DNA of 64,000 nucleotides from an uncultured Flavobacteriales bacterium. GTDB taxonomy: Bacteria > Bacteroidota > Bacteroidia > Flavobacteriales_G > Salibacteraceae. Positions 1 through 64,000 of the stretch are shown piece by piece. Numbering within the stretch: position 1 is the stretch's first letter; the number at the start of each line of letters is the position of its first letter. Under the pieces are notes generated by a model that searched no databases, had not been told where the DNA came from, and was given only the letters and a program-made list of their open reading frames with translations. Position numbers and translations under genes: made by a program. Where the stretch lies: NCBI GenBank assembly GCA_943788725.1, contig CALSRJ010000005.1:1-64000 (forward strand). The letters are read 5' to 3'.

Positions 1-1040
1 TTAATTCAGCTACCTCTAAGCCCCTTAAATAGGTTAGGGATACATTCAGGCTTGAATGACCCATCACCTTCTGTAGCTTCACTAATGAGCCTGTGCGCTT
101 GTAGATTTCTATAGCCCCAGAGTGTCTGAAAGAGTATAGAGTCTGATTGGTGTCAATCAGCTTAGATTGGCTCTTAAATCGCCTCCAAAGGCACTTAAAG
201 TAGTCCTGGTTGTATGCCTTCTGATTACCACTGAATACATTACAGTTTAAGTCTCCAGCATGAAGGTTCTCTCGGATGTATTTTGGGACAGGAACTATCC
301 TGTTTCGTCCTGATTTATTCCGATGCCCTGATAGGTGTATTTGACTCAGGTCGTTAGAGAAGTCCCCCCAACATAACTCCCTTATTTCTCGATGTGGTCT
401 GAGGAGGCATCCGTATGTCAGAAGACAACACAGGTGAGAGGTTACTGTTAAAGGCTTTTATCTCATCTAGAATGAGGCCGATGTCTCTGAAGGGTTTATG
501 GAGCTTAGCCTTTGCCTTTTTACTCTTATTCTTCAATAGGTCTCTCTCATCCATACCCAGGTTCACAGCCTCATTTATTAGGGCGTTTACATGTCTTCTA
601 AAGGTGTTATAGCTTGTGGCATTGGTGTATCTGTTGAGCATAGCACTTAGTTCATCAGCGCATAGTTTATTGCCATTTGAGGCATCGACAATATCCCTGT
701 AAGTGTAACGAAGGGTTGTTTTGTATTTAGCAGAGTAGTTGCTATTCAGCTTACTGTCTAAAGCAAGCTTGAGGTACTCTAGGTCAGATAACCGACCTGA
801 TTGGATTGTTTCTCTTCGATGTGACTTTAGAACACCCCCTTTGGTGATGTGACTATAAACCTCCGCAGCTAGTAAATTAGCCATTGATAGACGATGTTCT
901 ATGGGGTGGTTATTCGGGTTTAACGAGCTGTTAATTCTTTTGCCGCTATACAACCTTATTTTCTGATTATTCAGATGAAACGAGATGAAGACTTTAAGGT
1001 CTTTGGTTTGACCAACCTTGGGGTAACTTAGATTTCTCAC
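1..1040 (-). pseudogene. Tyrosine recombinase (phage-type integrase), frameshifted and cut by the window edge
   Basis: Site-specific tyrosine recombinase of the Bacteroidota integrative-element type. The N-terminal SAM-like DNA-binding part reads in one frame from the ATG at 1040 to about position 440. The catalytic domain continues in another frame to the window edge with motifs LLTYGCLLRPHREI (catalytic Arg), NKSGRNRIVPVP (Lys), YSFRH, VMGHSS and TYLRG (Tyr nucleophile). Without correction the first frame stops at 354. One surplus base near 436-438 would restore the expected NLYLCCLLTYG junction, so this is either a real inactivating frameshift or a base-call error. All catalytic boxes survive, apart from the first His of the usual HxxR, which is Tyr here. 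The gene sits next to a tRNA-Asn 3' fragment, as expected for an integrase at its own attachment site. The stop codon lies outside the window. Confidence 0.85.
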
Positions 1041-1116
1041 AGACAGTTCTTAGACAGTTAAACATTTATTAGATGCTTAATGCCTGGTATACAGTAACTT
1101 GTGTGGGATGAACTCA

Positions 1117-1162
1117 TGACTGTTAATCAGAGGGTCCTTGGTTCGAGCCCAAGAGGAGGAGC
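1117..1162 (+). repeat. tRNA-Asn 3'-half fragment, probable attachment site
   Basis: The sequence matches the 3' part of a tRNA-Asn: anticodon arm with GTT (TGACTGTTAATCAGAG), variable loop, a T-arm with CTTGG/CCAAG stem around TTCGAGC, and an acceptor 3' strand ending GGAGGAGC. No D-arm or 5' acceptor strand precedes it, so it is not a functional tRNA. Such a 3' duplicate next to an integrase is the usual scar left when an element integrates into a tRNA gene. The intact tRNA would then lie beyond the left edge of the window. The natural tRNA terminator follows directly. Confidence 0.8.
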
Positions 1163-1166
1163 GTTA

Positions 1167-1193
1167 AGCCTTGCAGAGATGCAGGGCTTTTTT
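1167..1193 (+). terminator. Rho-independent terminator behind the tRNA-Asn fragment
   Basis: The stem AGCC-T-TGCA / TGCA-G-GGCT closes over GAGA and is followed by a run of T. It probably terminated the original tRNA-Asn transcript. Confidence 0.75.
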
Positions 1194-1381
1194 GTTAACA
1201 GTCAGAGGTCGTCTTTATTTTGTTGGAAGTCTTGGCACGACTCGGTTTCATGATTGTTTTTTAAACAATCAATCACCTTAATGCTCCACCAACTTTCGCT
1301 ATGTAACCCGTTGTGCCCGAAATCTTTGAAGACGCACAATTGTGTAAATCTATTGCGTTTAAAGAACTAAAAACACTCGCC
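1194..1381. other. Non-coding stretch between the att-like site and the first membrane gene
   Basis: I see no convincing gene here. A small hairpin-like element (GATTGTTTTTTAAACAATC) lies near 1252-1270 and a GTAACCCGTTGTGCCC stretch near 1305. An open frame on the opposite strand is a shadow of the next gene. Confidence 0.4.
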
Positions 1382-1768
1382 ATGAAAACAAAAACCACCA
1401 TTACCCTAATAGGGGTATTAAACATCTTACAAGGCGTTGGCTTTATTATCGGAGGCCGAACCTTAACAGAACAATCATTTCCATCGGACATGCTCACCCC
1501 TGGAGCCGTTGAAGTAGGGACGGCAATGCATTGGCCTTTAGGCGTAGCTTGTATTGTCATTGGTATAATCCTTTTTTCAACCCGAGATCTTCCTTTGGTG
1601 AACGCAAAAAAAGTCCTGCTATATACGGGTATCGCGTACACCTTCTTCCTTATTAACGGGCTTACTCAACATTTCACGAGCCCTGTAAATGTCCCCATGC
1701 CCGCCGTAGGCTTAATTACGGTTTTAGCCATTTTGGCCTTCTACACATCTAAAACAGCAAAATCTTAA
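1382..1768 (+). CDS. Small multi-pass membrane protein, function unknown
   Basis: A 128-residue hydrophobic protein beginning MKTKTTITLIGVLN, with about four predicted membrane segments (residues roughly 6-25, 47-66, 77-95 and 103-121) and a short charged C-terminus. I do not recognise the family. The ATG at 1382 is preferred to the upstream in-frame start at 1313 because the extra 23 residues are polar and the hydrophobic segment follows directly. It lies 23 bp before a second membrane-protein gene on the same strand. The pair is bracketed by two tRNA-Asn 3' fragments, so both may be cargo of an old integrated element. Confidence 0.65.
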   Translation: MKTKTTITLIGVLNILQGVGFIIGGRTLTEQSFPSDMLTPGAVEVGTAMHWPLGVACIVIGIILFSTRDLPLVNAKKVLLYTGIAYTFFLINGLTQHFTSPVNVPMPAVGLITVLAILAFYTSKTAKS

Positions 1769-1791
1769 TATTCATCTAAACACTCTAAAAC

Positions 1792-2247
1792 ATGGAAATC
1801 TTAATTGTCGCAATTGTAATCTCTGCCATAAGTATTTATGGTGCAGTAATGCTTAAACGCTTGTACTTCTTATTGGGGTACTTCCTATTCTCGCTTCTCG
1901 CATTAACATCACTCATCCCAACCTATAATGATGATAAAATGCTCGCGCTTACCTCCATTGCACTCTTTTTGGTGATGGGTATCATCTCGTTCCCTGCAAA
2001 AAAGAATATCTCAGACTACGAGATGAACGAAGAGGTCAAGCCTTTAGTGAAATCCTTTATGCTCAAAACGCTACTCTCTTTGAGTGCCGTCAACCTCATT
2101 GCTATTTTGTTGGTAAAGTATGATCCTAACATGCCTGAAGGCATTACAGAATCTATGCGCATCTACCCAATGATTATGCACGGTGTATTGGGCGTTCTTC
2201 CGCTTTACGTACTTGTGAGAATGTCACAATCAAGCAAGTTGAAGTAA
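1792..2247 (+). CDS. Small multi-pass membrane protein, function unknown
   Basis: A 151-residue protein with about four hydrophobic segments (residues roughly 2-20, 25-45, 50-68 and 93-108, possibly a fifth near 127-145) and a charged cytoplasmic-looking loop in the middle (KKNISDYEMNEEVKP). No enzymatic motif is visible and I cannot assign a family. It follows the previous membrane gene by 23 bp and is probably co-transcribed with it. It ends 35 bp before a degenerate tRNA-Asn-like repeat. A role in the membrane is all that can be inferred. Confidence 0.65.
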   Translation: MEILIVAIVISAISIYGAVMLKRLYFLLGYFLFSLLALTSLIPTYNDDKMLALTSIALFLVMGIISFPAKKNISDYEMNEEVKPLVKSFMLKTLLSLSAVNLIAILLVKYDPNMPEGITESMRIYPMIMHGVLGVLPLYVLVRMSQSSKLK

Positions 2248-2282
2248 TGGCTTAGCATTCTTTAAAATAGAACGCAACTTCA

Positions 2283-2314
2283 GGGGTCCTTTGTTCGAAC
2301 CCAAAAGAAGTAGC
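2283..2314 (+). repeat. Second, degenerate tRNA-Asn 3'-end fragment
   Basis: This 32-base stretch matches 1131-1162 at 26 of 32 positions without gaps, including the variable loop, TTCGA of the T-loop and the 3' acceptor strand ending AGC. The T-stem pairing is damaged, so it is a decayed copy. Together with 1117-1162 it forms an imperfect direct repeat around the two membrane-protein genes. Confidence 0.6.
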
Positions 2315-2337
2315 AACTAAAATGATAAAACTTTTAT

Positions 2338-2679
2338 AGTGTAGAGGTTTTTATACCTCTATTAATATATTCCCTTATATCTTTTACCTCTTATGGCATA
2401 ATACATTTCTTTCTCAGTCTTGAAGATGCCGGTATAGTTAGGTTTGAATGGTTCGTAAATGAAGCAGAAAATACTGCAACGCTAATAGAGGTTTTTGAAA
2501 ATGCGAATGCATTCCAAGAATTAGGAGGTAAGGTCTTAGGGTCTCCAATTAATATAAGGTTCAATGAAGTCTTTAAAATAAACAGCTTAACTGTGCTCGG
2601 CGAAGTAAGTAGCGAATTCAGGGAAAAACTAAAGCCAATGGGTGCAGCCTTTAATGTTTACGTCGGTGGTATAAACTGA
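2338..2679 (+). pseudogene. 5'-truncated gene remnant, possibly ABM/monooxygenase-like
   Basis: An open frame from about 2338 to a TGA at 2677-2679 encodes a protein-like sequence (from DAGIVRFEWFVNEAEN to GAAFNVYVGGIN at the end). No usable start codon precedes it; the only in-frame ATG is about 16 residues from the stop. The alternation of beta-strand-like and helix-like stretches and the motif LTVLGEVS resemble small ABM-type (antibiotic biosynthesis monooxygenase-like) proteins, but that is from memory and weak. The N-terminus seems to have been lost at the boundary of the tRNA-fragment region about 25 bp upstream, which fits truncation by an integration or deletion event. Confidence 0.5.
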
Positions 2680-2760
2680 TTGAGTACCAATATAAACCGA
2701 ATCCACTAATAGATTTAGTTCCGCTGCAACTTTGAACAATAAGGGGAGCATAGCGACGAC

Positions 2761-2792
2761 AGCCCCATTCACATCGTGGATGGGGCTTTTTA
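2761..2792 (+). terminator. Rho-independent terminator
   Basis: A strong hairpin AGCCCCAT-T-CAC / GTG-G-ATGGGGCT with loop ATC is followed by TTTTTA on the plus strand. It would end plus-strand transcription from the truncated gene and separates it from the convergent repeat-protein gene. Confidence 0.75.
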
Positions 2793-2842
2793 TTGCCCAA
2801 CATTTGAGACGTGCCTGGCTCACACATCAACACGCACGCTGC

Positions 2843-3664
2843 TTATCGTATATCCTTCATCTTAGGCATGACGCCCCCGTCAAACAGGTCCATTTCCCCT
2901 CTGGGATTTTGTGGCCTGTTTTGCTTTCTAGCGTCTCGGCCAAAGTGGTCGCGGTGTTTGCGCCTTTCATTTTTGACGGCTTTTTTCTTCTTCTGATTTG
3001 GGTCGCGCGAGAAAAGCTTGAACCGTTCTCCTATGAAATTTTCCTTAAGGAAGCGTTTCTTGTCAAAGCTTACGTCTACGTCATCTTCTGAAGCTTCGTT
3101 GCTCTTCCCTTTGCTTGCGAAATGATCTTTCGATTCCTTACGCTTTCCCTCTTTTTTTGATGCTACTCCAAAATGGTCCTTTGGCTCTTTGCGTTTTATG
3201 TCCGCGTCCTTCTTTCCGAAATGATCACTGAGCAATTCGCGCTTTACCTTTCCCCCTTTTCGTCCAAAAAAATCGGGTTGCGCGGTTCGTTCTCTTTCCT
3301 TTTTGATGGCCGTTGCAAAGAAGGAGGGCAGCTGATTTCGTTCGTCTAGTTTCTTCACGGCTTTTGCATAAAAATCAGGCAAGAACGCGTCCTTCTCTTT
3401 TTTCTGCTTCGTTTGTTTGGAGAATGCGCTGCCCAATTCCTCTCTATCCTTCGACTTTGGGCTCTTCTTTCCAAATGCGCTTGAGAGCTGGGTGCGGTTC
3501 TTTTCCTTCTTGTTTTTCTTACCGAATGCACTGCTTAACTCTTGCTTCTCCTTCGGTTTTATTTTCTTTCCAAAGTGGTCCTTGACTCCGTCGTCCGACG
3601 ACTGCGAAAACGCACCCTGCGAAAGCAGTAAAAGAGCGACGATATAGAGCTTATGGTGTTCCAC
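2843..3664 (-). CDS. Secreted basic protein with ten 17-residue Phe-anchored repeats
   Basis: A 273-residue protein with a signal peptide (LYIVALLLLSQGAFSQ, cleavage near residue 20). Residues 29-185 hold ten repeats of a short motif, DHFGKK or a variant (SAFGKK, SAFSKQ, PDFYAK, PSFFAT, PDFFGR, DHFGVA, DHFASK). The anchoring Phe recurs at residues 31, 47, 64, 81, 98, 115, 132, 149, 165 and 182, a spacing of 16-17. The linkers are Lys/Arg/Glu-rich, so the mature protein is very basic. Another DHFG copy stands at 239-242 and a related MDLFDGG near 258. I know no family with this pattern. It lies 26 bp behind recO and in the same direction as porZ and recO, so it is probably part of that transcription unit and acts in the periplasm or at the surface. 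Confidence 0.75.
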   Translation of the reverse strand: MEHHKLYIVALLLLSQGAFSQSSDDGVKDHFGKKIKPKEKQELSSAFGKKNKKEKNRTQLSSAFGKKSPKSKDREELGSAFSKQTKQKKEKDAFLPDFYAKAVKKLDERNQLPSFFATAIKKERERTAQPDFFGRKGGKVKRELLSDHFGKKDADIKRKEPKDHFGVASKKEGKRKESKDHFASKGKSNEASEDDVDVSFDKKRFLKENFIGERFKLFSRDPNQKKKKAVKNERRKHRDHFGRDARKQNRPQNPRGEMDLFDGGVMPKMKDIR

Positions 3665-3690
3665 GGCAGTCCTCTAAGATAGGGGATTGC

Positions 3691-4311
3691 TCAGTCAATC
3701 AGGTCGAGCGACCCTAGGTGTTCGATTCCAAAATGTTGTTGGAATCGCTGTACTTCAATATTGAAAGCCTCTTTTGACTGCTGTCCACCTGAAGGAATTT
3801 CAAGCGTTCTGCCGATGCCGAGCAATTGCAAAGAGCGAAGAGGGTCTTCTTGGGCAAGCTCGAAGACCATGGCCACATCACTCAATCCCAATTCGCTGGA
3901 GATGACGACAAGCGGAACAAGTGGATCAGTTGAAATACCTCCTTGGGTCAAGTATCCAAAATAGGTGGATAGACGGTGGTAAAGTTGTGGGAGAATCAGT
4001 CTTTCACGCAAAGATTTTTGGAGTAGTTCGACCGCAAACAGCCACAGCGCGGCGGCTTCGCCCCCCATTGGGTCCGTAGGGATTCGTGGGTTCCATCGGG
4101 AATCCATCAACGACATCATTTCTGAGCCTGCCTTTTCTCTAGCAGTAAATTGAATGAAAGAACCAGGCTGCAAATGTCCAGAAACGCGTTTTTTACCGAT
4201 CCGAGTGAAGAGGGTCACCAAGCCATTGTTTTCCGTGAAACAATTCAAGATGCGAGCGCTGTCAGAATAGGGGATTGAACGAACGATGATGCCGTGATCG
4301 TTGACCATCAT
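3691..4311 (-). CDS. recO: DNA repair protein RecO
   Basis: RecO loads RecA onto SSB-coated single-stranded DNA in the RecFOR gap-repair pathway and anneals complementary strands. The 206-residue product has the N-terminal OB-fold (GIIVRSIPYSDSARILNCFT, then a VTLFTRIGKKR strand) and the helical C-terminal half typical of RecO. The zinc-finger cysteines of some RecO proteins are absent, which is common in this phylum. It starts 3 bp after the porZ-like stop, so the two are almost certainly co-transcribed. That neighbourhood is often seen in Bacteroidota. At 206 residues it is slightly short for the family but complete. Confidence 0.92.
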   Translation of the reverse strand: MMVNDHGIIVRSIPYSDSARILNCFTENNGLVTLFTRIGKKRVSGHLQPGSFIQFTAREKAGSEMMSLMDSRWNPRIPTDPMGGEAAALWLFAVELLQKSLRERLILPQLYHRLSTYFGYLTQGGISTDPLVPLVVISSELGLSDVAMVFELAQEDPLRSLQLLGIGRTLEIPSGGQQSKEAFNIEVQRFQQHFGIEHLGSLDLID

Positions 4312-4314
4312 GGA

Positions 4315-6591
4315 TCAATTGAGGAACATCAATTTGGAAAGGGCTCCTCCCGTCCCATCTCTTCGGGCGGCCTGTATTAGGTAGATTCCGCTTGTCACCT
4401 TAACACCAGCGCGATCTAAGCCATTCCATATGGCCGTACCGCCCTTGCTCGTTGTCTCATAGATCAAGTTTCCCGACACATCGGTCACCCTAAGGTAGCT
4501 GTTGTCCGTGAGCCCACTAAAGGTGATTACACCGCCGTATCCGGGCTTGACAGGATTCGGAAAGACGCGTATAGACGAAAGGCTCTCAGCGGGTTCTGAC
4601 GCATCGGTGCGGTACGATTGAAGTCCGCTTTCGGTGGCAATGAAGAGTTCTCCCGTGCTAGGATGTAAAACTAAGTCGAGAATGTTGTCATTTAGCAACG
4701 GGCTGTCGCCTTCGGTGAAATGCTCCAATTGCTGCTGACCGTCTTTCGAAATAAGAAAGAGCCCTGCTCCTCGTGGGCCTACCCACTTTCTATTGGCGCC
4801 GTCTATGGTGATGGTAATAACGGCGTCGGAGGCAAAGAGGTAGCCGTTATAGCCATCTTGATTGACGATGATCCTTTGCACTTCATCGGCATTGGCCTCA
4901 AACATGGATTCGACGCTGTAGATTACCCCTATTCCTTCATCTGTTCCAATCCACAGTTCGCCGTCTTTGTCCTCCACTATACAATTGACTGTATTGTTGG
5001 GTAGATTTCCTTTGGAAGGAGACGAATTGATGGAAATAAAACGGTCGTCCGCCGTGTTCGTGGGCGTACCTGCTGGATCATAAAGAATAACCCCCTGCTC
5101 TTTGAGGGAGAAAGCAAAAATGCCCGATGAATGTTGCATGAAATTGTCTGCAATTGGTTTCGGAAACCCCTCCAATGATATCAAGGTCCAATCCCCTTCT
5201 GGATCGAGAATGCTCAACGTGGATGTAGCGCGACTATTTAGCATCCATAAATTCCCCTCATTGTCCAATTCCATACCCTTGAGGCCGTAGTAACCATCTA
5301 CATCATCTTCGATTTCAGCATTCTGTTCACTGAAGTGCTCGAGCACGTTCAACTCCGCATCCAGAATCATCAACCCACTTCCATCGAAGCCTACATAAAT
5401 GCGGTCTCCATCGTCAATAATGGAGGAGGTGTTTCGAATGTCAAAGTTCGTGTCGAGAAAAAGCAAGCGCGACTTCCACTCTTCCTCTTCAAAACGGAAA
5501 ACAAAGGGTTGATTAAACGTAAAGTCATTCCCCCCAGGCATAGCGTATACAACTTCGTTCGTCTCTTCTAACTCACCGATGTATCCGGCACGTGGAGACG
5601 AAATACTCACTAGTGTGGAGTTGAATTGATTGTCGAACGAAGTGGACACAACACCATGGAATCCGTCGGCAATCAAGACGTCGCCTTCATGCCCCATGAT
5701 TACCATGTTCGCGTCCATCCCTTCAGAGCCATAAGTAAAGATCTTTTGAAGTTGTTGAAAGCTCTTGCTGTAGCTCGACACTTCATCGCTTTGGGCAATC
5801 AGCAATAAGTCGCCCACCTGTTCAACGTGACGAAGTTCCAATCCGGCCAATGGGTCAATCGGGACAAAGGCATTGTCCACCAACTGGAACAGCGTATCCT
5901 TTCCGAAATCGTCATTGCTGTAGATCGCGTACAGATCCTCATCAATGAGAAAAAGCTGCTTAAATCGATTCGGATCTCCATTTGTATTTACCTCCCATAG
6001 CTGCGGGCCGATAAATAAGCTAGCCATGGGAATGGCAAAAACATGAAACGGCGAGGTTAGGAACAGCGTGTCGCGATGAATCAAAATCTGATTCAATTGA
6101 ATGTTTTCCTCTTGGTAAGTAATTTGACTGTACTCGTTGACATTGTAGGTGGTAAGGTCCAGCTCGAGCACACCGATGCCCGTAGCCAAGAATGCACTGC
6201 CTTGATAGAAGAAAATATCGCGTACGGCTTTATCACCGATGATATTACTGGTGACAATGGCAGGTTGATTGGTCACATTTCCCTCCGCATCAATGATGTC
6301 CAAGTTTCCATTCTCATAGCCAATGATGCAGCGACCATCCTCATAGGAGCAGGCGAAATGTGAAATGCCCGTTTGAGAAAGCACATTTATCTTAGTGAGG
6401 TCTTGAATGGAACCATCCTCTCGATCATAAGCAATTACACCAAACGTGTTTGCTCCATACACCCCATCCACCAATTCGCCGACCCAATCAAAACGAGACA
6501 TGGGAAGATGAGAACGCCATTGCTCCACACCAACTTGGGCAAAAACATTCGAAGAGAGAAAACAGATGAGCACAAGGAGTAGATTCTTCAC
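4315..6591 (-). CDS. porZ: PorZ-like T9SS beta-propeller protein with C-terminal sorting tail
   Basis: PorZ is a surface component of the T9SS attachment complex that helps transfer cargo to the cell surface. This product has a signal peptide (VKNLLLVLICFLSSNVFAQ), an early WRSHLPMSRFDWV block, NVLSQTGISHF and YENGNLDIIDAEG motifs in two propeller-like regions, then the two-component-regulator propeller motif LWIGTDEGIGVIY near residue 560. A typical sorting tail closes it (VFPNPVKPGYGGVITF ... GIYLIQA). I chose the GTG at 6591 because it begins exactly at the signal peptide; an upstream ATG at 6690 would add 33 residues before it. It is followed after 3 bp by recO. The assignment to PorZ rather than a generic propeller cargo rests on N-terminal motifs and the recO context. 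Confidence 0.78.
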   Translation of the reverse strand: MKNLLLVLICFLSSNVFAQVGVEQWRSHLPMSRFDWVGELVDGVYGANTFGVIAYDREDGSIQDLTKINVLSQTGISHFACSYEDGRCIIGYENGNLDIIDAEGNVTNQPAIVTSNIIGDKAVRDIFFYQGSAFLATGIGVLELDLTTYNVNEYSQITYQEENIQLNQILIHRDTLFLTSPFHVFAIPMASLFIGPQLWEVNTNGDPNRFKQLFLIDEDLYAIYSNDDFGKDTLFQLVDNAFVPIDPLAGLELRHVEQVGDLLLIAQSDEVSSYSKSFQQLQKIFTYGSEGMDANMVIMGHEGDVLIADGFHGVVSTSFDNQFNSTLVSISSPRAGYIGELEETNEVVYAMPGGNDFTFNQPFVFRFEEEEWKSRLLFLDTNFDIRNTSSIIDDGDRIYVGFDGSGLMILDAELNVLEHFSEQNAEIEDDVDGYYGLKGMELDNEGNLWMLNSRATSTLSILDPEGDWTLISLEGFPKPIADNFMQHSSGIFAFSLKEQGVILYDPAGTPTNTADDRFISINSSPSKGNLPNNTVNCIVEDKDGELWIGTDEGIGVIYSVESMFEANADEVQRIIVNQDGYNGYLFASDAVITITIDGANRKWVGPRGAGLFLISKDGQQQLEHFTEGDSPLLNDNILDLVLHPSTGELFIATESGLQSYRTDASEPAESLSSIRVFPNPVKPGYGGVITFSGLTDNSYLRVTDVSGNLIYETTSKGGTAIWNGLDRAGVKVTSGIYLIQAARRDGTGGALSKLMFLN

Positions 6592-6743
6592 GAAAGAAGA
6601 ACGAACACCTTCAAAATTATTGTGAATCAAGCTTAACACCCTGTTTATCAATCTATTATATAACACAATTCGTCTATTCGAACATCTCACTATTTCCAGC
6701 CCCGGTATCCATACGTACGCTCAAAGCCCTCATAAGCCATGTT

Positions 6744-8633
6744 TCATGTTTCATGTGAAACACTCCGCTCAATGGCCACCATCAGCACCGAAATGTCAAC
6801 TGGCTTAACGCCAGGAATGCGGGAGGCCTGTCCTAGGTTCTCGGGACGGACTCGACTCAACTTATCACGAGATTCAAAAGAAATTGCAGCATGCGCACGG
6901 TAATCAAATTCGGCCGGAATTTTCATGCGATCCATGTTGCTCATTTTCTGAGCCATCTCATTCTCGCGTCTCAAATACCCCTCATACTTCAGCAGGATTT
7001 CTGCTGACTCTATCGCCTCACGGGAGATGACTTTGTCATCCATGTGGGTGCTGTAATCACTCGATAATTTGATCAATTCCTCCGTAGCAACATTTGGTCT
7101 CGTAAGCACCGTTGAAAGTTTTACTTGTTGATTGATCGGCTTCGAGCCCTGATCTTCAAGGTATGCATTTGCTTCCTCGGGAGTTATGGCATACTTATTC
7201 AATCCCTTGATGACAGCATCGCGCTGAGAGGTATACTTATTCAAAGCACGCATGCGCTCGTCGCTCGCCAATCCTATCGAATGACCTATAGGGGTAAGTC
7301 TTTCGGCGGCACTATCTTGCCTCAGCGTAATGCGGTATTCGGCTCTCGAAGTAAACATGCGGTATGGCTCATCCGTACCCTTCGTTATTAAATCATCGAT
7401 CAAAACACCGATGTAGGCATCCTTTCGCGTTAGCACCAATGCCTCTTGATCAGAAACTACACGGTGCGCATTGATACCGGCCATGAGTCCTTGAGCCGCC
7501 GCCTCTTCATACCCTGTAGTGCCGTTGATCTGCCCTGCAAAGAAAAGCCCATCAACGAGCTTCGTTTCCAGCGACATCTTCAATTGGGTAGGGGGAAAAT
7601 AATCGTATTCAATTGCATAGCCTGGCCTAAACATTACCGCTCTTTCAAAGCCAGCGATCATGCGAACGGCTTTTTCTTGGACCTCAAAAGGAAGAGAGGT
7701 ACTGAAGCCATTCACGTACACCTCATGTGTATCCCATCCTTCCGGCTCTACAAAAATTTGGTGCCGAGATTTATCTGCAAAACGGTGAATCTTATCCTCT
7801 ATCGATGGGCAATAACGCGGACCTACAGAGTCTATCTGCCCGTTATACATCGGTGACTGATCTATACTCTCCGCAATGACCTCGTGAACGTGGGGATCCG
7901 TGTAGGTGATGTGACAACTCAATTGATCGCGTAAACGAACAGGACCAAGAAACGAGAACTTAAACGGATCCTTATCCCCCAACTGCTCCTCCATTTTCGA
8001 ATAGTCTAAGCTACGACCATCCATTCTTGGAGGTGTCCCCGTTTTCATTCGACCACTCTCAAACCCCAATCGAACCAACTGTTCCGTGATCCCAGTCGAC
8101 GCCTTCTCTCCCATCCTTCCACCACCGAGCATCTTTGGCCCCACATGTATGAGTCCATTCATGAACGTACCACTCGTCAGCACCACACATTTGGACTGAA
8201 ATTTCAATCCCAAAGAGGTCTCTACTCCCTTCAATTTATCACCCTCCATCCAAAGACTAGTGACCGAATCTTGCCAAAAAGAAAGGTTATCGGTATGCTC
8301 CAACATCTCCCTCCATTTCAAGGTAAACAGTGCGCGATCATTTTGCGTTCTCGGACTCCACATTGCAGGTCCCTTGGATCGATTGAGCATCCGAAATTGG
8401 ACTGCGCTGTAATCACTTACCAATCCAGAATAGCCTCCCAGGGCATCGATTTCACGCACGATTTGTCCTTTGGCCACACCCCCCATGGCGGGGTTGCAAG
8501 ACATCTGTGCAAACTTGGTCATGTCCATGGTAATCAGCAAGGTTTTGGACCCAAGGTTCGCTGCAGCTGCTGCAGCTTCACATCCTGCATGTCCGCCCCC
8601 AACTACTATGATATCGTATGTTCTACTTTCCAT
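6744..8633 (-). CDS. mnmG: tRNA uridine-5-carboxymethylaminomethyl(34) synthesis enzyme MnmG (GidA)
   Basis: MnmG with its partner MnmE installs the carboxymethylaminomethyl group on wobble uridine 34 of several tRNAs, using FAD, NADH and a folate carbon. The 629-residue protein has the FAD-binding VVGGGHAGCEAAAAAANLG at residues 10-28, the Cys-containing NPAMGGVAKG segment, a second FAD/NADH region (GTTGYEEAAAQGLMAGINA) and the conserved C-terminal RPENLGQASRIPGVKP. It is full length. Its first codon and its last five codons (VSHET) each lie in a parS-like palindrome. It starts 3 bp after the ybeY stop, in the same direction as ybeY and the DUF4175 gene. Confidence 0.97.
   Translation of the reverse strand: MESRTYDIIVVGGGHAGCEAAAAAANLGSKTLLITMDMTKFAQMSCNPAMGGVAKGQIVREIDALGGYSGLVSDYSAVQFRMLNRSKGPAMWSPRTQNDRALFTLKWREMLEHTDNLSFWQDSVTSLWMEGDKLKGVETSLGLKFQSKCVVLTSGTFMNGLIHVGPKMLGGGRMGEKASTGITEQLVRLGFESGRMKTGTPPRMDGRSLDYSKMEEQLGDKDPFKFSFLGPVRLRDQLSCHITYTDPHVHEVIAESIDQSPMYNGQIDSVGPRYCPSIEDKIHRFADKSRHQIFVEPEGWDTHEVYVNGFSTSLPFEVQEKAVRMIAGFERAVMFRPGYAIEYDYFPPTQLKMSLETKLVDGLFFAGQINGTTGYEEAAAQGLMAGINAHRVVSDQEALVLTRKDAYIGVLIDDLITKGTDEPYRMFTSRAEYRITLRQDSAAERLTPIGHSIGLASDERMRALNKYTSQRDAVIKGLNKYAITPEEANAYLEDQGSKPINQQVKLSTVLTRPNVATEELIKLSSDYSTHMDDKVISREAIESAEILLKYEGYLRRENEMAQKMSNMDRMKIPAEFDYRAHAAISFESRDKLSRVRPENLGQASRIPGVKPVDISVLMVAIERSVSHET
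6747..6762. promoter_or_regulatory. parS-like ParB-binding palindrome at the 3' end of mnmG
   Basis: TGTTTCATGTGAAACA has perfect 7-bp arms TGTTTCA/TGAAACA around TG. It differs from the general bacterial parS TGTTTCACGTGAAACA at one central base. It overlaps the last codons and stop region of mnmG. An extra half-site GTTTCAT lies directly beside it at 6741-6747. Confidence 0.75.
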
Positions 8634-8647
8634 GTTTCACATGAAAC
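8632..8647. promoter_or_regulatory. parS-like ParB-binding palindrome at the ybeY/mnmG junction
   Basis: TGTTTCACATGAAACC contains the same 14-base core as the site at 6747-6762, in inverted orientation (GTTTCATGTGAAAC on the minus strand). It covers the ybeY stop codon and the first bases of mnmG. Confidence 0.72.
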
Positions 8648-9116
8648 CTTTTTCCTGAATTAAACGCAAATATCTGTCTTCCTGTTCACGCATGATCCCC
8701 TTCTCCTCATCCGTCGCATCGTCATAACCAGCCAGGTGAAGAAGCCCATGGGCAATCAACCGATACAGCTCATCCTTCACACCTACACCAAAGGACTCTG
8801 CATTTCCAATACAAACCTCCCAATTGACGTACACATCACCAGAAATAGTGGTGTCAAAAGACACGTCAAACGTAAGAACATCCGTTGGGTAATTGTGGTC
8901 TAAGTACTTGATATTCAATGCTGTATGCGCATCTGAGGGCATCACAACGACACTCAATTCACCAAATACAACTGCCTCATGCTGAGCCATGGCGCTTGCA
9001 ATAAGCTCAAGGACCGATTGGTCGTTAGCCGTTGGAACGAAAGCCTCGTTCTCTGAGTGAATATATGCTTCCACGAAATGTAGATTGTTACGCTCCGACG
9101 GTGACCGCCGATTCAA
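8637..9116 (-). CDS. ybeY: Endoribonuclease YbeY, rRNA maturation factor
   Basis: YbeY is a zinc endoribonuclease needed for 16S rRNA 3'-end maturation and ribosome quality control. The 159-residue product has the family's LNIKYLDHNYPTDVLTFDVS core and the zinc motif HGLLHLAGYDD (H-x3-H-x5-D; many homologues have a third His at the last position). The start is a TTG at 9116 that overlaps the end of the upstream ATP-binding protein gene by 29 bp; no better ATG precedes the conserved region, so start precision is moderate. Its stop lies inside a parS-like site and mnmG follows 3 bp later. Confidence 0.93.
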   Translation of the reverse strand: MNRRSPSERNNLHFVEAYIHSENEAFVPTANDQSVLELIASAMAQHEAVVFGELSVVVMPSDAHTALNIKYLDHNYPTDVLTFDVSFDTTISGDVYVNWEVCIGNAESFGVGVKDELYRLIAHGLLHLAGYDDATDEEKGIMREQEDRYLRLIQEKGFM

Positions 9117-9513
9117 GCTCGAAGGTAACCTTTACCGTAGCTCCAGCATTTAGAAACTCAAGATCATCACTGAGGTTCTTCATGATGTAAATCCCTCGGC
9201 CGTTTACCTTCTCTAGGTTGGCCGGGTCTGTCGGATCAGGTAGATTCTCAAAGTCAAATCCCCTTCCTGAGTCGGAGACCTCCATAGTCATGGTCTTCCC
9301 TTCGATACTCAACACAAAATCAACCTCTTTGCATGAATCGCCCCTCGAACCGTGGTTAATTGCGTTCAAGGTAGCCTCTGTAGCCACGACCAAAACATTA
9401 CCATAGGCCTCCTCAGGAAGCTTGCCCTCTTCGTGTAGTCCATCAATGATGGCTTCTACCTTTGCGAGGTCCTCCAACTGTGCGTTGATCCGTATTGCGA
9501 TGCGCGTATTCAA
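9088..9513 (-). CDS. RsbW-like serine-protein-kinase-type ATPase (anti-sigma regulatory domain)
   Basis: A single HATPase_c domain of the RsbW/SpoIIAB type, 141 residues. The N-box is TEATLNAINHGSRGD (residues about 46-60), the G1 box DSGRGFDFENLPDP and the G2 box NGRGIYIMKNL. Family members bind ATP and regulate partner-switching systems. No sigma factor or anti-anti-sigma partner lies next to it, so its target is unknown. It starts with TTG one base after the DUF4175 stop and overlaps ybeY, which points to translational coupling. This gene order (DUF4175, ATPase, ybeY, mnmG) is common in Flavobacteriales, so a housekeeping regulatory role is likely. Confidence 0.88.
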   Translation of the reverse strand: MNTRIAIRINAQLEDLAKVEAIIDGLHEEGKLPEEAYGNVLVVATEATLNAINHGSRGDSCKEVDFVLSIEGKTMTMEVSDSGRGFDFENLPDPTDPANLEKVNGRGIYIMKNLSDDLEFLNAGATVKVTFELESAVTVGA

Positions 9514-9514
9514 G

Positions 9515-12500
9515 TCAATCTTGAAAGTTACTAAAGTAGCGGTTTACTTCATTTCTGTAAAAAGGTTTCAAATTCGGCGGAACAGTTCGATATAATTCGA
9601 GTTCTTGCTCTCTCTTTCGCACAAATTCCTCCCAAATTTCCGAAGGTATCTCGTAGTTGTTTCCCGCACTTTTCGATTCACGCTTTTCTTCCAACTCTCT
9701 TTCGCGATCCGCCTTTTCAGACTCTAGCAATTTGGTAAGTATATCCTCTTGTCGCCTCATGGTCTCGGCACTGATCTGTCGATACAAAATGTCTTCCTCC
9801 GTCTCCTCCATCAAGCGCTCAATTTCTTCCATCATCTCTTTGGCGCTTCCTCCTTGACCATTGTTCTCCAACGACTGGCTCATCTCCCTGAGCTGCTTTC
9901 GAATAGCAGATTGCTCTGCGGCCATTCGAGCCAATTCTTTGCTCTGACCTCCCATGCCCATGCCTTCGCTTTGCCCCGGTTTCTTGCCATTTGGATTTTC
10001 CCCTTTCTCCATGGCTTCTTTCAACTTTTGCAGCTGCTTGTTCAAGCTCTCCTGCATCTTTCTCATTTGCGCTGCAGAAGGCTTCGACCCCTTTGATTGA
10101 CCAGGCTTCTCACATTGCCCCGTCCCCTGCATACTTGATTGCATCTGCTGCTGCATGCTCTTAATCATGTCGTCAAACAACAACGCCAAATTGTTCAATG
10201 CGGTCATCGATTGCTGCTGTCGCTCCGCAGCCATTGCCTTGTAGCGCTGCTCCTGATTAGGGGGTTGATTCGTCAAGTTGGTCAAAGCCTTTCCCATGTT
10301 AAACTTCACATCGGCTATCTCGTCATTGATCTTTTTGTCAATTTGAGGAACCCTCTTACTCAATGCCAATAGAGAGTCTTCAACCACTTTCGTGTCATCG
10401 ATCAAGTCTTTCTGCTGCTTCGCGTACTCCACATATTTCGGGTCGCTTCCCTTGATCGGCTTCAACGCTTCCATGACGCGTTCTTGACCTTTTGATAATT
10501 CAACAATGTTCTCAAGTAGCTGCCGCATATGCTCCATGTTCTCGGTCTGTTGGTCCTGCGCCATTTGCTGCTGAAAGGACGACAAAGACTCTCTCATTTC
10601 TTGCATCTTCTCCTTGGCTTTCTGCTGTTCCTGGCCGGCTTTCTTCTCATTCGATTTGTTCAACTCTTCCTTGGCGCTATCCATGTCTTCTTGGGCTCCG
10701 TCCATCTTCTCCTGTAAGTCGGGCATCTCGTTTGGCTCTTCCAACGACTCGTTCAGGTCCTGCATGTCCTTCATCGCCTCTTCAAACTCCTTCATCTCAT
10801 CCGCAATCGATTCCTGCTCCTCACTCAGCTCTTCTTTCGGTGCAGACTTTTCTTCCGTTTTCTCTTGCACTTCCTCTTGATCGGCGATCATTTCATCCAA
10901 TTCATTCAACCGCTCCTCCAGGTTCTGCTCAAATTCCAATTGCTTAAACAACTCCAAGGTGCGGTCCAATTCCTTCTCCAGTTTCTCATTGTCCAACTCC
11001 ATCTCATCCAATTTCTGGAGCATTTGATCCTTGGTCATCTCTTCCAGCAGCTTGTTGTATTCCTCGTACTTCTTTTTGAACTCATCGTCAAAAAGCCTGT
11101 CAAACATTTCCTGTATCATTTGCTGCTTTTGCATCAACTCTTCAGAGAACTCGTTGAATTTATTCGAGCGGTCGAGTTGCTGCTTTTGCTGCTCTGACTT
11201 TTTCTGAAGCTTTTCCATCATCTCCTTCCGCTGATCGAGTAGTTCTTTTAGCGCCTCCTTATCTTCCCAATCGATGTCCTTCTTCTCCAGCAAATCCTTC
11301 CGTGCTTCGTCCAGTTCTTTTTGCAGCTCTTCCAGCGACTTCTCTTCCTCAGACAAGGCCTCCTTTGTTTTCTCAAACTGTTTGTCGTTCTCCTCCTTGA
11401 GCGCTTCCTTAGAGGGTGCCGTGTATTTCCAGACTTGAGTAGTAGACATTTTCGCACCATTCACCCCATCGTTGTCCCACGCTTGGAAATAATAGGCGAC
11501 TTCATCGCCAGGTGCCGTCAATAGACTATCCGCAGACCAAGCAAACGCAAAAGATTGTTCGCGCATTCCGCTTTGCAATTGGAGCTGCTCGGTATACACT
11601 TGTTCTCCCTCAGCATCCTCAGCCACGAAACGCAAATCTGAAAATCCATAGTCGTCTTCCAATATGCCATTGAAGTAAAAAAGGAGCTCCGCAGAATCCA
11701 ATTGCCCAGTCACCGCAATGGATGGGTAGGCATCTTTCACTACCACTACATCGACCAAGGTGCTATCAGAAATATCAGCAGCAGAAGTAACCTGCACATG
11801 CAGTTGTCGGGAATCCGTAAACCGATCGCTGAACTGGATCGCATTCCCTTCTCTTTCCAATTGCAACATCCTTCCTTCGCTGCGCACCGACGGTTCGCTA
11901 ACATCTTTCAAGGCTAACAACCAAGCCACTTCCGTCCCCTCGGGAACCACGAGCTTGGTTCGGTTGACAAACTGTTCATCTTTTAGCCCCGTATACGCGG
12001 GATAATCCAGTCTCGCGTTGTTCTCTAGTACTTTGGGTTGAGCCAGCACTTTCAGCACGAAGCGCTCAGAATAAACCGACGCCCCCCTCAACTGGAAAGG
12101 AACATCATTGCGCACATTGTTGAACGTATAGACAAAGTCTCCTTTTTCGGTGCTCTTCATTCGAAATTGGGACCCCTCTATCTCCACAAAAACATGATCA
12201 GGTAATGCGCTTCCAACGGTGCTAACCTTTAGCTCAAATGGCTTTCCTTCAATAACCCGCAATTGGTCAGCATTCAATTCGAAATGAAAGGGCGCCGGCG
12301 CTACGAAGTTTTCATTGTAATGCACAATCCTCCGCGCGCTGTTTGTAAGCAAACTGCCGTCCCACAGCGTAATAAAGAAAACAACAAACAGGGGTATCGC
12401 AGTAATACGCAACCACATCAAGCTGCGCTTGAGGTCCACTGCCGTGCGAAAATCGAACACATTCAACTTCTTTGCGCGTTGATCCAAGCTGGCCTGCACC

Positions 12501-12871
12501 AATCTACTCGTTTGAAGCCCACTCGACTCCAATGTGATTGCGTTGATCAGTCGGTCATCGATATCAGGGATCATCCGTCCGATCGAACGGGCTGCATCTT
12601 GCTCATTCAACCTTCGCAAGAAACCTAGGTACTGAAGCCCTGGAATCAATACTTGAAGGACCAAGAGTCCCCCAGCCATAAAAATGAAGCCAAAGAAGAG
12701 CACCATCCGAGACGCGTTCTCGAGGCGATAGACGTGCTCAATCAGCGCAAAGACAACCCACAGCGCCACAGCCGCCCCGAGGCTGATCAGTGCGCCAGAA
12801 ATGAGCTTTCCTAGGTAGTACCTTCTCAGGTATCCTTCGATGTTGTCGTGAAGCAAACGAAGTCCTTCCAT
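9515..12871 (-). CDS. DUF4175-family large membrane-anchored coiled-coil protein
   Basis: An 1118-residue protein with two membrane segments near residues 23-45 and 54-76, a third near 150-175, then about 300 residues of beta-rich extracytoplasmic sequence. From about residue 490 to 1090 it is a very long Glu/Lys/Gln-rich coiled coil with many Met (for example LEEMTKDQMLQKLDEMELDN), including a Gln/Met-rich low-complexity stretch. This architecture and the gene neighbourhood match the Bacteroidota DUF4175 family, whose function is unknown. It starts divergently from gltX (the starts are 123 bp apart) and is followed after 1 bp by the RsbW-like gene. Several long antisense open frames here are by-products of its repetitive composition. 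Confidence 0.88.
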   Translation of the reverse strand: MEGLRLLHDNIEGYLRRYYLGKLISGALISLGAAVALWVVFALIEHVYRLENASRMVLFFGFIFMAGGLLVLQVLIPGLQYLGFLRRLNEQDAARSIGRMIPDIDDRLINAITLESSGLQTSRLVQASLDQRAKKLNVFDFRTAVDLKRSLMWLRITAIPLFVVFFITLWDGSLLTNSARRIVHYNENFVAPAPFHFELNADQLRVIEGKPFELKVSTVGSALPDHVFVEIEGSQFRMKSTEKGDFVYTFNNVRNDVPFQLRGASVYSERFVLKVLAQPKVLENNARLDYPAYTGLKDEQFVNRTKLVVPEGTEVAWLLALKDVSEPSVRSEGRMLQLEREGNAIQFSDRFTDSRQLHVQVTSAADISDSTLVDVVVVKDAYPSIAVTGQLDSAELLFYFNGILEDDYGFSDLRFVAEDAEGEQVYTEQLQLQSGMREQSFAFAWSADSLLTAPGDEVAYYFQAWDNDGVNGAKMSTTQVWKYTAPSKEALKEENDKQFEKTKEALSEEEKSLEELQKELDEARKDLLEKKDIDWEDKEALKELLDQRKEMMEKLQKKSEQQKQQLDRSNKFNEFSEELMQKQQMIQEMFDRLFDDEFKKKYEEYNKLLEEMTKDQMLQKLDEMELDNEKLEKELDRTLELFKQLEFEQNLEERLNELDEMIADQEEVQEKTEEKSAPKEELSEEQESIADEMKEFEEAMKDMQDLNESLEEPNEMPDLQEKMDGAQEDMDSAKEELNKSNEKKAGQEQQKAKEKMQEMRESLSSFQQQMAQDQQTENMEHMRQLLENIVELSKGQERVMEALKPIKGSDPKYVEYAKQQKDLIDDTKVVEDSLLALSKRVPQIDKKINDEIADVKFNMGKALTNLTNQPPNQEQRYKAMAAERQQQSMTALNNLALLFDDMIKSMQQQMQSSMQGTGQCEKPGQSKGSKPSAAQMRKMQESLNKQLQKLKEAMEKGENPNGKKPGQSEGMGMGGQSKELARMAAEQSAIRKQLREMSQSLENNGQGGSAKEMMEEIERLMEETEEDILYRQISAETMRRQEDILTKLLESEKADRERELEEKRESKSAGNNYEIPSEIWEEFVRKREQELELYRTVPPNLKPFYRNEVNRYFSNFQD

Positions 12872-12967
12872 GCCGTTGCTTTCAAAGATACCAACGAAAC
12901 TTTGAGGTTCTTGTTAAGTGGGGTTAAAGAAAATCCTCCTGATTCCGGGCATAGCATCGACAAGGGC

Positions 12968-12975
12968 TATCTTTG
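12968..12975 (+). promoter_or_regulatory. Bacteroidota -7 promoter box (TATCTTTG) of gltX
   Basis: It matches TAnnTTTG and ends 19 bp before the GTG start. It supports the GTG at 12995 over the upstream in-frame ATG at 12848, which would lie before the promoter. Confidence 0.65.
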
Positions 12976-12994
12976 CCGCCCCAAAATCAAGACT

Positions 12995-14521
12995 GTGAGT
13001 AAAGTAAGAGTAAGGTTTGCCCCAAGTCCGACAGGAGCATTGCACATGGGCGGAGTTCGAACAGCGTTGTTCAACTACCTATTTGCGAAAGCAAACAACG
13101 GAGAATTTCTTTTGAGGATCGAAGACACGGATCAAAATAGATTCGTGCCTGGCGCAGAAGACTATATCCGTGAAGCCCTGGCCTGGGTGGGCATGGAAAC
13201 CGACGAAGACCCCTGGAAGGGAGGCGCTTCTGGCCCCTACCGACAATCGGAAAGAAAGGAGATGTACCGCCAATATGCCGACCAGCTCATCGAGGCAGGG
13301 CACGCGTACTACGCTTTTGACACGCCCGAGGAATTGACCGAAATGCGCGAGCGATTAAAGCGCGCCAAGGTTCCGAATCCACAATACAACGCTGCTGTCA
13401 GAATGACGATGAAGAACTCGATGACCTTATCCTCAGATGAGGTCGCGGCCCGGTTGGACGCCGGCGAACCTTACACCATTCGCGTCAAAATTCCTCGCAA
13501 CGAGGATGTACGCTTTCAAGACATCATTCGCGGCTGGGTGCAAGTCAGCAGTATGCAATTGGACGATAAGGTCATTTTTAAGAGCGATGGCATGCCCACG
13601 TACCACCTGGCTAACATCGTCGACGATCACTTGATGAACATTACTCATGTTATTCGAGGAGAAGAGTGGTTGCCCTCTGCCCCGCTTCACATTCTCTTAT
13701 ACCGCTTTTTAGGGTGGGAAGAATCTCGCCCCGCATTCGCTCACTTGCCCTTGATCCTTCGACCGGATGGGAATGGAAAACTGAGCAAGCGAGATGGCGA
13801 CCGACTTGGGTTTCCCGTATTTCCTTTGGAATGGAAAGACCCGAGCAGTGGTGAAATCTCATCGGGTTACCGTGAGAATGGATACTATCCGGAGGCCTTC
13901 ATCAACATGCTCGCTTTTTTAGGTTGGAACCCTGGCACTGAAAAGGAGTTGTATTCGATGGATGAGCTCATCCAAGATTTCACCTTAGAGCGCGTTGGAA
14001 AGTCCGGTGCAAAATTTGACGCTGACAAGACCCGTTGGTACAATCAGCAATACTTACGCATGCGATCTAACGACCTCCTAGTGGAACAAGTGGCTCCCCT
14101 GCTATCGGCAGAAGGCTTGGCATTCGAAGCCTCCCAACTTCCTTTCTTCGTTGAAATGATGAAGGAACGGGCGACCTTCGTTCCCGACATGTTCGAGGGC
14201 AGGTATTTGTTTGAACGCCCTTCATCCTACGACGAAAAGACCGTGAGCAAAAAATGGAAGGAAGGATCAGCAGACGTCATGCAGGCATTGATCGATGCCT
14301 TCGACAAGGTTGACCCCTTTACTTCTGAAGCATTACACGAAGCATTCAACGCGTTCTTGGCAGAACGTGAACTGGGCATGGGAGCTGTGCTTCCTGTGCT
14401 TCGCGTGTTGGTTACCGGAAAAGGAATGGGGCCTGGTATGTCAGACATCATGGCATTCATCGGCAAAGACGAAACCCTCGAGCGCCTTCGGGTTGGCATT
14501 CAAGCACTTTCCAATGGATAG
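12995..14521 (+). CDS. gltX: Glutamate--tRNA ligase
   Basis: A class I aminoacyl-tRNA synthetase that charges tRNA-Glu (or, in organisms using GatCAB, also tRNA-Gln). The 508-residue product carries the HIGH-like signature FAPSPTGALHMGGVRTALFN at its N-terminus, the GluRS core (YRQSERKEMYRQYADQLIEAG region), and the KMSKS-type loop KLSKRDGDRLGFPVFP around residue 260. The GTG at 12995 is chosen because the family begins directly with VRVRFAPSPTG and a promoter box lies just upstream. The presence of gatC and gatA in this window suggests the non-discriminating type. Its end overlaps the folB start by 8 bp. Confidence 0.96.
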   Translation: MSKVRVRFAPSPTGALHMGGVRTALFNYLFAKANNGEFLLRIEDTDQNRFVPGAEDYIREALAWVGMETDEDPWKGGASGPYRQSERKEMYRQYADQLIEAGHAYYAFDTPEELTEMRERLKRAKVPNPQYNAAVRMTMKNSMTLSSDEVAARLDAGEPYTIRVKIPRNEDVRFQDIIRGWVQVSSMQLDDKVIFKSDGMPTYHLANIVDDHLMNITHVIRGEEWLPSAPLHILLYRFLGWEESRPAFAHLPLILRPDGNGKLSKRDGDRLGFPVFPLEWKDPSSGEISSGYRENGYYPEAFINMLAFLGWNPGTEKELYSMDELIQDFTLERVGKSGAKFDADKTRWYNQQYLRMRSNDLLVEQVAPLLSAEGLAFEASQLPFFVEMMKERATFVPDMFEGRYLFERPSSYDEKTVSKKWKEGSADVMQALIDAFDKVDPFTSEALHEAFNAFLAERELGMGAVLPVLRVLVTGKGMGPGMSDIMAFIGKDETLERLRVGIQALSNG

Positions 14522-14879
14522 GGTAGAGGTCCGGTCGTTAAACCTGCACGCCAAGCATGGTTGCCATGCAGAAGAACGAAGAACCGGCGGTCCATTTTCT
14601 ATAGATGTTTGCGTTTATGGAGATTTCGCCCATGCTGTTGCGTCGGACGATATTCAAGATGCGGTAGACTATGTGGGCTTGATGGACTTGGCTACGTCCG
14701 TAATGTCGGTTCCGAAAAATCTCATTGAAACCGTCGCGGTAGATCTTGCAAAGGCCGTACTCGATCGATTTACAACAGTCCAGAAGGTCGATATTACCAT
14801 CCGAAAGATGAAACCCCCCGTCAAGCACGATGTCGAATTCGTTTCGTGCAGTACATCTCTTGAACGTGCACAGAATTAA
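14514..14879 (+). CDS. folB: Dihydroneopterin aldolase
   Basis: FolB splits 7,8-dihydroneopterin to 6-hydroxymethyl-7,8-dihydropterin in folate biosynthesis. The 121-residue product has the family landmarks LHAKHGCHAEERRTGGPFSID at the N-terminus, DAVDYVGLMDL (substrate region), NLIETVAVDLAKAVL and the C-terminal VDITIRKMKPPV. The ATG at 14514 overlaps the gltX stop by 8 bases (ATGGATAG), a clear translational-coupling arrangement, so the longer upstream open frame is not the start. A tRNA-Cys gene follows 23 bp later on the same strand. Confidence 0.93.
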   Translation: MDRVEVRSLNLHAKHGCHAEERRTGGPFSIDVCVYGDFAHAVASDDIQDAVDYVGLMDLATSVMSVPKNLIETVAVDLAKAVLDRFTTVQKVDITIRKMKPPVKHDVEFVSCSTSLERAQN

Positions 14880-14902
14880 TCACTAAATTCGCGGCCTTAT
14901 CA

Positions 14903-14976
14903 GGTCTCGTGGCCGAGTGGCTAGGCAGTGGTCTGCAAAACCATCTACAGCGGTTCGAATCCGCTCGAGACCTCCA
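14903..14976 (+). tRNA. tRNA-Cys (GCA)
   Basis: Complete cloverleaf: acceptor GGTCTCG pairs with CGAGACC, D-arm GCCGAGTGGCTAGGC, anticodon stem GTGGT/ACCAT with loop CTGCAAA (anticodon GCA), T-arm CAGCGGTTCGAATCCGCTC-like, discriminator T and an encoded CCA. A terminator follows 18 bp later. Confidence 0.95.
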
Positions 14977-14994
14977 ATGAACCAGCGCAAATTA

Positions 14995-15021
14995 AACCTC
15001 GAACTTGTTCGGGGTTTTTTT
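14995..15021 (+). terminator. Rho-independent terminator after tRNA-Cys
   Basis: The 10-bp stem AACCTCGAAC / GTTCGGGGTT (one G-T pair) with loop TT is followed by TTTTT. It ends the gltX-folB-tRNA-Cys transcript. Confidence 0.85.
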
Positions 15022-15035
15022 GTTCCTATGTCCTC

Positions 15036-16283
15036 ATGAATAGACTTTTCCTCTTTCTGATTCTCTCCTTCGCAGTGTTGCTATTCGACCTCTACGCCTA
15101 TCAAGGGTTGAAGGTGGTAATCAATGGGTTTCCGGGCATAACCCAGCGCATCATCAAGGTCATTTTCTGGGGATTAACTGTGATTACCCTCTTGTCATTC
15201 ATACTGTATGAGCCTCTCTCAAGTCATGACAAGGGCAGAAAAGTACTCATGATCATTGCGACCATCGGCGTAGCCAACATCCTGGGAAAGCTCCTCTTCG
15301 CCATTTGGCTGCTGATCGACGATGCCTTTCGCGGAATACAATGGGTCTGGAAAAAATTGAACCCGCCTATTAAGGACACCAACAGCGGCATCAGTCGAAA
15401 TGAGTTTCTTGCCGGTATTGGGGCAATCTCAGCCACAATTCCTGTTTTAACCATGACATGGGGTGTTGTCAGTGGCGCCCATGATTACACCATTCGAAGA
15501 AGAAAATTGAACATTGCGAACCTTCCTGCCAACTTCGAAGGATACAAAATCCTGCAGATATCAGATATTCATTGCGGTTCGTTTTGGAATCGCACCGCCG
15601 TAAAACGAGGAGTGGAGATGATCAACGCTGAAGCTGCTGACGCAGTGTTTTTTACCGGAGACATCGTCAACAACAAGGCCTCAGAGCTCGAGGACTGGAC
15701 AGATGTTTTTAGCAAGATCAAGTCAAAAGATGGTGTCTTCAGCGTGCTTGGCAACCATGATTATGGAGATTATGTACCGTGGGAGACCCCGGCGCAAAAA
15801 CAAGATAACCTCCAGCAATTGATGCGCTTACAAAGAGAAGATCTCGGTTGGGATCTGCTGATCAATGAACACCGCATGCTCGAAAGGGGAGGAGAGCGTA
15901 TCTCTGTGATTGGCATTGAGAACTGGGGTGCAAAAGGCCGTTTTCCAAAGTACGGAGACCTGAAAAAGGCCACAGAAGGTATCTCGAACGATACCGTCCA
16001 ATTGCTGCTCTCGCATGATCCAAGCCACTGGAAGGAGCAAGTGATTCCCGAGTATCCATACATAAACGCGATGTTTGCCGGCCACACCCATGGGATGCAG
16101 TTCGGCATTGAAGTGGGAAGCATCAAGTGGAGCCCCGTCCGCTACTTCTATCCCGAATGGGCAGATCTATACAAGCAGGGAAACCAACAGCTCTATGTGA
16201 ATCGTGGATTTGGGTACATCGGATACCCAGGACGATTCGGTATTCTCCCTGAGATCACCGTATTCACTTTACACAGCGCTTAG
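15036..16283 (+). CDS. Membrane-anchored calcineurin-like metallophosphoesterase
   Basis: A 415-residue protein with about four hydrophobic segments in the first 130 residues, a further hydrophobic stretch near 130-160, and a C-terminal metallophosphoesterase domain (residues about 175-410). Metal-binding motifs are all present: LQISDIHCGSF (D-x-H), FFTGDIVNN (GD), SVLGNHDYGDY (GNHD), LLSHDPSHW and MFAGHTHGMQFG (GHTH). The family includes YpbG/YkuE-type phosphodiesterases; the substrate cannot be told from sequence. The ATG at 15036 begins at the first membrane segment and follows the tRNA terminator; the longer frame upstream crosses the tRNA and is not real. Confidence 0.9.
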   Translation: MNRLFLFLILSFAVLLFDLYAYQGLKVVINGFPGITQRIIKVIFWGLTVITLLSFILYEPLSSHDKGRKVLMIIATIGVANILGKLLFAIWLLIDDAFRGIQWVWKKLNPPIKDTNSGISRNEFLAGIGAISATIPVLTMTWGVVSGAHDYTIRRRKLNIANLPANFEGYKILQISDIHCGSFWNRTAVKRGVEMINAEAADAVFFTGDIVNNKASELEDWTDVFSKIKSKDGVFSVLGNHDYGDYVPWETPAQKQDNLQQLMRLQREDLGWDLLINEHRMLERGGERISVIGIENWGAKGRFPKYGDLKKATEGISNDTVQLLLSHDPSHWKEQVIPEYPYINAMFAGHTHGMQFGIEVGSIKWSPVRYFYPEWADLYKQGNQQLYVNRGFGYIGYPGRFGILPEITVFTLHSA

Positions 16284-16331
16284 CAACCCTCGCTCGCTCA
16301 CCGCGTTCTGGATTCGCGTACTTCTGTCCCT

Positions 16332-16339
16332 TACCTTTG
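16332..16339 (+). promoter_or_regulatory. -7 promoter box (TACCTTTG) of the DUF6089/PorG-like gene
   Basis: It matches TAnnTTTG and lies 19 bp before the ATG at 16359. Confidence 0.6.
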
Positions 16340-16358
16340 CGAAGGTGGCGTTGAATTT

Positions 16359-17537
16359 ATGATCAGAATAACCCAAATAACGTGTTGGATCGCAGTGATG
16401 CTTACGGTGTCATCTGGAGTTGCTTTGGGTCAGAAATTAAACGACCCGAGTATTCCCTCTCGAAAAGGAACGGTTCGCATGTACAGCAACCCGAAGATCA
16501 AAGAGAGCTCGATCGATTGGAAGTCAACGCGTCTTGAGTTCATCGCCGGCGGAGGAGCAACCGGATTCCTCGGAGATCTTGGAGGTCAAAACACACCTGG
16601 GAAACCCTTTATTTTCGACTACGAACCCACCACTACGCGATACAGCGTATCAGCAGGAGCCCGCTACTTTCTACGCGAATTTCAAGCCGTTAGAGGCTAC
16701 CTAACGTATGCGGAAGTGCAAGGGAGCGACGAACTCACCGAGTATCCCAACAGGAAATACAGGAATTTGAATTTTAAATCGCCAATTGTTGAGCTGGCGG
16801 GCATCTACGAGCTTCACTTGTTCAAGCCGAGTTACATTCATTTTGCGGGCGCCAACACCACCAAGCTATTCGACGGAAACCGCTTTGGTTCGTACTTAAG
16901 CCTTGGGGCAGGCATGTTTTACTACAACCCGAAAGGAAAGCTGGGAACGCAATATTACAACCTGCGTCCACTGCGTACCGAAGGGCAAGAATTCGAAGAC
17001 GGCCCTTCGAAATACAGGAGCATTGCTGTCAGTATTCCTATGGGGGGCGGGGTATACATGCTCCTCAATCATAACATTACCCTCGGACTCGACTTTGGAA
17101 TGCGGTTCACCACTTCCGACTACATAGACGACGCAAGTGGATATTTCTATGACAACGACGCGATTCGTGCTCGTGATGGAAAATTGGCCGCTTACTTCGC
17201 CAACCCAAGCGTCGCCATCCAGAATGTCCCCGATCGCAATTGGTACACTGAGAATCAGCCGCGAGGTGGGTCGACCAGTAACGACACCTACATGTTCTTC
17301 CAGTTCACGTTGAGTAAGTCGTTCACTCCCTCTGTATCAAACAAAGACTTTAAGCAACCCAAGAAGCGCAAAAACAAAGCGATTCCGAAAAAGAAAAGAC
17401 GATCATTTTTCAGCGGGGGAAAGGACAAGAACAAGACCTACAACAACAAGAAAATCAAGAAGTCTAAGCGAAGGTTCAAGGCGCCAAAACTCGATTTCGG
17501 AAAACGTAGGAAAAAGCGAAAGGCGACTAGCTTCTAA
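16359..17537 (+). CDS. DUF6089/PorG-like outer-membrane beta-barrel protein with basic tail
   Basis: A 392-residue protein with a signal peptide (CWIAVMLTVSSGVALGQ), then a beta-barrel region with the hallmark IAGGGATGFLGDLGG near residues 63-77 and repeating aromatic-glycine strands up to about residue 325. This start pattern matches DUF6089, the family that includes the T9SS outer-membrane protein PorG. The C-terminus departs from the family: from about residue 328 it is a Lys/Arg-rich tail (for example KKKRRSFFSGGKDKNK) of about 60 residues after the last predicted strand. A link to T9SS is inferred from family only. Confidence 0.75.
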   Translation: MIRITQITCWIAVMLTVSSGVALGQKLNDPSIPSRKGTVRMYSNPKIKESSIDWKSTRLEFIAGGGATGFLGDLGGQNTPGKPFIFDYEPTTTRYSVSAGARYFLREFQAVRGYLTYAEVQGSDELTEYPNRKYRNLNFKSPIVELAGIYELHLFKPSYIHFAGANTTKLFDGNRFGSYLSLGAGMFYYNPKGKLGTQYYNLRPLRTEGQEFEDGPSKYRSIAVSIPMGGGVYMLLNHNITLGLDFGMRFTTSDYIDDASGYFYDNDAIRARDGKLAAYFANPSVAIQNVPDRNWYTENQPRGGSTSNDTYMFFQFTLSKSFTPSVSNKDFKQPKKRKNKAIPKKKRRSFFSGGKDKNKTYNNKKIKKSKRRFKAPKLDFGKRRKKRKATSF

Positions 17538-17550
17538 GAGAGAAAGCTCC

Positions 17551-18868
17551 TTAGATTCGATAGATCAACGCGAATTGGAAATCTACCAATTGACTCGGCT
17601 CCTCACCATGAATATTGTACTCTGACTTACCATCGTACTGGCTTGTGATCGGGAGCATACCGCGCACGTCAGCCGATAGGCGATCAGAAAGCTTGTGCTG
17701 ATAACCCGCCATCATGCCGAACCTCAAACGCTTCATGCCTTCAATGCTGTTCTTATCATTCATCCCAAAATTGGCGCTGATATAATCCCGCGAGTTATAG
17801 ACCATGTAGGTCTCATTCTTCAATCGGATTAAATAATCTGCGAAGAACCCTATTGATGTCTTGGACGTTGCGTTCAAATCCAGGTTGAATTGCAGCGGCA
17901 TTTGTATATAGTCCATGGTTGTGGCTACCAAACTCTCGTGGATATTCTCCAGGTCATTTACTACCCCTGAGGTAGCGCCCTGACCGTAGTTATTGGCCAA
18001 CACTCCAATGATGGGCGCAAAATCTACTTCTTTGTACCTCTCTATACCATTACCCGATCTTCGCAAGTGTCCCACTTCTAAAGACACAGAAGTATTGGAG
18101 GAGATGGGAAAGGCATATCCGATGGAAAGAACATTGTTCACCCTCCATTGCGCCGGTTTGTGAATTGAATTTGACTCGCCGCTTCCAACCCGCACCCCAG
18201 CTCTAAGAAAGATACCCGTGTTAGCTGCTGACGCAACCTCAATGGATGGGATCGCCAACTGAGCGCGATCTAATAAAGCGGCCTCATGGGCTTCTAGTTT
18301 AAGGCGGTCCATTTTGCGAACAAGCCGATTTTCTCTTGTTGTTGCAACAAATTCTTGTCCGTAGGCGGATGCAGGCGTTTGGCCATGTTCCGCCCATCCA
18401 TCACCCTCAACCTGCGACGGCGACCCTTGGTCACTCTCCACAGTAGCCACTAAGTATGCTTGGTTCTGTGAAGCTGATGGCAGCTGCATTGAAGGCGTAA
18501 TAAACGAAGCGGTGCTCATCGCGCTGGAAGAGGCCTCCTCCCAACTCATTGGAGTGATGACAGCCGACCCTTTATCAGCACTTCCGACAGGTAACTCAGT
18601 TATTCCAACGGACCGCTCAAGAAGCAAAGGTTTGGGAGCATCCATCGTAGCCACCGCACTCACAACTGCCACTCCCGCCACAGAAGCCGCAATAGACCAA
18701 AACGAGCTCCCCGTGGCTCCACCTACTGCTACAGAGCTCGTTCCAAGCGACTCCAATGGATTGTTCCACAGCGGCCCATTGGCTAGCGGGGTCCACGGTG
18801 TGATCCTTCAAGCCGTCAAAGCGGCTGCGAAATACATCGTCGATATCGTGCATACCTGGATTATCCAT
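17551..18868 (-). CDS. Anti-sigma-like N-terminus fused to outer-membrane-type beta-barrel, frameshifted near 18750
   Basis: The gene should start at the ATG at 18868, which overlaps the upstream sigma-factor stop by 8 bp. The first about 38 codons (MHDIDDVFRSRFDGLKDHTV, then DPASQWAAVEQSI) are a typical short cytoplasmic lead of Bacteroidota anti-sigma-like proteins. Near 18740-18760 the coding frame shifts by one base. The shifted frame (ESLGTSSVAVGG, then a membrane helix SFWSIAASVAGVAVVSA) runs on to the stop at 17551 through a Ser-rich linker and a C-terminal beta-barrel (about residues 215-439). Read without the shift, the 5' part ends at 18617 and the 3' part runs from about 18756. This is a real mutation or a base error. 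The pairing with an ECF sigma factor suggests an envelope-stress or signalling role. Confidence 0.7.
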
Positions 18869-19412
18869 AAAGCAATGCCAAGTCCGGATATGCGACTTTA
18901 AGTTTTGATTGAATTTGCTTACGCGCTGAAGAAAGGTGCCATTTAGAGGTGCCCACTGAGATGTTCAATCGCTCCGCAATCTCCTTGTGACTATACCCGT
19001 CTATCGCAAACATGTTGAAAACCAACTTGCTGATCGGAGAAATGCTGTTGATGACCTGCATTAGCTCATCAACAGACATATTGTTCATGCCATCATTGTA
19101 AATCTGATGAGAGGGCATCATCGCATCAAAGGAGAAAAAGTCTTTGTAACGCTTGCTAGAGCGCACGTGGTCCAGCGCTGTATTGATCACGATTCGTTTG
19201 CACCAACCCTCAAAAGAATTCTCGAAGTGGTACTGTTCAACTTTTTGAAAAACCTTGACAAAGCCTTGGTTAACGACATCTAGAACCTCCTCATCGTCGC
19301 GTATATAACGACGAACAATCGCGAGCATAACAGAATAGTAGGCGTCATACACCTTCCGTTGAGCTATGCGGTTGTTTTGACTGCAGGCCTTTATTACGTC
19401 TTCCGTGATCAT
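18861..19412 (-). CDS. ECF-type RNA polymerase sigma factor (sigma-70 family)
   Basis: A 183-residue extracytoplasmic-function sigma factor. Region 2 covers residues about 18-85 (RKVYDAYYSVMLAIVRRYIR, then VLDVVNQGFVKVFQKVEQY) for -10 recognition and core binding. Region 4 is near residues 120-178 with the helix-turn-helix YSHKEIAERLNISVGTSKWH for -35 recognition. It overlaps the next gene, an anti-sigma-like membrane/beta-barrel protein, by 8 bp, so the pair is coupled and that protein is its probable regulator. A near-consensus promoter box (TATCTTTC) directly precedes its start. Target genes are unknown. Confidence 0.92.
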   Translation of the reverse strand: MITEDVIKACSQNNRIAQRKVYDAYYSVMLAIVRRYIRDDEEVLDVVNQGFVKVFQKVEQYHFENSFEGWCKRIVINTALDHVRSSKRYKDFFSFDAMMPSHQIYNDGMNNMSVDELMQVINSISPISKLVFNMFAIDGYSHKEIAERLNISVGTSKWHLSSARKQIQSKLKVAYPDLALLYG

Positions 19413-19454
19413 TTACCGAAAGATAAGACGAATAATTAAGCCATGGGGTTGAGT

Positions 19455-20057
19455 CTACTTGTATTTAATTGCGCTGGCCTTGCGAAGTTCGGTTCCTTCC
19501 ATGATCACAACTGCGTCTAAATCAGGATAGGCCTTCTTGGCAATTTTGACCATTTCATCCACCAATTCTTCGATGTCATTTGACCGAAATGTGACCGGAG
19601 TTTCGACCTTTCCCAAAAGGGTGTAGGGGGTAGACGGGTTGTTCTTGATGTACACCACGGTGCCTTTTCGGGGTTGCGCTTTAGACAATTTGTATTCTGC
19701 CTTTACCACGGGCTCTTCGTTACCTCGTCCACCGCGACGACGCTTCTCCTTGGGGTCACGATAAAACTGAATAACGTCGGCTTTACAGAGTCCTTTGCCT
19801 GATCTGAAAATCAACGCATCGAATTCCTCATTGTCTTTGCGAGCGTTCTTAATCACGTGATCTAAAAGAGGGTCAATGGCATCTGGGCTAAACATCGAAC
19901 ATTCAACCGTTCCTAAATGACGATACTGGTTAGCCGGCATGCTTTCGATAAAAAACACCACGCCATCTCGGTCGCTCGCGACGCCTTCGTGTTGTGCCTG
20001 CATTAAACTGGTCATCATTAAAAGTCCTCCCAACATCAAAATTCTCATTGCTCTCAT
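19455..20057 (-). CDS. Secreted protein made of two tandem copies of one unknown domain
   Basis: A 200-residue protein with a signal peptide (MRILMLGGLLMMTSLMQAQ). The rest is an internal duplication: residues about 33-99 and 134-200 align along their length. Paired segments are VVFFIESMPANQYRHLGTVE with VVYIKNNPSTPYTLLGKVE, and EEFDALIFRSGKGLCKADVI with PDLDAVVIMEGTELRKASAI. The copies are joined by a basic linker (EKRRRGGRGNEE). The alternating strand-helix-strand pattern suggests a compact alpha/beta fold, in shape similar to small YbjQ-like or DUF4156-like domains, but I do not recognise the family. It lies 42 bp upstream of the sigma-factor start in coordinates, on the same strand and after it in transcription order only from the subtilase side. 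Function unknown. Confidence 0.7.
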   Translation of the reverse strand: MRAMRILMLGGLLMMTSLMQAQHEGVASDRDGVVFFIESMPANQYRHLGTVECSMFSPDAIDPLLDHVIKNARKDNEEFDALIFRSGKGLCKADVIQFYRDPKEKRRRGGRGNEEPVVKAEYKLSKAQPRKGTVVYIKNNPSTPYTLLGKVETPVTFRSNDIEELVDEMVKIAKKAYPDLDAVVIMEGTELRKASAIKYK

Positions 20058-20160
20058 CGTGTATTGATTTTTTACGGTTCAAATAAACGGAATCTGTAGA
20101 CTCAATGCTACAAACCCCTATTTCTTGCTCAACAAGAGCAAGTTGAATGCCACGTTTTTA

Positions 20161-23100
20161 TCAGTGCACAACCATTATATGATGCTGTGAGGTCTCTGAG
20201 CCTTTCAACATGAGAATATATGAGCCGCTGCTTAGGCTCTTCACATCAATGACCATAAGGTCCGAATGGTCCAAAGAAGCACTTTTCACCAAACGACCGT
20301 CCAAGGACCATAGCTTCGCCTCATGGATTTGGCCGCCAGCCAAGCCTTGTATGGTCAACTTATCGCCGGTCGGGTTGGGAAAAACCATCACGCGCTGCTC
20401 CTCTCCATTCCTTAGGCCGAGGTTAACGATGCTCACGGATAGGCTATCCATTCCAAAGCTGTTGGAAACCACCTGCTTCACCGTATAGGATATCTGCTGT
20501 GCATAATCATGCGAAAACGGAACAGAATCCAAAAGCACTGTGCCATCTCCTAGGTCAAAAGTCATGTCATCAGCATAGAGACTAAAGTCATTGAATAAAA
20601 CCGTTTGACCGTTAGATTGGGTGAGGTATTCGAAGTTTGCCACGGGTGGATGGACGATAGAAATGTCATCCAGCGCCATGTCCCCACGATCGCCTTGATC
20701 AGTAATTCCTCTGAACCGAACATTGATCACTTTACCGTTGAAGTCACTTAGATCAACTTCTACAAAGCGCCAAGGTGTGCCCTGATGCCCTGTGAACTCT
20801 GCTAGATCAAGCTGCCAATGCGTTCCATCAAACACATCAACATGCAGCTCTCCCATGTCAAACCCACGCATGTTATAATAAAAGGTCAGCATGGGCTCCG
20901 TAGCTTCTGAAAGGTCAATGCACGGACTGATCAAAATTGCCTCTTGATGTATGCAGCCTCCCGAGGCCTCTAGATAAATGTACTTTCCAGCCTCTGATTG
21001 GGTAGTGTTGTCCGCGCTCGGACCGGTAGCCGCCGTCAATGTAGGTCCGCCATGCACCCTCCAATCAATGTCGTCGAAAACACCATTCTCAGCATTGATC
21101 CACCCTTCTGGAAGCGGACACGAAAAGGCTCCACAATAAATTTGAGCGTCACACTCAAATGCCATCTGATCAAAATGCTCCTCCCACACAGGCACTTTGC
21201 CAGGAGTAGATAAGACTTTATAGGCTCTTCGTGCGGTGTCATTATAGGGGTTTAGGTCTCCCTCCATTTCCAAGAGCAGGTAGTATTCGTTTATGCCCGA
21301 GTCTAACACCACATTGGTCAGGAAACTAAAAGTATCAGATTCCAAAGGGCCGATGCTGGTTGAGAATGAGTCGTTCACCAAAGCTCCATTCGGGCCGTAT
21401 AGAGTTGCAAGAAATGCCGTGGAAGGTGTTACCCCTCCGTTTTCAACAGAAAAGCTCACCTCCACCTCTTCTCCATGGCAAGCAAAAGCATGTGAGATAT
21501 CAGGAAAAATATGCAGTGCTCCTATGTCTTTCGCCAAGAAGCAATTTTGAAGTCCAGGGGTCTTTTTCACCGCGACCGTTCTGAAACTTTTAGCGCCGTC
21601 AGGTCCGTTGGCGGAAACGGCGTACCAGAGCATGTTACTGTAAGGATTGGACGTAGTGTCCGTGAAATCATTCGTCACAGACGTGCCAATGGAGTCCATG
21701 TATTTTTCTCCAAGCTTATAAATGTCAAAGGATAGAGCAGAGCCTTGGGGATCCCAACTAAGGCCGATGCCATCTGGACATGCCCAATTTATTGAAACGT
21801 TGGTAGGAACACTCATGATCGAAAAATTGTCCGATGCTACCGTGACAGAGTCGTGCACCAACCGCACCTGCACATCTCCCCCTTCGATCAACGGCAACGT
21901 CCATTGATAGTACTCCTGCGCCGCATCGACTCCAGTCGTCACCGTATTCCATGATGACCCGGCGTCGTCAGAGTATTCTACGGTGATGTCGCCAGACAAT
22001 TCGCTGTCCCAACGGATGATCTCCGAGGTATCCGGCTCGAAGGATTCTCCTCCCACTGGGTACGTCAATACCAACGGCGCCTCCTCTATGTAGTAGACTA
22101 CAAAATATTCTTGGGGTCCTTGTGGAACCAAGTATGGAGACACCTCGAACGTATAGTTACCCGGCGTCGGATCAACCACCTCAATTTGCTCCATGTTGTT
22201 TAGGTGGTCCTCTCCGAACACAGCGGGTTCATCCAGCGTAATGGCGTTAGGGAGGTGGTTTAGAACATAGGGTAATAGGGTGTCATTATTTGGTGAAAAC
22301 CCGGTTAAGTCGAGGTCATTGACCAGTGCCGTAGAGGCTGATATGGTCGCAGCTGGATCGGTCCAATACACCATTACCCTCAATCGGTTGGCACCCGCAG
22401 GCACGGTTATCTCGTGGCTATTGGCTCCGGCTCCGGATGCTATGGAGTCAACGATGAATGTTCCTTGTTCTATGGTTGAGTAGGCGCGGCGCGCATTGAT
22501 GCGTCCCCAACCGAACTTAAAGTCGGGACCTGTATTTCCTAAATCCTCAGCTGTGTTTAAAACGATGGCCTTCATCAACCCGCCGTCCGGATGCTCACCG
22601 TGATGATCTCCAAAGGCTTCATACAATAAAGCAAGACTTCCCGCAACATTTGGACACGCCATGCTGGTGCCTGTGTATGTGTCGTATTGATTTCCTTCAA
22701 TCGTCGAGGTTACGGCCGTTCCTTGCGCAGCGATGTCCGGTTTGATGCGGCCATCTGTTGCAGGTCCCCGGCTACTGCTCGAGGCCAGGGTCTCCGTGTT
22801 TGTCAAGTTGGCCACCACCATAGTGTTCTTCCCCATTTTGTGCCCACCCGTGATATTGCCCCAACCACTTCCTGCTCCATAGCCGCAGTTTGAACCACCT
22901 GCATTGCCTGCTGAATATACATGTATCAACTTTTCATAGTCCACACTCTGCTCATCAACCAGCTGTGTCCGCGACGTATAACCAGCATTACACCCATCGC
23001 TATAAGAAGTGCTGGTCAAGTGGATATCGTACGCATAATAGTGAGAATCCAAGTTGCTCAGGGCATTGTATTCTGGGTAAGCCTTGTACACATACAAATC

Positions 23101-23991
23101 TGCACCTTCCGCCTGACCTTGATGTCTCGGGTTCAAGTTCCCTGCGCCACCAACGGTTCCTGTGACGTGATCTGCATGGTTCCCTTCATTGTCGGCAGTA
23201 AACTGGGCCTGCAAGCGTCCGTGGTAATCAATGTGAGGACCTATCGATCCGTTGTCTTGAATGGCCACAGAAACACCATTTCCATTGTACGCAATGTCGT
23301 TGCTGTTGTCATAGCTCAAAAATTGGGTCCGGGCCAACGCTCGACTCGTATAATTTTCTGCTTTTCCTTCTGGGTAGACCCATTCTATCGTGCGCACCTC
23401 CTTAATTCGCTCCAACTCCACGAGACGGCCTTCATCTATGGTAACATTGACAAAACCAAAGTCTTCGTTAACATCCTCAACCGTGCATTCTTCCAAGGAA
23501 TGTAAGGCCGTCGCCAGCGATGAAAGTGCTACTCCCTTAAATGGAGAAAGGATCAGAGATAACCGTCCGTGTCCAACCATAGCGCGCAGCGGAACATTAC
23601 GAGGGTCGGCCACCCACTTGTATGCGTCTTTGAACGGGCCAACATGCGTTACACCGAATGACTGCAACGCGGTTGCAGCGTCAATAGAGGTCAAGGAGAT
23701 GAGATAAAATCGTTCTGGAAGGAACTCCAATACATCTACTCCTTCTAACTGAAGTGCCCTTCTTTCTCGTTTATTGGGAAAGTGCTCAAGCGACACCACA
23801 CCGTAATAGCGTCCTTGAATGACCGGCCACTCCGCAAGGTCATCTCCGTTCAACTTCTTGTCCTCATTCACTGGGACATCATGAGATCTGCCGAGCAGTT
23901 TAAGTGCAAGCCGCGCATCACCCAACTGGGCCATTGCAACTTGAAATAGACATACAAATCCAGTGATCAATGGAAGTAAACGATTCATCAT
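20161..23991 (-). CDS. T9SS-exported subtilisin-like (S8) serine protease, multidomain
   Basis: A 1276-residue protein with a signal peptide (MNRLLPLITGFVCLFQVAMA) and an N-terminal propeptide-like region. The S8 catalytic domain is about residues 210-530: Asp in VAIQDNGSIGPH, His in NHADHVTGTVGG, Asn in VYSAGNAGGSN and Ser in YTGTSMACPNVAGS. After it come a jelly-roll P-like region, an Ig-like module (YPVGGESFEPDTSEIIRWDS), an Fn3-like module, a CARDB-like module, a MAM-like module (residues about 975-1135, ending DMALDDISI), a PKD-like stretch and a C-terminal T9SS sorting tail (VFPNPTGDKLTIQGL ... GSYILMLKG). It should be secreted to the cell surface or medium and degrade proteins. The ATG at 23991 is chosen because the signal peptide begins there. 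Confidence 0.9.
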   Translation of the reverse strand: MMNRLLPLITGFVCLFQVAMAQLGDARLALKLLGRSHDVPVNEDKKLNGDDLAEWPVIQGRYYGVVSLEHFPNKRERRALQLEGVDVLEFLPERFYLISLTSIDAATALQSFGVTHVGPFKDAYKWVADPRNVPLRAMVGHGRLSLILSPFKGVALSSLATALHSLEECTVEDVNEDFGFVNVTIDEGRLVELERIKEVRTIEWVYPEGKAENYTSRALARTQFLSYDNSNDIAYNGNGVSVAIQDNGSIGPHIDYHGRLQAQFTADNEGNHADHVTGTVGGAGNLNPRHQGQAEGADLYVYKAYPEYNALSNLDSHYYAYDIHLTSTSYSDGCNAGYTSRTQLVDEQSVDYEKLIHVYSAGNAGGSNCGYGAGSGWGNITGGHKMGKNTMVVANLTNTETLASSSSRGPATDGRIKPDIAAQGTAVTSTIEGNQYDTYTGTSMACPNVAGSLALLYEAFGDHHGEHPDGGLMKAIVLNTAEDLGNTGPDFKFGWGRINARRAYSTIEQGTFIVDSIASGAGANSHEITVPAGANRLRVMVYWTDPAATISASTALVNDLDLTGFSPNNDTLLPYVLNHLPNAITLDEPAVFGEDHLNNMEQIEVVDPTPGNYTFEVSPYLVPQGPQEYFVVYYIEEAPLVLTYPVGGESFEPDTSEIIRWDSELSGDITVEYSDDAGSSWNTVTTGVDAAQEYYQWTLPLIEGGDVQVRLVHDSVTVASDNFSIMSVPTNVSINWACPDGIGLSWDPQGSALSFDIYKLGEKYMDSIGTSVTNDFTDTTSNPYSNMLWYAVSANGPDGAKSFRTVAVKKTPGLQNCFLAKDIGALHIFPDISHAFACHGEEVEVSFSVENGGVTPSTAFLATLYGPNGALVNDSFSTSIGPLESDTFSFLTNVVLDSGINEYYLLLEMEGDLNPYNDTARRAYKVLSTPGKVPVWEEHFDQMAFECDAQIYCGAFSCPLPEGWINAENGVFDDIDWRVHGGPTLTAATGPSADNTTQSEAGKYIYLEASGGCIHQEAILISPCIDLSEATEPMLTFYYNMRGFDMGELHVDVFDGTHWQLDLAEFTGHQGTPWRFVEVDLSDFNGKVINVRFRGITDQGDRGDMALDDISIVHPPVANFEYLTQSNGQTVLFNDFSLYADDMTFDLGDGTVLLDSVPFSHDYAQQISYTVKQVVSNSFGMDSLSVSIVNLGLRNGEEQRVMVFPNPTGDKLTIQGLAGGQIHEAKLWSLDGRLVKSASLDHSDLMVIDVKSLSSGSYILMLKGSETSQHHIMVVH

Positions 23992-24105
23992 AGTTAGGCT
24001 CTTTTCACATACAAGACGCGTAAATGTAATCCGTCGCATGTTACATTTGGTAACAAACTGGCCCGTTCCTTGTTTGGGTAACACACACATGCGCAATCTC
24101 ATTTT

Positions 24106-26235
24106 ATGAAGTTTAAAGGCATTCAACTACTGCTATCGACCGCAGCCGCTATACTTTTTTGTTCCTATATTCTGTACGAAACGAGCGCAGAGAAAGGCGT
24201 CTCTCTAAATTCCACAGATCAAGTTAAAGACAAAGTCTTGATGGAGGTGCTTATGCAAAGCCTGAAGAGCAACCACATGGCTCCCAGAAACATTGACGAT
24301 GCCTTTTCCAAAGATGTTTTCACCCTCTACTTGGAGCGTCTTGACTACAACAAGCGCTTTCTGCTATCGGAGGACATCGATGCGCTTAAGAAGTTTGAAA
24401 CTGCCATTGATGATCAGATCATCGGCGGCGACTACACCTTTTTCAACCTGAGCCACGAGCTTTTCATGCGTCGCACAAAAGAAGCCCGAGATTACTATAC
24501 CACCATTTTGGAAGAGCCCTTTGACTTCTCCAAAAAGGAATCACTCGAGCTCGATGAAGAAAAGAGACCCTACTTCAAAACGCGTGAAGACTTGGAGTCC
24601 TTTTGGTTCAAAAACCTGAAGTACGAAGCCCTAACTCGGATACATGAAATGGAGAGGAAACAGGAAAAGGCTTCAGAGGAGAATGATACGCTCACTATCA
24701 TGTCATTCGATGATATGGAAGCCAAGGCGCGCAAGAACATGTTGAAGAGCAATGATCGGTTTTTCGACCGTCTAGAAAAATGGGATCGTGAGGACTTGAA
24801 AGAAATCTACTTGAACGCCATCATGAACGTCTTCGGCCCACATACAGGATACTTCCCTCCCAAAGACAAGGAAAACTTTGACATTTCAATGAGCGGACAG
24901 TTGGAAGGAATTGGAGCTCAGCTGCAAGAAAAAGATGGCTACATCAAAGTGGTCAACATTGTACCCGGCAGCCCGTCCTATTTGCAAGGTGAGTTGGAAG
25001 AAGGTGACCTGATACTGAAGGTAGCCCAAGAGGGAGAGTCGCCTGTAGACATTACCGATACGCGCATAGACGACGCGGTCAAATTGATTCGCGGACCCAA
25101 AGGAACCAAGGTCTTGCTTACGGTGAAAAAGTTAAACGGTTTGATCAAAGAGATCCCCATTGTGCGCGATGTAGTTGTATTGGCAGAGACCTATGCGAAG
25201 TCTGCTGTGATCGAAGAAAATGGCGTGAAGGTGGGTTACATCCGCCTGCCGAAATTTTATGCCGACTTCAACAAACTCGGTGGGCGCTCAGCTGCGGCCG
25301 ATGTAAAAACTGAACTCTTAAAATTAAAGGCAGAAGGGGTTGATGGTGTAGTTCTTGACCTGCGAGGAAATGGAGGAGGGTCGCTGCGAGATGCAATTGA
25401 AATGACCGGACACTTTATTGAAAGTGGTCCCGTGGTGCAGGTAAAAGGGCGGTTCTCGCGCGCTGACATCATGCGTGATAACGACAAGGAGGTTGTATAC
25501 GATGGTCCTCTTGTGGTGATGATGAATCATTTCAGCGCTTCAGCTTCCGAGATTTTAGCCGCCGCTATTCAGGACTACGACCGGGGAATCATCATGGGTT
25601 CAAATTCATCCTTCGGGAAGGGAACGGTACAGCGTTTTTACGAACTAGACAGAAGCCTGAACGCTTCCTATACCCAATACCGTCCGCTTGGAGCTGTGAA
25701 GATTACAACACAAAAATTCTACCGTATCAATGGTGGGGCAACGCAACTCAGAGGCGTTACTTCTGACATTGAATTCCCAACCCAGTACCGTTACATCGAT
25801 ATGGGAGAAAAAGAACAAGAATTTGTAATGGAATGGGATGAAATCCAGCCCGCCCCATACAATGTTTGGAAACCTTCCTATTCCGAGAAGGATGTTGTTA
25901 AAAGAAGCGCGGATCGAATTCAGGCAAGTCAAGCATTCATGAAAATTGAGGAAAATGCACTTCGCTTAAAGGCTCAAAGAGATGAAACCCAAGTTTCTCT
26001 CAACTACGAGGAGTTTTCCCAAAAACAAAAAGAGCTTGATGCCCAAGAGGACGTCTTTGATCAACTGATGGATGAACTCGAGCTCGGGTTGAATGTGACC
26101 AATGTAGCCGCTGACCTAGAAGCGATAGGCGGTGATTCGGTGAAGGCCGAGATCAATGAACGCTGGATCAAAAAGCTCAACAATGACCTGATGCTTGACG
26201 AGGCAGTTCAAGTGATCGGCGACATGGGAAGCTGA
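24106..26235 (+). CDS. prc: Carboxy-terminal-processing (tail-specific) protease, S41 family
   Basis: A periplasmic protease that trims C-termini of envelope proteins and murein hydrolases. The 709-residue product has an N-terminal hydrophobic anchor or signal (LLSTAAAILFCSYILY), a helical N-terminal domain, a PDZ domain near residues 265-350 (IGAQLQEKDGYIKVVNIVPG), and the S41 core with the Ser nucleophile in NHFSASASEILAAAIQDY and the Lys in SNSSFGKGTVQRFYELD. A charged C-terminal helical domain follows, as in Escherichia coli Prc. It is slightly longer than that protein. It is divergent from the subtilase gene and converges with hflX, with no intergenic gap. Confidence 0.93.
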   Translation: MKFKGIQLLLSTAAAILFCSYILYETSAEKGVSLNSTDQVKDKVLMEVLMQSLKSNHMAPRNIDDAFSKDVFTLYLERLDYNKRFLLSEDIDALKKFETAIDDQIIGGDYTFFNLSHELFMRRTKEARDYYTTILEEPFDFSKKESLELDEEKRPYFKTREDLESFWFKNLKYEALTRIHEMERKQEKASEENDTLTIMSFDDMEAKARKNMLKSNDRFFDRLEKWDREDLKEIYLNAIMNVFGPHTGYFPPKDKENFDISMSGQLEGIGAQLQEKDGYIKVVNIVPGSPSYLQGELEEGDLILKVAQEGESPVDITDTRIDDAVKLIRGPKGTKVLLTVKKLNGLIKEIPIVRDVVVLAETYAKSAVIEENGVKVGYIRLPKFYADFNKLGGRSAAADVKTELLKLKAEGVDGVVLDLRGNGGGSLRDAIEMTGHFIESGPVVQVKGRFSRADIMRDNDKEVVYDGPLVVMMNHFSASASEILAAAIQDYDRGIIMGSNSSFGKGTVQRFYELDRSLNASYTQYRPLGAVKITTQKFYRINGGATQLRGVTSDIEFPTQYRYIDMGEKEQEFVMEWDEIQPAPYNVWKPSYSEKDVVKRSADRIQASQAFMKIEENALRLKAQRDETQVSLNYEEFSQKQKELDAQEDVFDQLMDELELGLNVTNVAADLEAIGGDSVKAEINERWIKKLNNDLMLDEAVQVIGDMGS

Positions 26236-27453
26236 TCAAGTTTGATCGGAAGGAAGGGGGTACAAGAAGCTGTTGTATGGAAACCGCTGAATGTGAATCT
26301 CTCGCACCTTGTCGTACAACATCTGCTTGAACTTCTCAAGGTTGATTTTTTCGTGGGCAGAAACGAAAATTGTCTGGTGATCTTGGCGTGCCATCCATGA
26401 CTTTTCGAGGTCTCCCAATCGTATCGCCGGTTTTACTTCGCCCTCCCATTTCCATTCTTCTTCCGGAGGCTCTGGGTAGAGGTCTACCTTATTGAACACA
26501 AGGATGGTCGGTTTGTCGATGGAGTCAATTTCTGCAAGGGTTTTTTCTACCGTTAAGATCTGATCTTCGAACTGCGGATGCGAAATGTCCACCACGTGTA
26601 AAAGGATGTCCGCTTCACGCACTTCGTCAAGCGTTGACTTGAACGATTCCACCAATTGATGCGGCAACTTCCGGATGAAACCTACTGTATCCGCCATTAA
26701 AAATGGAAGGTTTTCAATCACGACTTTCCGCACCGTCGTATCCAATGTTGCAAACAACTTATTCTCAGCAAACACCTCACTTTTTGAAATCAAGTTCATG
26801 ATAGTGGACTTGCCTACATTGGTATATCCCACCAGGGCAACACGCACCATGCTTCCCCTGTTACCGCGCTGCGTGCGCATTTGCTTATCGATCTTTTCCA
26901 GCTTCTTCTTGAGGATGGCGATCTGATTTCGAATCATCCTTCGATCCGTCTCAATTTCTTTTTCACCCGCACCGCCCCTTGTGGCCGTTCCTCCGCGCTG
27001 CCGTTCAAGGTGTGTCCACATCCTTGTCAATCGAGGGAGCAAGTACTCGTATCGCGCAAGCTCCACCTGAGTCTTCGACTGCGACGTTTGTGCGCGTGAT
27101 TGAAAGATGTCAAGTATAAGCAAGCTCCGATCGTAGATCTTGATTTTGAGCTCCTTTTCAATGTTGCGGATTTGAGAAGGGGTGAGGTCGTCATCAAACA
27201 CCACCACATCAATGTCATTGTCCTTCACATAGGTCTTGACATCGTTGAGCTTTCCGGAGCCTATGAAGGTTGCTGGATTTGGCATGTCCAATGTCTGGGT
27301 GAATTTCTTCACTGTCTTAAGCCCAAGGGTCGTTGCGAGAAACTCCAGTTCGTCTAGGTACTCCCCCAATTTCTCTGCAGACTGCTCGCGATGGGCCAAT
27401 CCTACAAGAACCGCACGCTCCACTTCACCTTTTGTAGAAAAGGGTTCTTTCAT
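26236..27453 (-). CDS. hflX: Ribosome-associated GTPase HflX
   Basis: HflX is a GTPase that splits stalled ribosomes and rescues 70S particles under stress. The 405-residue product has the HflX N-terminal domain (ATFIGSGKLNDVKTYVKDND and DDDLTPSQIRNIEKEL), the coiled-coil linker with the glycine-rich RQRGGTATRGGAGEKEIETD, and the G domain: P-loop GYTNVGKST, switch DTVGFIRKLPHQLVESFKST, and NKVDLYP. The C-terminal short domain ends in a polar tail. The start at 27453 is an ATG. Its stop meets the prc stop head to head, so no terminator space exists between the two. Confidence 0.95.
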   Translation of the reverse strand: MKEPFSTKGEVERAVLVGLAHREQSAEKLGEYLDELEFLATTLGLKTVKKFTQTLDMPNPATFIGSGKLNDVKTYVKDNDIDVVVFDDDLTPSQIRNIEKELKIKIYDRSLLILDIFQSRAQTSQSKTQVELARYEYLLPRLTRMWTHLERQRGGTATRGGAGEKEIETDRRMIRNQIAILKKKLEKIDKQMRTQRGNRGSMVRVALVGYTNVGKSTIMNLISKSEVFAENKLFATLDTTVRKVVIENLPFLMADTVGFIRKLPHQLVESFKSTLDEVREADILLHVVDISHPQFEDQILTVEKTLAEIDSIDKPTILVFNKVDLYPEPPEEEWKWEGEVKPAIRLGDLEKSWMARQDHQTIFVSAHEKINLEKFKQMLYDKVREIHIQRFPYNSFLYPLPSDQT

Positions 27454-27496
27454 GGTGTTGAATATGTAATCTGGTGGAACCTAATGGCGCTATCTC

Positions 27497-27946
27497 CTAG
27501 AACCAATTTCCAAATTCCTTTAAGAAAGGCCAAGGGATCATAACAAAGATGATTGCGATGGCGATGCCGTAGAAAATGGCAATCGTTCGGAATTTCTTTG
27601 TTGAATCTTCCTGCTTCTTTGACCTGCTGTATCCAACTGTGACTAGGGCAACAGCAATGATCATCATGGAAATGTGCTCAACGGCAAAGAATCGCATGGT
27701 GGCATCCTTCATCATACCTTCTTGCGAAAACAAAGCAAAACCCTTGGCGCCTAAGAAGTAAAGCAGAAGACCCACCAACAACTGAATGTGAGAGAGTATC
27801 AACCCTCCTAAGGCGAATAATTTACTCGACTTTTTGTAGGTTTTACCACTGCTTAAACCTATGAGAGCGTCAAACAACGCCAACAAAATAAACAGTAGAA
27901 CCAAGTATCGGAAAGAGCTGTGGATGTGATTAAGTCCTGCGATCAT
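27497..27946 (-). CDS. Small four-helix membrane protein, cytochrome-b-like annotation family
   Basis: A 149-residue protein starting MIAGLNHIHSSFRYLVLL, with four hydrophobic helices (residues roughly 12-30, 42-65, 80-105 and 120-142). Bacteroidota homologues are usually labelled cytochrome B-like because histidines sit in the helices (H8, H45, H84 seem conserved in position), but no heme-binding proof exists in the sequence. The ATG at 27946 is favoured over an upstream in-frame start at 28060 because a TAnnTTTG box lies between them. It shares a short region with the divergent amidohydrolase gene on the other strand. Confidence 0.68.
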   Translation of the reverse strand: MIAGLNHIHSSFRYLVLLFILLALFDALIGLSSGKTYKKSSKLFALGGLILSHIQLLVGLLLYFLGAKGFALFSQEGMMKDATMRFFAVEHISMMIIAVALVTVGYSRSKKQEDSTKKFRTIAIFYGIAIAIIFVMIPWPFLKEFGNWF

Positions 27947-27963
27947 GTCATTGAATTGGGCCA

Positions 27964-27971
27964 CAAAAGTA
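27964..27971 (-). promoter_or_regulatory. -7 promoter box (TACTTTTG) of the small membrane-protein gene
   Basis: On the minus strand it matches TAnnTTTG and ends 17 bp before the ATG at 27946. Confidence 0.6.
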
Positions 27972-28061
27972 TGCGGCCTGCACGTCATCGCCAAAGCGTA
28001 TGTGAACAAGCCTGTTCTTAAACCATTTTTCAACGCCAACAGTTTGCTTGGCGAACGCAAT

Positions 28062-28069
28062 TAACTTTG
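28062..28069 (+). promoter_or_regulatory. -7 promoter box (TAACTTTG) of the amidohydrolase gene
   Basis: It matches TAnnTTTG and lies only 9 bp before the ATG at 28079, so the mRNA leader should be extremely short. Confidence 0.6.
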
Positions 28070-28078
28070 GCGACTTAT

Positions 28079-31000
28079 ATGAAGCATCCCCTCCTTCTTC
28101 TCGGCATTCTACTCTGGCCCATTATTTCCTTGGCTCAAGAGACACACCCCGTCAACGGTGTTCATGATGTGCGCATGGTCTACCATGCATTTACGAACGC
28201 GAGGGTCCATGTTTCGCCGGATCAAACGATGGATGCGGCTACCTTGCTCGTTCAAGATGGTCGCGTGATCGCCTGTGGTACGGCTATTGAAATTCCCGCA
28301 GGCACTGTTGTACATGACTGTGCGGGACAGACCATCTATCCCTCCTTCATCGATGCGTACGCCGGCTTCAATTACACCAAGCCCAAGCGCGATGATAAAA
28401 AGTCTCCATCTGTAGTCAATACAGCGAGCAATTGGAACCCTGCGATCCATCCTGAGTTTCAATTCACGCCCACCTTTCCAATCGACAAAAAGATAAAGGA
28501 AGACTGGTTGGCGGGAGGCATCGGAGTGGTGAACGTGCACGAACGAGATGGCATCATGCGCGGAACAGGCGCTTTATTCCACATCGGAATCGACCAAGCC
28601 AACCTATCGACAATTCTTCCTCACAGCACTTCGCACTTCAGTTTTAGCAAAGGCAGCAGCACGTTCGACTATCCAAGTTCTCACATCGGCGCGATCGCTT
28701 TGTTTCGGCAAACGATGCTTGACGCTCAGTGGTATGGATCTTCATCGCCTCGCAAAGAAATCAACGCTTCGCTCAACGCTTTGAATAATGAGAACCTAGC
28801 TCCTAGCATCTTCGAATTGAGGGATGAACTATCCTATCGAAACGTCGCCGACTTAGCAATTGAATTCGACAAAACATTCATCCTGAAGGGAAACGGCAAA
28901 GAATACTTGATCCGAGAGCATCTCGGGGCCCCTCAGAAAATCATTGTCCCCACCGCCTTTCCAAAGCCTTATGATATCAAGGACCCACTCGATGCCAGGA
29001 TGGTCTCCTTGGAGCAGCTAAAACACTGGGAGGCGGCGCCTTTCAATCCCTACTTCTTGACTACCGCTGGACATGCCATCGCCTTGACGAGAGATACCAT
29101 TCGTTCGCACAAGGCTTTTATTGCTGGTCTGAAAAAGATCACACAATCTGGCTTGAGCCATGCGCAGGTGCTTGCTGGGCTGACTACTTCTCCTGCGAGC
29201 TTTTTGCATGTACAAGATCAGGTCGGTACGCTCGAACCCGGTAAGCTAGCGAATTTCTTTCTGTCCAATGGCGACTTTACGGATGACGGTTTCAAGGTAA
29301 TAGCGCACTGGAGCAAAGGAGTGAAGGTATACGATACACCAGAGGTTAACACAGGGCTAATTGGGTCTTACAACCTAGTGATCGAGCAGGATGACTACCT
29401 GCTCAACCTAAAAACGATCGATGAAAAAGGGGTAAAAGCTACCGTCAAGCCAAAGGGAAGCGAGGCGGCCTTCGAAACCCGGGTCGAGATTACCAACGAG
29501 CTGATCACCATTGTGATCATGGAGGGTGAAGACAAGCCTTCCTTGCTTTATCAACTCACGGGCAAGTTTAGCCTAGGTGGAACAATCGCAGACGGCAAAG
29601 GCACGGATAAAGAAGGGAGGTGGGTCTCTTGGGCCGCGGTGAAAGATCGAAAGTCCGCGACCGAATCTGAGCGTTCAGAAGCGACCTCGGCAGACAGCAA
29701 CAGCATGCTATCCATCCCAAGGCTCTCGCACCCCAATCGTGCTTTTGGGTGGGACAGTCTTCCAACAGAAAACTCCTTCGTTATTACAAACGCAGTGGTG
29801 TGGACTTGTGCTGACACCGGAAGACTAGAACAGGCAGACATCTGGGTGGAAAATGGAAAGATCAAGACGGTAGGAAGTGGTGTTTTATATCCCTCCTCCC
29901 TCAAACGCATCGATGCCAAGGGTAGGCATGTGACACCTGGCATGATCGATGAGCATTCGCACATAGCGTTGCGTGGCGGGGTAAATGAATGGGCGCAAGC
30001 TTCCTCTGCGGAAGTGCGTATCAAGGACGCAATCGACCCCTCATCGATTCATATTTACCGGCAATTAGGCGGCGGGGTAACCGCTGCTCAATTGCTCCAT
30101 GGTTCTGCTAATCCAATAGGAGGACAGAGCGCGTTGATCAAGCTAAAGTGGGGCGCCGGCGCGGAGGAAATGTTGATCGACGACGCTGTGGGCTTCATCA
30201 AGTTTGCGCTTGGAGAAAACGTAAAACGGTCCAACACCCCCGACCCAAAGGGCCGGTTTCCGCTGACCCGAATGGGGGTAGAACAAACGTACGTAGACGC
30301 TTTCACGCGGGCCCAAGAATATGCCTCAGCGGCCGCGGCTTCAGTCCGGACTGAAACGAAAGGTAGGGCCAAAGCAAGCATCACTGCTCACGCTCAAAGA
30401 AGAGACCTTCAATTAGAGCCGCTTGTTGAAATTCTGAACAAAGAACGCTTCATCACATGCCACTCCTATGTACAGTCCGAAATCTTAATGCTGATGCAGG
30501 TAGCCGACTCTTTCGGGTTTAAGGTGAACACCTACACCCACATTTTAGAGGGGTATAAAGTGGCCCCTCAAATGGTAGAACACGGCGTAGGAGGGTCAAC
30601 GTTTTCAGATTGGTGGGCCTATAAATACGAAGTCTCAGATGCCATCCCTTACAACGCGGCCATCATGACGAAAGCGGGCGTAACAACCGCCATCAATTCT
30701 GACGACGCAGAAATGGGAAGGCGATTGAATCAAGAAGCCGCTAAATCCATCAAATATGGTGGTATGAGTGAAGAACAGGCCCTCAACATGGTCACAATCA
30801 ATCCAGCGCGCTTACTTCATTTGGACCATCGTATGGGAAGCATAGAGGCGGGTAAAGATGCCGACCTCGTCATTTGGAGCGGCCACCCTCTATCGGTATA
30901 CTCCCACCCCGACCAAACATACATCGAGGGCATAAAATACTTCGATGCCAACGATCAGCAACGCATGCAAACGGCCATTGCGGTGGAGCGAACACGCATC

Positions 31001-31108
31001 ATTGAAAAAATGCTTCAAGTCAAGGGGCAAAAGAAGCAAGCCATTCAAGCAAAAGAAGACAAGCAATACCACTGCGATACCATCATTGAAAACTACGACC
31101 AAGAATGA
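28079..31108 (+). CDS. Exported double-module amidohydrolase
   Basis: A 1009-residue protein with a signal peptide (HPLLLLGILLWPIISLAQ). It contains two amidohydrolase-like modules. In the N-terminal one (residues about 30-430) the strand that should carry the metal-binding HxH reads YPSFIDAYAGFN, so the metal ligands are missing, while the closing motif TLEPGKLANFFLSNGDF is kept. The C-terminal module (about 560-960) is complete: GMIDEHSHIALRGG, ITCHSYVQSEI, YTHILEGYK, NSDDAEM and the closing IEAGKDADLVIWSG. It is an imidazolonepropionase-like hydrolase of unknown substrate, acting outside the cytoplasm. The ATG at 28079 starts at the signal peptide. It overlaps the next amidohydrolase-like gene by 4 bp. 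Confidence 0.85.
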   Translation: MKHPLLLLGILLWPIISLAQETHPVNGVHDVRMVYHAFTNARVHVSPDQTMDAATLLVQDGRVIACGTAIEIPAGTVVHDCAGQTIYPSFIDAYAGFNYTKPKRDDKKSPSVVNTASNWNPAIHPEFQFTPTFPIDKKIKEDWLAGGIGVVNVHERDGIMRGTGALFHIGIDQANLSTILPHSTSHFSFSKGSSTFDYPSSHIGAIALFRQTMLDAQWYGSSSPRKEINASLNALNNENLAPSIFELRDELSYRNVADLAIEFDKTFILKGNGKEYLIREHLGAPQKIIVPTAFPKPYDIKDPLDARMVSLEQLKHWEAAPFNPYFLTTAGHAIALTRDTIRSHKAFIAGLKKITQSGLSHAQVLAGLTTSPASFLHVQDQVGTLEPGKLANFFLSNGDFTDDGFKVIAHWSKGVKVYDTPEVNTGLIGSYNLVIEQDDYLLNLKTIDEKGVKATVKPKGSEAAFETRVEITNELITIVIMEGEDKPSLLYQLTGKFSLGGTIADGKGTDKEGRWVSWAAVKDRKSATESERSEATSADSNSMLSIPRLSHPNRAFGWDSLPTENSFVITNAVVWTCADTGRLEQADIWVENGKIKTVGSGVLYPSSLKRIDAKGRHVTPGMIDEHSHIALRGGVNEWAQASSAEVRIKDAIDPSSIHIYRQLGGGVTAAQLLHGSANPIGGQSALIKLKWGAGAEEMLIDDAVGFIKFALGENVKRSNTPDPKGRFPLTRMGVEQTYVDAFTRAQEYASAAAASVRTETKGRAKASITAHAQRRDLQLEPLVEILNKERFITCHSYVQSEILMLMQVADSFGFKVNTYTHILEGYKVAPQMVEHGVGGSTFSDWWAYKYEVSDAIPYNAAIMTKAGVTTAINSDDAEMGRRLNQEAAKSIKYGGMSEEQALNMVTINPARLLHLDHRMGSIEAGKDADLVIWSGHPLSVYSHPDQTYIEGIKYFDANDQQRMQTAIAVERTRIIEKMLQVKGQKKQAIQAKEDKQYHCDTIIENYDQE

Positions 31109-32418
31109 AGTCGCTCATCCATATCGTCTTACTCACCTTCATCTCTGGATGTTTGCTGGGGCAAACCCCCACACCTGGTTCGGGATCGAATCAGCGCATT
31201 TTGATTCGTTACGCCACTGCCCACATCGGCAACGGTGAGGTCTTAGATAACGCTTACTTAGAAGTCCAAAACGGTGAGTTCTCTCGCGTGGCCAATGGCA
31301 ATACTTCACGGATCAATGAGTCTGATTACGACATGATCATAGACGCCGAGGGGAAACACATCTTTCCCGGCTTTGTGGTCATGGATAGTCGCCTTGGCTT
31401 GACCGAGATCGACCAAGTGAACGCGACGCATGATTTCAATGAAACGGGCGACCTTCTTCCTAACGTCCGCTCACTTCCCGCCTTTAATGCGGAATCCAAA
31501 ATCATTGCTACCGTCAGAACGAATGGTGTCTTGATGGGTCAAATTGCCCCCAAGGGCGGTACCATCTCAGGAAGCTCTTCTTTGGTTCATTTTGATGGGT
31601 GGAACTGGCAAGACGCCACTGTCAGAGCAGACGAAGGGGTATACATGAACTGGCCCCAGCGCTATCGACAAACAGGATGGTGGGCTGAGCCGGGCCCCGT
31701 CAAGACGAACAAGAAATACCAAGCATCTCTTTTAGCCGTGCATGCCTATTTTGAGGAGGCTAAGGCCTACCAAGCTTTGACGAGCAAACATCCCGAAAAC
31801 TTGCGCTTCGAGGCCTTGGCGGATATCATTGCGGGGACTGCCCGCCTCTACATTCGGGCCAATTGGGCGCGTGATATTCTCGATGCAGTGCAGTTTGTGC
31901 GCAAATACGAACTGAAAAAGGTAACGATCGTTGGTGGGGCAGAGGCGCATTTGGTAACGACTGAGTTGAGGGAAAACAACATTTCGGTCGTCATTGATCG
32001 CGTTCATAAACTCCCTATTCATCCAGACGCCCCTATAGATGAGCCTTATTGGCTTGCGGGAAAGTTGGTGAGTGAGGGCGTGCTGGTGGCCTTTGCAACC
32101 AATGGTGATATGGAGGCGATGTTGAGTCGAAACCTTCCTTTCCAAGCGGGCACTGCTGTACATTATGGATTGCCGTATGAAGAAGCTATTCGCTGTTTAA
32201 CGCAAACTCCAGCTAAGTTGGTAGGGGTAGAAGAGCGCTACGGAACCTTGGAGCCTGGAAAGTCAGCTACCTTTTTCATCTCGGAAGGAGATCCGTTGGA
32301 CATGATAACAAACCGAGTGACACAAGCCTTTATTGCAGGCAAGGAGATCGACCTGACCAATCACCAGACCGAGCTATACCATAAGTTCTCAGAAAAGCAC
32401 GGCCAAAAGACTCAGTAG
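31105..32418 (+). CDS. Amidohydrolase-like exported protein lacking the metal motif
   Basis: A 437-residue protein that starts inside the stop codon of the previous amidohydrolase (ATGA overlap) and is clearly co-translated with it. It has a signal sequence with a lipobox-like FISGC at residue 16, so it could be a lipoprotein. The amidohydrolase fold is recognisable from HIFPGFVVMDSRLGLTEID, GSSSLVHFDGWNWQDA and the closing YGTLEPGKSATFFISEGDP. The HxH motif after the PG turn is missing (VMDSRLG), as in the N-terminal module of its neighbour. It may be a structural or regulatory partner rather than an enzyme; this is inference. Confidence 0.8.
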   Translation: MKSLIHIVLLTFISGCLLGQTPTPGSGSNQRILIRYATAHIGNGEVLDNAYLEVQNGEFSRVANGNTSRINESDYDMIIDAEGKHIFPGFVVMDSRLGLTEIDQVNATHDFNETGDLLPNVRSLPAFNAESKIIATVRTNGVLMGQIAPKGGTISGSSSLVHFDGWNWQDATVRADEGVYMNWPQRYRQTGWWAEPGPVKTNKKYQASLLAVHAYFEEAKAYQALTSKHPENLRFEALADIIAGTARLYIRANWARDILDAVQFVRKYELKKVTIVGGAEAHLVTTELRENNISVVIDRVHKLPIHPDAPIDEPYWLAGKLVSEGVLVAFATNGDMEAMLSRNLPFQAGTAVHYGLPYEEAIRCLTQTPAKLVGVEERYGTLEPGKSATFFISEGDPLDMITNRVTQAFIAGKEIDLTNHQTELYHKFSEKHGQKTQ

Positions 32419-33380
32419 CCTAAGACCTTTCGCACCCTTTCTAATGTCACAGAACCCACCTGTCTAGCTTTTTCAGCACCCTTGGATAGTTCAGAATCCA
32501 ATGCCGACCTATCGCTCATCCAGCGGTCGAATTCTACTCTTTCCGCTGCAAATTGATCCATAAGGAGTTCTAACAGGGCGCTCTTTGCGTGCCCATAACC
32601 GAACCCACCCGCTTTATACTTCTTGCGCATCTCAGCCGACTGCTCATCGGTGCCCATAAGGGCATATAATGCAAACACATTGCAGGTGTCTGGATTTTTC
32701 GGTTTTTCAAGGGGTGTACTATCAGTAATGATGCTCATCACTTGTTTCTTCAATTGCTTTTCCGGAAGAAACACATTGAGGAAGTTGTTGTAGCTCTTGC
32801 TCATTTTTCTCCCATCCGTTCCTGGTACGATCATTACTCGCTCGTCAAAGGAAGCCTCAGGCAGGACCAACACTTCTCCGTATCGGTGATTGAAAGCCCC
32901 CGCTATATCACGCGTCATCTCCAGGTGTTGTTGCTGGTCTTTTCCCACCGGAACAAAGTCGGCGTCGTATAAAACAATATCAGCCGCCATCAATACAGGA
33001 TAAGTGAAGAGTCCCGCATTCACGTCGCTCAGGTTTTCGCTTTTATCCTTGAAGCTGTGCGCGTTGCCCAGCATTGGGAATGGAGTAAAGCAGTTGAGGT
33101 GCCACATCAACTCTGTCACCTCTGGCACATCGCTTTGGCGATAGAAGACGTTGCTCTCGGTATCCAAACCAAAAGCCAACCAGGCCGCCGCCACACCATA
33201 CGTGTTCTCGCGAATCAGTTCCGCGTCCTTAATCGCGGTCAAAGAATGTAGGTTGGCAATGAAAAAGAAGGCTTCGTGTTGAGGGTCTTTAGACATCGCA
33301 ATGCCTGGTTTGATCGCCCCCAGGATGTTGCCCAAATGGGGCACGCCCGTCGCCTGAATGCCTGTAAGAATCCTCGCCAT
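32412..33380 (-). CDS. trpS: Tryptophan--tRNA ligase
   Basis: A class I aminoacyl-tRNA synthetase that charges tRNA-Trp. The 322-residue product has the HIGH-like ARILTGIQATGVPHLGN at the N-terminus, the GKDQQQHLEMTRDIA substrate segment and the KMSKS motif in GTDGRKMSKSYNN. The length fits the bacterial short TrpRS. The ATG at 33380 is chosen because the family starts at this point and a promoter box lies 15 bp upstream; the longer TTG frame starts before the promoter. It ends convergently, overlapping the amidohydrolase-like gene by 7 bp. Confidence 0.95.
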   Translation of the reverse strand: MARILTGIQATGVPHLGNILGAIKPGIAMSKDPQHEAFFFIANLHSLTAIKDAELIRENTYGVAAAWLAFGLDTESNVFYRQSDVPEVTELMWHLNCFTPFPMLGNAHSFKDKSENLSDVNAGLFTYPVLMAADIVLYDADFVPVGKDQQQHLEMTRDIAGAFNHRYGEVLVLPEASFDERVMIVPGTDGRKMSKSYNNFLNVFLPEKQLKKQVMSIITDSTPLEKPKNPDTCNVFALYALMGTDEQSAEMRKKYKAGGFGYGHAKSALLELLMDQFAAERVEFDRWMSDRSALDSELSKGAEKARQVGSVTLERVRKVLGY

Positions 33381-33395
33381 CAGTAAATTTTTGCC

Positions 33396-33403
33396 CAAAT
33401 GTA
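33396..33403 (-). promoter_or_regulatory. -7 promoter box (TACATTTG) of trpS
   Basis: On the minus strand it matches TAnnTTTG and ends 15 bp before the trpS start. Confidence 0.6.
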
Positions 33404-33479
33404 ACGGTGATCTATTGAATTGTGCCTTTGCGCTGGTTGATTCCCTTCAAAACTTGACTTCTCACCGTTCAAATCGACA

Positions 33480-33487
33480 TACCTTTG
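33480..33487 (+). promoter_or_regulatory. -7 promoter box (TACCTTTG) of the acyltransferase gene
   Basis: It matches TAnnTTTG and lies 5 bp before the ATG at 33493. A CTTGAC about 23 bp upstream is a possible -33 element. The transcript would be nearly leaderless. Confidence 0.6.
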
Positions 33488-33492
33488 CGCGA

Positions 33493-34245
33493 ATGCACTA
33501 CCTACTTCAACCACTTCGTGTCCTTTGGAAGGTTTGGTTCCTTGTGTTCTTCGCAAGTACCATGATCTTACTGTACCCAGTGCTCAACTGGCTTCTCAGC
33601 AAAGAGGAGCGATGGCCTGCAGCATTCAAGTTTATGCAGCGCTGGGCTTGGTGGCTGATCAGCATGCCCGGAATCTGGATGGACGTCAAGGCGCTTGCCC
33701 CACTTCCTGATAAGCCGTTCATTATTTGTCCGAATCACAGCTCGTATGTAGACATCATTACGATGTACCGCACATTCAAAGATTACTTCATTTTCATGGG
33801 TAAGATGGAGCTCAATAATTGGCCGCTGTTCCACATCTTCTTTAGCAAGGGGATGAATATTTCCGTGGACAGAGCTAGTATTACCGGCGCAAAAACGGCT
33901 TATGACCGCGCCAAGGACGAGTTGGATAAAGGACACAACATTGTGATTTTTCCGGAAGGAACCATCCCACCTTCGGCGCCCAAGTTAAAGGTGTTCAAGA
34001 ACGGCGCGTTTAAGCTGGCCATTGAGAAGAACATTCCCATCGTGCCTGTCACCTTTCTAAATAACTTTAAGCGCCTCCAAGCCGGACCTGTTTTGCGAAA
34101 CATGGGAAGCCCTGGCCCTTCCAGGGTAATCATTCACCCAGCCATCTATCCGGCCGACTACAAGGACAAAACCGTGAGTGACCTGCGCAATGATACCTTT
34201 GCGGTCATTGAAGCGCCATTAATTGAATTGTATGGAAGTAAATGA
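33493..34245 (+). CDS. plsC: 1-acyl-sn-glycerol-3-phosphate acyltransferase
   Basis: PlsC-type acyltransferase that adds the second acyl chain to lysophosphatidic acid, giving phosphatidic acid for phospholipid synthesis at the inner membrane. The 250-residue product has one N-terminal hydrophobic helix (residues about 13-35), the catalytic NHSSYVD (H-x4-D), the second motif GMNISVDR and the substrate motif FPEGTIPPSAPK. The longer upstream frame crosses the promoter and trpS and is not used. The gene overlaps gatC by 14 bp, so the two are coupled. Confidence 0.92.
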   Translation: MHYLLQPLRVLWKVWFLVFFASTMILLYPVLNWLLSKEERWPAAFKFMQRWAWWLISMPGIWMDVKALAPLPDKPFIICPNHSSYVDIITMYRTFKDYFIFMGKMELNNWPLFHIFFSKGMNISVDRASITGAKTAYDRAKDELDKGHNIVIFPEGTIPPSAPKLKVFKNGAFKLAIEKNIPIVPVTFLNNFKRLQAGPVLRNMGSPGPSRVIIHPAIYPADYKDKTVSDLRNDTFAVIEAPLIELYGSK

Positions 34246-34522
34246 CAAAACCATTGACAAACTCTCTGACCTCTCTCGCCTAATTTTTGACGGAGAAGAA
34301 AGAGACAACATCAAACGCGACTTGGATAAGATGCTTGTCTTTGTAGACAAGCTCAACAGTCTAGATACAGATGGTGTGGATCCTTTGGTTTACATGACCG
34401 AGGAAACACTGCAATTGCGCAAAGACGAAGTAGGCAAGGAATTGTCTCCTTCTGAAGCGTTGAAAAACGGGCCCTCGCATGACAGCGATTACTTCAAAGT
34501 CCCGAAGGTCCTGGATAAATGA
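34232..34522 (+). CDS. gatC: Asp-tRNA(Asn)/Glu-tRNA(Gln) amidotransferase subunit C
   Basis: GatC stabilises the GatCAB complex, which converts misacylated Glu-tRNA-Gln or Asp-tRNA-Asn to the amidated form. The 96-residue product shows the family pattern: KLSDLSRLIFDGEERDNIKR, then LDKMLVFVDKLNSLDTDGVDP and the C-terminal lariat LRKDEVGKELSPSEALKN. It starts at the ATG at 34232 inside the plsC 3' end. It is followed by tatA and gatA, so two of the three subunits are here; gatB is not in the window. Confidence 0.93.
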   Translation: MEVNDKTIDKLSDLSRLIFDGEERDNIKRDLDKMLVFVDKLNSLDTDGVDPLVYMTEETLQLRKDEVGKELSPSEALKNGPSHDSDYFKVPKVLDK

Positions 34523-34591
34523 TGGGTTGAAGCATGGAGAACTCTATTTACGTCACTATCTCTTTTTACTTTCGCAAAATAAACTTGAATA

Positions 34592-34759
34592 ATGGGTAGC
34601 ATAGGACCTTGGCAAATCGTTCTGATCATCGCAGTACTTCTGCTTCTTTTTGGCGGCAAAAAGATTCCAGAACTCATGCGCGGCATGGGGAAAGGCATGA
34701 AGGAATTCAAAGATGCCACGAAGGAAGATTCCGACCCAAAGGACAACCTGAAAGACTAA
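34592..34759 (+). CDS. tatA: Sec-independent translocase subunit TatA/E family
   Basis: A 55-residue protein. TatA forms the membrane channel of the twin-arginine pathway for folded proteins. The single N-terminal helix ([20 protein letters not shown]) with the FGGKKIPEL hinge, the amphipathic helix ([18 protein letters not shown]) and an acidic/basic short tail are all typical. The start is the ATG at 34592. A near-consensus promoter box TACTTTCG lies at 34567-34574. The gene sits between gatC and gatA with a 13-bp gap to gatA. Confidence 0.93.
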
Positions 34760-34772
34760 GCTCGGGCCGACT

Positions 34773-36185
34773 TTGGAGGATTATACATTCACTGACCTTT
34801 CTAAGACAAGGGAAGAGCTTCTCTCGGGAAGCGTCTCCGCTACGTCACTCACCAACCTATACCTGAAGCGCGCTGCAGAAGGTGATCGCTTCAACGCGTT
34901 TTTGGAGGTGTTTCATGATTCAGCGCTCACCGCAGCCAAACGATTAGACGACAAAATAGCCTCCGGCCAGCCTGTGGGCAAATTGGCTGGAGCCATCGTC
35001 GGAATCAAAGACAACATGTGCTATCAAGGCCATAAGGTCAGCGCCGCTTCGAAAATTCTCGAAGGGTTTGAATCCGTATTTACCGCTACCGCCATCCAGC
35101 GACTGATCGATGAGGATGCTATCATTCTCGGGCGGTTGAACTGTGATGAGTTCGCTATGGGGAGCTCAAATGAAAATTCCGCCTTTGGGCCGGTTAAAAA
35201 CCCAATCAATGAAGATTTAGTCCCCGGAGGTTCGTCTGGTGGAAGTGCTGCAGCGGTTGCCGCAGATCTGTGCATGGTAAGTCTTGGCTCAGATACGGGA
35301 GGCTCCATTCGTCAGCCAGCAGCCTTTTGTGGTCTTGTAGGCGTGAAACCTACGTATGGTCGTATTTCAAGGTGCGGGCTTATCGCATTCGCCTCCAGCT
35401 TTGACCAAATCGGTCCGTTCACGAAATCCGTGCACGACGCCGAACTGGTTTATCAAGTCATGGCAGGTCGAGACGCCATGGACGCGACCAGCTCCTCAAA
35501 GTCGGTACATGAATCGCCTTCGACAAAAGAAAAATTCACGTTCGCCTACTACGACGAAGTGATGAATAGCCCAGGTCTACACCCCAGAACGAAGGAGCTT
35601 TTCATTCAAAAACTGGACGCTTTGCGCGCCGCAGGGCATGAAGTAATCAGCACCTCCTTTCCATACCTAGACCACTTGGTTCCTTGCTATTACGTATTGA
35701 CCACCGCAGAGGCATCTTCTAACCTCGGGCGCTACGATGGAGTGCACTATGGAAGGCGAAGCGAGGCGTCTGAAGACATTCCGACAACCTATTTTAATAG
35801 CAGAACAGAGGGTTTTGGAGCGGAGGTTAAGCGGCGCATCATGCTCGGAACCTTCGTGTTGAGCTCGGGCTACTACGACGCATACTACTCAAAAGGCCAA
35901 AAAGTGCGTCGACTGATCAAAAATGCGACCGACGAAATCCTAAAGAAGGCCGACTTTATTATTTCTCCCACAACACCTCATCCTGCATTTAAGATGGGTG
36001 AAAAAGCCAACGACCCGATCGCTTTGTACTTAGAAGACATCTTCACGGTGCAGGCCAATCTATCCGGAAATCCAGCGATCACCATTCCAATGGGAACAAC
36101 CGACGACGGCCTTCCGCTCGGGGTGCAACTCTTCGGGCGATCCTTTGATGAGGCAACATTGTTCCGAGCTGCGTCGTTGATTTGA
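34773..36185 (+). CDS. gatA: Asp-tRNA(Asn)/Glu-tRNA(Gln) amidotransferase subunit A
   Basis: GatA is the amidase that releases ammonia from glutamine or asparagine for the GatB kinase/transfer reaction. The 470-residue product has the amidase-signature triad region: Lys in GIKDNMCYQGH, the Gly/Ser-rich PGGSSGGSAAAVAADLC, and the catalytic Ser in SDTGGSIRQPAAFCG. It begins with a TTG 13 bp after tatA; no ATG stands near. The C-terminus ends early at LFRAASLI, about 15-20 residues shorter than I expect for GatA, which may be a natural variant. The usual partner subunit gatB is elsewhere. Confidence 0.92.
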   Translation: MEDYTFTDLSKTREELLSGSVSATSLTNLYLKRAAEGDRFNAFLEVFHDSALTAAKRLDDKIASGQPVGKLAGAIVGIKDNMCYQGHKVSAASKILEGFESVFTATAIQRLIDEDAIILGRLNCDEFAMGSSNENSAFGPVKNPINEDLVPGGSSGGSAAAVAADLCMVSLGSDTGGSIRQPAAFCGLVGVKPTYGRISRCGLIAFASSFDQIGPFTKSVHDAELVYQVMAGRDAMDATSSSKSVHESPSTKEKFTFAYYDEVMNSPGLHPRTKELFIQKLDALRAAGHEVISTSFPYLDHLVPCYYVLTTAEASSNLGRYDGVHYGRRSEASEDIPTTYFNSRTEGFGAEVKRRIMLGTFVLSSGYYDAYYSKGQKVRRLIKNATDEILKKADFIISPTTPHPAFKMGEKANDPIALYLEDIFTVQANLSGNPAITIPMGTTDDGLPLGVQLFGRSFDEATLFRAASLI

Positions 36186-36295
36186 TTGCGGGCTAACATT
36201 TTTTCGTTGATAAGGGTAACCTTTCCCTTGCTTTCATCGGATAATTCATACCCATCTTTGAGCTTAAGCTATTTAGTGTACAACACTTGACCTTT

Positions 36296-37774
36296 ATGAA
36301 AAGATACACCCTTCTTTTGGCTGCAATATGCGCCCTCGGGTCAACCGCTCGAGCCTCCTCGCTGCCGAGTGATAGCATTGAAGAAGGCACAAAAGATTCC
36401 ATACTCGTACTGAGAGACACTGAAGAAGCGGCGCGTATCGATAGCGCTATTTTGTGCTATTACGAAGACCTGTTACTTTTTACCGACGAGCTCTATTCCT
36501 CAGACGATTTAGCCCTTCCTGATTCACTTCCTCACTTCACTGGGGAAGACTATCGGCTTCGGTTGAGCACCATGGATGCGCGCACTCCATTTGACCTTTC
36601 TTACAACAGCGTTGTGGAGGCCTTCATTCATCTCTACGTTTCCAAAAAGCGTGAATTGAGCGCCGCCTGTCTCAGACGTTCTGATCAATACTTCCCCTTG
36701 TTCGAGGAGACCTTCGATCGATATGGGCTTCCCTTAGAACTTAAATACCTGTCAGTGGTGGAGTCGGCCTTAGATCCCAAAGCAAGAAGCCGCGCAGGGG
36801 CTACAGGGCTGTGGCAGTTCATGTACGGCACAGGTAAGGTGTTTGGGTTGAAAATCAATTCTTACGTAGATGAGCGTTCCGATCCGGTTCGATCAACCGA
36901 AGCGGCCGCTAAATACCTTTCTTACCTACATGAAATGTTTGGGGATTGGAACCTCGCCTTGGCTGCCTACAATTGTGGGGAAGGGCGTGTTGCTCGCGCC
37001 ATTCGCAGAAGTGGCGGCAAAAAGGACTACTGGGATATCTATCCCTTTTTACCGCGTGAAACGCGTGGATATGTTCCTGCGTTCATTGCTGTCAACTACC
37101 TCTTTGAGCACGCCGGCGACCACTACATATTCCCGAAGCATGGTGGATTTAGGTCCTATGAAATCGACTCCGTGCACGTGCGCCAAAAAGTTTCCTTTGA
37201 TGTAATCGCAGAACTTTTAGAGATGGATGTAGAGACGGTTGCGCTGTTGAATCCAACGTACCGCCTGAATGTAGTTCCTGGCTATGACGACTATACCGCG
37301 CTGTACCTTCCAAAAGAAAAACTCAACCTCTGGATTGCTAATGAAGACACAATCTCTACACTGATCGCGTCAAGAGCCGAAACAGATGACGGCTCGCTTG
37401 AAGCTCCAAAAGACGTGATTTATTATACCGTTAGATCGGGCGATTACCTAGGTAAAATTGCGAGTCAAAACGGCTGCAGCGTTCGTCAGATTCAGTATTG
37501 GAATGGCTTGTCGGGCACCTCACTCAAGCCAGGACAGAAGCTTGTGTTATACGCTGATCAAGTGCGTCAGGCACCCCCACAACCAAAACCAGCTCCGGCC
37601 AAGATTGAAGAAGACGGAGAAAACGTCTATTACAGCATTCGACCAGGCGACACGCTGTGGGATATAGCAAAAGCACGGGGGTTGAGCGTAAATGACCTCA
37701 AGCGGTGGAACAGCAACGTCAACTTCAACAACATGAAACCCGGACAAAAAATCGTCATCGGAAAAACTTCGTGA
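36296..37774 (+). CDS. Membrane-bound lytic murein transglycosylase with two LysM domains (MltD-like)
   Basis: Cleaves the glycan strands of peptidoglycan to 1,6-anhydro products. The 492-residue product has a signal peptide (YTLLLAAICALGSTARA) and a linker. The SLT domain is around residues 145-290, with catalytic Glu in LKYLSVVESALDPKA, the GATGLWQFMYGTGK motif and the LAAYNCGEGRV motif. Two LysM domains close it, near residues 375-420 (VRSGDYLGKIASQNG) and 443-490 (IRPGDTLWDIAKARG). The start is the ATG at 36296. It overlaps the DUF4837 gene by one base (TGATG). Confidence 0.92.
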   Translation: MKRYTLLLAAICALGSTARASSLPSDSIEEGTKDSILVLRDTEEAARIDSAILCYYEDLLLFTDELYSSDDLALPDSLPHFTGEDYRLRLSTMDARTPFDLSYNSVVEAFIHLYVSKKRELSAACLRRSDQYFPLFEETFDRYGLPLELKYLSVVESALDPKARSRAGATGLWQFMYGTGKVFGLKINSYVDERSDPVRSTEAAAKYLSYLHEMFGDWNLALAAYNCGEGRVARAIRRSGGKKDYWDIYPFLPRETRGYVPAFIAVNYLFEHAGDHYIFPKHGGFRSYEIDSVHVRQKVSFDVIAELLEMDVETVALLNPTYRLNVVPGYDDYTALYLPKEKLNLWIANEDTISTLIASRAETDDGSLEAPKDVIYYTVRSGDYLGKIASQNGCSVRQIQYWNGLSGTSLKPGQKLVLYADQVRQAPPQPKPAPAKIEEDGENVYYSIRPGDTLWDIAKARGLSVNDLKRWNSNVNFNNMKPGQKIVIGKTS

Positions 37775-38802
37775 TGCGTTTCATTTCCATATCCTCCTTA
37801 TGCGCTTTGCTTCTTGTCGGGTGTGGAGAGGCGAGTCGACGCGACATGCTCCCAAGAAACAGCGGAAATCAAGGGGAGGTAATCGTTGTAGCGCCCTCGC
37901 AAGTTTGGACCACCTCATACCGTGATGCCGTTGGGCAGGCTATGAATGTAATCATGTACGGTCTGCCGCAAGGTGAGTTGCTACTCAAGCGTGTGGAGCT
38001 CAAAGAAGAGGGGTTCAACGACATGTTTCACACCCATCGAAACATCCTTAAAATTGAAGTACATCCTAAGCAAGAAACATCCGTTCAAGTGCGGCATGAC
38101 GTGTATGCCCGACAGCAGCTTTTTATCGTCATCAACCTTCAGAACCTCGAGGAACTCCCTGGTGTATTGGATAGCCGAATGAACCAAATTCTCAATCTTT
38201 TTCACGAAGCAGAAATCGAACGCTTGATCGGTAGAAACAAAGATTTCGGAAAGCAGGATTTAAACGATAAGGTCCAAGAGGCAACAGGCCTTGAGGTCAT
38301 TATGCAAGACAAGTTTCAAGTGGCGGTAGAAAAGGATCATTTCCTTTGGCTGCGGCTAGATCAAACCAAACCGCTGGGCGGATATCAACATACGATTAGC
38401 CAAGGATTGATGATATACTCTCGTCCGTACACAGACACCGCAGATTTTTCTGACACTAGCCTTTTCGCGTGGAAATCCCGCATCAACAAACTTTACGTGA
38501 GTGGGCCGAAGAACAGCTACATGAGCATCAGCGATCGCTTTCTCCAGCCAAAGTCAAACCTGATCACGTATCAAGGTTTAACAGCAAAAGAAATACGAGG
38601 CTTGTGGAGAATGGAGGGATACTTTATGGGTGGCCCTTTCTATAGTTTAGTCTTTTACAACCCAGCCAACGGACTCCAATACATGGTAGAAGGGTACGCG
38701 TATGCACCCCAGTTTGATAAAGCTCCTTTGATCCGCGAAATAGAAGCTATTGCTAAGAGCGCTACACCGATGAGTGTTCAGGAAACAAATGCAGGCAAGT
38801 GA
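37774..38802 (+). CDS. DUF4837-family lipoprotein
   Basis: A 342-residue protein with a lipoprotein signal (SLCALLLVGCGEAS, lipid-modified Cys near residue 17). The rest matches the Bacteroidota DUF4837 family by pattern: PLGGYQHTISQGLMIYSRPY and FMGGPFYSLVFYNPANGL motifs. Function unknown; it is an envelope protein. It starts in the stop codon of the LysM lytic transglycosylase, so a joint cell-wall role is likely. Its last 25 bp overlap the convergent dehydratase gene. Confidence 0.85.
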   Translation: MRFISISSLCALLLVGCGEASRRDMLPRNSGNQGEVIVVAPSQVWTTSYRDAVGQAMNVIMYGLPQGELLLKRVELKEEGFNDMFHTHRNILKIEVHPKQETSVQVRHDVYARQQLFIVINLQNLEELPGVLDSRMNQILNLFHEAEIERLIGRNKDFGKQDLNDKVQEATGLEVIMQDKFQVAVEKDHFLWLRLDQTKPLGGYQHTISQGLMIYSRPYTDTADFSDTSLFAWKSRINKLYVSGPKNSYMSISDRFLQPKSNLITYQGLTAKEIRGLWRMEGYFMGGPFYSLVFYNPANGLQYMVEGYAYAPQFDKAPLIREIEAIAKSATPMSVQETNAGK

Positions 38803-39722
38803 GCTAAATCGACATTGCCACCGGTAATGATTACCACAACCTTCTTACCTTTCAACTTCTCTTGCTGTGCGTCCATGGCAGCAAACGGAACGACAGAAGA
38901 GGGTTCCATGATCAATTTTGTCTCAGCCCACATTTGATACATCCATGGCACTATTCGCTCCTCTGCTGCTAACCAAACATCTTCTACCTCGTCCTTAATG
39001 ATTTCAAAAGGCGTGATGCCAACGGTGGTGCGCAAACCATCAGCCACGGTATTTGCCATTACCTTTTCTTCTCTAATTCCTGAGTTGAACCCCAAGTATC
39101 CATCTTGCGCTTGTTCGGGCTCAGCTCCGATTACCATTGTTTGATTTGAATAGTGTTTCGCCGCCAAAGCGGATCCAGCCAACAAGCCGCCTCCGCCCAA
39201 TGGGGCAATCAATACATCTACGTCGTTCATCTCAGAAAACACCTCCATCGCACAGGTAGCTTGTCCGGCAACAATCCAAGGGTGATCAAACGGTGGTATT
39301 ACATTACCTCCCGTACTCTGGGCGAGTTCGTTCGCCGTTGCTAAGCGTGCCTCGATTGTAGGTGCGCAGAGCGTGATCTCAGCCCCCCACTTTTTCGCAT
39401 TGGCAATTTTCATTTTATTGGAGTTCTCTGGCATTACGACGAATGCTTTTACACCCAATTGATGTGCTAAGAATGCGACGGCTTGCGCATGGTTTCCAGA
39501 GCTATGCGTCACCAAGCCCTTCCTCCGTTCTTCATCGGTCAATTGCAGGGCAAAGTTTGCCGCTCCTCTTATCTTAAACGCTCCAATTTCTTGAAGTTGA
39601 TCACACTTTAGATAGAGTTCACACTTCCATCTTTTTTCTAAAGCGGGTACGCGGATAAGAGGGGTTACGACCCGAAACGGTGCTGTTCTTGAAAATGCAC
39701 GAGAAAGGACCTGGCGATTCAT
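38778..39722 (-). CDS. PLP-dependent threonine/serine dehydratase or serine racemase
   Basis: A fold-type II PLP enzyme of 314 residues. The PLP-binding Lys lies in GAFKIRGAANFA (residue about 49), the phosphate-binding loop is APLGGGGLLAGSALAAK, and SSGNHAQAVAFLAHQLG is the substrate loop. Family members deaminate threonine or serine to 2-oxoacids, or racemise serine. No ACT-like regulatory domain is present, so it is not the biosynthetic IlvA form. It lies 24 bp behind rpiB in the same direction and is probably co-transcribed with it. Confidence 0.85.
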   Translation of the reverse strand: MNRQVLSRAFSRTAPFRVVTPLIRVPALEKRWKCELYLKCDQLQEIGAFKIRGAANFALQLTDEERRKGLVTHSSGNHAQAVAFLAHQLGVKAFVVMPENSNKMKIANAKKWGAEITLCAPTIEARLATANELAQSTGGNVIPPFDHPWIVAGQATCAMEVFSEMNDVDVLIAPLGGGGLLAGSALAAKHYSNQTMVIGAEPEQAQDGYLGFNSGIREEKVMANTVADGLRTTVGITPFEIIKDEVEDVWLAAEERIVPWMYQMWAETKLIMEPSSVVPFAAMDAQQEKLKGKKVVVIITGGNVDLAHLPAFVS

Positions 39723-39746
39723 TGATACCTCACGTTAGCCAAGAAC

Positions 39747-40175
39747 TCAACAAGCGATCTTATCGACCCTTCTTTGATGGCGGCCACCTTCATAAGTAGC
39801 GTCCATATAGGCTCTTGTAATATTCCACCCTTCCTCCAAGGAAAGAAAACGAGCTGGTAAGGCAATCACATTGGCATTGTTATGCTGCTTTGTCAAGGTG
39901 GCGATTTCTGGCGCCCAACACAATCCACAACGAATTCCCACGTGTTTATTCGCAGTCATTGCCATGCCGTTAGCGGTTCCACAAATCAATATTCCGAAGT
40001 CCACCACACCTCCTTCTACGTCTGAACAAACTGCATGTCCAAAATCAGGGTAGTCCACACTATCAGGACCGTTTGTGCCGTGATCATTGATTTCAAACCC
40101 TCTTTCCTTCAAAAGAACAATTAAGTGATCTTTTAATTCATATCCCGCGTGGTCACAACCAATTGCTACTTTCAT
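39747..40175 (-). CDS. rpiB: Ribose-5-phosphate isomerase B
   Basis: Interconverts ribose 5-phosphate and ribulose 5-phosphate in the non-oxidative pentose phosphate pathway. The 142-residue product is full length. It has the N-terminal IGCDHAGYELKDHLIV, DYPDFGHAVCSDVEGG, the catalytic Cys in ILICGTANGMAMTANK, and the RCGLCWAPEIATLTKQHNN segment that is strongly conserved in the family. A consensus promoter box lies 19 bp upstream. It is the first gene of a two-gene unit with the dehydratase. Confidence 0.95.
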   Translation of the reverse strand: MKVAIGCDHAGYELKDHLIVLLKERGFEINDHGTNGPDSVDYPDFGHAVCSDVEGGVVDFGILICGTANGMAMTANKHVGIRCGLCWAPEIATLTKQHNNANVIALPARFLSLEEGWNITRAYMDATYEGGRHQRRVDKIAC

Positions 40176-40194
40176 GTCATATTATCTTATGGAA

Positions 40195-40202
40195 CAAATG
40201 TA
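40195..40202 (-). promoter_or_regulatory. -7 promoter box (TACATTTG) of rpiB
   Basis: On the minus strand it matches TAnnTTTG and ends 19 bp before the rpiB start. Confidence 0.6.
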
Positions 40203-40573
40203 TTCTTCGAGATTAGTTCTGATAACTTGTTCATTACTGGGTGTAAGTTTTTTATTCTTCTTCAATTATTTAATTAAGGTATTTCAGGGTTGAGAAGAAC
40301 AACCGAAAGTTGTTGTTTTTGCCAACCAAGTTTATGAACCAGTAGAGTCGATTTTTCACAAAAATGTTATGCGCTACTCATACCTTTTAAACCTACTAAC
40401 ACGTTGTCAATAACATGGTAAAATACTTAGTGGTGAAGCGAATGAATGTTCATCCATTGTTCATTTCAAATGAAAACTTACACCACCTAATGAAACCTCA
40501 AAATTCTTTGCACAGAACTAACAGCCCTTATAGTAGTAATAGATTATTTTAAAGTATAGTAGTTATTGTTTAA
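40203..40573. other. AT-rich gene-free stretch before the MORN-repeat gene
   Basis: I find no open frame with protein-like content. It holds a small hairpin AACAAC-CGAAA-GTTGTT followed by GTTTTT at 40298-40319, and a palindrome-like CATTTCAAATG near 40462-40475. Short near-repeats of AGTAGTAATAG and AGTATAGTAGTTAT precede the next gene and may be its promoter region. The stretch is clearly more AT-rich than its flanks. Confidence 0.5.
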
Positions 40574-42145
40574 GTGAATAAAGAAAGTACATACCGTTTC
40601 TTCATTGCAGTTTTCATGGGTCTACTTTTGGTCCATGATGTTGATGCTCAAAACCTACCCGTTGATCCGAATGGATACAATCGATTTTTTTTCGACAGTG
40701 GGGTTTTGTCCAGTGAAGGAAACCTACGAGATGGAAAGCCAGAGGGGTATTGGAAAAATTATTTCGAATCGGGAATTCTTAAATCGGAAGGAAATAGAAA
40801 AGGACATGCCCTAGATAGCATCTGGAAATTCTACAACGAAGAAGGGATCCTCCTGGAAGAGATCCGATACGAAGGGGGAAAACGCAACGGTATTACGAAG
40901 CGGTTTGATAAAGAGGGATTTCTAGTATCGAGCACACCCTATTCTGAAGACAAAAGGCAAGGCATTGGATATACCTACTTTTCCAATGGAGCAGTGCAAA
41001 CCGAGACTACCTACGAGCAAGGAGCGGAAGATGGATTGGCTTATGAGTTCAACGACAAAGGGGATATCATAACCATTACAACTTACAAGAATGGGATTTT
41101 CATCAAACAAGAGAAAATCAATCGAAAGGATTCAAACGGAGATAAGGAAGGGTTGTGGAAGGAGTTCTTTGATGATCGGACGGTGAAATCTGAAGGAAGG
41201 TATTCGAACGATCGAAAGAATGGATATTGGAAAGAGTATTCCAAGAAAGGCATGCTTCAAATAACCCATAAGTATGAAAAGGGGAAGATGATCACCGATG
41301 CAGAAGAACTGGTGGACTTAGAGGTGAGGGAACGGTTTTATCCAGACAGTGACGGAAAGATTCAATTCAGAGGAACATATCGAGAAGGTCGTGCCTATGG
41401 AACCCATATTTGGTACGCTATATCAGGTGAGATTGACAGTGTAAAGGTGTTTCGCAACGATGTAAAGATTGCTGAAGGAAATATGACCAAGGATGGACTG
41501 CGCATAGGTAATTGGAGGGAGTACTACAATGAAGGTGGAGTATTGAAGGCAGAAGGTGAGTATCAAGCGGGGTATAAAAAGGGACCTTGGATATACTATT
41601 TTCAAAATGGTCAGATACAGCAAAAAGGAAAGTATGCCGCTAAAGGAAAGGCCGATGGAGAATGGAATTGGTTTTATGAAAGCGGCGACCTACTGAGAAA
41701 AGAGATGTTTGTGAATGGAAAGGAAAATGGGCTGCTTATTGAATATTCAGATGCTGGAAATGTGATTACCAAAGGAGAGTACGTGAATGGAAAAGAAGAG
41801 GGAGAATGGTTTATTGAGGTGGGAGATCATCAAGAAGAAGGCGTTTATGAGGGAGGATTGAAACAAGGGATTTGGAAACACTACTTTTTATCGAATGGTG
41901 CATTGCGCTTTGAGGGCGAATACTTTGATGGTCTTGAACAGGAAAAACACATTTGGTATTATGATACGGGTGCTAAAATGTTGGAAGGAAAATTCGTTTC
42001 TGGAGTGAAAGAAGGAGAGTGGCGCAGGTATGACAGAAACGGAACTTTATTTGTCAATATTGAATATAGTTCTGGGGTAGAAATCAAAGTAGATGGTATC
42101 AAACTGAAAGTGAAAGGAACAGATGAACAGCCAAATGGTGAGTAA
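40574..42145 (+). CDS. MORN/YwqK-repeat exported protein
   Basis: A 523-residue protein with an N-terminal signal peptide (YRFFIAVFMGLLLVHDVDAQ) beginning at a GTG at 40574. The rest is a long run of MORN_2 (YwqK-type) repeats of about 22-24 residues with the pattern GxxxGxWxxYxxxGxLxxE, for example GYWKNYFESGILKSEGNRKG and GEWNWFYESGDLLRKE. I count at least 15 copies. Such proteins are sometimes labelled as YwqK antitoxins, but there is no toxin gene beside it, so I do not adopt that name. It lies 60 bp before a LytTR response regulator. The gene is more AT-rich than its neighbours. Confidence 0.8.
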   Translation: MNKESTYRFFIAVFMGLLLVHDVDAQNLPVDPNGYNRFFFDSGVLSSEGNLRDGKPEGYWKNYFESGILKSEGNRKGHALDSIWKFYNEEGILLEEIRYEGGKRNGITKRFDKEGFLVSSTPYSEDKRQGIGYTYFSNGAVQTETTYEQGAEDGLAYEFNDKGDIITITTYKNGIFIKQEKINRKDSNGDKEGLWKEFFDDRTVKSEGRYSNDRKNGYWKEYSKKGMLQITHKYEKGKMITDAEELVDLEVRERFYPDSDGKIQFRGTYREGRAYGTHIWYAISGEIDSVKVFRNDVKIAEGNMTKDGLRIGNWREYYNEGGVLKAEGEYQAGYKKGPWIYYFQNGQIQQKGKYAAKGKADGEWNWFYESGDLLRKEMFVNGKENGLLIEYSDAGNVITKGEYVNGKEEGEWFIEVGDHQEEGVYEGGLKQGIWKHYFLSNGALRFEGEYFDGLEQEKHIWYYDTGAKMLEGKFVSGVKEGEWRRYDRNGTLFVNIEYSSGVEIKVDGIKLKVKGTDEQPNGE

Positions 42146-42205
42146 GTCCTTACGCCAATTGAAATATTTATATCTTTTGACCTCTAAAACCGCCTAACGT
42201 TGAGC

Positions 42206-42949
42206 ATGGATATTTTAGTTGTAGAAGACGAAAGCATTGTCGCCAAGGACATTCAAATTTGTTTGAAAAAGCTTGGTTATGAGGTTGTAGGCATTGTGTC
42301 TTCAGGGGAAGATGCCGTGGAGAAAGCCAAGGAAATGGAGCCGGATTTGATCATGATGGACATTATGCTCAAGGGAGAAATGAGCGGAATTGATGCGGCG
42401 AGTATCATTCGAAAGACGCAAGATATACCTGTTATATTCCTCACAGCATATACGGATAGAGATACGGTTGACCGCGCTAAAGAGTCAGAACCATTCGGTT
42501 ATATCATCAAACCCTTCAAGGAAATCGACATCCAAACAGCAATTGAGATTGCGCTCTACAAGCACAGAAGAGATTTGGAAGTGAAGAAGGAGCGAGACCT
42601 TTATTACAACATGGTTGAGAAGAATGATTCTCCGGATATGATGTTTGTGAAGGCTAATCAACGCCTGGTTAAAATCCGCTACGAAGACATATTCTTTATC
42701 GAGGCGCTCAAGGACTATGTGGTTATTAATACCGCTGAAAGACGCTATACCATTCATTCAACGATGAAAGACATCGAACGAAAAATGCCTGAGAAGGATT
42801 TCATCCGCGTGCATCGTTCCTTCATTGTCCGGATGGATAAAATCAAGGAAATAGACCATTCGAATGTTATTCTTGAGAGCGACAAGAAGGTGGTGCCTGT
42901 TGGCGGGTCTTACAAGGACATGCTCCAACAGCGCTTAAACCTCATTTGA
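42206..42949 (+). CDS. LytTR-family response regulator
   Basis: A 247-residue two-domain regulator. The receiver domain (residues about 1-115) has the acidic pair in VVEDESIV, the phospho-acceptor Asp in [15 protein letters not shown] and the Lys in [10 protein letters not shown]. The C-terminal LytTR DNA-binding domain (about 145-247) has [19 protein letters not shown] and [15 protein letters not shown]. Start: the ATG at 42206 is preferred to a TTG two codons earlier. No histidine kinase lies in the window, so it is an orphan here. It follows the MORN-repeat gene on the same strand and meets rnr end to end. Confidence 0.93.
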
Positions 42950-45091
42950 TCAGACCAACTTCAGATCAATTCTCCTGTTTTCCAAATCAGCTGCCTCTAC
43001 CCTTATCCTCACTTCTTGACCTAGCGTAAAGGTTCGCTTTGTGCGTTGACCTTCAATACGCATGTTCTTCTGGTCAAAGAAGTAGTAGTCGCCTTCGATG
43101 TCTCTTAAACGCACTAAGCCTTCGCATTTGTTGGATTTGATTTCCACAAAAACGCCCCATTCCGTGGCGCCGCTGATGATGCCGTCAAAGGTTTGTCCTA
43201 CGGCACTTTGCATGTAAATCACTTGGTATAAACGCGTTGATTCTCTCTCAGCCTCTGTAGCCTTACGCTCCATCAAACTGCTGTGTTGGCAAAGCTTTTC
43301 GATACCATCTTGTTTGACCGCGTTTGCACCATTCAAATAACTGAACAGTAAGCGATGTGCGATCATGTCAGGATAGCGACGAATAGGAGAGGTGAAATGG
43401 GAGTAATATGGAAAAGCCAATCCGAAGTGACCAATGTTTTGGGTAGAATACTCAGCCTTGGCCATTGTTCGGATGGAGAGCATCTCTATGATGTTCTGTT
43501 CGGGTTTCCCTTTGACTTCAGCGAGTAAGTTGTTCATTGACGCCGCGATTTTGTCGGGCGTATTGAAATCTACACGATAACCGAATCGCTTGATGAAGTC
43601 CGATAGGTCTTTCAACTTCGTGGGGTCTGGTCGGTCGTGGATACGGTACACAAAGGTTTTTACATTGTCGTGGTTACTGGTCTTTTTACCAACCTTGATG
43701 GCTACTGCTTTGTTAGCGAGGAGCATGAATTCTTCGATCAGTTTGTGGGCATCCTTTTGCACCTTGAAAAATACATCTACCGGTTTTTTATCATCGTCGA
43801 GCTTAAACTTTACTTCGCTCTTTTCGAACGCGATGGATCCCTTTTTCATGCGCTCTGCACGGAGTTGTTTGGCCAAGGTATTGACTTGAACCAACTCATC
43901 TTTATAAGGGCCATCGGCCTTTCCTTCTAGCACATCCTGCACCTCTTCATATACGAAGCGATGATCACTGTAAATCACTGTTTTTCCTATCCAGGTATCT
44001 TGTACTTGAGCGTGCTCATTTACTTCGAAGATGCAAGAGAAGGTCAGTTTTTCTTCTTTCGGACGCAGTGAGCAGACTTGATTGGAGAGCATTTCAGGCA
44101 GCATGGGAATGACGCGATCCACCAAATAAACGGAGGTAGCTCGTTTTTGAGCTTCTTTTTCAAGCGCGGTGTTTTCTCTGACGTAATGTGTGACGTCTGC
44201 GATGTGCACACCGATTTCCAGGTTCCCATTTTCAAGTTTTCGATAGGAAATGGCATCGTCAAAATCCTTTGCGTCTGCTGGGTCAATGGTAAACGTCAGG
44301 GTCTTTCGCATATCCCTGCGTTTTGCAATCTCTTCTTTGGTGATTTCGATTTTCAGCGCCGCACATTCGTCTTCAACATCTTTTGGAAAACGAAGTGGAA
44401 ACCCAAATTGCGCGAGAATAGCATCGCCTTCGGCACGCATATCACCAGGCATTCCTAGAACGTCAGTGACTTTCGCTTTTGGATTCATGCGCAAGTTTTC
44501 CCAATCCATGAGTTGAACCACAACTTTCTCACCCTCCTTTGCGCCGTTAAGGTCTTCTGTTGGAATGAAAAAATCTACGGAGATTTTAGGGTTATCTGGC
44601 ATGGCGAAGTACCGGCCTTCATTCTTGAAGATAATGGCTGGAAACGTTTCGTGCGCTCGCTCAACGATGCTGATGACTTTGCCCTTTGGGCGGCCGCTTG
44701 ATTTTTTACCACTGATGAGTCTGATCTGAACAAGGTCTCCGTGAAGCGCTCTATCTGTGTAGTGTTCTGGAATCATCACATCCCTTGCGTAACCAGGGAT
44801 TTCAACAAAGGCCATTCCGGAACGATTGAAGGAAATTAAGCCCTCCAATTCGTCTAGAGGACCAGACCAGCGGTACTTGCCTCTGTGCTCTTCTTTGAGC
44901 AGGCCGTCTTTAATCATGGACTCAGTTACGGCTACGAGGACTTGTTTTTCAATGGCATCCGTTATCTGGAGGCGAGCAGAGAGCTGCTTGTGATTAACAA
45001 GAGAAGAAGGGTTTTCCCGAAAGAATCGGCTAACCTGATTCCGGTACTTCTTGACTTGTTTATTAAGTTTTTTCGGTGTTTTTTTAGACAT
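42950..45091 (-). CDS. rnr: Ribonuclease R
   Basis: A processive 3'-to-5' exoribonuclease that degrades structured RNA and takes part in rRNA quality control. The 713-residue product has the N-terminal helix-turn-helix-like and cold-shock domains (residues about 70-220), and the RNB catalytic domain with the metal-binding motif TIDPADAKDFDDAISYR and the downstream HFGLAFPYYSHFTSPIRRYPD. The C-terminal S1 domain (about 630-713) includes GIISGATEWGVFVEIKSNKC. A basic N-terminus (KKTPKKLNKQVKKYRNQ) is normal for the family. It meets the LytTR gene tail to tail. Confidence 0.95.
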   Translation of the reverse strand: MSKKTPKKLNKQVKKYRNQVSRFFRENPSSLVNHKQLSARLQITDAIEKQVLVAVTESMIKDGLLKEEHRGKYRWSGPLDELEGLISFNRSGMAFVEIPGYARDVMIPEHYTDRALHGDLVQIRLISGKKSSGRPKGKVISIVERAHETFPAIIFKNEGRYFAMPDNPKISVDFFIPTEDLNGAKEGEKVVVQLMDWENLRMNPKAKVTDVLGMPGDMRAEGDAILAQFGFPLRFPKDVEDECAALKIEITKEEIAKRRDMRKTLTFTIDPADAKDFDDAISYRKLENGNLEIGVHIADVTHYVRENTALEKEAQKRATSVYLVDRVIPMLPEMLSNQVCSLRPKEEKLTFSCIFEVNEHAQVQDTWIGKTVIYSDHRFVYEEVQDVLEGKADGPYKDELVQVNTLAKQLRAERMKKGSIAFEKSEVKFKLDDDKKPVDVFFKVQKDAHKLIEEFMLLANKAVAIKVGKKTSNHDNVKTFVYRIHDRPDPTKLKDLSDFIKRFGYRVDFNTPDKIAASMNNLLAEVKGKPEQNIIEMLSIRTMAKAEYSTQNIGHFGLAFPYYSHFTSPIRRYPDMIAHRLLFSYLNGANAVKQDGIEKLCQHSSLMERKATEAERESTRLYQVIYMQSAVGQTFDGIISGATEWGVFVEIKSNKCEGLVRLRDIEGDYYFFDQKNMRIEGQRTKRTFTLGQEVRIRVEAADLENRRIDLKLV

Positions 45092-45214
45092 GGTTCTAAA
45101 GCAAATGAAGCTGTTTTAGAAGCTATTAAGAATGAATATGTTTTGAGTTTTCATTGAATCTGATTCGTATGTGCTCTAATAAGCTCATAACTTTGATCCA
45201 AAATCGATTTTATT

Positions 45215-45736
45215 ATGTTGTCAAAACGAGTGGAAGATGCCTTGAACGAACAGATAAAGATGGAAGGGTTGTCGAGTAATTTTTACTTGGCAATGGCTTC
45301 TTGGGCCGAACAGAACGGCTATGCCGGCGTTTCGGGCTTTCTGTATAAGCATTCAGATGAGGAGCGTTTCCACATGCTCAAGCTGGTCAAGTACATGAAC
45401 GAAAGAGATGGAAAGGTAGTCATTCCAGCCTTCGAACAGCCGCGTTCAAATTATAATAACGTTAAGGAGTTGTTTGAAGAGTTGTATAAACACGAAGTTG
45501 CCGTCACCCAAAGCATCGGTGAATTGGTTGGTGTTTGTCTGGAAGAAAAGGACTTCACTACGCACAATTTCCTTCAATGGTATGTAAGTGAGCAACTCGA
45601 AGAAGAAGCCCTGGCCAAAACGATCATTGACAAAATCAAGTTGATGGGAGATGATAAAAGTACGTGGTATCACTTCGACAGAGACATCATGGGTCTCACG
45701 GTGACCAGCGCTGCAGATGGTGCGGGTGCCGCTTAG
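45215..45736 (+). CDS. ftnA: Bacterial non-heme ferritin
   Basis: Stores iron as a mineral in a 24-subunit shell and oxidises Fe(II). The 173-residue product has the four-helix ferritin fold with the diiron ligands in NEQIKMEGLSSNFYLAMASW (Glu), HSDEERFHMLKLVKYM (Glu-x2-His) and WYVSEQLEEEALAK (Glu, Gln). The length is usual. A strong terminator follows 26 bp after the stop. No Fur box is visible to me in the short upstream region. Confidence 0.95.
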   Translation: MLSKRVEDALNEQIKMEGLSSNFYLAMASWAEQNGYAGVSGFLYKHSDEERFHMLKLVKYMNERDGKVVIPAFEQPRSNYNNVKELFEELYKHEVAVTQSIGELVGVCLEEKDFTTHNFLQWYVSEQLEEEALAKTIIDKIKLMGDDKSTWYHFDRDIMGLTVTSAADGAGAA

Positions 45737-45762
45737 TGTGAACATTACATATGAACTACATG

Positions 45763-45790
45763 AGCCCCACAGTAATGTGGGGCTTTTTTA
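45763..45790 (+). terminator. Rho-independent terminator of the ferritin gene
   Basis: The perfect 8-bp stem AGCCCCAC/GTGGGGCT with loop AGTAAT is followed by TTTTTT. Confidence 0.9.
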
Positions 45791-47461
45791 AGGCCCAACA
45801 AGCTCATCCAATAAGTCGAAGTATTCCTTTTCGAAAGCGAGGTAACGCTCCCGACCTGTAGCGGGACCGCTAAAACCAGTGTGAATCTTCACCACATTGT
45901 GCTGTCGATCCATCACAACCAGCGTAGGGTATGAAAAAACACCATTGAGCGCGAGGAGTAGTGACGAAGCCTTTGCTTTATTCGTTGAAAGTGAAGCGAG
46001 TAAAACAGGGTATGGGATTTCAAGGTTTTCGACTTGACGCTGGATATTGCGCTTTGCTACTGCGGAATCGCGTACCAATTCAAAATCCAATGCCACGATT
46101 TGTAAATCTTCTGCGCCATAGCGCGACCTGACCTTTTTCAAGAACAGGGTTTCGTCCAAACAATTTGAACACCAAGTGCCCATGACGCTGACCAAGGTAA
46201 CCTTGTTTTGGAACGAGGGGTCTGACAAAGAGACCAACTTACCTGTGACGTCTGGAAAGGAGAATGTGAAACGTTCAGCCTGAAGGCTTGTAATCGTTTC
46301 GGCTGAGCGAAGCTGATGGGCTGTGTTAAGTAAGGCTATCCAGGGTTGTTTCCATGTTTGACCAGCGCAAAAAACTCCGATCAAGCTGTCTCCTTTGATG
46401 GATCCTTTGAACAGGTAGGCATGAGTGCCATCCATTGTGCTCAGAAAGAAAGAATCACCTCGAATCGCACCGTCCAAGAAGCGATAATCACCCGTTTCGG
46501 TCAGGATGGAGCCGTTGATGGCTTGTTGGGTTTGTTCTATGACAAGGACGGTTGAGTCTGTGAAAGCCCCACTCGCGTCAGCGAAGATCAAAGTGTGTTC
46601 ACCCGCCAATTTGTGAGAGGTGGTTGTGGCAACAGGAAAGCGGAAAGCCACGCCTTTTTCAAGCCTGACCGGGGTAACCCGTTTCTCGTCTCTTTTTTCA
46701 TTGACCCAACGGCCGATGAGGGTAGTTTCATCAACCCTCTTCAAGCGGAAGTAGGCATTAAAATAGGCGGATGCAAACGTCAAGGAATCCCCTTCTGAGG
46801 TCTGCACAGGAAAACGAAGTAGCTCTTTGTCGTTTTTTACGATGAGCGCGTCTTCTTGCAAAATACATTGCACGGGTAGCGGATCTCCTCCAAGGTCGAA
46901 TACGGCCCGCCAAAGTTCACCCGCAGGAACAATCGAACCTTGAATGAATTGATCGTTTTGAAAGAACCAATCGATGCTTTGCTTTATAGAAAGGCTGTAT
47001 TCGTTTCGGTCGAATCGGAAGGATTGAGTCGAGGAAGAGAGCAAGTTGGACCTTTCCTTCAGTAATTCAAAACCGATCAATCGTCCACGTTCGATTACAT
47101 AGCGCATCTCACGAACCTCTTGTCCGTCGCTTTGGGCTTTGAACAAAACTTCTCTTACAGGGCCGATGGTAGTATCCGTGATGGTGTAAGCGTCTTTGTA
47201 GCGCAAGTGATTCACATCTTCTTGCATGAAGGCCGTGAACTCACGACGCCAGTTTACGGAGTCTTGGAAGGCGTATTGAACGCCATCATCTTGAACGACC
47301 CACTTGATGACATTCGAGCCGTCTAACTGCAGGCTATCTGCGAGGTCCTCCATAGTGGGAAGATCTTCGATGAGTTTGGGATCTTCCGGTTCGGGCAAGG
47401 CCTCGCATCCTGCAAGAACAAGCAGGAATAAAAGAGAGAAAAACCGAATGGATTGGATCAA
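45788..47461 (-). CDS. TlpA-like thiol-disulfide lipoprotein with large N-terminal region
   Basis: A 557-residue lipoprotein (signal FFSLLFLLVLAGCEALP, lipid-modified Cys at residue 19). Residues about 40-400 are beta-strand-rich with no family that I recognise. The C-terminal thioredoxin-like domain (about 410-545) has the active-site CxxC in TWCSNCLDETLFLKKVR and the cis-Pro-like VFSYPTLVVMDRQHNV. It belongs to the TlpA/ResA type that reduces or isomerises disulfides in the periplasm. It starts 4 bp inside the pheS stop region, so it is co-transcribed with pheS. Confidence 0.85.
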   Translation of the reverse strand: MIQSIRFFSLLFLLVLAGCEALPEPEDPKLIEDLPTMEDLADSLQLDGSNVIKWVVQDDGVQYAFQDSVNWRREFTAFMQEDVNHLRYKDAYTITDTTIGPVREVLFKAQSDGQEVREMRYVIERGRLIGFELLKERSNLLSSSTQSFRFDRNEYSLSIKQSIDWFFQNDQFIQGSIVPAGELWRAVFDLGGDPLPVQCILQEDALIVKNDKELLRFPVQTSEGDSLTFASAYFNAYFRLKRVDETTLIGRWVNEKRDEKRVTPVRLEKGVAFRFPVATTTSHKLAGEHTLIFADASGAFTDSTVLVIEQTQQAINGSILTETGDYRFLDGAIRGDSFFLSTMDGTHAYLFKGSIKGDSLIGVFCAGQTWKQPWIALLNTAHQLRSAETITSLQAERFTFSFPDVTGKLVSLSDPSFQNKVTLVSVMGTWCSNCLDETLFLKKVRSRYGAEDLQIVALDFELVRDSAVAKRNIQRQVENLEIPYPVLLASLSTNKAKASSLLLALNGVFSYPTLVVMDRQHNVVKIHTGFSGPATGRERYLAFEKEYFDLLDELVGP

Positions 47462-48489
47462 AATGCCGAGCGGAATTGTTGGAGAAAACGAACGTCGTTC
47501 TCAAAGATCATTCGAATGTCAGGGATTTGAAACCGCTGCATTGCGCTCCGCTCCAATCCCATTCCAAACGCAAAACCGGAATACTTTTCAGGGTCGATGT
47601 TAGAACTTTCAAGAACGGCAGGATCCACCATGCCGCAGCCCATGACTTCGAGCCACCCCGTTCCCTTAGTTATCCGGTGATCAAGCTCATTTTCGAGGCC
47701 CCAATACACATCCACTTCGGCGCTTGGCTCGGTGAATGGAAAGTAGGAAGGGCGTAACCTGATCTTACTTTTTCCAAAGAACTCTTTGGCAAAATATTCC
47801 AAGGTTTGCTTCATATCTGCGAAGGTTACCCCCTCATCTATGTACAAACCCTCGATTTGGTGGAAAATACAGTGAGACCTTGCGGAAACCGCTTCATTCC
47901 GAAACACCCTACCGGGAGCAATGATGCGTATGGGTGGTTTTTCATTCTCCATTGTCCGCACCTGCACACTGGATGTATGGGTGCGCAGTACGTAATCTTC
48001 CGTGCCGTTAGGGTTCTTCACGAAGAAGGTGTCCTGCATATCGCGGGCGGGATGCTCAGGGGGAAAGTTGAGCGCAGAGAAATTGTGCCAATCGTCTTCT
48101 ATCTCTGGGCCTTCAGCTACCGAAAAGCCAATGCCGTGGAAAATGTCAATGATTTCTCGCTTGATGATGGATATGGGGTGCTCTGCTCCGAGGCTGCTGA
48201 GCATGCCGGGACGGGTTAAGTCAATATCATGGTGCATCACCTCCGCTCCTGACAACTCTGCCTTCCATTGAGCGATGCGCTCCTCAGCGAAATGCTTAAG
48301 TTCATTGAGCGGCTTGCCCAATGCCCGCTTCTCGTCGGAACTGACGGATTTGAAGTCGTTGAATAGGTCTTTGAACACCCCCTTTGAACCGAGGTATTTA
48401 ATCCTCAGCTGCTCGGCCTCATCCACATTTTTGGCGGTAGCTTTTTCTATCTCCGCCTTCAACTGCTCTACGCGCTCAGAAAAATTCAT
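47458..48489 (-). CDS. pheS: Phenylalanine--tRNA ligase alpha subunit
   Basis: The catalytic subunit of the alpha2-beta2 class II synthetase. The 343-residue product has the N-terminal coiled-coil (VEQLKAEIEKATAKNVDEAEQ region), class II motif 1 around HPISIIKREIIDIFHGIGF, motif 2 in RVFRNEAVSARSHCIFHQIEG and motif 3 in GFAFGMGLERSAMQRFQIPD. Full length. The beta-subunit gene pheT is not adjacent, which is common in this phylum. It precedes the TlpA-like gene with a 4-bp overlap. Confidence 0.96.
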   Translation of the reverse strand: MNFSERVEQLKAEIEKATAKNVDEAEQLRIKYLGSKGVFKDLFNDFKSVSSDEKRALGKPLNELKHFAEERIAQWKAELSGAEVMHHDIDLTRPGMLSSLGAEHPISIIKREIIDIFHGIGFSVAEGPEIEDDWHNFSALNFPPEHPARDMQDTFFVKNPNGTEDYVLRTHTSSVQVRTMENEKPPIRIIAPGRVFRNEAVSARSHCIFHQIEGLYIDEGVTFADMKQTLEYFAKEFFGKSKIRLRPSYFPFTEPSAEVDVYWGLENELDHRITKGTGWLEVMGCGMVDPAVLESSNIDPEKYSGFAFGMGLERSAMQRFQIPDIRMIFENDVRFLQQFRSAF

Positions 48490-48504
48490 CCAGCGAAATT
48501 AGGG

Positions 48505-49317
48505 TTATTCAACCACGTGAACCGTCATGCGGATGGGTGGATTGGGTGTATCGCCCTCTTTCTTAGCTGCCGCAATCTTGTCGACAACCTCCAATCCTTC
48601 AATCACCTGACCGAAGATGGTATATTGTTGATCTAAGTGGGGTGTGCCACCAATGGTAGCGTAGGCCTCTCGTTGCTCAGCAGTATAGGTGAATTTCTTT
48701 TCATCCATCCGCGCGTCGATCATAGGGTTCACCTCATCCATAACAGCCTTCATCTCTTCTTGATTGCGCTCGCGCTGGCATGCTTGGAAACGTTCGAGGT
48801 ATTGTTTGTTTTCCTCGGCGGTAAAGAACGCCTGCATCGTTTGGTTTCGGAGGTCTTGATTTACGCGCTTTTGAAACATATCTAGGTCCGCCTCGGAAAA
48901 AACAGCCCCTTGTACGATGTAGAATTGACTTCCCGAACTGGCGCGTTTGGGATTCACATTATCCCCCTGTCTTGCGGCGCAGAGCGCCCCTTTCTTATGG
49001 AAAAAGTTCGCGTTGAATTCAGCAGGAATCGTGTAGCCGGGACCGTCTTTTGACCCTTCTGCACCCTCCTTTGTGGATGGATTCCCACCTTGGATCATAA
49101 AGTCTTTGATCACACGGTGAAAGGTGGTGCCGTCGTAGAAAGAATCATTGGCCAGCTTGATGAAGTTGTCTCGGTGAAGCGGTGTTTCGTTGTACAATTC
49201 AACCGTAATCTCGCCCGAATCAGTTGAAATAACCAACCGAGTGCGCTCGGTCTCGTCTTGTCCGTATACCATGACATTCACTAGAATGAACACGGCCATG
49301 ATCAGCATTTTTCTCAT
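48505..49317 (-). CDS. Peptidyl-prolyl cis-trans isomerase (cyclophilin) with inserted helical region
   Basis: An exported cyclophilin. The 270-residue product starts at MRKMLIMAVFILVNVMVYGQ, a signal peptide; the longer upstream frame adds only polar residues. The cyclophilin domain includes GEITVELYNETPLHRDNFIK, FHRVIKDFMIQGG and the C-terminal YTIFGQVIEGLEVVDKIA. A helical insert of about 75 residues (roughly 140-215, charged, including FQACQRERNQEEMKAV) interrupts the fold after GSQFYIVQG. Bacteroidota have several such cyclophilins. It lies 16 bp upstream of pheS. Confidence 0.92.
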   Translation of the reverse strand: MRKMLIMAVFILVNVMVYGQDETERTRLVISTDSGEITVELYNETPLHRDNFIKLANDSFYDGTTFHRVIKDFMIQGGNPSTKEGAEGSKDGPGYTIPAEFNANFFHKKGALCAARQGDNVNPKRASSGSQFYIVQGAVFSEADLDMFQKRVNQDLRNQTMQAFFTAEENKQYLERFQACQRERNQEEMKAVMDEVNPMIDARMDEKKFTYTAEQREAYATIGGTPHLDQQYTIFGQVIEGLEVVDKIAAAKKEGDTPNPPIRMTVHVVE

Positions 49318-49381
49318 TGTAAAATCCACTACAATTGTTGGGTTCACAAAGTTTAGTGAAAATTGCGACTTATAATTATGT

Positions 49382-49389
49382 TATTTTTG
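49382..49389 (+). promoter_or_regulatory. -7 promoter box (TATTTTTG) of the small lipoprotein gene
   Basis: It matches TAnnTTTG and lies 21 bp before the ATG at 49411. A TTG about 20 bp upstream is a possible -33 element. Confidence 0.55.
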
Positions 49390-49410
49390 ACGGTCCTTAG
49401 AAATCGGGTT

Positions 49411-49815
49411 ATGAAAACAACGCTTCGACTTTCACTTGCAATACTCGCTCTGGCAGCGGTTACTTTTTCGGCTTGCGACAACGATCCGGACCCAGGCATT
49501 GCCGAGATTAAAGTTATCGATGAGGTAGGAGACGCGCAAAGCGGCATCCATGTTAGCTTGTACTGTACGGAACCCAATTGTGTGGTAAACCGAAAGGGTA
49601 GAACCAATAGTTTGGGGGTATATACAGAATCGTTTGAGTTGCCAGTGGTGCTCCGCGTTCGGGCCGTACGTTATGACACAACCATCAAGACCCAAGGATT
49701 ACCTCCTAATCAGATTACCACCGTTTCGGTGGATTCTCTTTGCGGAGAAGGGTTTATTCAAATCGAGAATGACGACATCGCTAGCGAGACGGTCACCATT
49801 CTTGAATGTAACTAA
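49411..49815 (+). CDS. Small lipoprotein with carboxypeptidase-regulatory-like fold
   Basis: A 134-residue protein. The lipoprotein signal ends LAAVTFSACDND, with the lipid-modified Cys at residue 22. The remainder has a strand pattern like the carboxypeptidase-regulatory / CnaB-type fold (IKVIDEVGDAQSGIHVSLY ... NSLGVYTESFELPVVLRV). Two cysteines near residues 52 and 57 (LYCTEPNCVV) and two more near the C-terminus (LCGEG, LECN) could form disulfides. No function is known. The ATG at 49411 is supported by the signal and the promoter box. It ends 22 bp into the convergent small gene. Confidence 0.72.
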   Translation: MKTTLRLSLAILALAAVTFSACDNDPDPGIAEIKVIDEVGDAQSGIHVSLYCTEPNCVVNRKGRTNSLGVYTESFELPVVLRVRAVRYDTTIKTQGLPPNQITTVSVDSLCGEGFIQIENDDIASETVTILECN

Positions 49816-50128
49816 GAACCGCCTCTTTCATTAGCTTTTCTTGTTCATTAGCCCCAAGCTTGGGCAATCGCTCTGTGCGTTCGAAATGGGGCCACCCGTC
49901 CTGGTCCTTACCCAAGAACTCATAGTAGCCATACGGCTCCAGCAGGCTGCATACAGCAATGTGCATCACATCGATCTTTTGATCTTTGTTCAACCTCCTC
50001 GGGCCCTGCCCCAACTCATTGACCCCGATCACAAATAGCAACGCCTGTAGGTCCATGGGTTGCCCAAAGCGCTCTTCTGCACGCTTCATGGCCGCTTCCC
50101 AAGCGTGTTCAAAATCCTGTTCATTCAT
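49793..50128 (-). CDS. Conserved small protein of unknown function
   Basis: A 111-residue acidic/basic balanced soluble protein. It begins with a helix (DFEHAWEAAMKRAEERFG) and contains ALLFVIGVNELGQGPRRLNKDQKIDVMHIAVCSLLEPYGYYEF. I think it is a conserved Bacteroidota hypothetical, but cannot name the family. It has a promoter box only 5 bp before its ATG. Its 3' end overlaps the lipoprotein gene by 23 bp. Divergent from cvpA. Confidence 0.72.
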   Translation of the reverse strand: MNEQDFEHAWEAAMKRAEERFGQPMDLQALLFVIGVNELGQGPRRLNKDQKIDVMHIAVCSLLEPYGYYEFLGKDQDGWPHFERTERLPKLGANEQEKLMKEAVLSYIQEW

Positions 50129-50133
50129 CGCGT

Positions 50134-50141
50134 CAAATGTA
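50134..50141 (-). promoter_or_regulatory. -7 promoter box (TACATTTG) of the small conserved gene
   Basis: On the minus strand it matches TAnnTTTG and ends 5 bp before the start codon at 50128. Confidence 0.6.
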
Positions 50142-50165
50142 CTTAGGAGCAGCGCGATGTGCTAC

Positions 50166-50173
50166 TAACTTTG
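50166..50173 (+). promoter_or_regulatory. -7 promoter box (TAACTTTG) of cvpA
   Basis: It matches TAnnTTTG and lies 4 bp before the ATG at 50178, so the transcript should be leaderless or nearly so. It diverges from the box at 50134-50141. Confidence 0.62.
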
Positions 50174-50177
50174 GTGC

Positions 50178-50726
50178 ATGGATTTTAACCACTGGGACAT
50201 CATCTTAATCTTGCCGCTTCTTTACGCTGCTTGGAAAGGATTTCAGAAAGGCTTCATCATAGAAGTGGCGTCAATCGCAGCGCTTATCGCTGGCATTTAC
50301 ATCGCGGCCAACTTTAGTGAAATCACCGCCGAAAAGCTAAAAGAGTGGTTCGACATCAAGGGCACATGGTTGGGATATGCGTCCTTCATCGTCACCTTTG
50401 TAGCGGTTGTATTCGGCGTTTATGCCCTGGCCAAGGTGGTGGAGAAAGCCGTGAACCTCGTCGCCTTGAAGTTGGTCAATAAGCTGGCGGGGTCCCTATT
50501 CGGAATTGTCAAGGTAGCGCTGATCCTCTCGATTGTACTCAACCTACTCGGCTGGCTGAATCGATACGTCCCCATTCTCTCTAAGTCTGAGCCTCAAAAA
50601 AGTTTGATGTTCAACCCAGTCAAAGGCTTTGCGCCGTTGATCCTTCCCGTATTGACCGACGCCGAGTGGCTTGCTGCAGCAGAAGAGTGGCTTGCGCCTG
50701 AACTAGAAGAAGAGGCTGGAGGTTGA
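50178..50726 (+). CDS. cvpA: CvpA-family membrane protein
   Basis: A 182-residue inner-membrane protein with four helices (residues about 7-25, 29-50, 68-90 and 108-130). The N-terminal WDIILILPLLYAAWKGFQKG is the CvpA signature. CvpA was named for its requirement in colicin V production and helps envelope homeostasis; the molecular role is not settled. The C-terminus is short and acidic (LAPELEEEAGG). The gene converges with pgk with no gap (stops at 50726 and 50727). Confidence 0.88.
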   Translation: MDFNHWDIILILPLLYAAWKGFQKGFIIEVASIAALIAGIYIAANFSEITAEKLKEWFDIKGTWLGYASFIVTFVAVVFGVYALAKVVEKAVNLVALKLVNKLAGSLFGIVKVALILSIVLNLLGWLNRYVPILSKSEPQKSLMFNPVKGFAPLILPVLTDAEWLAAAEEWLAPELEEEAGG

Positions 50727-51908
50727 TTATCCGTTGACGATTGCTGCCACACCGGGCAACGTCTTTCCCTCGAGCAATTCGAGTAACGCACCCCCGCCCG
50801 TTGACACATAACTCACACGATCGCCCAATCCGAATTTTTTAACCGCAGCAACGGAGTCGCCCCCTCCAACCAGGCTGTAACCGTCTGATTCGGCAATCAT
50901 CTCTCCCAGCGCCTTAGTGCCTTCGGCGAAGTGACTAAACTCAAAGACTCCCAATGGACCATTCCAAAGGATGGTTTTGCTGGCCGCGATCACGGTGCGG
51001 TACGTTTCAATAGCTTTTGGACCTACATCTAAGCCCATCCAACCCCCTTCAATCGCGTTGGACGCGGCAATTTTCTTGGCTGCGTCATTGTCAAAAGCAT
51101 TTGCTACGACACTGTCCTCGGGTAACAACACCTTCACTCCTTTTGCTTCAGCCTCGCGCAGGATCTGCAGCGCCGTATCCAAATGGTCATCTTCTACCAG
51201 GGAGTCACCCACCTCACCACCTTGCGCTTTCACGAAGGTGTAGGCCATTCCTCCTCCAATGATGAGGTTGTCAATCTTCGCTAATAAATGGGTGATTACC
51301 TCAATTTTACTACTCACCTTGGCCCCGCCAATTATAGCGGTATATGGGTGCTCCGCGCTTTTCAAAACACGCATTCCGTTTTCTACCTCGGCGTTCATCA
51401 GGTAACCAAATAGTTTTTCGCTCATAAACTGTGCGACAACGGTAGTTGATGCATGGGCGCGATGGGCTGTCCCGAAGGCATCGTTGATGTAGACGCCGCC
51501 GTGAAAGGAGAGCTTTTTAGCAAAGTCATGGTCTCCTTTTGTCTCTTCAGGATAGAAGCGCAGGTTTTCGAGCAATAGGACTTGCCCTGGTTTTAGATGC
51601 GACGATTGGTTAAAGGCATCGTCGCTTATGCAGTCATTAGCAAACTGCACTTCTTGACCCAAGCGCTCAGATAAGGTGGGTAAAATGTGTTTCAATGAAA
51701 AACGATCTTCCGGCCCTGTTTTAGGACGCCCCAAGTGCGACATCAGCACGACAGCCCCTCCACCGGAGATCACTTTGCGAATGGTGGGAAGTGCAGCGAC
51801 GATGCGGGTGTCGTCGGTTACGCGGAAGTTGTCGTCTAGCGGCACGTTGAAATCAACGCGGATCAACGCAGTCTTGTCAGAAAAATCAAAAGAATCTATG
51901 CTTGCCAT
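50727..51908 (-). CDS. pgk: Phosphoglycerate kinase
   Basis: Glycolysis and gluconeogenesis enzyme that transfers phosphate between 1,3-bisphosphoglycerate and ADP. The 393-residue product is complete: RVDFNVPLDDN and DDTRIVAALPTI near the N-terminus, VLMSHLGRPK, LLENLRFYPEE, then the nucleotide-binding GGAKVSSKI, WNGPLGVFEFSHFAEGT and the closing GGGDSVAAVKKFGL, STGGGALLELLEGK. A consensus promoter box lies 17 bp upstream. It converges end to end with cvpA and diverges from holB. Confidence 0.97.
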   Translation of the reverse strand: MASIDSFDFSDKTALIRVDFNVPLDDNFRVTDDTRIVAALPTIRKVISGGGAVVLMSHLGRPKTGPEDRFSLKHILPTLSERLGQEVQFANDCISDDAFNQSSHLKPGQVLLLENLRFYPEETKGDHDFAKKLSFHGGVYINDAFGTAHRAHASTTVVAQFMSEKLFGYLMNAEVENGMRVLKSAEHPYTAIIGGAKVSSKIEVITHLLAKIDNLIIGGGMAYTFVKAQGGEVGDSLVEDDHLDTALQILREAEAKGVKVLLPEDSVVANAFDNDAAKKIAASNAIEGGWMGLDVGPKAIETYRTVIAASKTILWNGPLGVFEFSHFAEGTKALGEMIAESDGYSLVGGGDSVAAVKKFGLGDRVSYVSTGGGALLELLEGKTLPGVAAIVNG

Positions 51909-51925
51909 GGTGTCAAATTCAGCGG

Positions 51926-51933
51926 CAAAAGTA
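51926..51933 (-). promoter_or_regulatory. -7 promoter box (TACTTTTG) of pgk
   Basis: On the minus strand it matches TAnnTTTG and ends 17 bp before the pgk start. Confidence 0.6.
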
Positions 51934-51964
51934 ATTTTAAGGCCGAAAGAAGGAGGCGATAAGC

Positions 51965-53110
51965 ATGAGGAGAAATGACATACCGGGCCAAGATGAGTTG
52001 AAAGAGGTCTTCACCCGTATGGTGGACCAAGAAAAGCTTCCCCACGCAATGCTCATTCACGGAGTAGAAGGGGGTGTTTCTCTTCCCTTGGCGTTGTTTC
52101 TTACTTCCTACTTGATGTGTGACTCTCCGGAGGGTGGAGACATTTGCGGAACCTGCCCAAGCTGCTCCAAAACCCGACATTTCACGCATCCCGATGTCCA
52201 TTTTGTGGTTCCCGTGAACGGCACGAAGACGATCCGGAAGGAGCTGGCAAATACAGATCGTTTTATAGAAGATTGGAGAGAAGCGCTCATTGCAAACCCA
52301 TTCCTTTCCTTACGGGACTGGTATGAGCGAATTGGTATTGAGCGAAGCCAAGGGTTTATTGGAGACAGGGAGGGAAAGGAGTTCAGACAGAAACTTTCCT
52401 TGCGCTCCTACGAGGGAAAGGCGAAGGTGTTCATTATTTGGCACGCGGATCGAATGAATCCAACCTTCGGAAATAAAATCCTCAAAAACCTAGAAGAACC
52501 TAGCGAACGAACGCACTTTATCGTGGTCACAGAGCAGCCGGCCCAGTTGCTCACTACGATCTTATCCAGAACACAGCGGTTTAAAGAAGAGCACATATCT
52601 GACGAATCGCTAGCCGCATTTCTCGAGCATACATATGACGTAACAGCTGAGCGTGCTATGAACCTCGCGTTCAGGGCGGAGGGAAATGTACACTCAGCCA
52701 CAAAGGAAGCGCAAGAAAATGACGACCCATGGCTGGCAGAATTTCGGGAGTGGATGCGGTTGTGCTACAAAAAGGATTTGGTAGGCTTGTTCCAGTGGAG
52801 TGAAAAGATGGCAAAGAACAATCGAGACGCACAGCGTCAGTTTGTGTCAGGGGCGTTGAAAATGCTCGATCGATGTTTCCGAATGGGGTGGGTCGAAACC
52901 CCGATTCCTATGGAGGGAGAGGAAGCGTCATTTTACAAAGGTTTCGCCCCGTTCATCAACGCCTCGAATGTGCGCCAGTTCATGGATTTGCTGGAGGAGG
53001 CTTCGTTCCATGTGGAGCGCAATGTGAACGAAAAACTCGTTTGGTACGACAGCAGCATCAAGGCCGTCAGATTCATGCACGCAGGGAAGAAAGCGGCAGA
53101 GCGGGTATAG
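51965..53110 (+). CDS. holB: DNA polymerase III subunit delta'
   Basis: A clamp-loader subunit that helps load the sliding clamp. The 381-residue product is AAA+-like: HAMLIHGVEGGVSLPLALFL takes the place of the P-loop and is degenerate as usual for delta'. The zinc motif (CDSPEGGDICGTCPSCSKT) follows. Next come KVFIIWHADRMNPTFGNKIL, the sensor region HFIVVTEQPAQLLTTILSRT (SRC-like loop, here SRTQ) and a helical C-terminus. It opens a plus-strand run holB-ricT-gldH-PBP1A, an order often seen in Flavobacteriia. Confidence 0.9.
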   Translation: MRRNDIPGQDELKEVFTRMVDQEKLPHAMLIHGVEGGVSLPLALFLTSYLMCDSPEGGDICGTCPSCSKTRHFTHPDVHFVVPVNGTKTIRKELANTDRFIEDWREALIANPFLSLRDWYERIGIERSQGFIGDREGKEFRQKLSLRSYEGKAKVFIIWHADRMNPTFGNKILKNLEEPSERTHFIVVTEQPAQLLTTILSRTQRFKEEHISDESLAAFLEHTYDVTAERAMNLAFRAEGNVHSATKEAQENDDPWLAEFREWMRLCYKKDLVGLFQWSEKMAKNNRDAQRQFVSGALKMLDRCFRMGWVETPIPMEGEEASFYKGFAPFINASNVRQFMDLLEEASFHVERNVNEKLVWYDSSIKAVRFMHAGKKAAERV

Positions 53111-53150
53111 TTCAATTCCATGTAGATTTGTAACGCTAAGCAGAGAATTT

Positions 53151-54428
53151 ATGGGATGTGGAAATTGTGGAAGTGGAGGATGTGGGACCCAGCCGGCGGG
53201 ATGCAAGAACAATGGCAATTGCGGAACGTCTGGATGCAATAAAATGGATGTGTTCGACTGGCTTACCGGAATGGAACGAACCGCTTCAGGAGAAACGGAA
53301 TATGTAGAGGTTCGATTCAAGAACACTCGAAAAGAGATTTTTAAGAACCCTGAGCATCTTTCCCTCATTGTGGGTGAGGCAGTTGCGGTGGAAGCTTCAA
53401 CAGGTCATGATATTGGAATGGTTTCACTCACTGGTGAACTGGTCAAGTTTCAAATGAAAAAGGCCGGATTGTCGGCCAAGAGCAGAGATATCAAGAAGAT
53501 TTATCGAAAGGCTACGGACGAAGACCTAGAAATCTATAGGGCAGCGCGAGATCAAGAAGAGGCTACCATGATTAAGGCGCGGCGCATCGTGCGCGACCTC
53601 GGTTTGTCGATGAAAATTTCGGATGTAGAATACCAAGGAGATAATACGAAGGCGTCGTTTTATTACATCGCTGATGAGCGCATCGATTTTCGTGAACTCA
53701 TCAAGGTGCTTGCCGACACCTTCCGGCTCCGGATCGACATGCGTCAAATCGGCGCGCGTCAAGAAGCCGGTAGGGTTGGAGGAATCGGATCTTGTGGAAG
53801 GGAGTTGTGTTGCAGCACCTGGCTGACCGACTTCCGCTCAGTATCCACTGCCGCCGCTCGATACCAGCAACTCAGCATCAACCCAATGAAACTTGCCGGA
53901 CAGTGTGGAAAGCTCAAGTGTTGTTTGAACTACGAACTTGACTCCTACATGGACGCGATCAAAGACTTCCCTGATCACCGAAAGAAGCTGAAGACTAAAA
54001 AAGGAGTGGCCTTCCATCAAAAGAGCGACATTTTCAAGGGGATGATGTGGTATTCTTACGAGGACAACATGAGTGAGTTCATTCCTTTAGAAGTGGATCG
54101 TGTGCGCGAAGTCATCGCTATGAATGAAGGCGGAAAACTGGCGGATGACCTCGCCCTAATGAGCTACAAAGAGGTCGTAAAACAAGTGGAGTTGAAATTC
54201 GACAATGTGGTCGGCCAAGAAGACCTTACTCGATTTGATCAACCCAAGCGCAGCAAGAATAAGCGTAGGAAAGGTGGCGGTAAAGGTCGGCCAGGAGGGC
54301 AGCAAGGTCATGCCGGTGGCGGCAACCAAGGAGGGCAGCCGAAAGCGGGTGGCGGCAACCAAGGCGGACCTAATAAGGGAAGGCCTAATCGCAGAAAAAA
54401 AGGCAAGCCAAAAGGCAGTGATTCATGA
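53151..54428 (+). CDS. ricT: PSP1-domain protein RicT with Cys-rich N-terminus and Gly/Lys-rich tail
   Basis: A 425-residue PSP1-domain protein. In Bacillus the homologue RicT (YaaT) forms an iron-sulfur complex with RicA and RicF that influences RNA processing. The first about 30 residues hold seven Cys (GCGNCGSGGCGTQ ... NCGTSGCNK). The core includes KKAGLSAKSRDIKKIYRKA, IDMRQIGARQEAGRVGG, then CGRELCCSTWLTDF and CGKLKCCLNYELDSY, the cluster-ligand motifs. From about residue 362 the tail is Gly/Lys/Arg/Gln-rich. Its ATGA overlap with gldH couples the two. Confidence 0.93.
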   Translation: MGCGNCGSGGCGTQPAGCKNNGNCGTSGCNKMDVFDWLTGMERTASGETEYVEVRFKNTRKEIFKNPEHLSLIVGEAVAVEASTGHDIGMVSLTGELVKFQMKKAGLSAKSRDIKKIYRKATDEDLEIYRAARDQEEATMIKARRIVRDLGLSMKISDVEYQGDNTKASFYYIADERIDFRELIKVLADTFRLRIDMRQIGARQEAGRVGGIGSCGRELCCSTWLTDFRSVSTAAARYQQLSINPMKLAGQCGKLKCCLNYELDSYMDAIKDFPDHRKKLKTKKGVAFHQKSDIFKGMMWYSYEDNMSEFIPLEVDRVREVIAMNEGGKLADDLALMSYKEVVKQVELKFDNVVGQEDLTRFDQPKRSKNKRRKGGGKGRPGGQQGHAGGGNQGGQPKAGGGNQGGPNKGRPNRRKKGKPKGSDS

Positions 54429-54892
54429 TTCGAAGTTCAATTGTAGCCCTGCTGTCGTTGTTGTTCCTAAGCGCTTGTAATGGGGACTACATCCTCAATG
54501 AGACCAAGGAGGTGGCGGGTGGTGATTGGGCGTTTGAAGCACCAAAGTCATTTACCGCCGAGGTCACCGACACGCTCACTCCTCAGCATTTCTACCTCTT
54601 GCTGAGACACGGGGGCAATTACAGTTATCAGAACTTGATCGTCATCGTCAAGACCTACTTTCCGAATAACACCTTCGTCGCAGACACCATTGATTGTCCC
54701 TTGGCGGATCCTTCTGGAAAATGGTATGGCAGCGGGTTGGGCGACCTCTTGGATAACCGAATCATGTTCAAAAGAAATGTGCAAATGCCTTTTGCAGGCA
54801 CCTACAAATTCGAACTTCAGCACGCAATGCGTTCCGACACTATTCACGAAGTTTATGATGTGGGCATCGCAATCGAAAGTGCAGTTGACTAA
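54425..54892 (+). CDS. gldH: Gliding motility lipoprotein GldH
   Basis: GldH is an outer-membrane-associated lipoprotein required for gliding in Flavobacterium johnsoniae and conserved in many non-gliding relatives. The 155-residue product has a lipoprotein signal (IVALLSLLFLSACNGD, Cys at residue 18). The conserved NYSYQNLIVIVKTYFPNN, DTIDCPLADPSGKWYGSGLG and MPFAGTYKFELQHAMR segments match the family. It overlaps ricT by 4 bp and precedes the PBP1A gene by 24 bp, an order common in Flavobacteriia. Confidence 0.9.
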   Translation: MIRSSIVALLSLLFLSACNGDYILNETKEVAGGDWAFEAPKSFTAEVTDTLTPQHFYLLLRHGGNYSYQNLIVIVKTYFPNNTFVADTIDCPLADPSGKWYGSGLGDLLDNRIMFKRNVQMPFAGTYKFELQHAMRSDTIHEVYDVGIAIESAVD

Positions 54893-54916
54893 ATTGCAGC
54901 GGACAGTCCCTGGCGT

Positions 54917-57349
54917 ATGAAGAAACTAATTATCGGTCTTTGGGTAGTGGTCCTCCTCGGGATCCTTGGCTTTTTTTCCTCCTTTTGGATGGCGGAGCAG
55001 GGCTGGCTTGGAAAAATGCCCACCATTGAAGACCTGCAAAATCCGAAAAGCGATCTCGCGAGTGAGATCTACGGTTCCGACGGGAAGGTGCTGGGAAAGT
55101 ATTTCTACCAAAACAGAACCAATGTTGGCTACGAAGGCCTTTCGCCCCACCTGATCAATGCACTGGTGGCGACCGAAGACGAACGGTTTAGAGATCACCC
55201 AGGGATCGACTGGAAAGGAACCATACGCGCCGTGGCCTACTTGGGTAGCCGCGGTGGAGCCAGTACCATTACCCAGCAGCTCGCCAAAATGCTGTTTACC
55301 GAGCGGAGGTCAACCAACAAATTGAAACGCGTCGTTCAGAAGATCCAGGAATGGATCATTTCCGCCAAATTGGAACGCTACTATACGAAAGATGAAATCA
55401 TCGCCATGTACTTCAACCGCTTTGACTTTGTCAATAATGCGGTTGGTGTAAAATCCGCATCTCAGGTGTATTTCAGCACCTCACCAGACTCTTTGGAAAT
55501 CCACGAGGCGGCTATGTTGGTAGGAATGGCGAAGAATCCATCCTTATTCAACCCCATCCGCAGACCAGATACGACCTTTCAAAGGAGAAATGTGGTCTTG
55601 GGCCAAATGGTGCGGAACCGATACATCACTCAAGAAGAATACGATTCCATTTCTGTCCTGCCGCTTGGTGTTCGCTATCAGCAAGTAGATCATAGCGAGG
55701 GCATTGCCCCCTACTTTAGGGAAATCTTGAGGGGAGAGCTGAAGACGCTGCTGCAGAAAAAAGACCCGGAAACGGGGGAGTACCTTGTTGCCAAGGAGAA
55801 CGGAGATCCCTATAATATCTACAGTGATGGGCTGCGCATATTCACAACCATCAACAGTAAGATGCAGCAGCACGCGGAATGGGCGGTGCAGCAATATTTG
55901 AAAGAATACTTACAACCCGCCTTCTCGAGAGAACTGGAAAGGAGGTCGAACTTCCCTTTCGCCAGCTTATCGGATGAAGAAGTGAAGAATGTGATGAACA
56001 CGGCGCGGCGACGTACCATGCGCTATCGGATCCTGACTGGCAAGGAATGCCATAATTGCCATCGAAGGGGAGATTTTGTCCAAAAAGAAGAGATCGATGG
56101 AGTTGACCATTGGGTTTGTGCAGCGGATGACTGCGGTGAGACCAAACGTGTGATTTCAGCGGATTCAATCGACACGGTGTTTGATACGCCAGTTAAAATG
56201 CAAGTCTTTTCATGGCAAGGCGAAATCGACACTTTGATGACGCCAAATGACTCTATTCGGTACTATAAGAGCTTCTTGCAAGCGGGGCTCATGAGTCTTG
56301 ACCCTCACACAGGCCACATCAAAGCTTGGGTCGGCGGCATAGACCACAAGCACTTTGAATACGACCACGTTTACCTGTCGAAACGACAAGTGGGCTCCAC
56401 GTTCAAGCCTTTTGTATACGCTTTAGCGCTAGAGGCCGGACTATCTGCATGCCACCTCGTACCCGATATTCCTTACACCTTTAAGAAAGGCGAATTTGGT
56501 TTGTTGAAAGATTGGACCCCGAAAAATGAAGGGGACGAATACGGATACGAGGTTACCTTGAAGTACGGCCTCGCCAATTCAATGAATACCATCACGGCGT
56601 GGGTCATGAAGCGTTTTACCCCGCAAGCCGCAGTGGCCTATGCGCACAAATGTGGGATTCGTTCGCATATTGAGCCAGTACCTTCTTTGGCCCTTGGCGT
56701 GGCTGATTTGAGCCTCCATGAAATGGCCACAGCCTACAGCACTTTTGCGAATCGTGGAATGCGTATGGAGCCTGTGTACCTACTTCGCATTGAAGACAAT
56801 GGCGGAACGATGATCTATGAATCGCAGCAAGACATCGAAGAGGTAATGAGCGAGGAGCAGGCCTACAAGATGTTAGACATTATGATGGGTGTGACAGAAG
56901 GAGAATTGGGTGGCCCCGTAGACCCTGAGGTCGGGCGTCAACGGAAGACAGGTACAGCCATGCGCATGCACTACGATGTTGAGTCGCGTGGCTACGATGG
57001 CATACCTTGGGATGTAAAAATTGCGGGTAAGACAGGGACTACCCAAGGTAATTCAGATGGGTGGTTCATGGGCATTGTGCCGGACTTAGTCACAGGGGTT
57101 TGGGTTGGCGCCGAAGACAGAAGCGTTCGATTCACCCGCACCGACCTTGGACAGGGAGCCAACACCGCCCTGCCGATCTGGTGTTACTACATGAAGAAGG
57201 TATGGGAGGACCCATCTTTCGGCGTAACAACGCGGCCGTTTGATGTGCCTGAAACCCTTAAAAATGATAACTTCGATTGCACAAATGGATCGTCGGACGA
57301 TGAGCCGTTTGACGGTGGCGAGATCAATGAAAAGGACCTATTTAACTAA
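54917..57349 (+). CDS. Penicillin-binding protein 1A, bifunctional glycosyltransferase/transpeptidase
   Basis: Polymerises and cross-links peptidoglycan. The 810-residue product has an N-terminal membrane anchor (residues 3-25), a GT51 domain (about 55-235) with catalytic Glu in ATEDERFRDHPGIDWKG and GGASTITQQLAK, and a transpeptidase domain (about 450-770) with the nucleophile in QVGSTFKPFVYAL, NSMNTITAW (SxN) and AGKTGTTQGNSDGW (KTG). Between them, residues 378-406 carry four Cys in the pattern CxxC-x19-CxxxxC (KECHNCHRRGD ... VCAADDCGE), zinc-ribbon-like, which is not part of the classical PBP1A core. It precedes the CoA-transferase genes by 6 bp. Confidence 0.93.
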   Translation: MKKLIIGLWVVVLLGILGFFSSFWMAEQGWLGKMPTIEDLQNPKSDLASEIYGSDGKVLGKYFYQNRTNVGYEGLSPHLINALVATEDERFRDHPGIDWKGTIRAVAYLGSRGGASTITQQLAKMLFTERRSTNKLKRVVQKIQEWIISAKLERYYTKDEIIAMYFNRFDFVNNAVGVKSASQVYFSTSPDSLEIHEAAMLVGMAKNPSLFNPIRRPDTTFQRRNVVLGQMVRNRYITQEEYDSISVLPLGVRYQQVDHSEGIAPYFREILRGELKTLLQKKDPETGEYLVAKENGDPYNIYSDGLRIFTTINSKMQQHAEWAVQQYLKEYLQPAFSRELERRSNFPFASLSDEEVKNVMNTARRRTMRYRILTGKECHNCHRRGDFVQKEEIDGVDHWVCAADDCGETKRVISADSIDTVFDTPVKMQVFSWQGEIDTLMTPNDSIRYYKSFLQAGLMSLDPHTGHIKAWVGGIDHKHFEYDHVYLSKRQVGSTFKPFVYALALEAGLSACHLVPDIPYTFKKGEFGLLKDWTPKNEGDEYGYEVTLKYGLANSMNTITAWVMKRFTPQAAVAYAHKCGIRSHIEPVPSLALGVADLSLHEMATAYSTFANRGMRMEPVYLLRIEDNGGTMIYESQQDIEEVMSEEQAYKMLDIMMGVTEGELGGPVDPEVGRQRKTGTAMRMHYDVESRGYDGIPWDVKIAGKTGTTQGNSDGWFMGIVPDLVTGVWVGAEDRSVRFTRTDLGQGANTALPIWCYYMKKVWEDPSFGVTTRPFDVPETLKNDNFDCTNGSSDDEPFDGGEINEKDLFN

Positions 57350-57355
57350 GGACCC

Positions 57356-58060
57356 ATGGCAATCAACAAAGTAGTTTCCGGAGCAGAAGAAGCAATCCAG
57401 GGAATCAGCGACGGCATGACGGTAATGTTTGGAGGCTTCGGGCTCTGCGGCATTCCTGAACACGCAATCGCGGCGGTACGAAAAAGAGGAACAAAAGACC
57501 TGACCTGTGTATCAAACAACGCAGGGGTTGATGGATTTGGCCTGGGGGTACTCCTCGAAAACAAGCAGGTAAAGAAGATGATTTCTTCGTACGTAGGAGA
57601 AAATGACGAGTTCGAGCGACAGATGCTCAGTGGTGAATTGGATGTGGAGCTGATCCCTCAAGGAACCTTGGCAGAAAGATGTCGAGCAGCGGGCGCCGGT
57701 ATTCCGGCGTTTTTTACCCCGGCTGGCTATGGAACGGAAGTGGCGATCGGGAAGGAAGTCAGGTGGTTCGATGGAAAGCCCCATTTGCTCGAACATGCAT
57801 TTGACGCGTCCTTTGCATTCGTAAAGGCGATGAAGGGCGATACTGCCGGCAATTTGATCTTCAACGCCACGGCGCGCAATTTTAACCACGCCATGGCCAT
57901 GGCCGGAAAAGTCACCGTGGTAGAAGTGGAAGAGTTGGTGCCCGTGGGTGAACTCGACCCCAACGAGATCCATACGCCAGGGATTTTCATCCAACGGATA
58001 TTTCAAGGAGACAATTTTGAAAAGCGCATCGAACAGCGCACGGTTCGATCAAAAGCATAG
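57356..58060 (+). CDS. scoA: 3-oxoacid CoA-transferase subunit A
   Basis: Alpha subunit of succinyl-CoA:3-ketoacid CoA-transferase, which moves CoA between succinyl-CoA and acetoacetate or similar acids. The 234-residue product has the oxyanion motif [24 protein letters not shown]-like [20 protein letters not shown], and [19 protein letters not shown]. It is complete and followed after 3 bp by subunit B. The PBP1A gene upstream has only a 6-bp gap, so all may be one transcript. Confidence 0.92.
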
Positions 58061-58063
58061 GAT

Positions 58064-58720
58064 ATGGCACTTGACAAAAACGGTATTGCACAGCGCATCG
58101 CTCAAGAATTGAGGGACGGCTACTATGTAAACTTGGGCATCGGCATTCCTACCTTGGTAGCGAACTACATTCCAGACGGCATTGACGTAGAATTTCAAAG
58201 TGAGAACGGCATGTTAGGAATGGGTCCCTTTCCTTTCGAAGGAGAAGAAGACCCAGACTTGATCAACGCGGGCAAACAGACCATCACGGCAGTACCTGGG
58301 GCGGTTTATTTTGATTCTTCAACCAGCTTTGCCATGATTCGCGGGCAGCACGTAGACCTCACCGTGCTAGGCGCTATGGAAGTCAGTGACCAAGGCGACA
58401 TCGCCAATTGGAAGATTCCAGGTCGCATGGTCAAGGGGATGGGGGGTGCCATGGATTTGGTGGCTTCCGCAAAGAACATTATAGTGGCGATGATGCATAC
58501 CAATAAAGCAGGAGAATCTAAACTTCTCAGGCAATGTACCTTGCCGCTAACAGGGGTGCGCTGTGTCACCCGGGTGGTGAGTAATTTGGCGGTGTTAGAC
58601 ATCACCGAGCGTGGGTTCAAGCTCATCGAATGTGCTCCCGGCATAAGTGTAGATGACGTCAAGAATGCGACAGAAGGAAGGTTGATCGTAGAAGGGGACA
58701 TTCCTGAAATGAAGCTTTAA
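58064..58720 (+). CDS. scoB: 3-oxoacid CoA-transferase subunit B
   Basis: Beta subunit that carries the catalytic Glu forming the CoA thioester, in the motif QSENGMLGMGPFP (Glu near residue 47). Other landmarks are YYVNLGIGIPTLVANYIP, SSTSFAMIRGQHVDLTVLGA and KGMGGAMDLVASAKN. The 218-residue length is normal. It is the partner of the 3-bp-upstream subunit A. The pair supports ketone-body or short-chain acid use. Confidence 0.93.
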   Translation: MALDKNGIAQRIAQELRDGYYVNLGIGIPTLVANYIPDGIDVEFQSENGMLGMGPFPFEGEEDPDLINAGKQTITAVPGAVYFDSSTSFAMIRGQHVDLTVLGAMEVSDQGDIANWKIPGRMVKGMGGAMDLVASAKNIIVAMMHTNKAGESKLLRQCTLPLTGVRCVTRVVSNLAVLDITERGFKLIECAPGISVDDVKNATEGRLIVEGDIPEMKL

Positions 58721-58727
58721 GCGCAGG

Positions 58728-59723
58728 ATGATCCTTGTCACCGGCGCAACAGGTATAGTAGGCTCCCACATCGTTCTGGCCTTGCTTCAGAAAGGTGCAG
58801 CCGTGCGCGTACTTCATCGTACAGGTTCTGATCTGTCGGTGTTGACAGACCTTTTAGCGTACCATTCCATCCAAACCAAGCCAGAATACGTCATCGGAGA
58901 TGTAGAGGATCCTATTTCCTTGGAAGATGCTGCGCAAGGATGTCAGACTTGTTATCATGCGGCGGCGCTTGTTTCCTTTAACGATGCTGACGAACGACTG
59001 CTTGCCGAAGTAAATGTACATGGCACTGAACACATCATTGACATGTGTCTTAGGAATGGTTTGAACCTAGCCTTCATCAGCTCCACGGCATCCATAGGGG
59101 AAGCAAATGCCCAAGGGGTGCGCGATGAAACGTGTGAGTGGGGCACCGATAAGGGGAAAGCAGCCTATACCTTGAGTAAAAGATACGCTGAACTTGCGGT
59201 GTTCAGGGGGATGCAAGAAGGCCTAGAGGCGGTGGTTGTAAATCCAGGCGTGGTCATTGGGCCAGGAAATTGGGGGCAGAGCAGTACCTCTATCTTTTTA
59301 ACGGGCATCAAAGGAATGACGTTTTACCCTGGAGGAAACAATGGATTTGTCGACGCAAGGGATGTCGCGGAAATCACAGTAAAAATGATGGAAGAGCCGT
59401 CTAAGTACAACGGCCAACACCTACTTATTGGAGGAAGTCACAGTTTTAAGGAAATGTTTGACCTGCTGGCAGAAGTCGCCGGAACCAAAGGCCCAAGTAT
59501 TCGGGTTAATAGTGGGGTGATTCGTATTGCGATGCTGGGCATGCGCATCTTTGAGTTTTTTGGTCTCAATCGATCACAGATTACGGCTAATAGTTTGCGC
59601 TCATCGATTTCAAAGCATGTTTATGCAAACAAGAAGGTGCGCGATTTAGGCTTTGAATTCCGAACCATTCGATTGGCGGCTGAATACACGTTGGATGTAT
59701 TCAAGACCGAGGGGAGGAACTGA
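58728..59723 (+). CDS. NAD(P)-dependent epimerase/dehydratase (extended SDR)
   Basis: An extended short-chain dehydrogenase of 331 residues. The nucleotide-binding motif is ILVTGATGIVGSHIVLALLQKG, the active-site triad is Ser in FISSTAS, Tyr and Lys in YTLSKRYAEL, and the substrate-binding part follows VVVNPGVVIGPGNWG. The family includes dihydroflavonol-4-reductase-like and sugar epimerases; the exact substrate is unknown. It follows scoB by 7 bp on the same strand and converges with the DUF4296 lipoprotein gene after 3 bp. Confidence 0.87.
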   Translation: MILVTGATGIVGSHIVLALLQKGAAVRVLHRTGSDLSVLTDLLAYHSIQTKPEYVIGDVEDPISLEDAAQGCQTCYHAAALVSFNDADERLLAEVNVHGTEHIIDMCLRNGLNLAFISSTASIGEANAQGVRDETCEWGTDKGKAAYTLSKRYAELAVFRGMQEGLEAVVVNPGVVIGPGNWGQSSTSIFLTGIKGMTFYPGGNNGFVDARDVAEITVKMMEEPSKYNGQHLLIGGSHSFKEMFDLLAEVAGTKGPSIRVNSGVIRIAMLGMRIFEFFGLNRSQITANSLRSSISKHVYANKKVRDLGFEFRTIRLAAEYTLDVFKTEGRN

Positions 59724-59726
59724 CGC

Positions 59727-60116
59727 TCAGTTTGCTTCCTGGACCTCGTCCTTTTTCTTCAGATCTTCCGTCTTCAGACGTGCTGTTTCCGTACTCAGCC
59801 TTTCCATGGCGAGGTCGTAAATCTCACTCATCTCTTCAAAATCGGCTCCCCAAAATTCTAGGCTTCTCACAAACTTAGCTCGACTCACCTGAGCTGTATC
59901 GAAGTACTCGATGAAGCCTCGCTTTGCGTAGACCTGAAGATTCTCTTTGCGCACATCACGGTGACGCATTGCGGCATCGATCACATGGACTTGACTCAGA
60001 AAATAGGCCATACTATCCTTGGAGAGAACATCTACGGGAACGGGACGAGGGGCTGGTTTGTCCGAGGTGCAGGCAAGAAGAAAAAGGAGCGCTAGCATAG
60101 GAATCAGCGCTTTCAT
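59727..60116 (-). CDS. DUF4296-family lipoprotein
   Basis: A 129-residue lipoprotein (signal LIPMLALLFLLACTSDK, lipid-modified Cys at residue 16). The remainder is helical with the DUF4296 pattern LSKDSMAYFLSQVHVIDAAMRHRDV and RAKFVRSLEFWGADFEEMSEIYD. The function of this Bacteroidota family is unknown. It overlaps the dihydroorotase gene by 4 bp and is last in the three-gene unit with dihydroorotase and the glycosyltransferase, an order that recurs in the phylum. Confidence 0.85.
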   Translation of the reverse strand: MKALIPMLALLFLLACTSDKPAPRPVPVDVLSKDSMAYFLSQVHVIDAAMRHRDVRKENLQVYAKRGFIEYFDTAQVSRAKFVRSLEFWGADFEEMSEIYDLAMERLSTETARLKTEDLKKKDEVQEAN

Positions 60117-61456
60117 CGGTTAAATGTGATTGCGGAGCCCTTGCGGGATTCATTGATGACGCCCCGATCAAAAACCAAGTGCCCACTGACAAAAGTTTTA
60201 ACGATGCTTGAAGAGAATTGATGTCCTTCGAATGGAGACCAGCCACATTTATAGAGGAGGGAATCCTTGGTAACAGTGGTTGGAGTATTCAGATCAACCA
60301 ATACTAAGTCTGCGAAGTATCCTTTTCGAATGAATCCGCGCTGTTCTATTTGGAAACATTCAGCTACCGCATGAGACATTTTCTCAGCTACGCGTTCGAT
60401 GGAAATGCGACCTTCCTTTACGAAGTCAAGCATGGCGACCAATGAATGCTGAATAAGCGGACCACCAGAGGGAGCGCTCCAATAGGGGTTCGACTTTTCC
60501 TCCGATGTGTGAGGAGCGTGGTCAGTGGCGATTACGTCGATTCGGTTATCTAGTAGGGCCTTCCATATGCCCTCTCGATCTTCTGCAGCTTTTACAGCTG
60601 GGTTCCACTTGATCAGCGTGCCTTTTTTGTCGTAGTCCGCATCCGTAAACCAGAGGTGATGAATACAAGCCTCTGCCGTAATGCGCTTCTCCTTTAATGG
60701 AATATCGTTTCTAAAAAGTTCTGTTTCACGCGCCGTAGAGATATGCAGGATATGGAGTCTGGTATCATGCTTCGCCGCCAATGATGCGGCCATGCTCGAG
60801 GAAAGATAGCATGCTTCGGCAGAGCGAATGATGGGGTGGGCACTCATCGGAACGCTGTCTCCGTAGCGCTCTTTGAAAGCAGTTGAATTCTTTCGGATCG
60901 TTGCCTCATCCTCACAATGGGTAGCGATGAGCATACGAGATTTGGAGAAGATGCCTTCCAGTGTGGCTTGTTGATCCACAAGCATGTCGCCGGTGGAAGA
61001 GCCCATGAATATTTTGATGCCACAAACATGTTTTGGGTCGGTGGCGAGAACCTCGTCTAAGTTGTGATTGGTCGCCCCAAAAAAGAAGGAGTGGTTGGCC
61101 ACGGATACTTCAGCCGCACGATCGAATTTTTTAATGAGTTCAGCCTGCGTCACCGTCTGCGGGTTGGTGTTGGGCATTTCCATAAAAGTGGTAGTACCTC
61201 CAGCCACAGCTGCCTTGGCTTCCGTATAGATTTCCGCTTTATGTGTCAAACCGGGCTCTCGGAAGTGGACTTGGTCATCGATCACTCCGGGAAGCAGGGT
61301 AAGGCCACTCGCATCGATTCGCGCAACGTTTTCTGAAAAAGAAGCGGGAACGGGGCCTTCAAAGACCTCTTCGATGAATTGGCCGTCGATCAGCACACTC
61401 CCTAAAAAGGACCTGCCTTCATTGACAATGGTTGCATTGTAAATAAGCTGCTTCAT
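60113..61456 (-). CDS. pyrC: Dihydroorotase (or dihydroorotase-like amidohydrolase)
   Basis: Cyclises carbamoyl-aspartate to dihydroorotate in pyrimidine synthesis. The 447-residue product has GVIDDQVHFREPGLTHKAE, where the usual first His of HxH is Gln (QVH), plus MEMPNTNPQT, HCEDEATI, LHILHISTARET and the metal Asp in VIATDHAPHTSEEKSNPYW, close to the usual active site. As far as I recall, this Q variant is the normal form in Bacteroidota. It overlaps the glycosyltransferase gene by 4 bp on one side and the DUF4296 gene by 4 bp on the other, so all three are coupled. Confidence 0.9.
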   Translation of the reverse strand: MKQLIYNATIVNEGRSFLGSVLIDGQFIEEVFEGPVPASFSENVARIDASGLTLLPGVIDDQVHFREPGLTHKAEIYTEAKAAVAGGTTTFMEMPNTNPQTVTQAELIKKFDRAAEVSVANHSFFFGATNHNLDEVLATDPKHVCGIKIFMGSSTGDMLVDQQATLEGIFSKSRMLIATHCEDEATIRKNSTAFKERYGDSVPMSAHPIIRSAEACYLSSSMAASLAAKHDTRLHILHISTARETELFRNDIPLKEKRITAEACIHHLWFTDADYDKKGTLIKWNPAVKAAEDREGIWKALLDNRIDVIATDHAPHTSEEKSNPYWSAPSGGPLIQHSLVAMLDFVKEGRISIERVAEKMSHAVAECFQIEQRGFIRKGYFADLVLVDLNTPTTVTKDSLLYKCGWSPFEGHQFSSSIVKTFVSGHLVFDRGVINESRKGSAITFNR

Positions 61457-62163
61457 AGCGTGAATCTCATTTGAAGCACTCCCCAGAACGCTTCTTTGAA
61501 GATGCCAGAACTCATCTTCGATGAGCCAGCAATGCGGTCCGTGAAGGTGATGGGAACTTCAACCAGCGAATACTTCTTTCGCCAGGCGCGGTATTTCATT
61601 TCAATTTGGAATGCATACCCGATGAAGCGCACTTCGTCGAGCGCAATGTTTTCTAGGACAACCCTTCTGTAGCATTTGAATCCTGCGGTGGTGTCTTTGA
61701 TGTTCATCCAGAGTACCAACCGCACATATACAGAAGCGAAATAGGACATCAGGATACGACCGACGGGCCAGTTGTCTACTTTTCCGCCCTTCACATACCG
61801 TGAGCCAATAGCCACATCAGCACCGCCCTCTTTTGACGCAATGTACAAGCGAACTAGGTCATCCGGATTATGGGAAAAGTCGCAATCCATCTCGAAGAAG
61901 AATTCGTAGCTGCGTTGCAGACCCCAATTAAAACCGTGGATGTAGGCGGTTCCCAGTCCAAGTTTTCCACTTCGTTCTTCGATGTGCAGGCGGTTCGGAA
62001 ACTCAGCCTTGAGAGACTTAACAATGTCGGCAGTACCATCAGGGGATCCGTCATCAACGATGAGCAAATCAAATGCGACCGGAAGGGAGAAAACCTTGCG
62101 CACCATTCGCTCGACGTTCTCCTTTTCGTTGTATGTGGGTATGATGACTAGGGCTTCTGACAC
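61453..62163 (-). CDS. Polyprenol-monophosphomannose/glucose synthase-type glycosyltransferase (GT2)
   Basis: A family 2 glycosyltransferase, 236 residues, similar to dolichol-phosphate mannosyltransferase without membrane anchors. It has IIPTYNEKENVERMVRKVFS at the N-terminus, LLIVDDGSPDGTADIV, the metal-binding FEMDCDFSHNPDDLVRLY, then VAIGSRYVKGGKVDNWP and GFKCYRRVVLENIALDEV. It transfers a sugar from a nucleotide donor to a polyprenyl phosphate at the membrane. It is the first gene of the glycosyltransferase-dihydroorotase-DUF4296 unit, linked by a 4-bp overlap. Confidence 0.92.
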   Translation of the reverse strand: MSEALVIIPTYNEKENVERMVRKVFSLPVAFDLLIVDDGSPDGTADIVKSLKAEFPNRLHIEERSGKLGLGTAYIHGFNWGLQRSYEFFFEMDCDFSHNPDDLVRLYIASKEGGADVAIGSRYVKGGKVDNWPVGRILMSYFASVYVRLVLWMNIKDTTAGFKCYRRVVLENIALDEVRFIGYAFQIEMKYRAWRKKYSLVEVPITFTDRIAGSSKMSSGIFKEAFWGVLQMRFTL

Positions 62164-62372
62164 GGCTATTCTTGAAGAAGAGCGAATATACTTTGAAAAT
62201 CAACAATTCACTTGTGTCGCCGTCTAGATTGCCCTAGCATTCACATTATTTAATGCAAATGAAGAGAATTGGGTTTCCAAGAGTGGATGAAAGCGGTGGT
62301 ACAAATAGAAGCATTCCATATAATGTTTCGATAAAAGTGATATATTCATCCTCGAATAAAACAAAAACACCT

Positions 62373-64000
62373 ATGAAACATCTTTTACTGCTTATCTTTT
62401 CAGTATTCGCGACCAGCCTGTTTGCACAGGTGGAACTCTACGCTCCGGTGAATCCCTCATCGGGCGCATCTACTGCGCAGGACTTTGAAGCTGCTTACGA
62501 CATCTATGACTCGCAAGGGGCAGAGGATTTTATCGTTCCTTCTGGCGTAACGTGGTATTTGGATTCAATCGTGATACCGGGAACTTATTCTGCTACAGCG
62601 ACTACAACCTGTGGCATTCAATTCAGTATTCACAATGATAATAGCGGAGAGCCTGGCTCGACCGTCCTTTTTGGCGACACTGTCAATAGTGATTTGGACG
62701 GCAATGGCGACGGTGATATTACGTATGTGTTCAGTACACCACTCGCAATCTCTTCAGGACATTACTGGATTGTGGCGAATGGAAGAAAGAATTTCGCAAG
62801 CGGCGGCGGCCAATGGTATTGGGTGCGTGACGTGAACTCAACGGGGTATCCAGCCCTGTGGAAAAACCCAGGAAATGGTTTTGGATCTGGTTGCACATCA
62901 TGGGTTCCTATGTATAGCTGCACGGCGCTCGGAATTGCCGATTCTGGCTGGGCGATTTCAATGTATGGGTGCTACGGTCCCAACAAGCCGATTGGAACCG
63001 GATTTGACACACTACTCTGTGCGGGTGCATTCAACAGTGTTACGCTTACAGGAGACACCATTGGCTCTCAATCAAGCGTTTCCTATTTGTGGAGCACAGG
63101 CGCTACCACTCAAAGCATCACAGTTACGGGTTCTGGAACCTACACTTTGTTTGCTGTAGATAGTATCACACAGTGTGGTCGTGTGGCTAGCTATGATGTG
63201 GGTATCGGTTCGGTGCCAGAGCCACAGATTGATGATGACACCCTATGCGGCTCGTCAACCATTCCCGCTACATGGGGTCCTATTGGTGGATGCCAAGACT
63301 GTCAAACATCTTGGAGTGACGGTTCCGTAGGATCATTTTTCTCAAGCTTCACAGATGGATGGGTAGTGGTAACCGTAACGGATACTGTCAGCGGCTGCTT
63401 CAGCGTCGATAGCGCATACCTAACCGTGCTCCCAGCTTCTGCGACCATTGAGCCAGGTTCCGTCATCGACCTCTGCTCAGGATCAACCACCACCGTATCT
63501 GTGCAAGAAACCTTAGGAAACTACGTATGGGCCTTTACATCAGATGGAACCAACTGGTCTTCCTTGGGCACAAATGCAACGGCTGAGGTAGTGGACGGAG
63601 GATTTGTTGCGGTTTCAGGTGTAGATCAAAATGGATGTAACGTAACAGATACAGCTCAGGTAATAGAGCATCCCTCACCTACACCAACCATAACAGCGAC
63701 TTCCCTTGCTAACGGAAATGTGAAGTTGAAAGTGAATTCAGGGTATGCATCCTACCTATGGGATGATGGAAGCGTGGGAGACGTTCTCAACGTTTCTTCG
63801 AATGGGATCTACACCGTTACGGTTACAGATGAATTCGGATGTGAAGGAGTGACTTTCTTCAATGTATTCACGGTTGGAATTGAGGACGCGATTGCTGGTC
63901 AGCTGTCGATGTATCCAAACCCAGCGAACGATAGAATTACAATCGAATGGCCAGCTGAATGGGTAGGAACGTCTACCGCAACGGTGTACGACCTTCAAGG
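62373..64000 (+). CDS. T9SS-exported surface protein, truncated by window end
   Basis: An open frame from the ATG at 62373 to the window edge, at least 542 residues. It has a signal peptide (HLLLLIFSVFATSLFAQ). It then carries a choice-of-anchor/lectin-like region near residues 20-205 (YWIVANGRKNFASGGGQWYW) and repeated Ig-like modules with the SYLWSTGATTQSITVTGSGTY pattern, seen again as ASYLWDDGSVGDVLNVSSNG. The last visible part is the start of a T9SS sorting tail (QLSMYPNPANDRITIEWPAE). It is probably secreted and surface-attached. The stop lies outside the window. No function beyond adhesion-like is suggested. Confidence 0.85.
   Translation, partial: MKHLLLLIFSVFATSLFAQVELYAPVNPSSGASTAQDFEAAYDIYDSQGAEDFIVPSGVTWYLDSIVIPGTYSATATTTCGIQFSIHNDNSGEPGSTVLFGDTVNSDLDGNGDGDITYVFSTPLAISSGHYWIVANGRKNFASGGGQWYWVRDVNSTGYPALWKNPGNGFGSGCTSWVPMYSCTALGIADSGWAISMYGCYGPNKPIGTGFDTLLCAGAFNSVTLTGDTIGSQSSVSYLWSTGATTQSITVTGSGTYTLFAVDSITQCGRVASYDVGIGSVPEPQIDDDTLCGSSTIPATWGPIGGCQDCQTSWSDGSVGSFFSSFTDGWVVVTVTDTVSGCFSVDSAYLTVLPASATIEPGSVIDLCSGSTTTVSVQETLGNYVWAFTSDGTNWSSLGTNATAEVVDGGFVAVSGVDQNGCNVTDTAQVIEHPSPTPTITATSLANGNVKLKVNSGYASYLWDDGSVGDVLNVSSNGIYTVTVTDEFGCEGVTFFNVFTVGIEDAIAGQLSMYPNPANDRITIEWPAEWVGTSTATVYDLQ

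Follow-up and report, generated by a model that had tools for sequence, protein, structure and literature searches.

An exported Phe-repeat protein of Bacteroidota, encoded beside porZ and recO, is associated with a YfiR-like, TPR and SiaA-like gene module

The gene at positions 2843 to 3664 of the window, by which we mean the whole stretch of 64,000 nucleotides from an uncultured Flavobacteriales bacterium analysed here, encodes an exported protein that carries a regular array of Phe-anchored units and for which we use the label REP. REP stands for a true family that is conserved and has no curated model. Its association with an envelope-signalling module of three genes, encoding a YfiR/HmsC-like (DUF4154) protein, a TPR protein and a HAMP-SpoIIE (SiaA-like) protein, is better supported than a link to the type IX secretion system (T9SS).

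Results

REP (273 amino acids; 2843..3664, stop codon included) reads from a GTG start codon at 3664 to a stop codon at 2843-2845, in an open reading frame whose limits had been given exactly in the initial annotation but which lies on the minus strand. The gene is real: comparison of the window with its nearest relative (G008) gives a dN of 0.08 and a dS of 1.1 (dN/dS ~0.07), with 20 of the 21 Phe retained, and orthologs occur in all genus members; this ratio, the orthologs and the synteny rule out an artefactual or non-coding reading. Immediately upstream and co-oriented, as had also been noticed at the outset, lie recO (3691..4311, minus strand; PF11967, RecO_N, 45 bits) and porZ (4315..6690, minus strand; NF052228, 489 bits; PF21544, 80 bits), preceded by a gidA/mnmG-like gene (6744..8633, minus strand) recognised from its open reading frame and blastp synteny and named by sequence inspection. 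Only 26 nt separate the recO stop from the REP start.

Three segments make up the protein, which is basic in the window species (pI ~10). A Sec signal peptide of the signal peptidase I type is recognised at residues 1-21 (3602..3664, minus strand) by inspection of the sequence, its hydrophobic stretch ending in ..GAFS before Q, and AlphaFold places a helix at residues 2-18. Then come ten Phe-anchored units of 16-18 residues with basic spacers (residues 23-189; 3098..3598, minus strand), delineated by a periodicity test, a unit consensus and predicted disorder. The last segment (residues 190-273; 2846..3097, minus strand) is conserved in alignments A1 and A4 and its terminal motif is common to other families; it reads ..NFIGERFKLF..DPN..DHFGR..PRGEMDLFDGGVMPKMKDIR, and GER, PN, D.F and LF..GV.PKM are invariant in both alignments.

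The ten anchors fall at residues 31, 47, 64, 81, 98, 115/116, 132/133, 149, 165 and 182, so that the original description of a secreted protein with ten Phe-anchored repeats holds, at a spacing of 16-18 residues across 151 residues. Phe pairs 16 or 17 residues apart number 11, against 2.75 expected and a maximum of 9 among 20,000 shuffles (p<=5e-5), and the same periodicity is significant in most orthologs; the Phe at 200-261 are part of the non-periodic C-terminal segment, not of the array. From 320 units in 24 homologs, the consensus is L(-4)xD(-2)[AHS]F[SAG]xK(+3) followed by a K-rich spacer. Phe is also the best-conserved residue class of the protein, with a mean identity of 0.79 in the A1 columns (14 orthologs). 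No tandem repeat was found at the DNA level in the REP gene, which rules out a minisatellite and argues that the units are old and maintained at the protein level. In one homolog (G203; L096:1276-3507), the array is near-perfect at 16 residues, of the TDQPKDHFATKVKPIN type and with well over ten copies: this is a recent unit expansion.

AlphaFold predicts REP to be disordered (mean pLDDT 55.6, pTM 0.14), and confidence is also low for the C-terminal 88 residues modelled alone (pLDDT 64.8, pTM 0.18), on which grounds a folded solenoid was dismissed. Searches of Pfam, NCBIfam, PHROG and PDB sequences gave no match above cut-off, in agreement with the early impression that no known family has this periodicity. 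In NCBIfam the top match reached 10.7 bits where 387 are needed, and distant members of the family had no match there; none was found in PHROG, nor in PDB sequences with the REP profile A2, and literature searches did not find the family. The sole Pfam shadow match, to nucleoporin FG repeats (PF13634), is to a chain that is disordered, as is predicted for REP, and bears Phe stickers at regular intervals, but at 15.8 bits it lies below the 32.2 cut-off and homology was dismissed; REP is exported, bacterial and basic, with a longer spacing, and the resemblance is in type only. The F-G-K-R look of the units also recalls FMRFamide-like peptide precursors, a curiosity with nothing in its favour.

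The order gidA-porZ-recO-REP recurs in each of the 13 genomes of the genus that were searched (the window's and 12 others) and in another genus (G015), the exceptions within the genus being interrupted porZ and recO frames in G004 and a contig that stops before gidA in G012; genomes of family f3 have the order porZ-recO-REP. Because REP has no family match and is linked to porZ-recO in every genus relative, the initial view of a repeat protein outside the described families withstands the refutation that was named with it. A TonB-dependent receptor gene lies between recO and REP in G025, G064 and G041 (L079:1361-2437, L121, L149), and some genomes without REP have such a gene directly behind recO.

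On its 3' side REP is flanked by a hot spot of integration at tRNA-Asn(GTT) (window 1-2842; L026:5588-10399; L019:6112-6186): an intact tRNA-Asn lies directly 3' of REP in G003, G007 and G009, while G010 carries at this place a 4.7-kb element with a recombinase-like ORF of 330 amino acids, between 47-bp direct repeats. The window retains one perfect 45-bp core (1118-1162) and a truncated copy of the recombinase-like ORF (354-1040, minus strand); the contigs of G008, G005, G011 and G001 stop right at the hot spot. In G002 and G004, which are otherwise diverged, a 2-kb tract downstream of REP is 98.7% identical (approximately L021:593-2825 and L024:2898-5130), runs into the last ~240 bp of REP and ends abruptly, a recent transfer that swapped the conserved C-terminus.

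Within the order, profile searches detected REP in 19 of 42 genomes, including G025, G039, G041 and family f3, and in the class outside the order they detected it in G064, G107, G203, G173, G086, G044 and G090. It is present in both examined genomes of the G107 order (2/2), in 5/7 of the G203 order and in 7/7 of the G044 family. A phylum-wide family was dismissed: among 395 Bacteroidota genomes drawn evenly, the window's own was the only one with REP. At least five other families contain more distant members; most of these end in [DGEK]LFxxG[VI]xPK, and they score far above residue shuffles and above shuffles that preserve the Phe positions, two controls by which composition-driven false homology was dismissed. 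We define the family by a signal peptide, Phe units at about 16-17 residues and this terminal motif, all of which the window protein has. The motif is found in members from f1, f2, f3, f26 and f57 and is absent or altered in the members from f25 and f6/f48: the f25 protein of G203 ends in DLFGRPMF, and a variant clade in f6 and f48 (L100:1396-2184, L101:1297-2259, L098:1315-1968) has the same Phe spacing with the tail [DG]L[FL].PK..WYK..KRDK. No DUF4154 was found in the genomes of this variant clade, where the repeats are present, and it is possibly a separate branch with another partner. In G038, REP lies in two frames (L029:5279-6624), likely an assembly frameshift or a broken gene.

In four families, f3 (G036, G038), f2 (G041), f26 (G064) and f57 (G107), REP is directly beside DUF4154-TPR(-SiaA-like) genes, and the order in f3, G041, G064 and G107 is REP, DUF4154, TPR and then HAMP-SpoIIE where the contig continues. 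The best NCBIfam profile of the HAMP-SpoIIE gene is SiaA, at 229 bits against a cut-off of 700, and we therefore term its product SiaA-like only; a profile of the module's DUF4154 proteins found no match in the PDB. The order DUF4154-TPR-SiaA is kept in 13/13 genus genomes (in the window's own genome at L145:7872-11118), where the module is not linked to REP on the chromosome; two f25 genomes (G063, G231) have DUF4154-SiaA without the TPR gene. Genes for a small CTD-bearing protein, PorP/SprF and a PorE/OmpA-like protein adjoin the module in G064, G107, G015, G025, G003, G008 and G004. In the window's genome, genes for an OmpA-domain protein, DUF4154, TPR and HAMP-SpoIIE stand in a row (L145:6324-11118) that is kept through the genus and adjoins PorP/SprF in relatives, a YfiBNR-like layout with a phosphatase as effector.

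DUF4154 is present in 26/26 core REP-positive genomes against 14/52 genomes without REP. Within the order, it occurs in 19/19 REP-positive against 2/23 REP-negative genomes, and outside the order in 7/7 core REP-positive against 12/29 other genomes of the class. Naive Fisher tests, which ignore kinship, give 9e-10 by genome and 4e-4 by genus. Just three changes suffice to explain the presence of REP on the PorZ tree of the order, so that the genomes do not count as independent cases and no sign test can be significant: the tree offers 2-3 independent pairs, with no pair pointing the other way, too few for significance. In at least eight genomes with DUF4154-TPR, most of them with SiaA (G035, G037, G045, G046, G047, G055, G058, G101), REP was not detected.

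Discussion

How could an array of Phe units be connected to such a module? In Pseudomonas aeruginosa, the outer-membrane lipoprotein YfiB sequesters YfiR, partly via F48, W55 and F57 of its extended N-terminal loop, which sit in YfiR pockets, F57A lowering the affinity only 3.8-fold (PMC4887326; see also PMC4655355). Because YfiB holds YfiR partly through aromatic anchors, we tentatively propose that REP is a multivalent Phe-sticker partner of the DUF4154-TPR-SiaA-like module, with less than even confidence, the physical binding, the protein bound and the sign of the regulation being what we infer. REP would be an exported, intrinsically disordered polycation that resides in the periplasm or, in the many species with a lipoprotein form, is anchored at the outer membrane, and its array of short Phe-anchored binding motifs and the conserved C-terminal motif would form a multivalent docking chain for the YfiR-like protein, the periplasmic TPR protein and the HAMP-SpoIIE inner-membrane phosphatase. 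Each Phe unit may fill a hydrophobic pocket on its partner, as the aromatics of the YfiB loop do on YfiR, the YfiR-like protein being the most likely to dock. The array could then hold several partner molecules and set the number that are free to act on the phosphatase; SiaA itself is the PP2C-type phosphatase of a partner-switch that controls aggregation (PMC7647112).

REP resembles YfiB in several respects: (i), it is exported and a lipoprotein in many species; (ii), it is co-encoded with a YfiR-like DUF4154 protein and a HAMP-containing membrane effector; (iii), it has an extended aromatic-containing segment, here the proposed binding element. In contrast, REP lacks the OmpA/Pal peptidoglycan-binding domain (it has no OmpA match in Pfam and is predicted to be disordered by AlphaFold), has many Phe units where YfiB has a single loop, and is associated with a SpoIIE phosphatase where YfiBNR has a diguanylate cyclase. 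The OmpA/PorE-like protein encoded beside the module, upstream of it, is an equally good or better counterpart of YfiB, and REP may therefore be an additional scaffold. We give little credence to a further speculation, in which a disordered periplasmic chain with at least ten near-identical aromatic motifs titrates a YfiR-type regulator, and the number of motifs, different from species to species, fixes the level at which a phosphatase switch for envelope stress, itself tied to the type IX secretion/gliding apparatus, responds.

Alternatively, REP and the YfiR module could co-occur through the shared ancestry of one locus (porZ-recO-TonB receptor-REP-DUF4154-TPR-SiaA-PorP-PorE) followed by joint loss, REP having an unrelated function in the envelope. 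This is somewhat unlikely in our estimation: G064, G107 and G041 keep nearly all of the long gene order, and the tree counts only three REP changes, but REP and the module are also retained together where they are chromosomally separated (genus g1, G015, G025, f25).

Rather unlikely, too, is that REP serves as a polycation, at the surface or in the periplasm, for binding to an anionic polymer of the envelope (anionic LPS or O-antigen-like polysaccharide, peptidoglycan, lipid A) through its Lys/Arg spacers and Phe insertion, which would make the envelope stiffer or give order to the T9SS surface next to PorZ. PorZ is reported to deliver anionic LPS in Porphyromonas, and REP adjoins porZ in the genus, G015 and f3. 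Every homolog is basic, with a pI of 9.7-12 and a net charge of +0.07 to +0.27 per residue, with which the DNA- or polyanion-binding function suggested in the initial annotation is compatible; charge by itself is, however, unspecific. The REP spacers drift while Phe and D(-2) are kept, which argues for a protein pocket rather than bulk electrostatics, and REP is absent from many porZ-positive genomes. About half of the homologs have a lipobox Cys at the end of the signal peptide, with acidic residues just after the Cys in several, a resemblance to the surface lipoprotein export signal of Bacteroidetes (PMC5080379) that is suggestive only.

A T9SS accessory factor (for assembly, as a PorZ/PorV partner or as a secretion regulator) retained in the porZ operon is improbable. 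The T9SS link proposed from gene position finds loose support in the neighbourhood: gidA-porZ-recO-REP is conserved with short gaps, the module adjoins PorP/SprF and PorE-like genes, and PorZ, PorP/SprF and PorE belong to the same compartment as REP. It does not extend to occurrence, since 39/42 genomes of the order have porZ and 19/42 have REP, more than half of the porZ-bearing genomes thus lacking it, which rules REP out as a core part of the T9SS. Linkage to porZ is also absent in f25, f26, f57 and f6. REP shares no sequence similarity with these components and, at E 1, has no match to the C-terminal sorting domain (TIGR04183, PF18962), for which it was rejected as a T9SS substrate; the neighbouring PorZ matches TIGR04183 at E 2e-4. 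REP works near the core T9SS and is not part of it.

Finally, REP could be a matrix protein with a structural or adhesive role, or the precursor of peptides: a secreted chain of low complexity in which it is the mass of units that counts (for adhesion, for aggregation, or for small peptides released at dibasic sites). This would fit a unit number of about 4 to over 25 among orthologs, the G203 array and the dibasic runs between units, but is equally improbable given the strong constraint in the window species pair, the conserved non-repetitive C-terminus, the presence of only one copy and the operon-like placement of the gene among housekeeping genes.

As a multivalent partner of the module or otherwise, REP adds to the T9SS and envelope neighbourhood a family without a curated model, present in several Bacteroidota families, and it brings to notice an uncharacterised YfiR-TPR-SiaA-like module that has PorP/SprF and PorE genes as neighbours. 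Should the Phe array bind the YfiR-like protein, a periplasmic sticker-and-spacer chemistry would control a signalling switch; and if the array titrates this YfiR-type regulator, it would represent a previously undescribed principle of bacterial signalling.

Follow-up and report, generated by a model that had tools for sequence, protein, structure and literature searches.

A one-base frame change in a Dma-like anti-sigma gene next to an intact ECF sigma gene of a Flavobacteriales bacterium: probably an error in the sequence

In a 64,000-nt stretch of DNA from an uncultured Flavobacteriales bacterium of the Salibacteraceae (contig CALSRJ010000005.1; the whole stretch is called here the window), the anti-sigma gene that follows an intact ECF sigma factor gene is written in two reading frames that differ by a net one base. 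Judging from sequence comparisons, we favour a one-base consensus error, of sequencing or assembly, over a recent frameshift as the origin of this split, with a probability of roughly 85%, and the gene is most likely whole in the living organism. In all 13 orthologues found, the same place is crossed in one frame, and housekeeping genes of the same assembly carry breaks of the same kind.

One gene written in two frames

The ECF sigma factor gene (18861..19412, minus strand; 183 aa) is intact and would be the Das-like partner of the pair. Its product carries Sigma70_r2 (5.8e-13) and Sigma70_r4_2 (3.1e-12) in Pfam, scores 79.7 bits against the NCBIfam model TIGR02937, above the cut-off of 42.9, and 86.7 bits against TIGR02985, below the cut-off of 126.4, and is 67–94% identical to its 13 orthologues, 12 from the same genus and one from the family. 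The upstream open frame of the anti-sigma gene (18617..18868, minus strand; 83 aa) starts with its ATG at position 18868; as the sigma stop occupies 18861–18863, the two genes overlap by 8 bp, which agrees with the preliminary description. The genuine N-terminus of the anti-sigma protein corresponds to residues 1 to about 38–40 of this frame, and the frame matches residues 1–52 of the nearest orthologue at 63%. The remainder is a Cys-rich tail. That description was right in taking the tail for an out-of-frame reading; it had placed it in the 5′ part of the frame, and it is the 3′ part (residues 41–83). A Pfam search of the 83-aa product returned no family.

The same gene continues in a downstream open frame (17551..18756, minus strand; 401 aa, with a TTG start), which encodes the membrane helix, the tether and a C-terminal β-barrel. 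It is 74% identical to residues 39–438 of the nearest orthologue, and PF13568 (OMP_b-brl_2) is found in it at 1.7e-05 and 25.4 bits, just under the 27-bit cut-off. Relative to the upstream frame it is the +1 frame (18868−18756 = 112 = 37×3+1). Codon-usage scores in 62-nt windows prefer the upstream frame up to centres around 18762 and the downstream frame from around 18747, and homology of the downstream frame to the nearest orthologue begins at 18753, which together place the frame change at about 18720..18760 on the minus strand. Alignment to the nearest relative agrees with this interval, and the difference amounts to a net one base against all orthologues. The earlier proposal of a single gene in two frames, shifted near 18740–18760, is thus confirmed. 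Between 18700 and 18800 there is no run of more than 4 bases and no tandem unit repeated three times or more, and phase variation through a simple repeat was rejected on these grounds.

The neighbouring gene on the plus strand (16359–17537) encodes a DUF6089 protein (6.8e-06) whose C-terminal tail of about 60 residues is very rich in Lys and Arg, which is odd for a presumed outer-membrane protein.

All 13 orthologues of the anti-sigma gene consist of one open frame of 416–481 aa with the same 8-bp ATG overlap. As these orthologous genes cross the same place in one frame, the split is more than a chance arrangement of two open frames, and the earlier view that an anti-sigma lead, a membrane helix and a barrel have been separated beside an intact ECF sigma gene is upheld. 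A wider survey gave 80 loci among the 581 relatives found, the 13 close orthologues included. In every one of the 80 products the helix comes at residue 32 or beyond, after a lead of no fewer than 31 residues, and the start lies no more than 90 nt past the sigma stop; the corresponding figures for the downstream frame of the window are 18 residues (helix at residue 19) and +107 nt. With the window included as a positive control, the survey showed the split arrangement in none of the 80 loci, and orthologues with separate genes, which had been named in advance as the finding that would overturn the idea of a split gene, did not turn up among them.

By size, 71 of the 80 products reach at least 250 aa (three of these running off a contig end), seven are naturally short and two are cut by a contig end. 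The seven short anti-sigma-like products (201–244 aa; L041, L048, L050, L055, L070, L088 and L099) come from Chitinophagaceae-type loci (Flavihumibacter, Sediminibacterium and others) and leave no room for a tether plus a barrel. Two further loci, L060 and L096, lie on contigs labelled Phycisphaerales and Azovibrio restrictus and bear this Bacteroidota type of sigma/anti-sigma pair; they are probably misbinned or misnamed MAG contigs.

Selection and frame breaks elsewhere in the assembly

If the gene had been broken for long, its downstream half should have decayed. Against G008, the nearest relative, dN/dS is 0.112 for the downstream frame (400 codons), 0.024 for the barrel (217 codons), 0.219 for the tether and 0.121 for the first 38 codons of the gene, with 0.039 for the sigma gene (183 codons), ratios that are approximate because synonymous distances of 0.7–1.8 are near saturation. 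In relative-rate comparisons over the tether, 25 sites set the window's genome apart from the other orthologues and 41 set G008 apart, with 26 ties; in the barrel the figures are 4 sites for each, with 5 ties. The downstream half of the gene is thus under strong purifying selection and has changed no faster than in the relative, and no second lesion was found in it. Both dN/dS and the relative rates rule out long decay as a pseudogene, and the lack of any sign of relaxed selection means that the break is either very young or not real.

Is this break unique in the assembly? We compared 1.03 Mb of the window's genome (G000) with 1.30 Mb of G008. Among 1083 G008 ORFs of at least 100 aa, 490, amounting to 181,286 aa, had a match of no less than 60% identity, which in 472 cases extended over 90% of the ORF. 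Ten G008 ORFs were flagged as split in G000, and the anti-sigma gene was flagged as partial. Base-level alignment, which covered seven of the ten, confirmed internal one-base breaks in four genes, all outside the window: alaS (contig C3 of G000, around 130,790; TIGR00344, 1e-262), gatB (C3, around 190,900; identified by Pfam), atpG, encoding the F1 gamma subunit, with two breaks (C4, around 18,970–19,020; identified by Pfam), and the gene of a 495-aa hypothetical protein without a Pfam family (C4, around 62,240). As for the other three, the shift found at a DUF4476 gene falls before its probable ATG, and in a PNPOx gene and a PIG-L gene the fault may lie in either genome.

A search of the whole genome for other copies of alaS, gatB and atpG found none, only the two pieces of each. 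Among the 12 congeners, alaS is whole in 10, the remaining two reaching contig ends; gatB is whole in 11, with one lacking a match; and atpG is whole in 10, with one cut by a contig end and one (G009) whose match begins no earlier than residue 53, away from any contig end. The gene of the 495-aa protein occurs in two of the 12 and is unbroken in both.

The reverse survey flagged 5 ORFs among the 486 with a match, and the three that were aligned comprised two confirmed breaks of G008 and the same PIG-L gene. The two G008 breaks, each of one base, affect a Por_Secre_tail protein (C12, around 16,155) and a cyclophilin-type isomerase gene (C18, around 8,490).

Error in the sequence or mutation in the organism

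Because alaS, gatB and atpG are broken in the same way and have no other copy that we could find, an error in the sequence is the simplest reading of such breaks. Indeed, a broken alaS together with a broken atpG is hard to believe in a free-living cell, so that at least some of the one-base breaks must be errors, and as the coding sequence compared (about 544 kb) holds four such genes in addition to this one, an error at the present site would be nothing exceptional. Three observations count against an error. The site is not a homopolymer, the longest run between 18700 and 18800 being 4, and so does not show the commonest type of long-read error. Along 128 kb syntenic with contig C43 of G008, the anti-sigma split is the sole clean break in the window's genome, and errors are therefore not dense in this region. 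Finally, G008 has at least two clean breaks of its own, so that some of the indels seen in dispensable genes of this genus may be real. On the same side, atpG is matched incompletely in the congener G009 although no contig end explains it, GatB is not necessarily an essential protein, and AlaRS can be active as an N-terminal fragment. Literature searches on the family of this genus with nanopore sequencing found nothing, and those on indel errors in assemblies found nothing relevant.

The main competitor is a very recent, real frameshift, through which the gene would be broken and would yield only a soluble 83-aa polypeptide, with the sigma factor either released or permanently held. In its favour, the split is what the assembly shows. 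Outside the break the gene has stayed intact under purifying selection, as it also would with a young mutation, and the surrounding 128 kb contain no other clean break; moreover, the genome holds four other sigma genes with one-frame anti-sigma-like partners, which makes the loss of one pathway conceivable. We nevertheless consider this reading unlikely, given the comparable breaks in alaS, gatB and atpG, for which no other copy was found, and the absence of the split from all 80 related loci. Were the break genuine, the short product would still contain all those residues of the predicted sigma-binding segment that are invariant in 13/13 orthologues (M1, D10, F13, R16, F17 and W31), but no membrane helix. 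The sigma factor could then be released, or the fragment, which might still hold it, could retain it permanently and blind to any signal. The suggestion that the sigma factor has lost its regulator and is free is thus unsupported: similar breaks affect alaS, gatB and atpG, the gene shows no decay, and the N-terminal residues would be retained.

A 9-bp perfect inverted repeat at approximately 18704–18745, just after the frame change, raises the question of whether ribosomes might shift into the +1 frame within 18720–18760 with the help of a downstream hairpin, producing full-length and short forms at a set ratio. A 9-bp stem with a loop of 3–40 nt is rare in this contig (13 of 3000 random 81-nt windows), a figure to be read with the fact that the stem was noticed after the event, and RNA folding pairs it in a structure of 12 pairs. 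The folding energy is ordinary, however (z −0.84; equally good folds in 37 of 200 shuffles), the overlap codons hold none of the +1 slippery motifs familiar to us, and even an 8-bp stem is absent from the site in 12 of the 13 orthologues, the thirteenth having an unrelated one. None of the 13 shares the frame arrangement and none needs a shift. Programmed frameshifting is accordingly very improbable, and the same slight weight is given to its lineage-specific version, in which a +1 recoding site with the 9-bp hairpin would fix how much soluble, membrane-free fragment is made relative to the complete dual-membrane sensor and leave the sigma factor partly held by a signal-blind form. The hairpin may be due to chance, or may mark a spot where copying or sequencing slips.

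Lastly, the two ORFs, the second with a TTG start, could be taken as they stand in a mechanical list, as the genes of a small Cys-rich protein and of a membrane-barrel protein with a start of its own. This reading was rejected as extremely improbable, since the orthologues are fused in 13 of 13 cases, codon scores mark the tail of the short ORF as non-coding in that frame and the short ORF matches no Pfam family.

Layout of the intact protein and of related pairs

FecR-type anti-sigma factors pair with FecI-like sigma factors. Like FecR, the protein considered here has a short N-terminal cytoplasmic segment followed by one membrane helix, and its gene adjoins that of an ECF sigma factor; unlike FecR, which has no β-barrel of its own, it carries a barrel in the same polypeptide. 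The AlphaFold2 model of the nearest intact orthologue has N-terminal helices at residues 8–17 and 27–39 (pLDDT about 50), which carry the invariant D10, F13, R16, F17 and W31, a membrane helix predicted at 55–76 with low pLDDT, a tether (pLDDT below 50 throughout residues 37–214) and a barrel at 218–437, most strands of which are modelled with high confidence. With a mean pLDDT of 61.3 and a pTM of 0.47, the barrel is the only well-predicted part. A hydropathy peak occurs at residues 51–60 in all 13 orthologues, the tether aligns with gaps and is poorly conserved among them, and PF13568 is detected in each at E-values up to 0.01. Foldseek places the OmpA barrel 1bxw first (E 7.1e-07; TM-score 0.58 by target length), and the best matches among solved structures are the OmpA, OmpW and Ail barrels.

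This arrangement recalls the Dma proteins. In PMC13088901, these are laid out as an anti-sigma domain, a transmembrane helix, a disordered tether and a C-terminal barrel beside an ECF21 sigma factor, and deletion of dma1 or dma2 is reported there to increase vesicle production through the cognate sigma factor; Pardue et al. 2024 (PNAS) is cited in it. As in Dma, the orthologues adjoin an ECF sigma gene, with the 8-bp overlap shared by the window, and combine N-terminal helices, a single membrane helix, a long tether predicted with low confidence, and a C-terminal barrel. All these parts lie in one continuous frame in 13 of 13 orthologues, and the copy in the window is split over two frames; the host also differs, belonging to a Flavobacteriales/Salibacteraceae-type lineage and not to Bacteroides. 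The likeness is one of layout, the B. thetaiotaomicron proteins having been compared by their description. On this comparison, the orthologues have the layout of the Dma family and the window copy, as written, is an incomplete member of it. The intact gene would thus encode a Dma-type partner with a short cytoplasmic sigma-binding segment, a membrane helix, a flexible periplasmic tether and a small outer-membrane barrel. Its start overlaps the sigma stop, and the two genes would share an mRNA. By analogy with the layout and with the Bacteroides papers, the protein may hold the neighbouring sigma factor until a signal at the outer membrane frees it.

Besides this pair, the window's genome has four more sigma genes, each followed by a one-frame anti-sigma-like partner. 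Two of these partners carry at their end not a barrel but CHU_C (the C-terminal domain of type IX secretion): one at L184:1965-2975 (C4 of G000; CHU_C 5.3e-14), behind the sigma gene at 105920–106414, and one at L182:245-1486 (C3 of G000; 1.1e-06), behind the sigma gene at 463787–464305. The first is matched over nearly its full length in 11 of the 12 congeners. An anti-sigma-like protein ending in CHU_C could report on type IX secretion itself. For comparison, Porphyromonas PorA is reported to be a C-terminal-domain protein that affects PorXY-SigP (PMC7712824), and among the papers found on CHU_C with anti-sigma factors none apparently deals with such a protein.

The break itself probably carries no biological weight. 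One-base consensus errors in near-complete assemblies can mimic pseudogenes, and housekeeping genes of the same assembly offer a quick test for them. The underlying gene would extend the known reach of Dma-type sigma/anti-sigma pairs to a genus of the Flavobacteriales.
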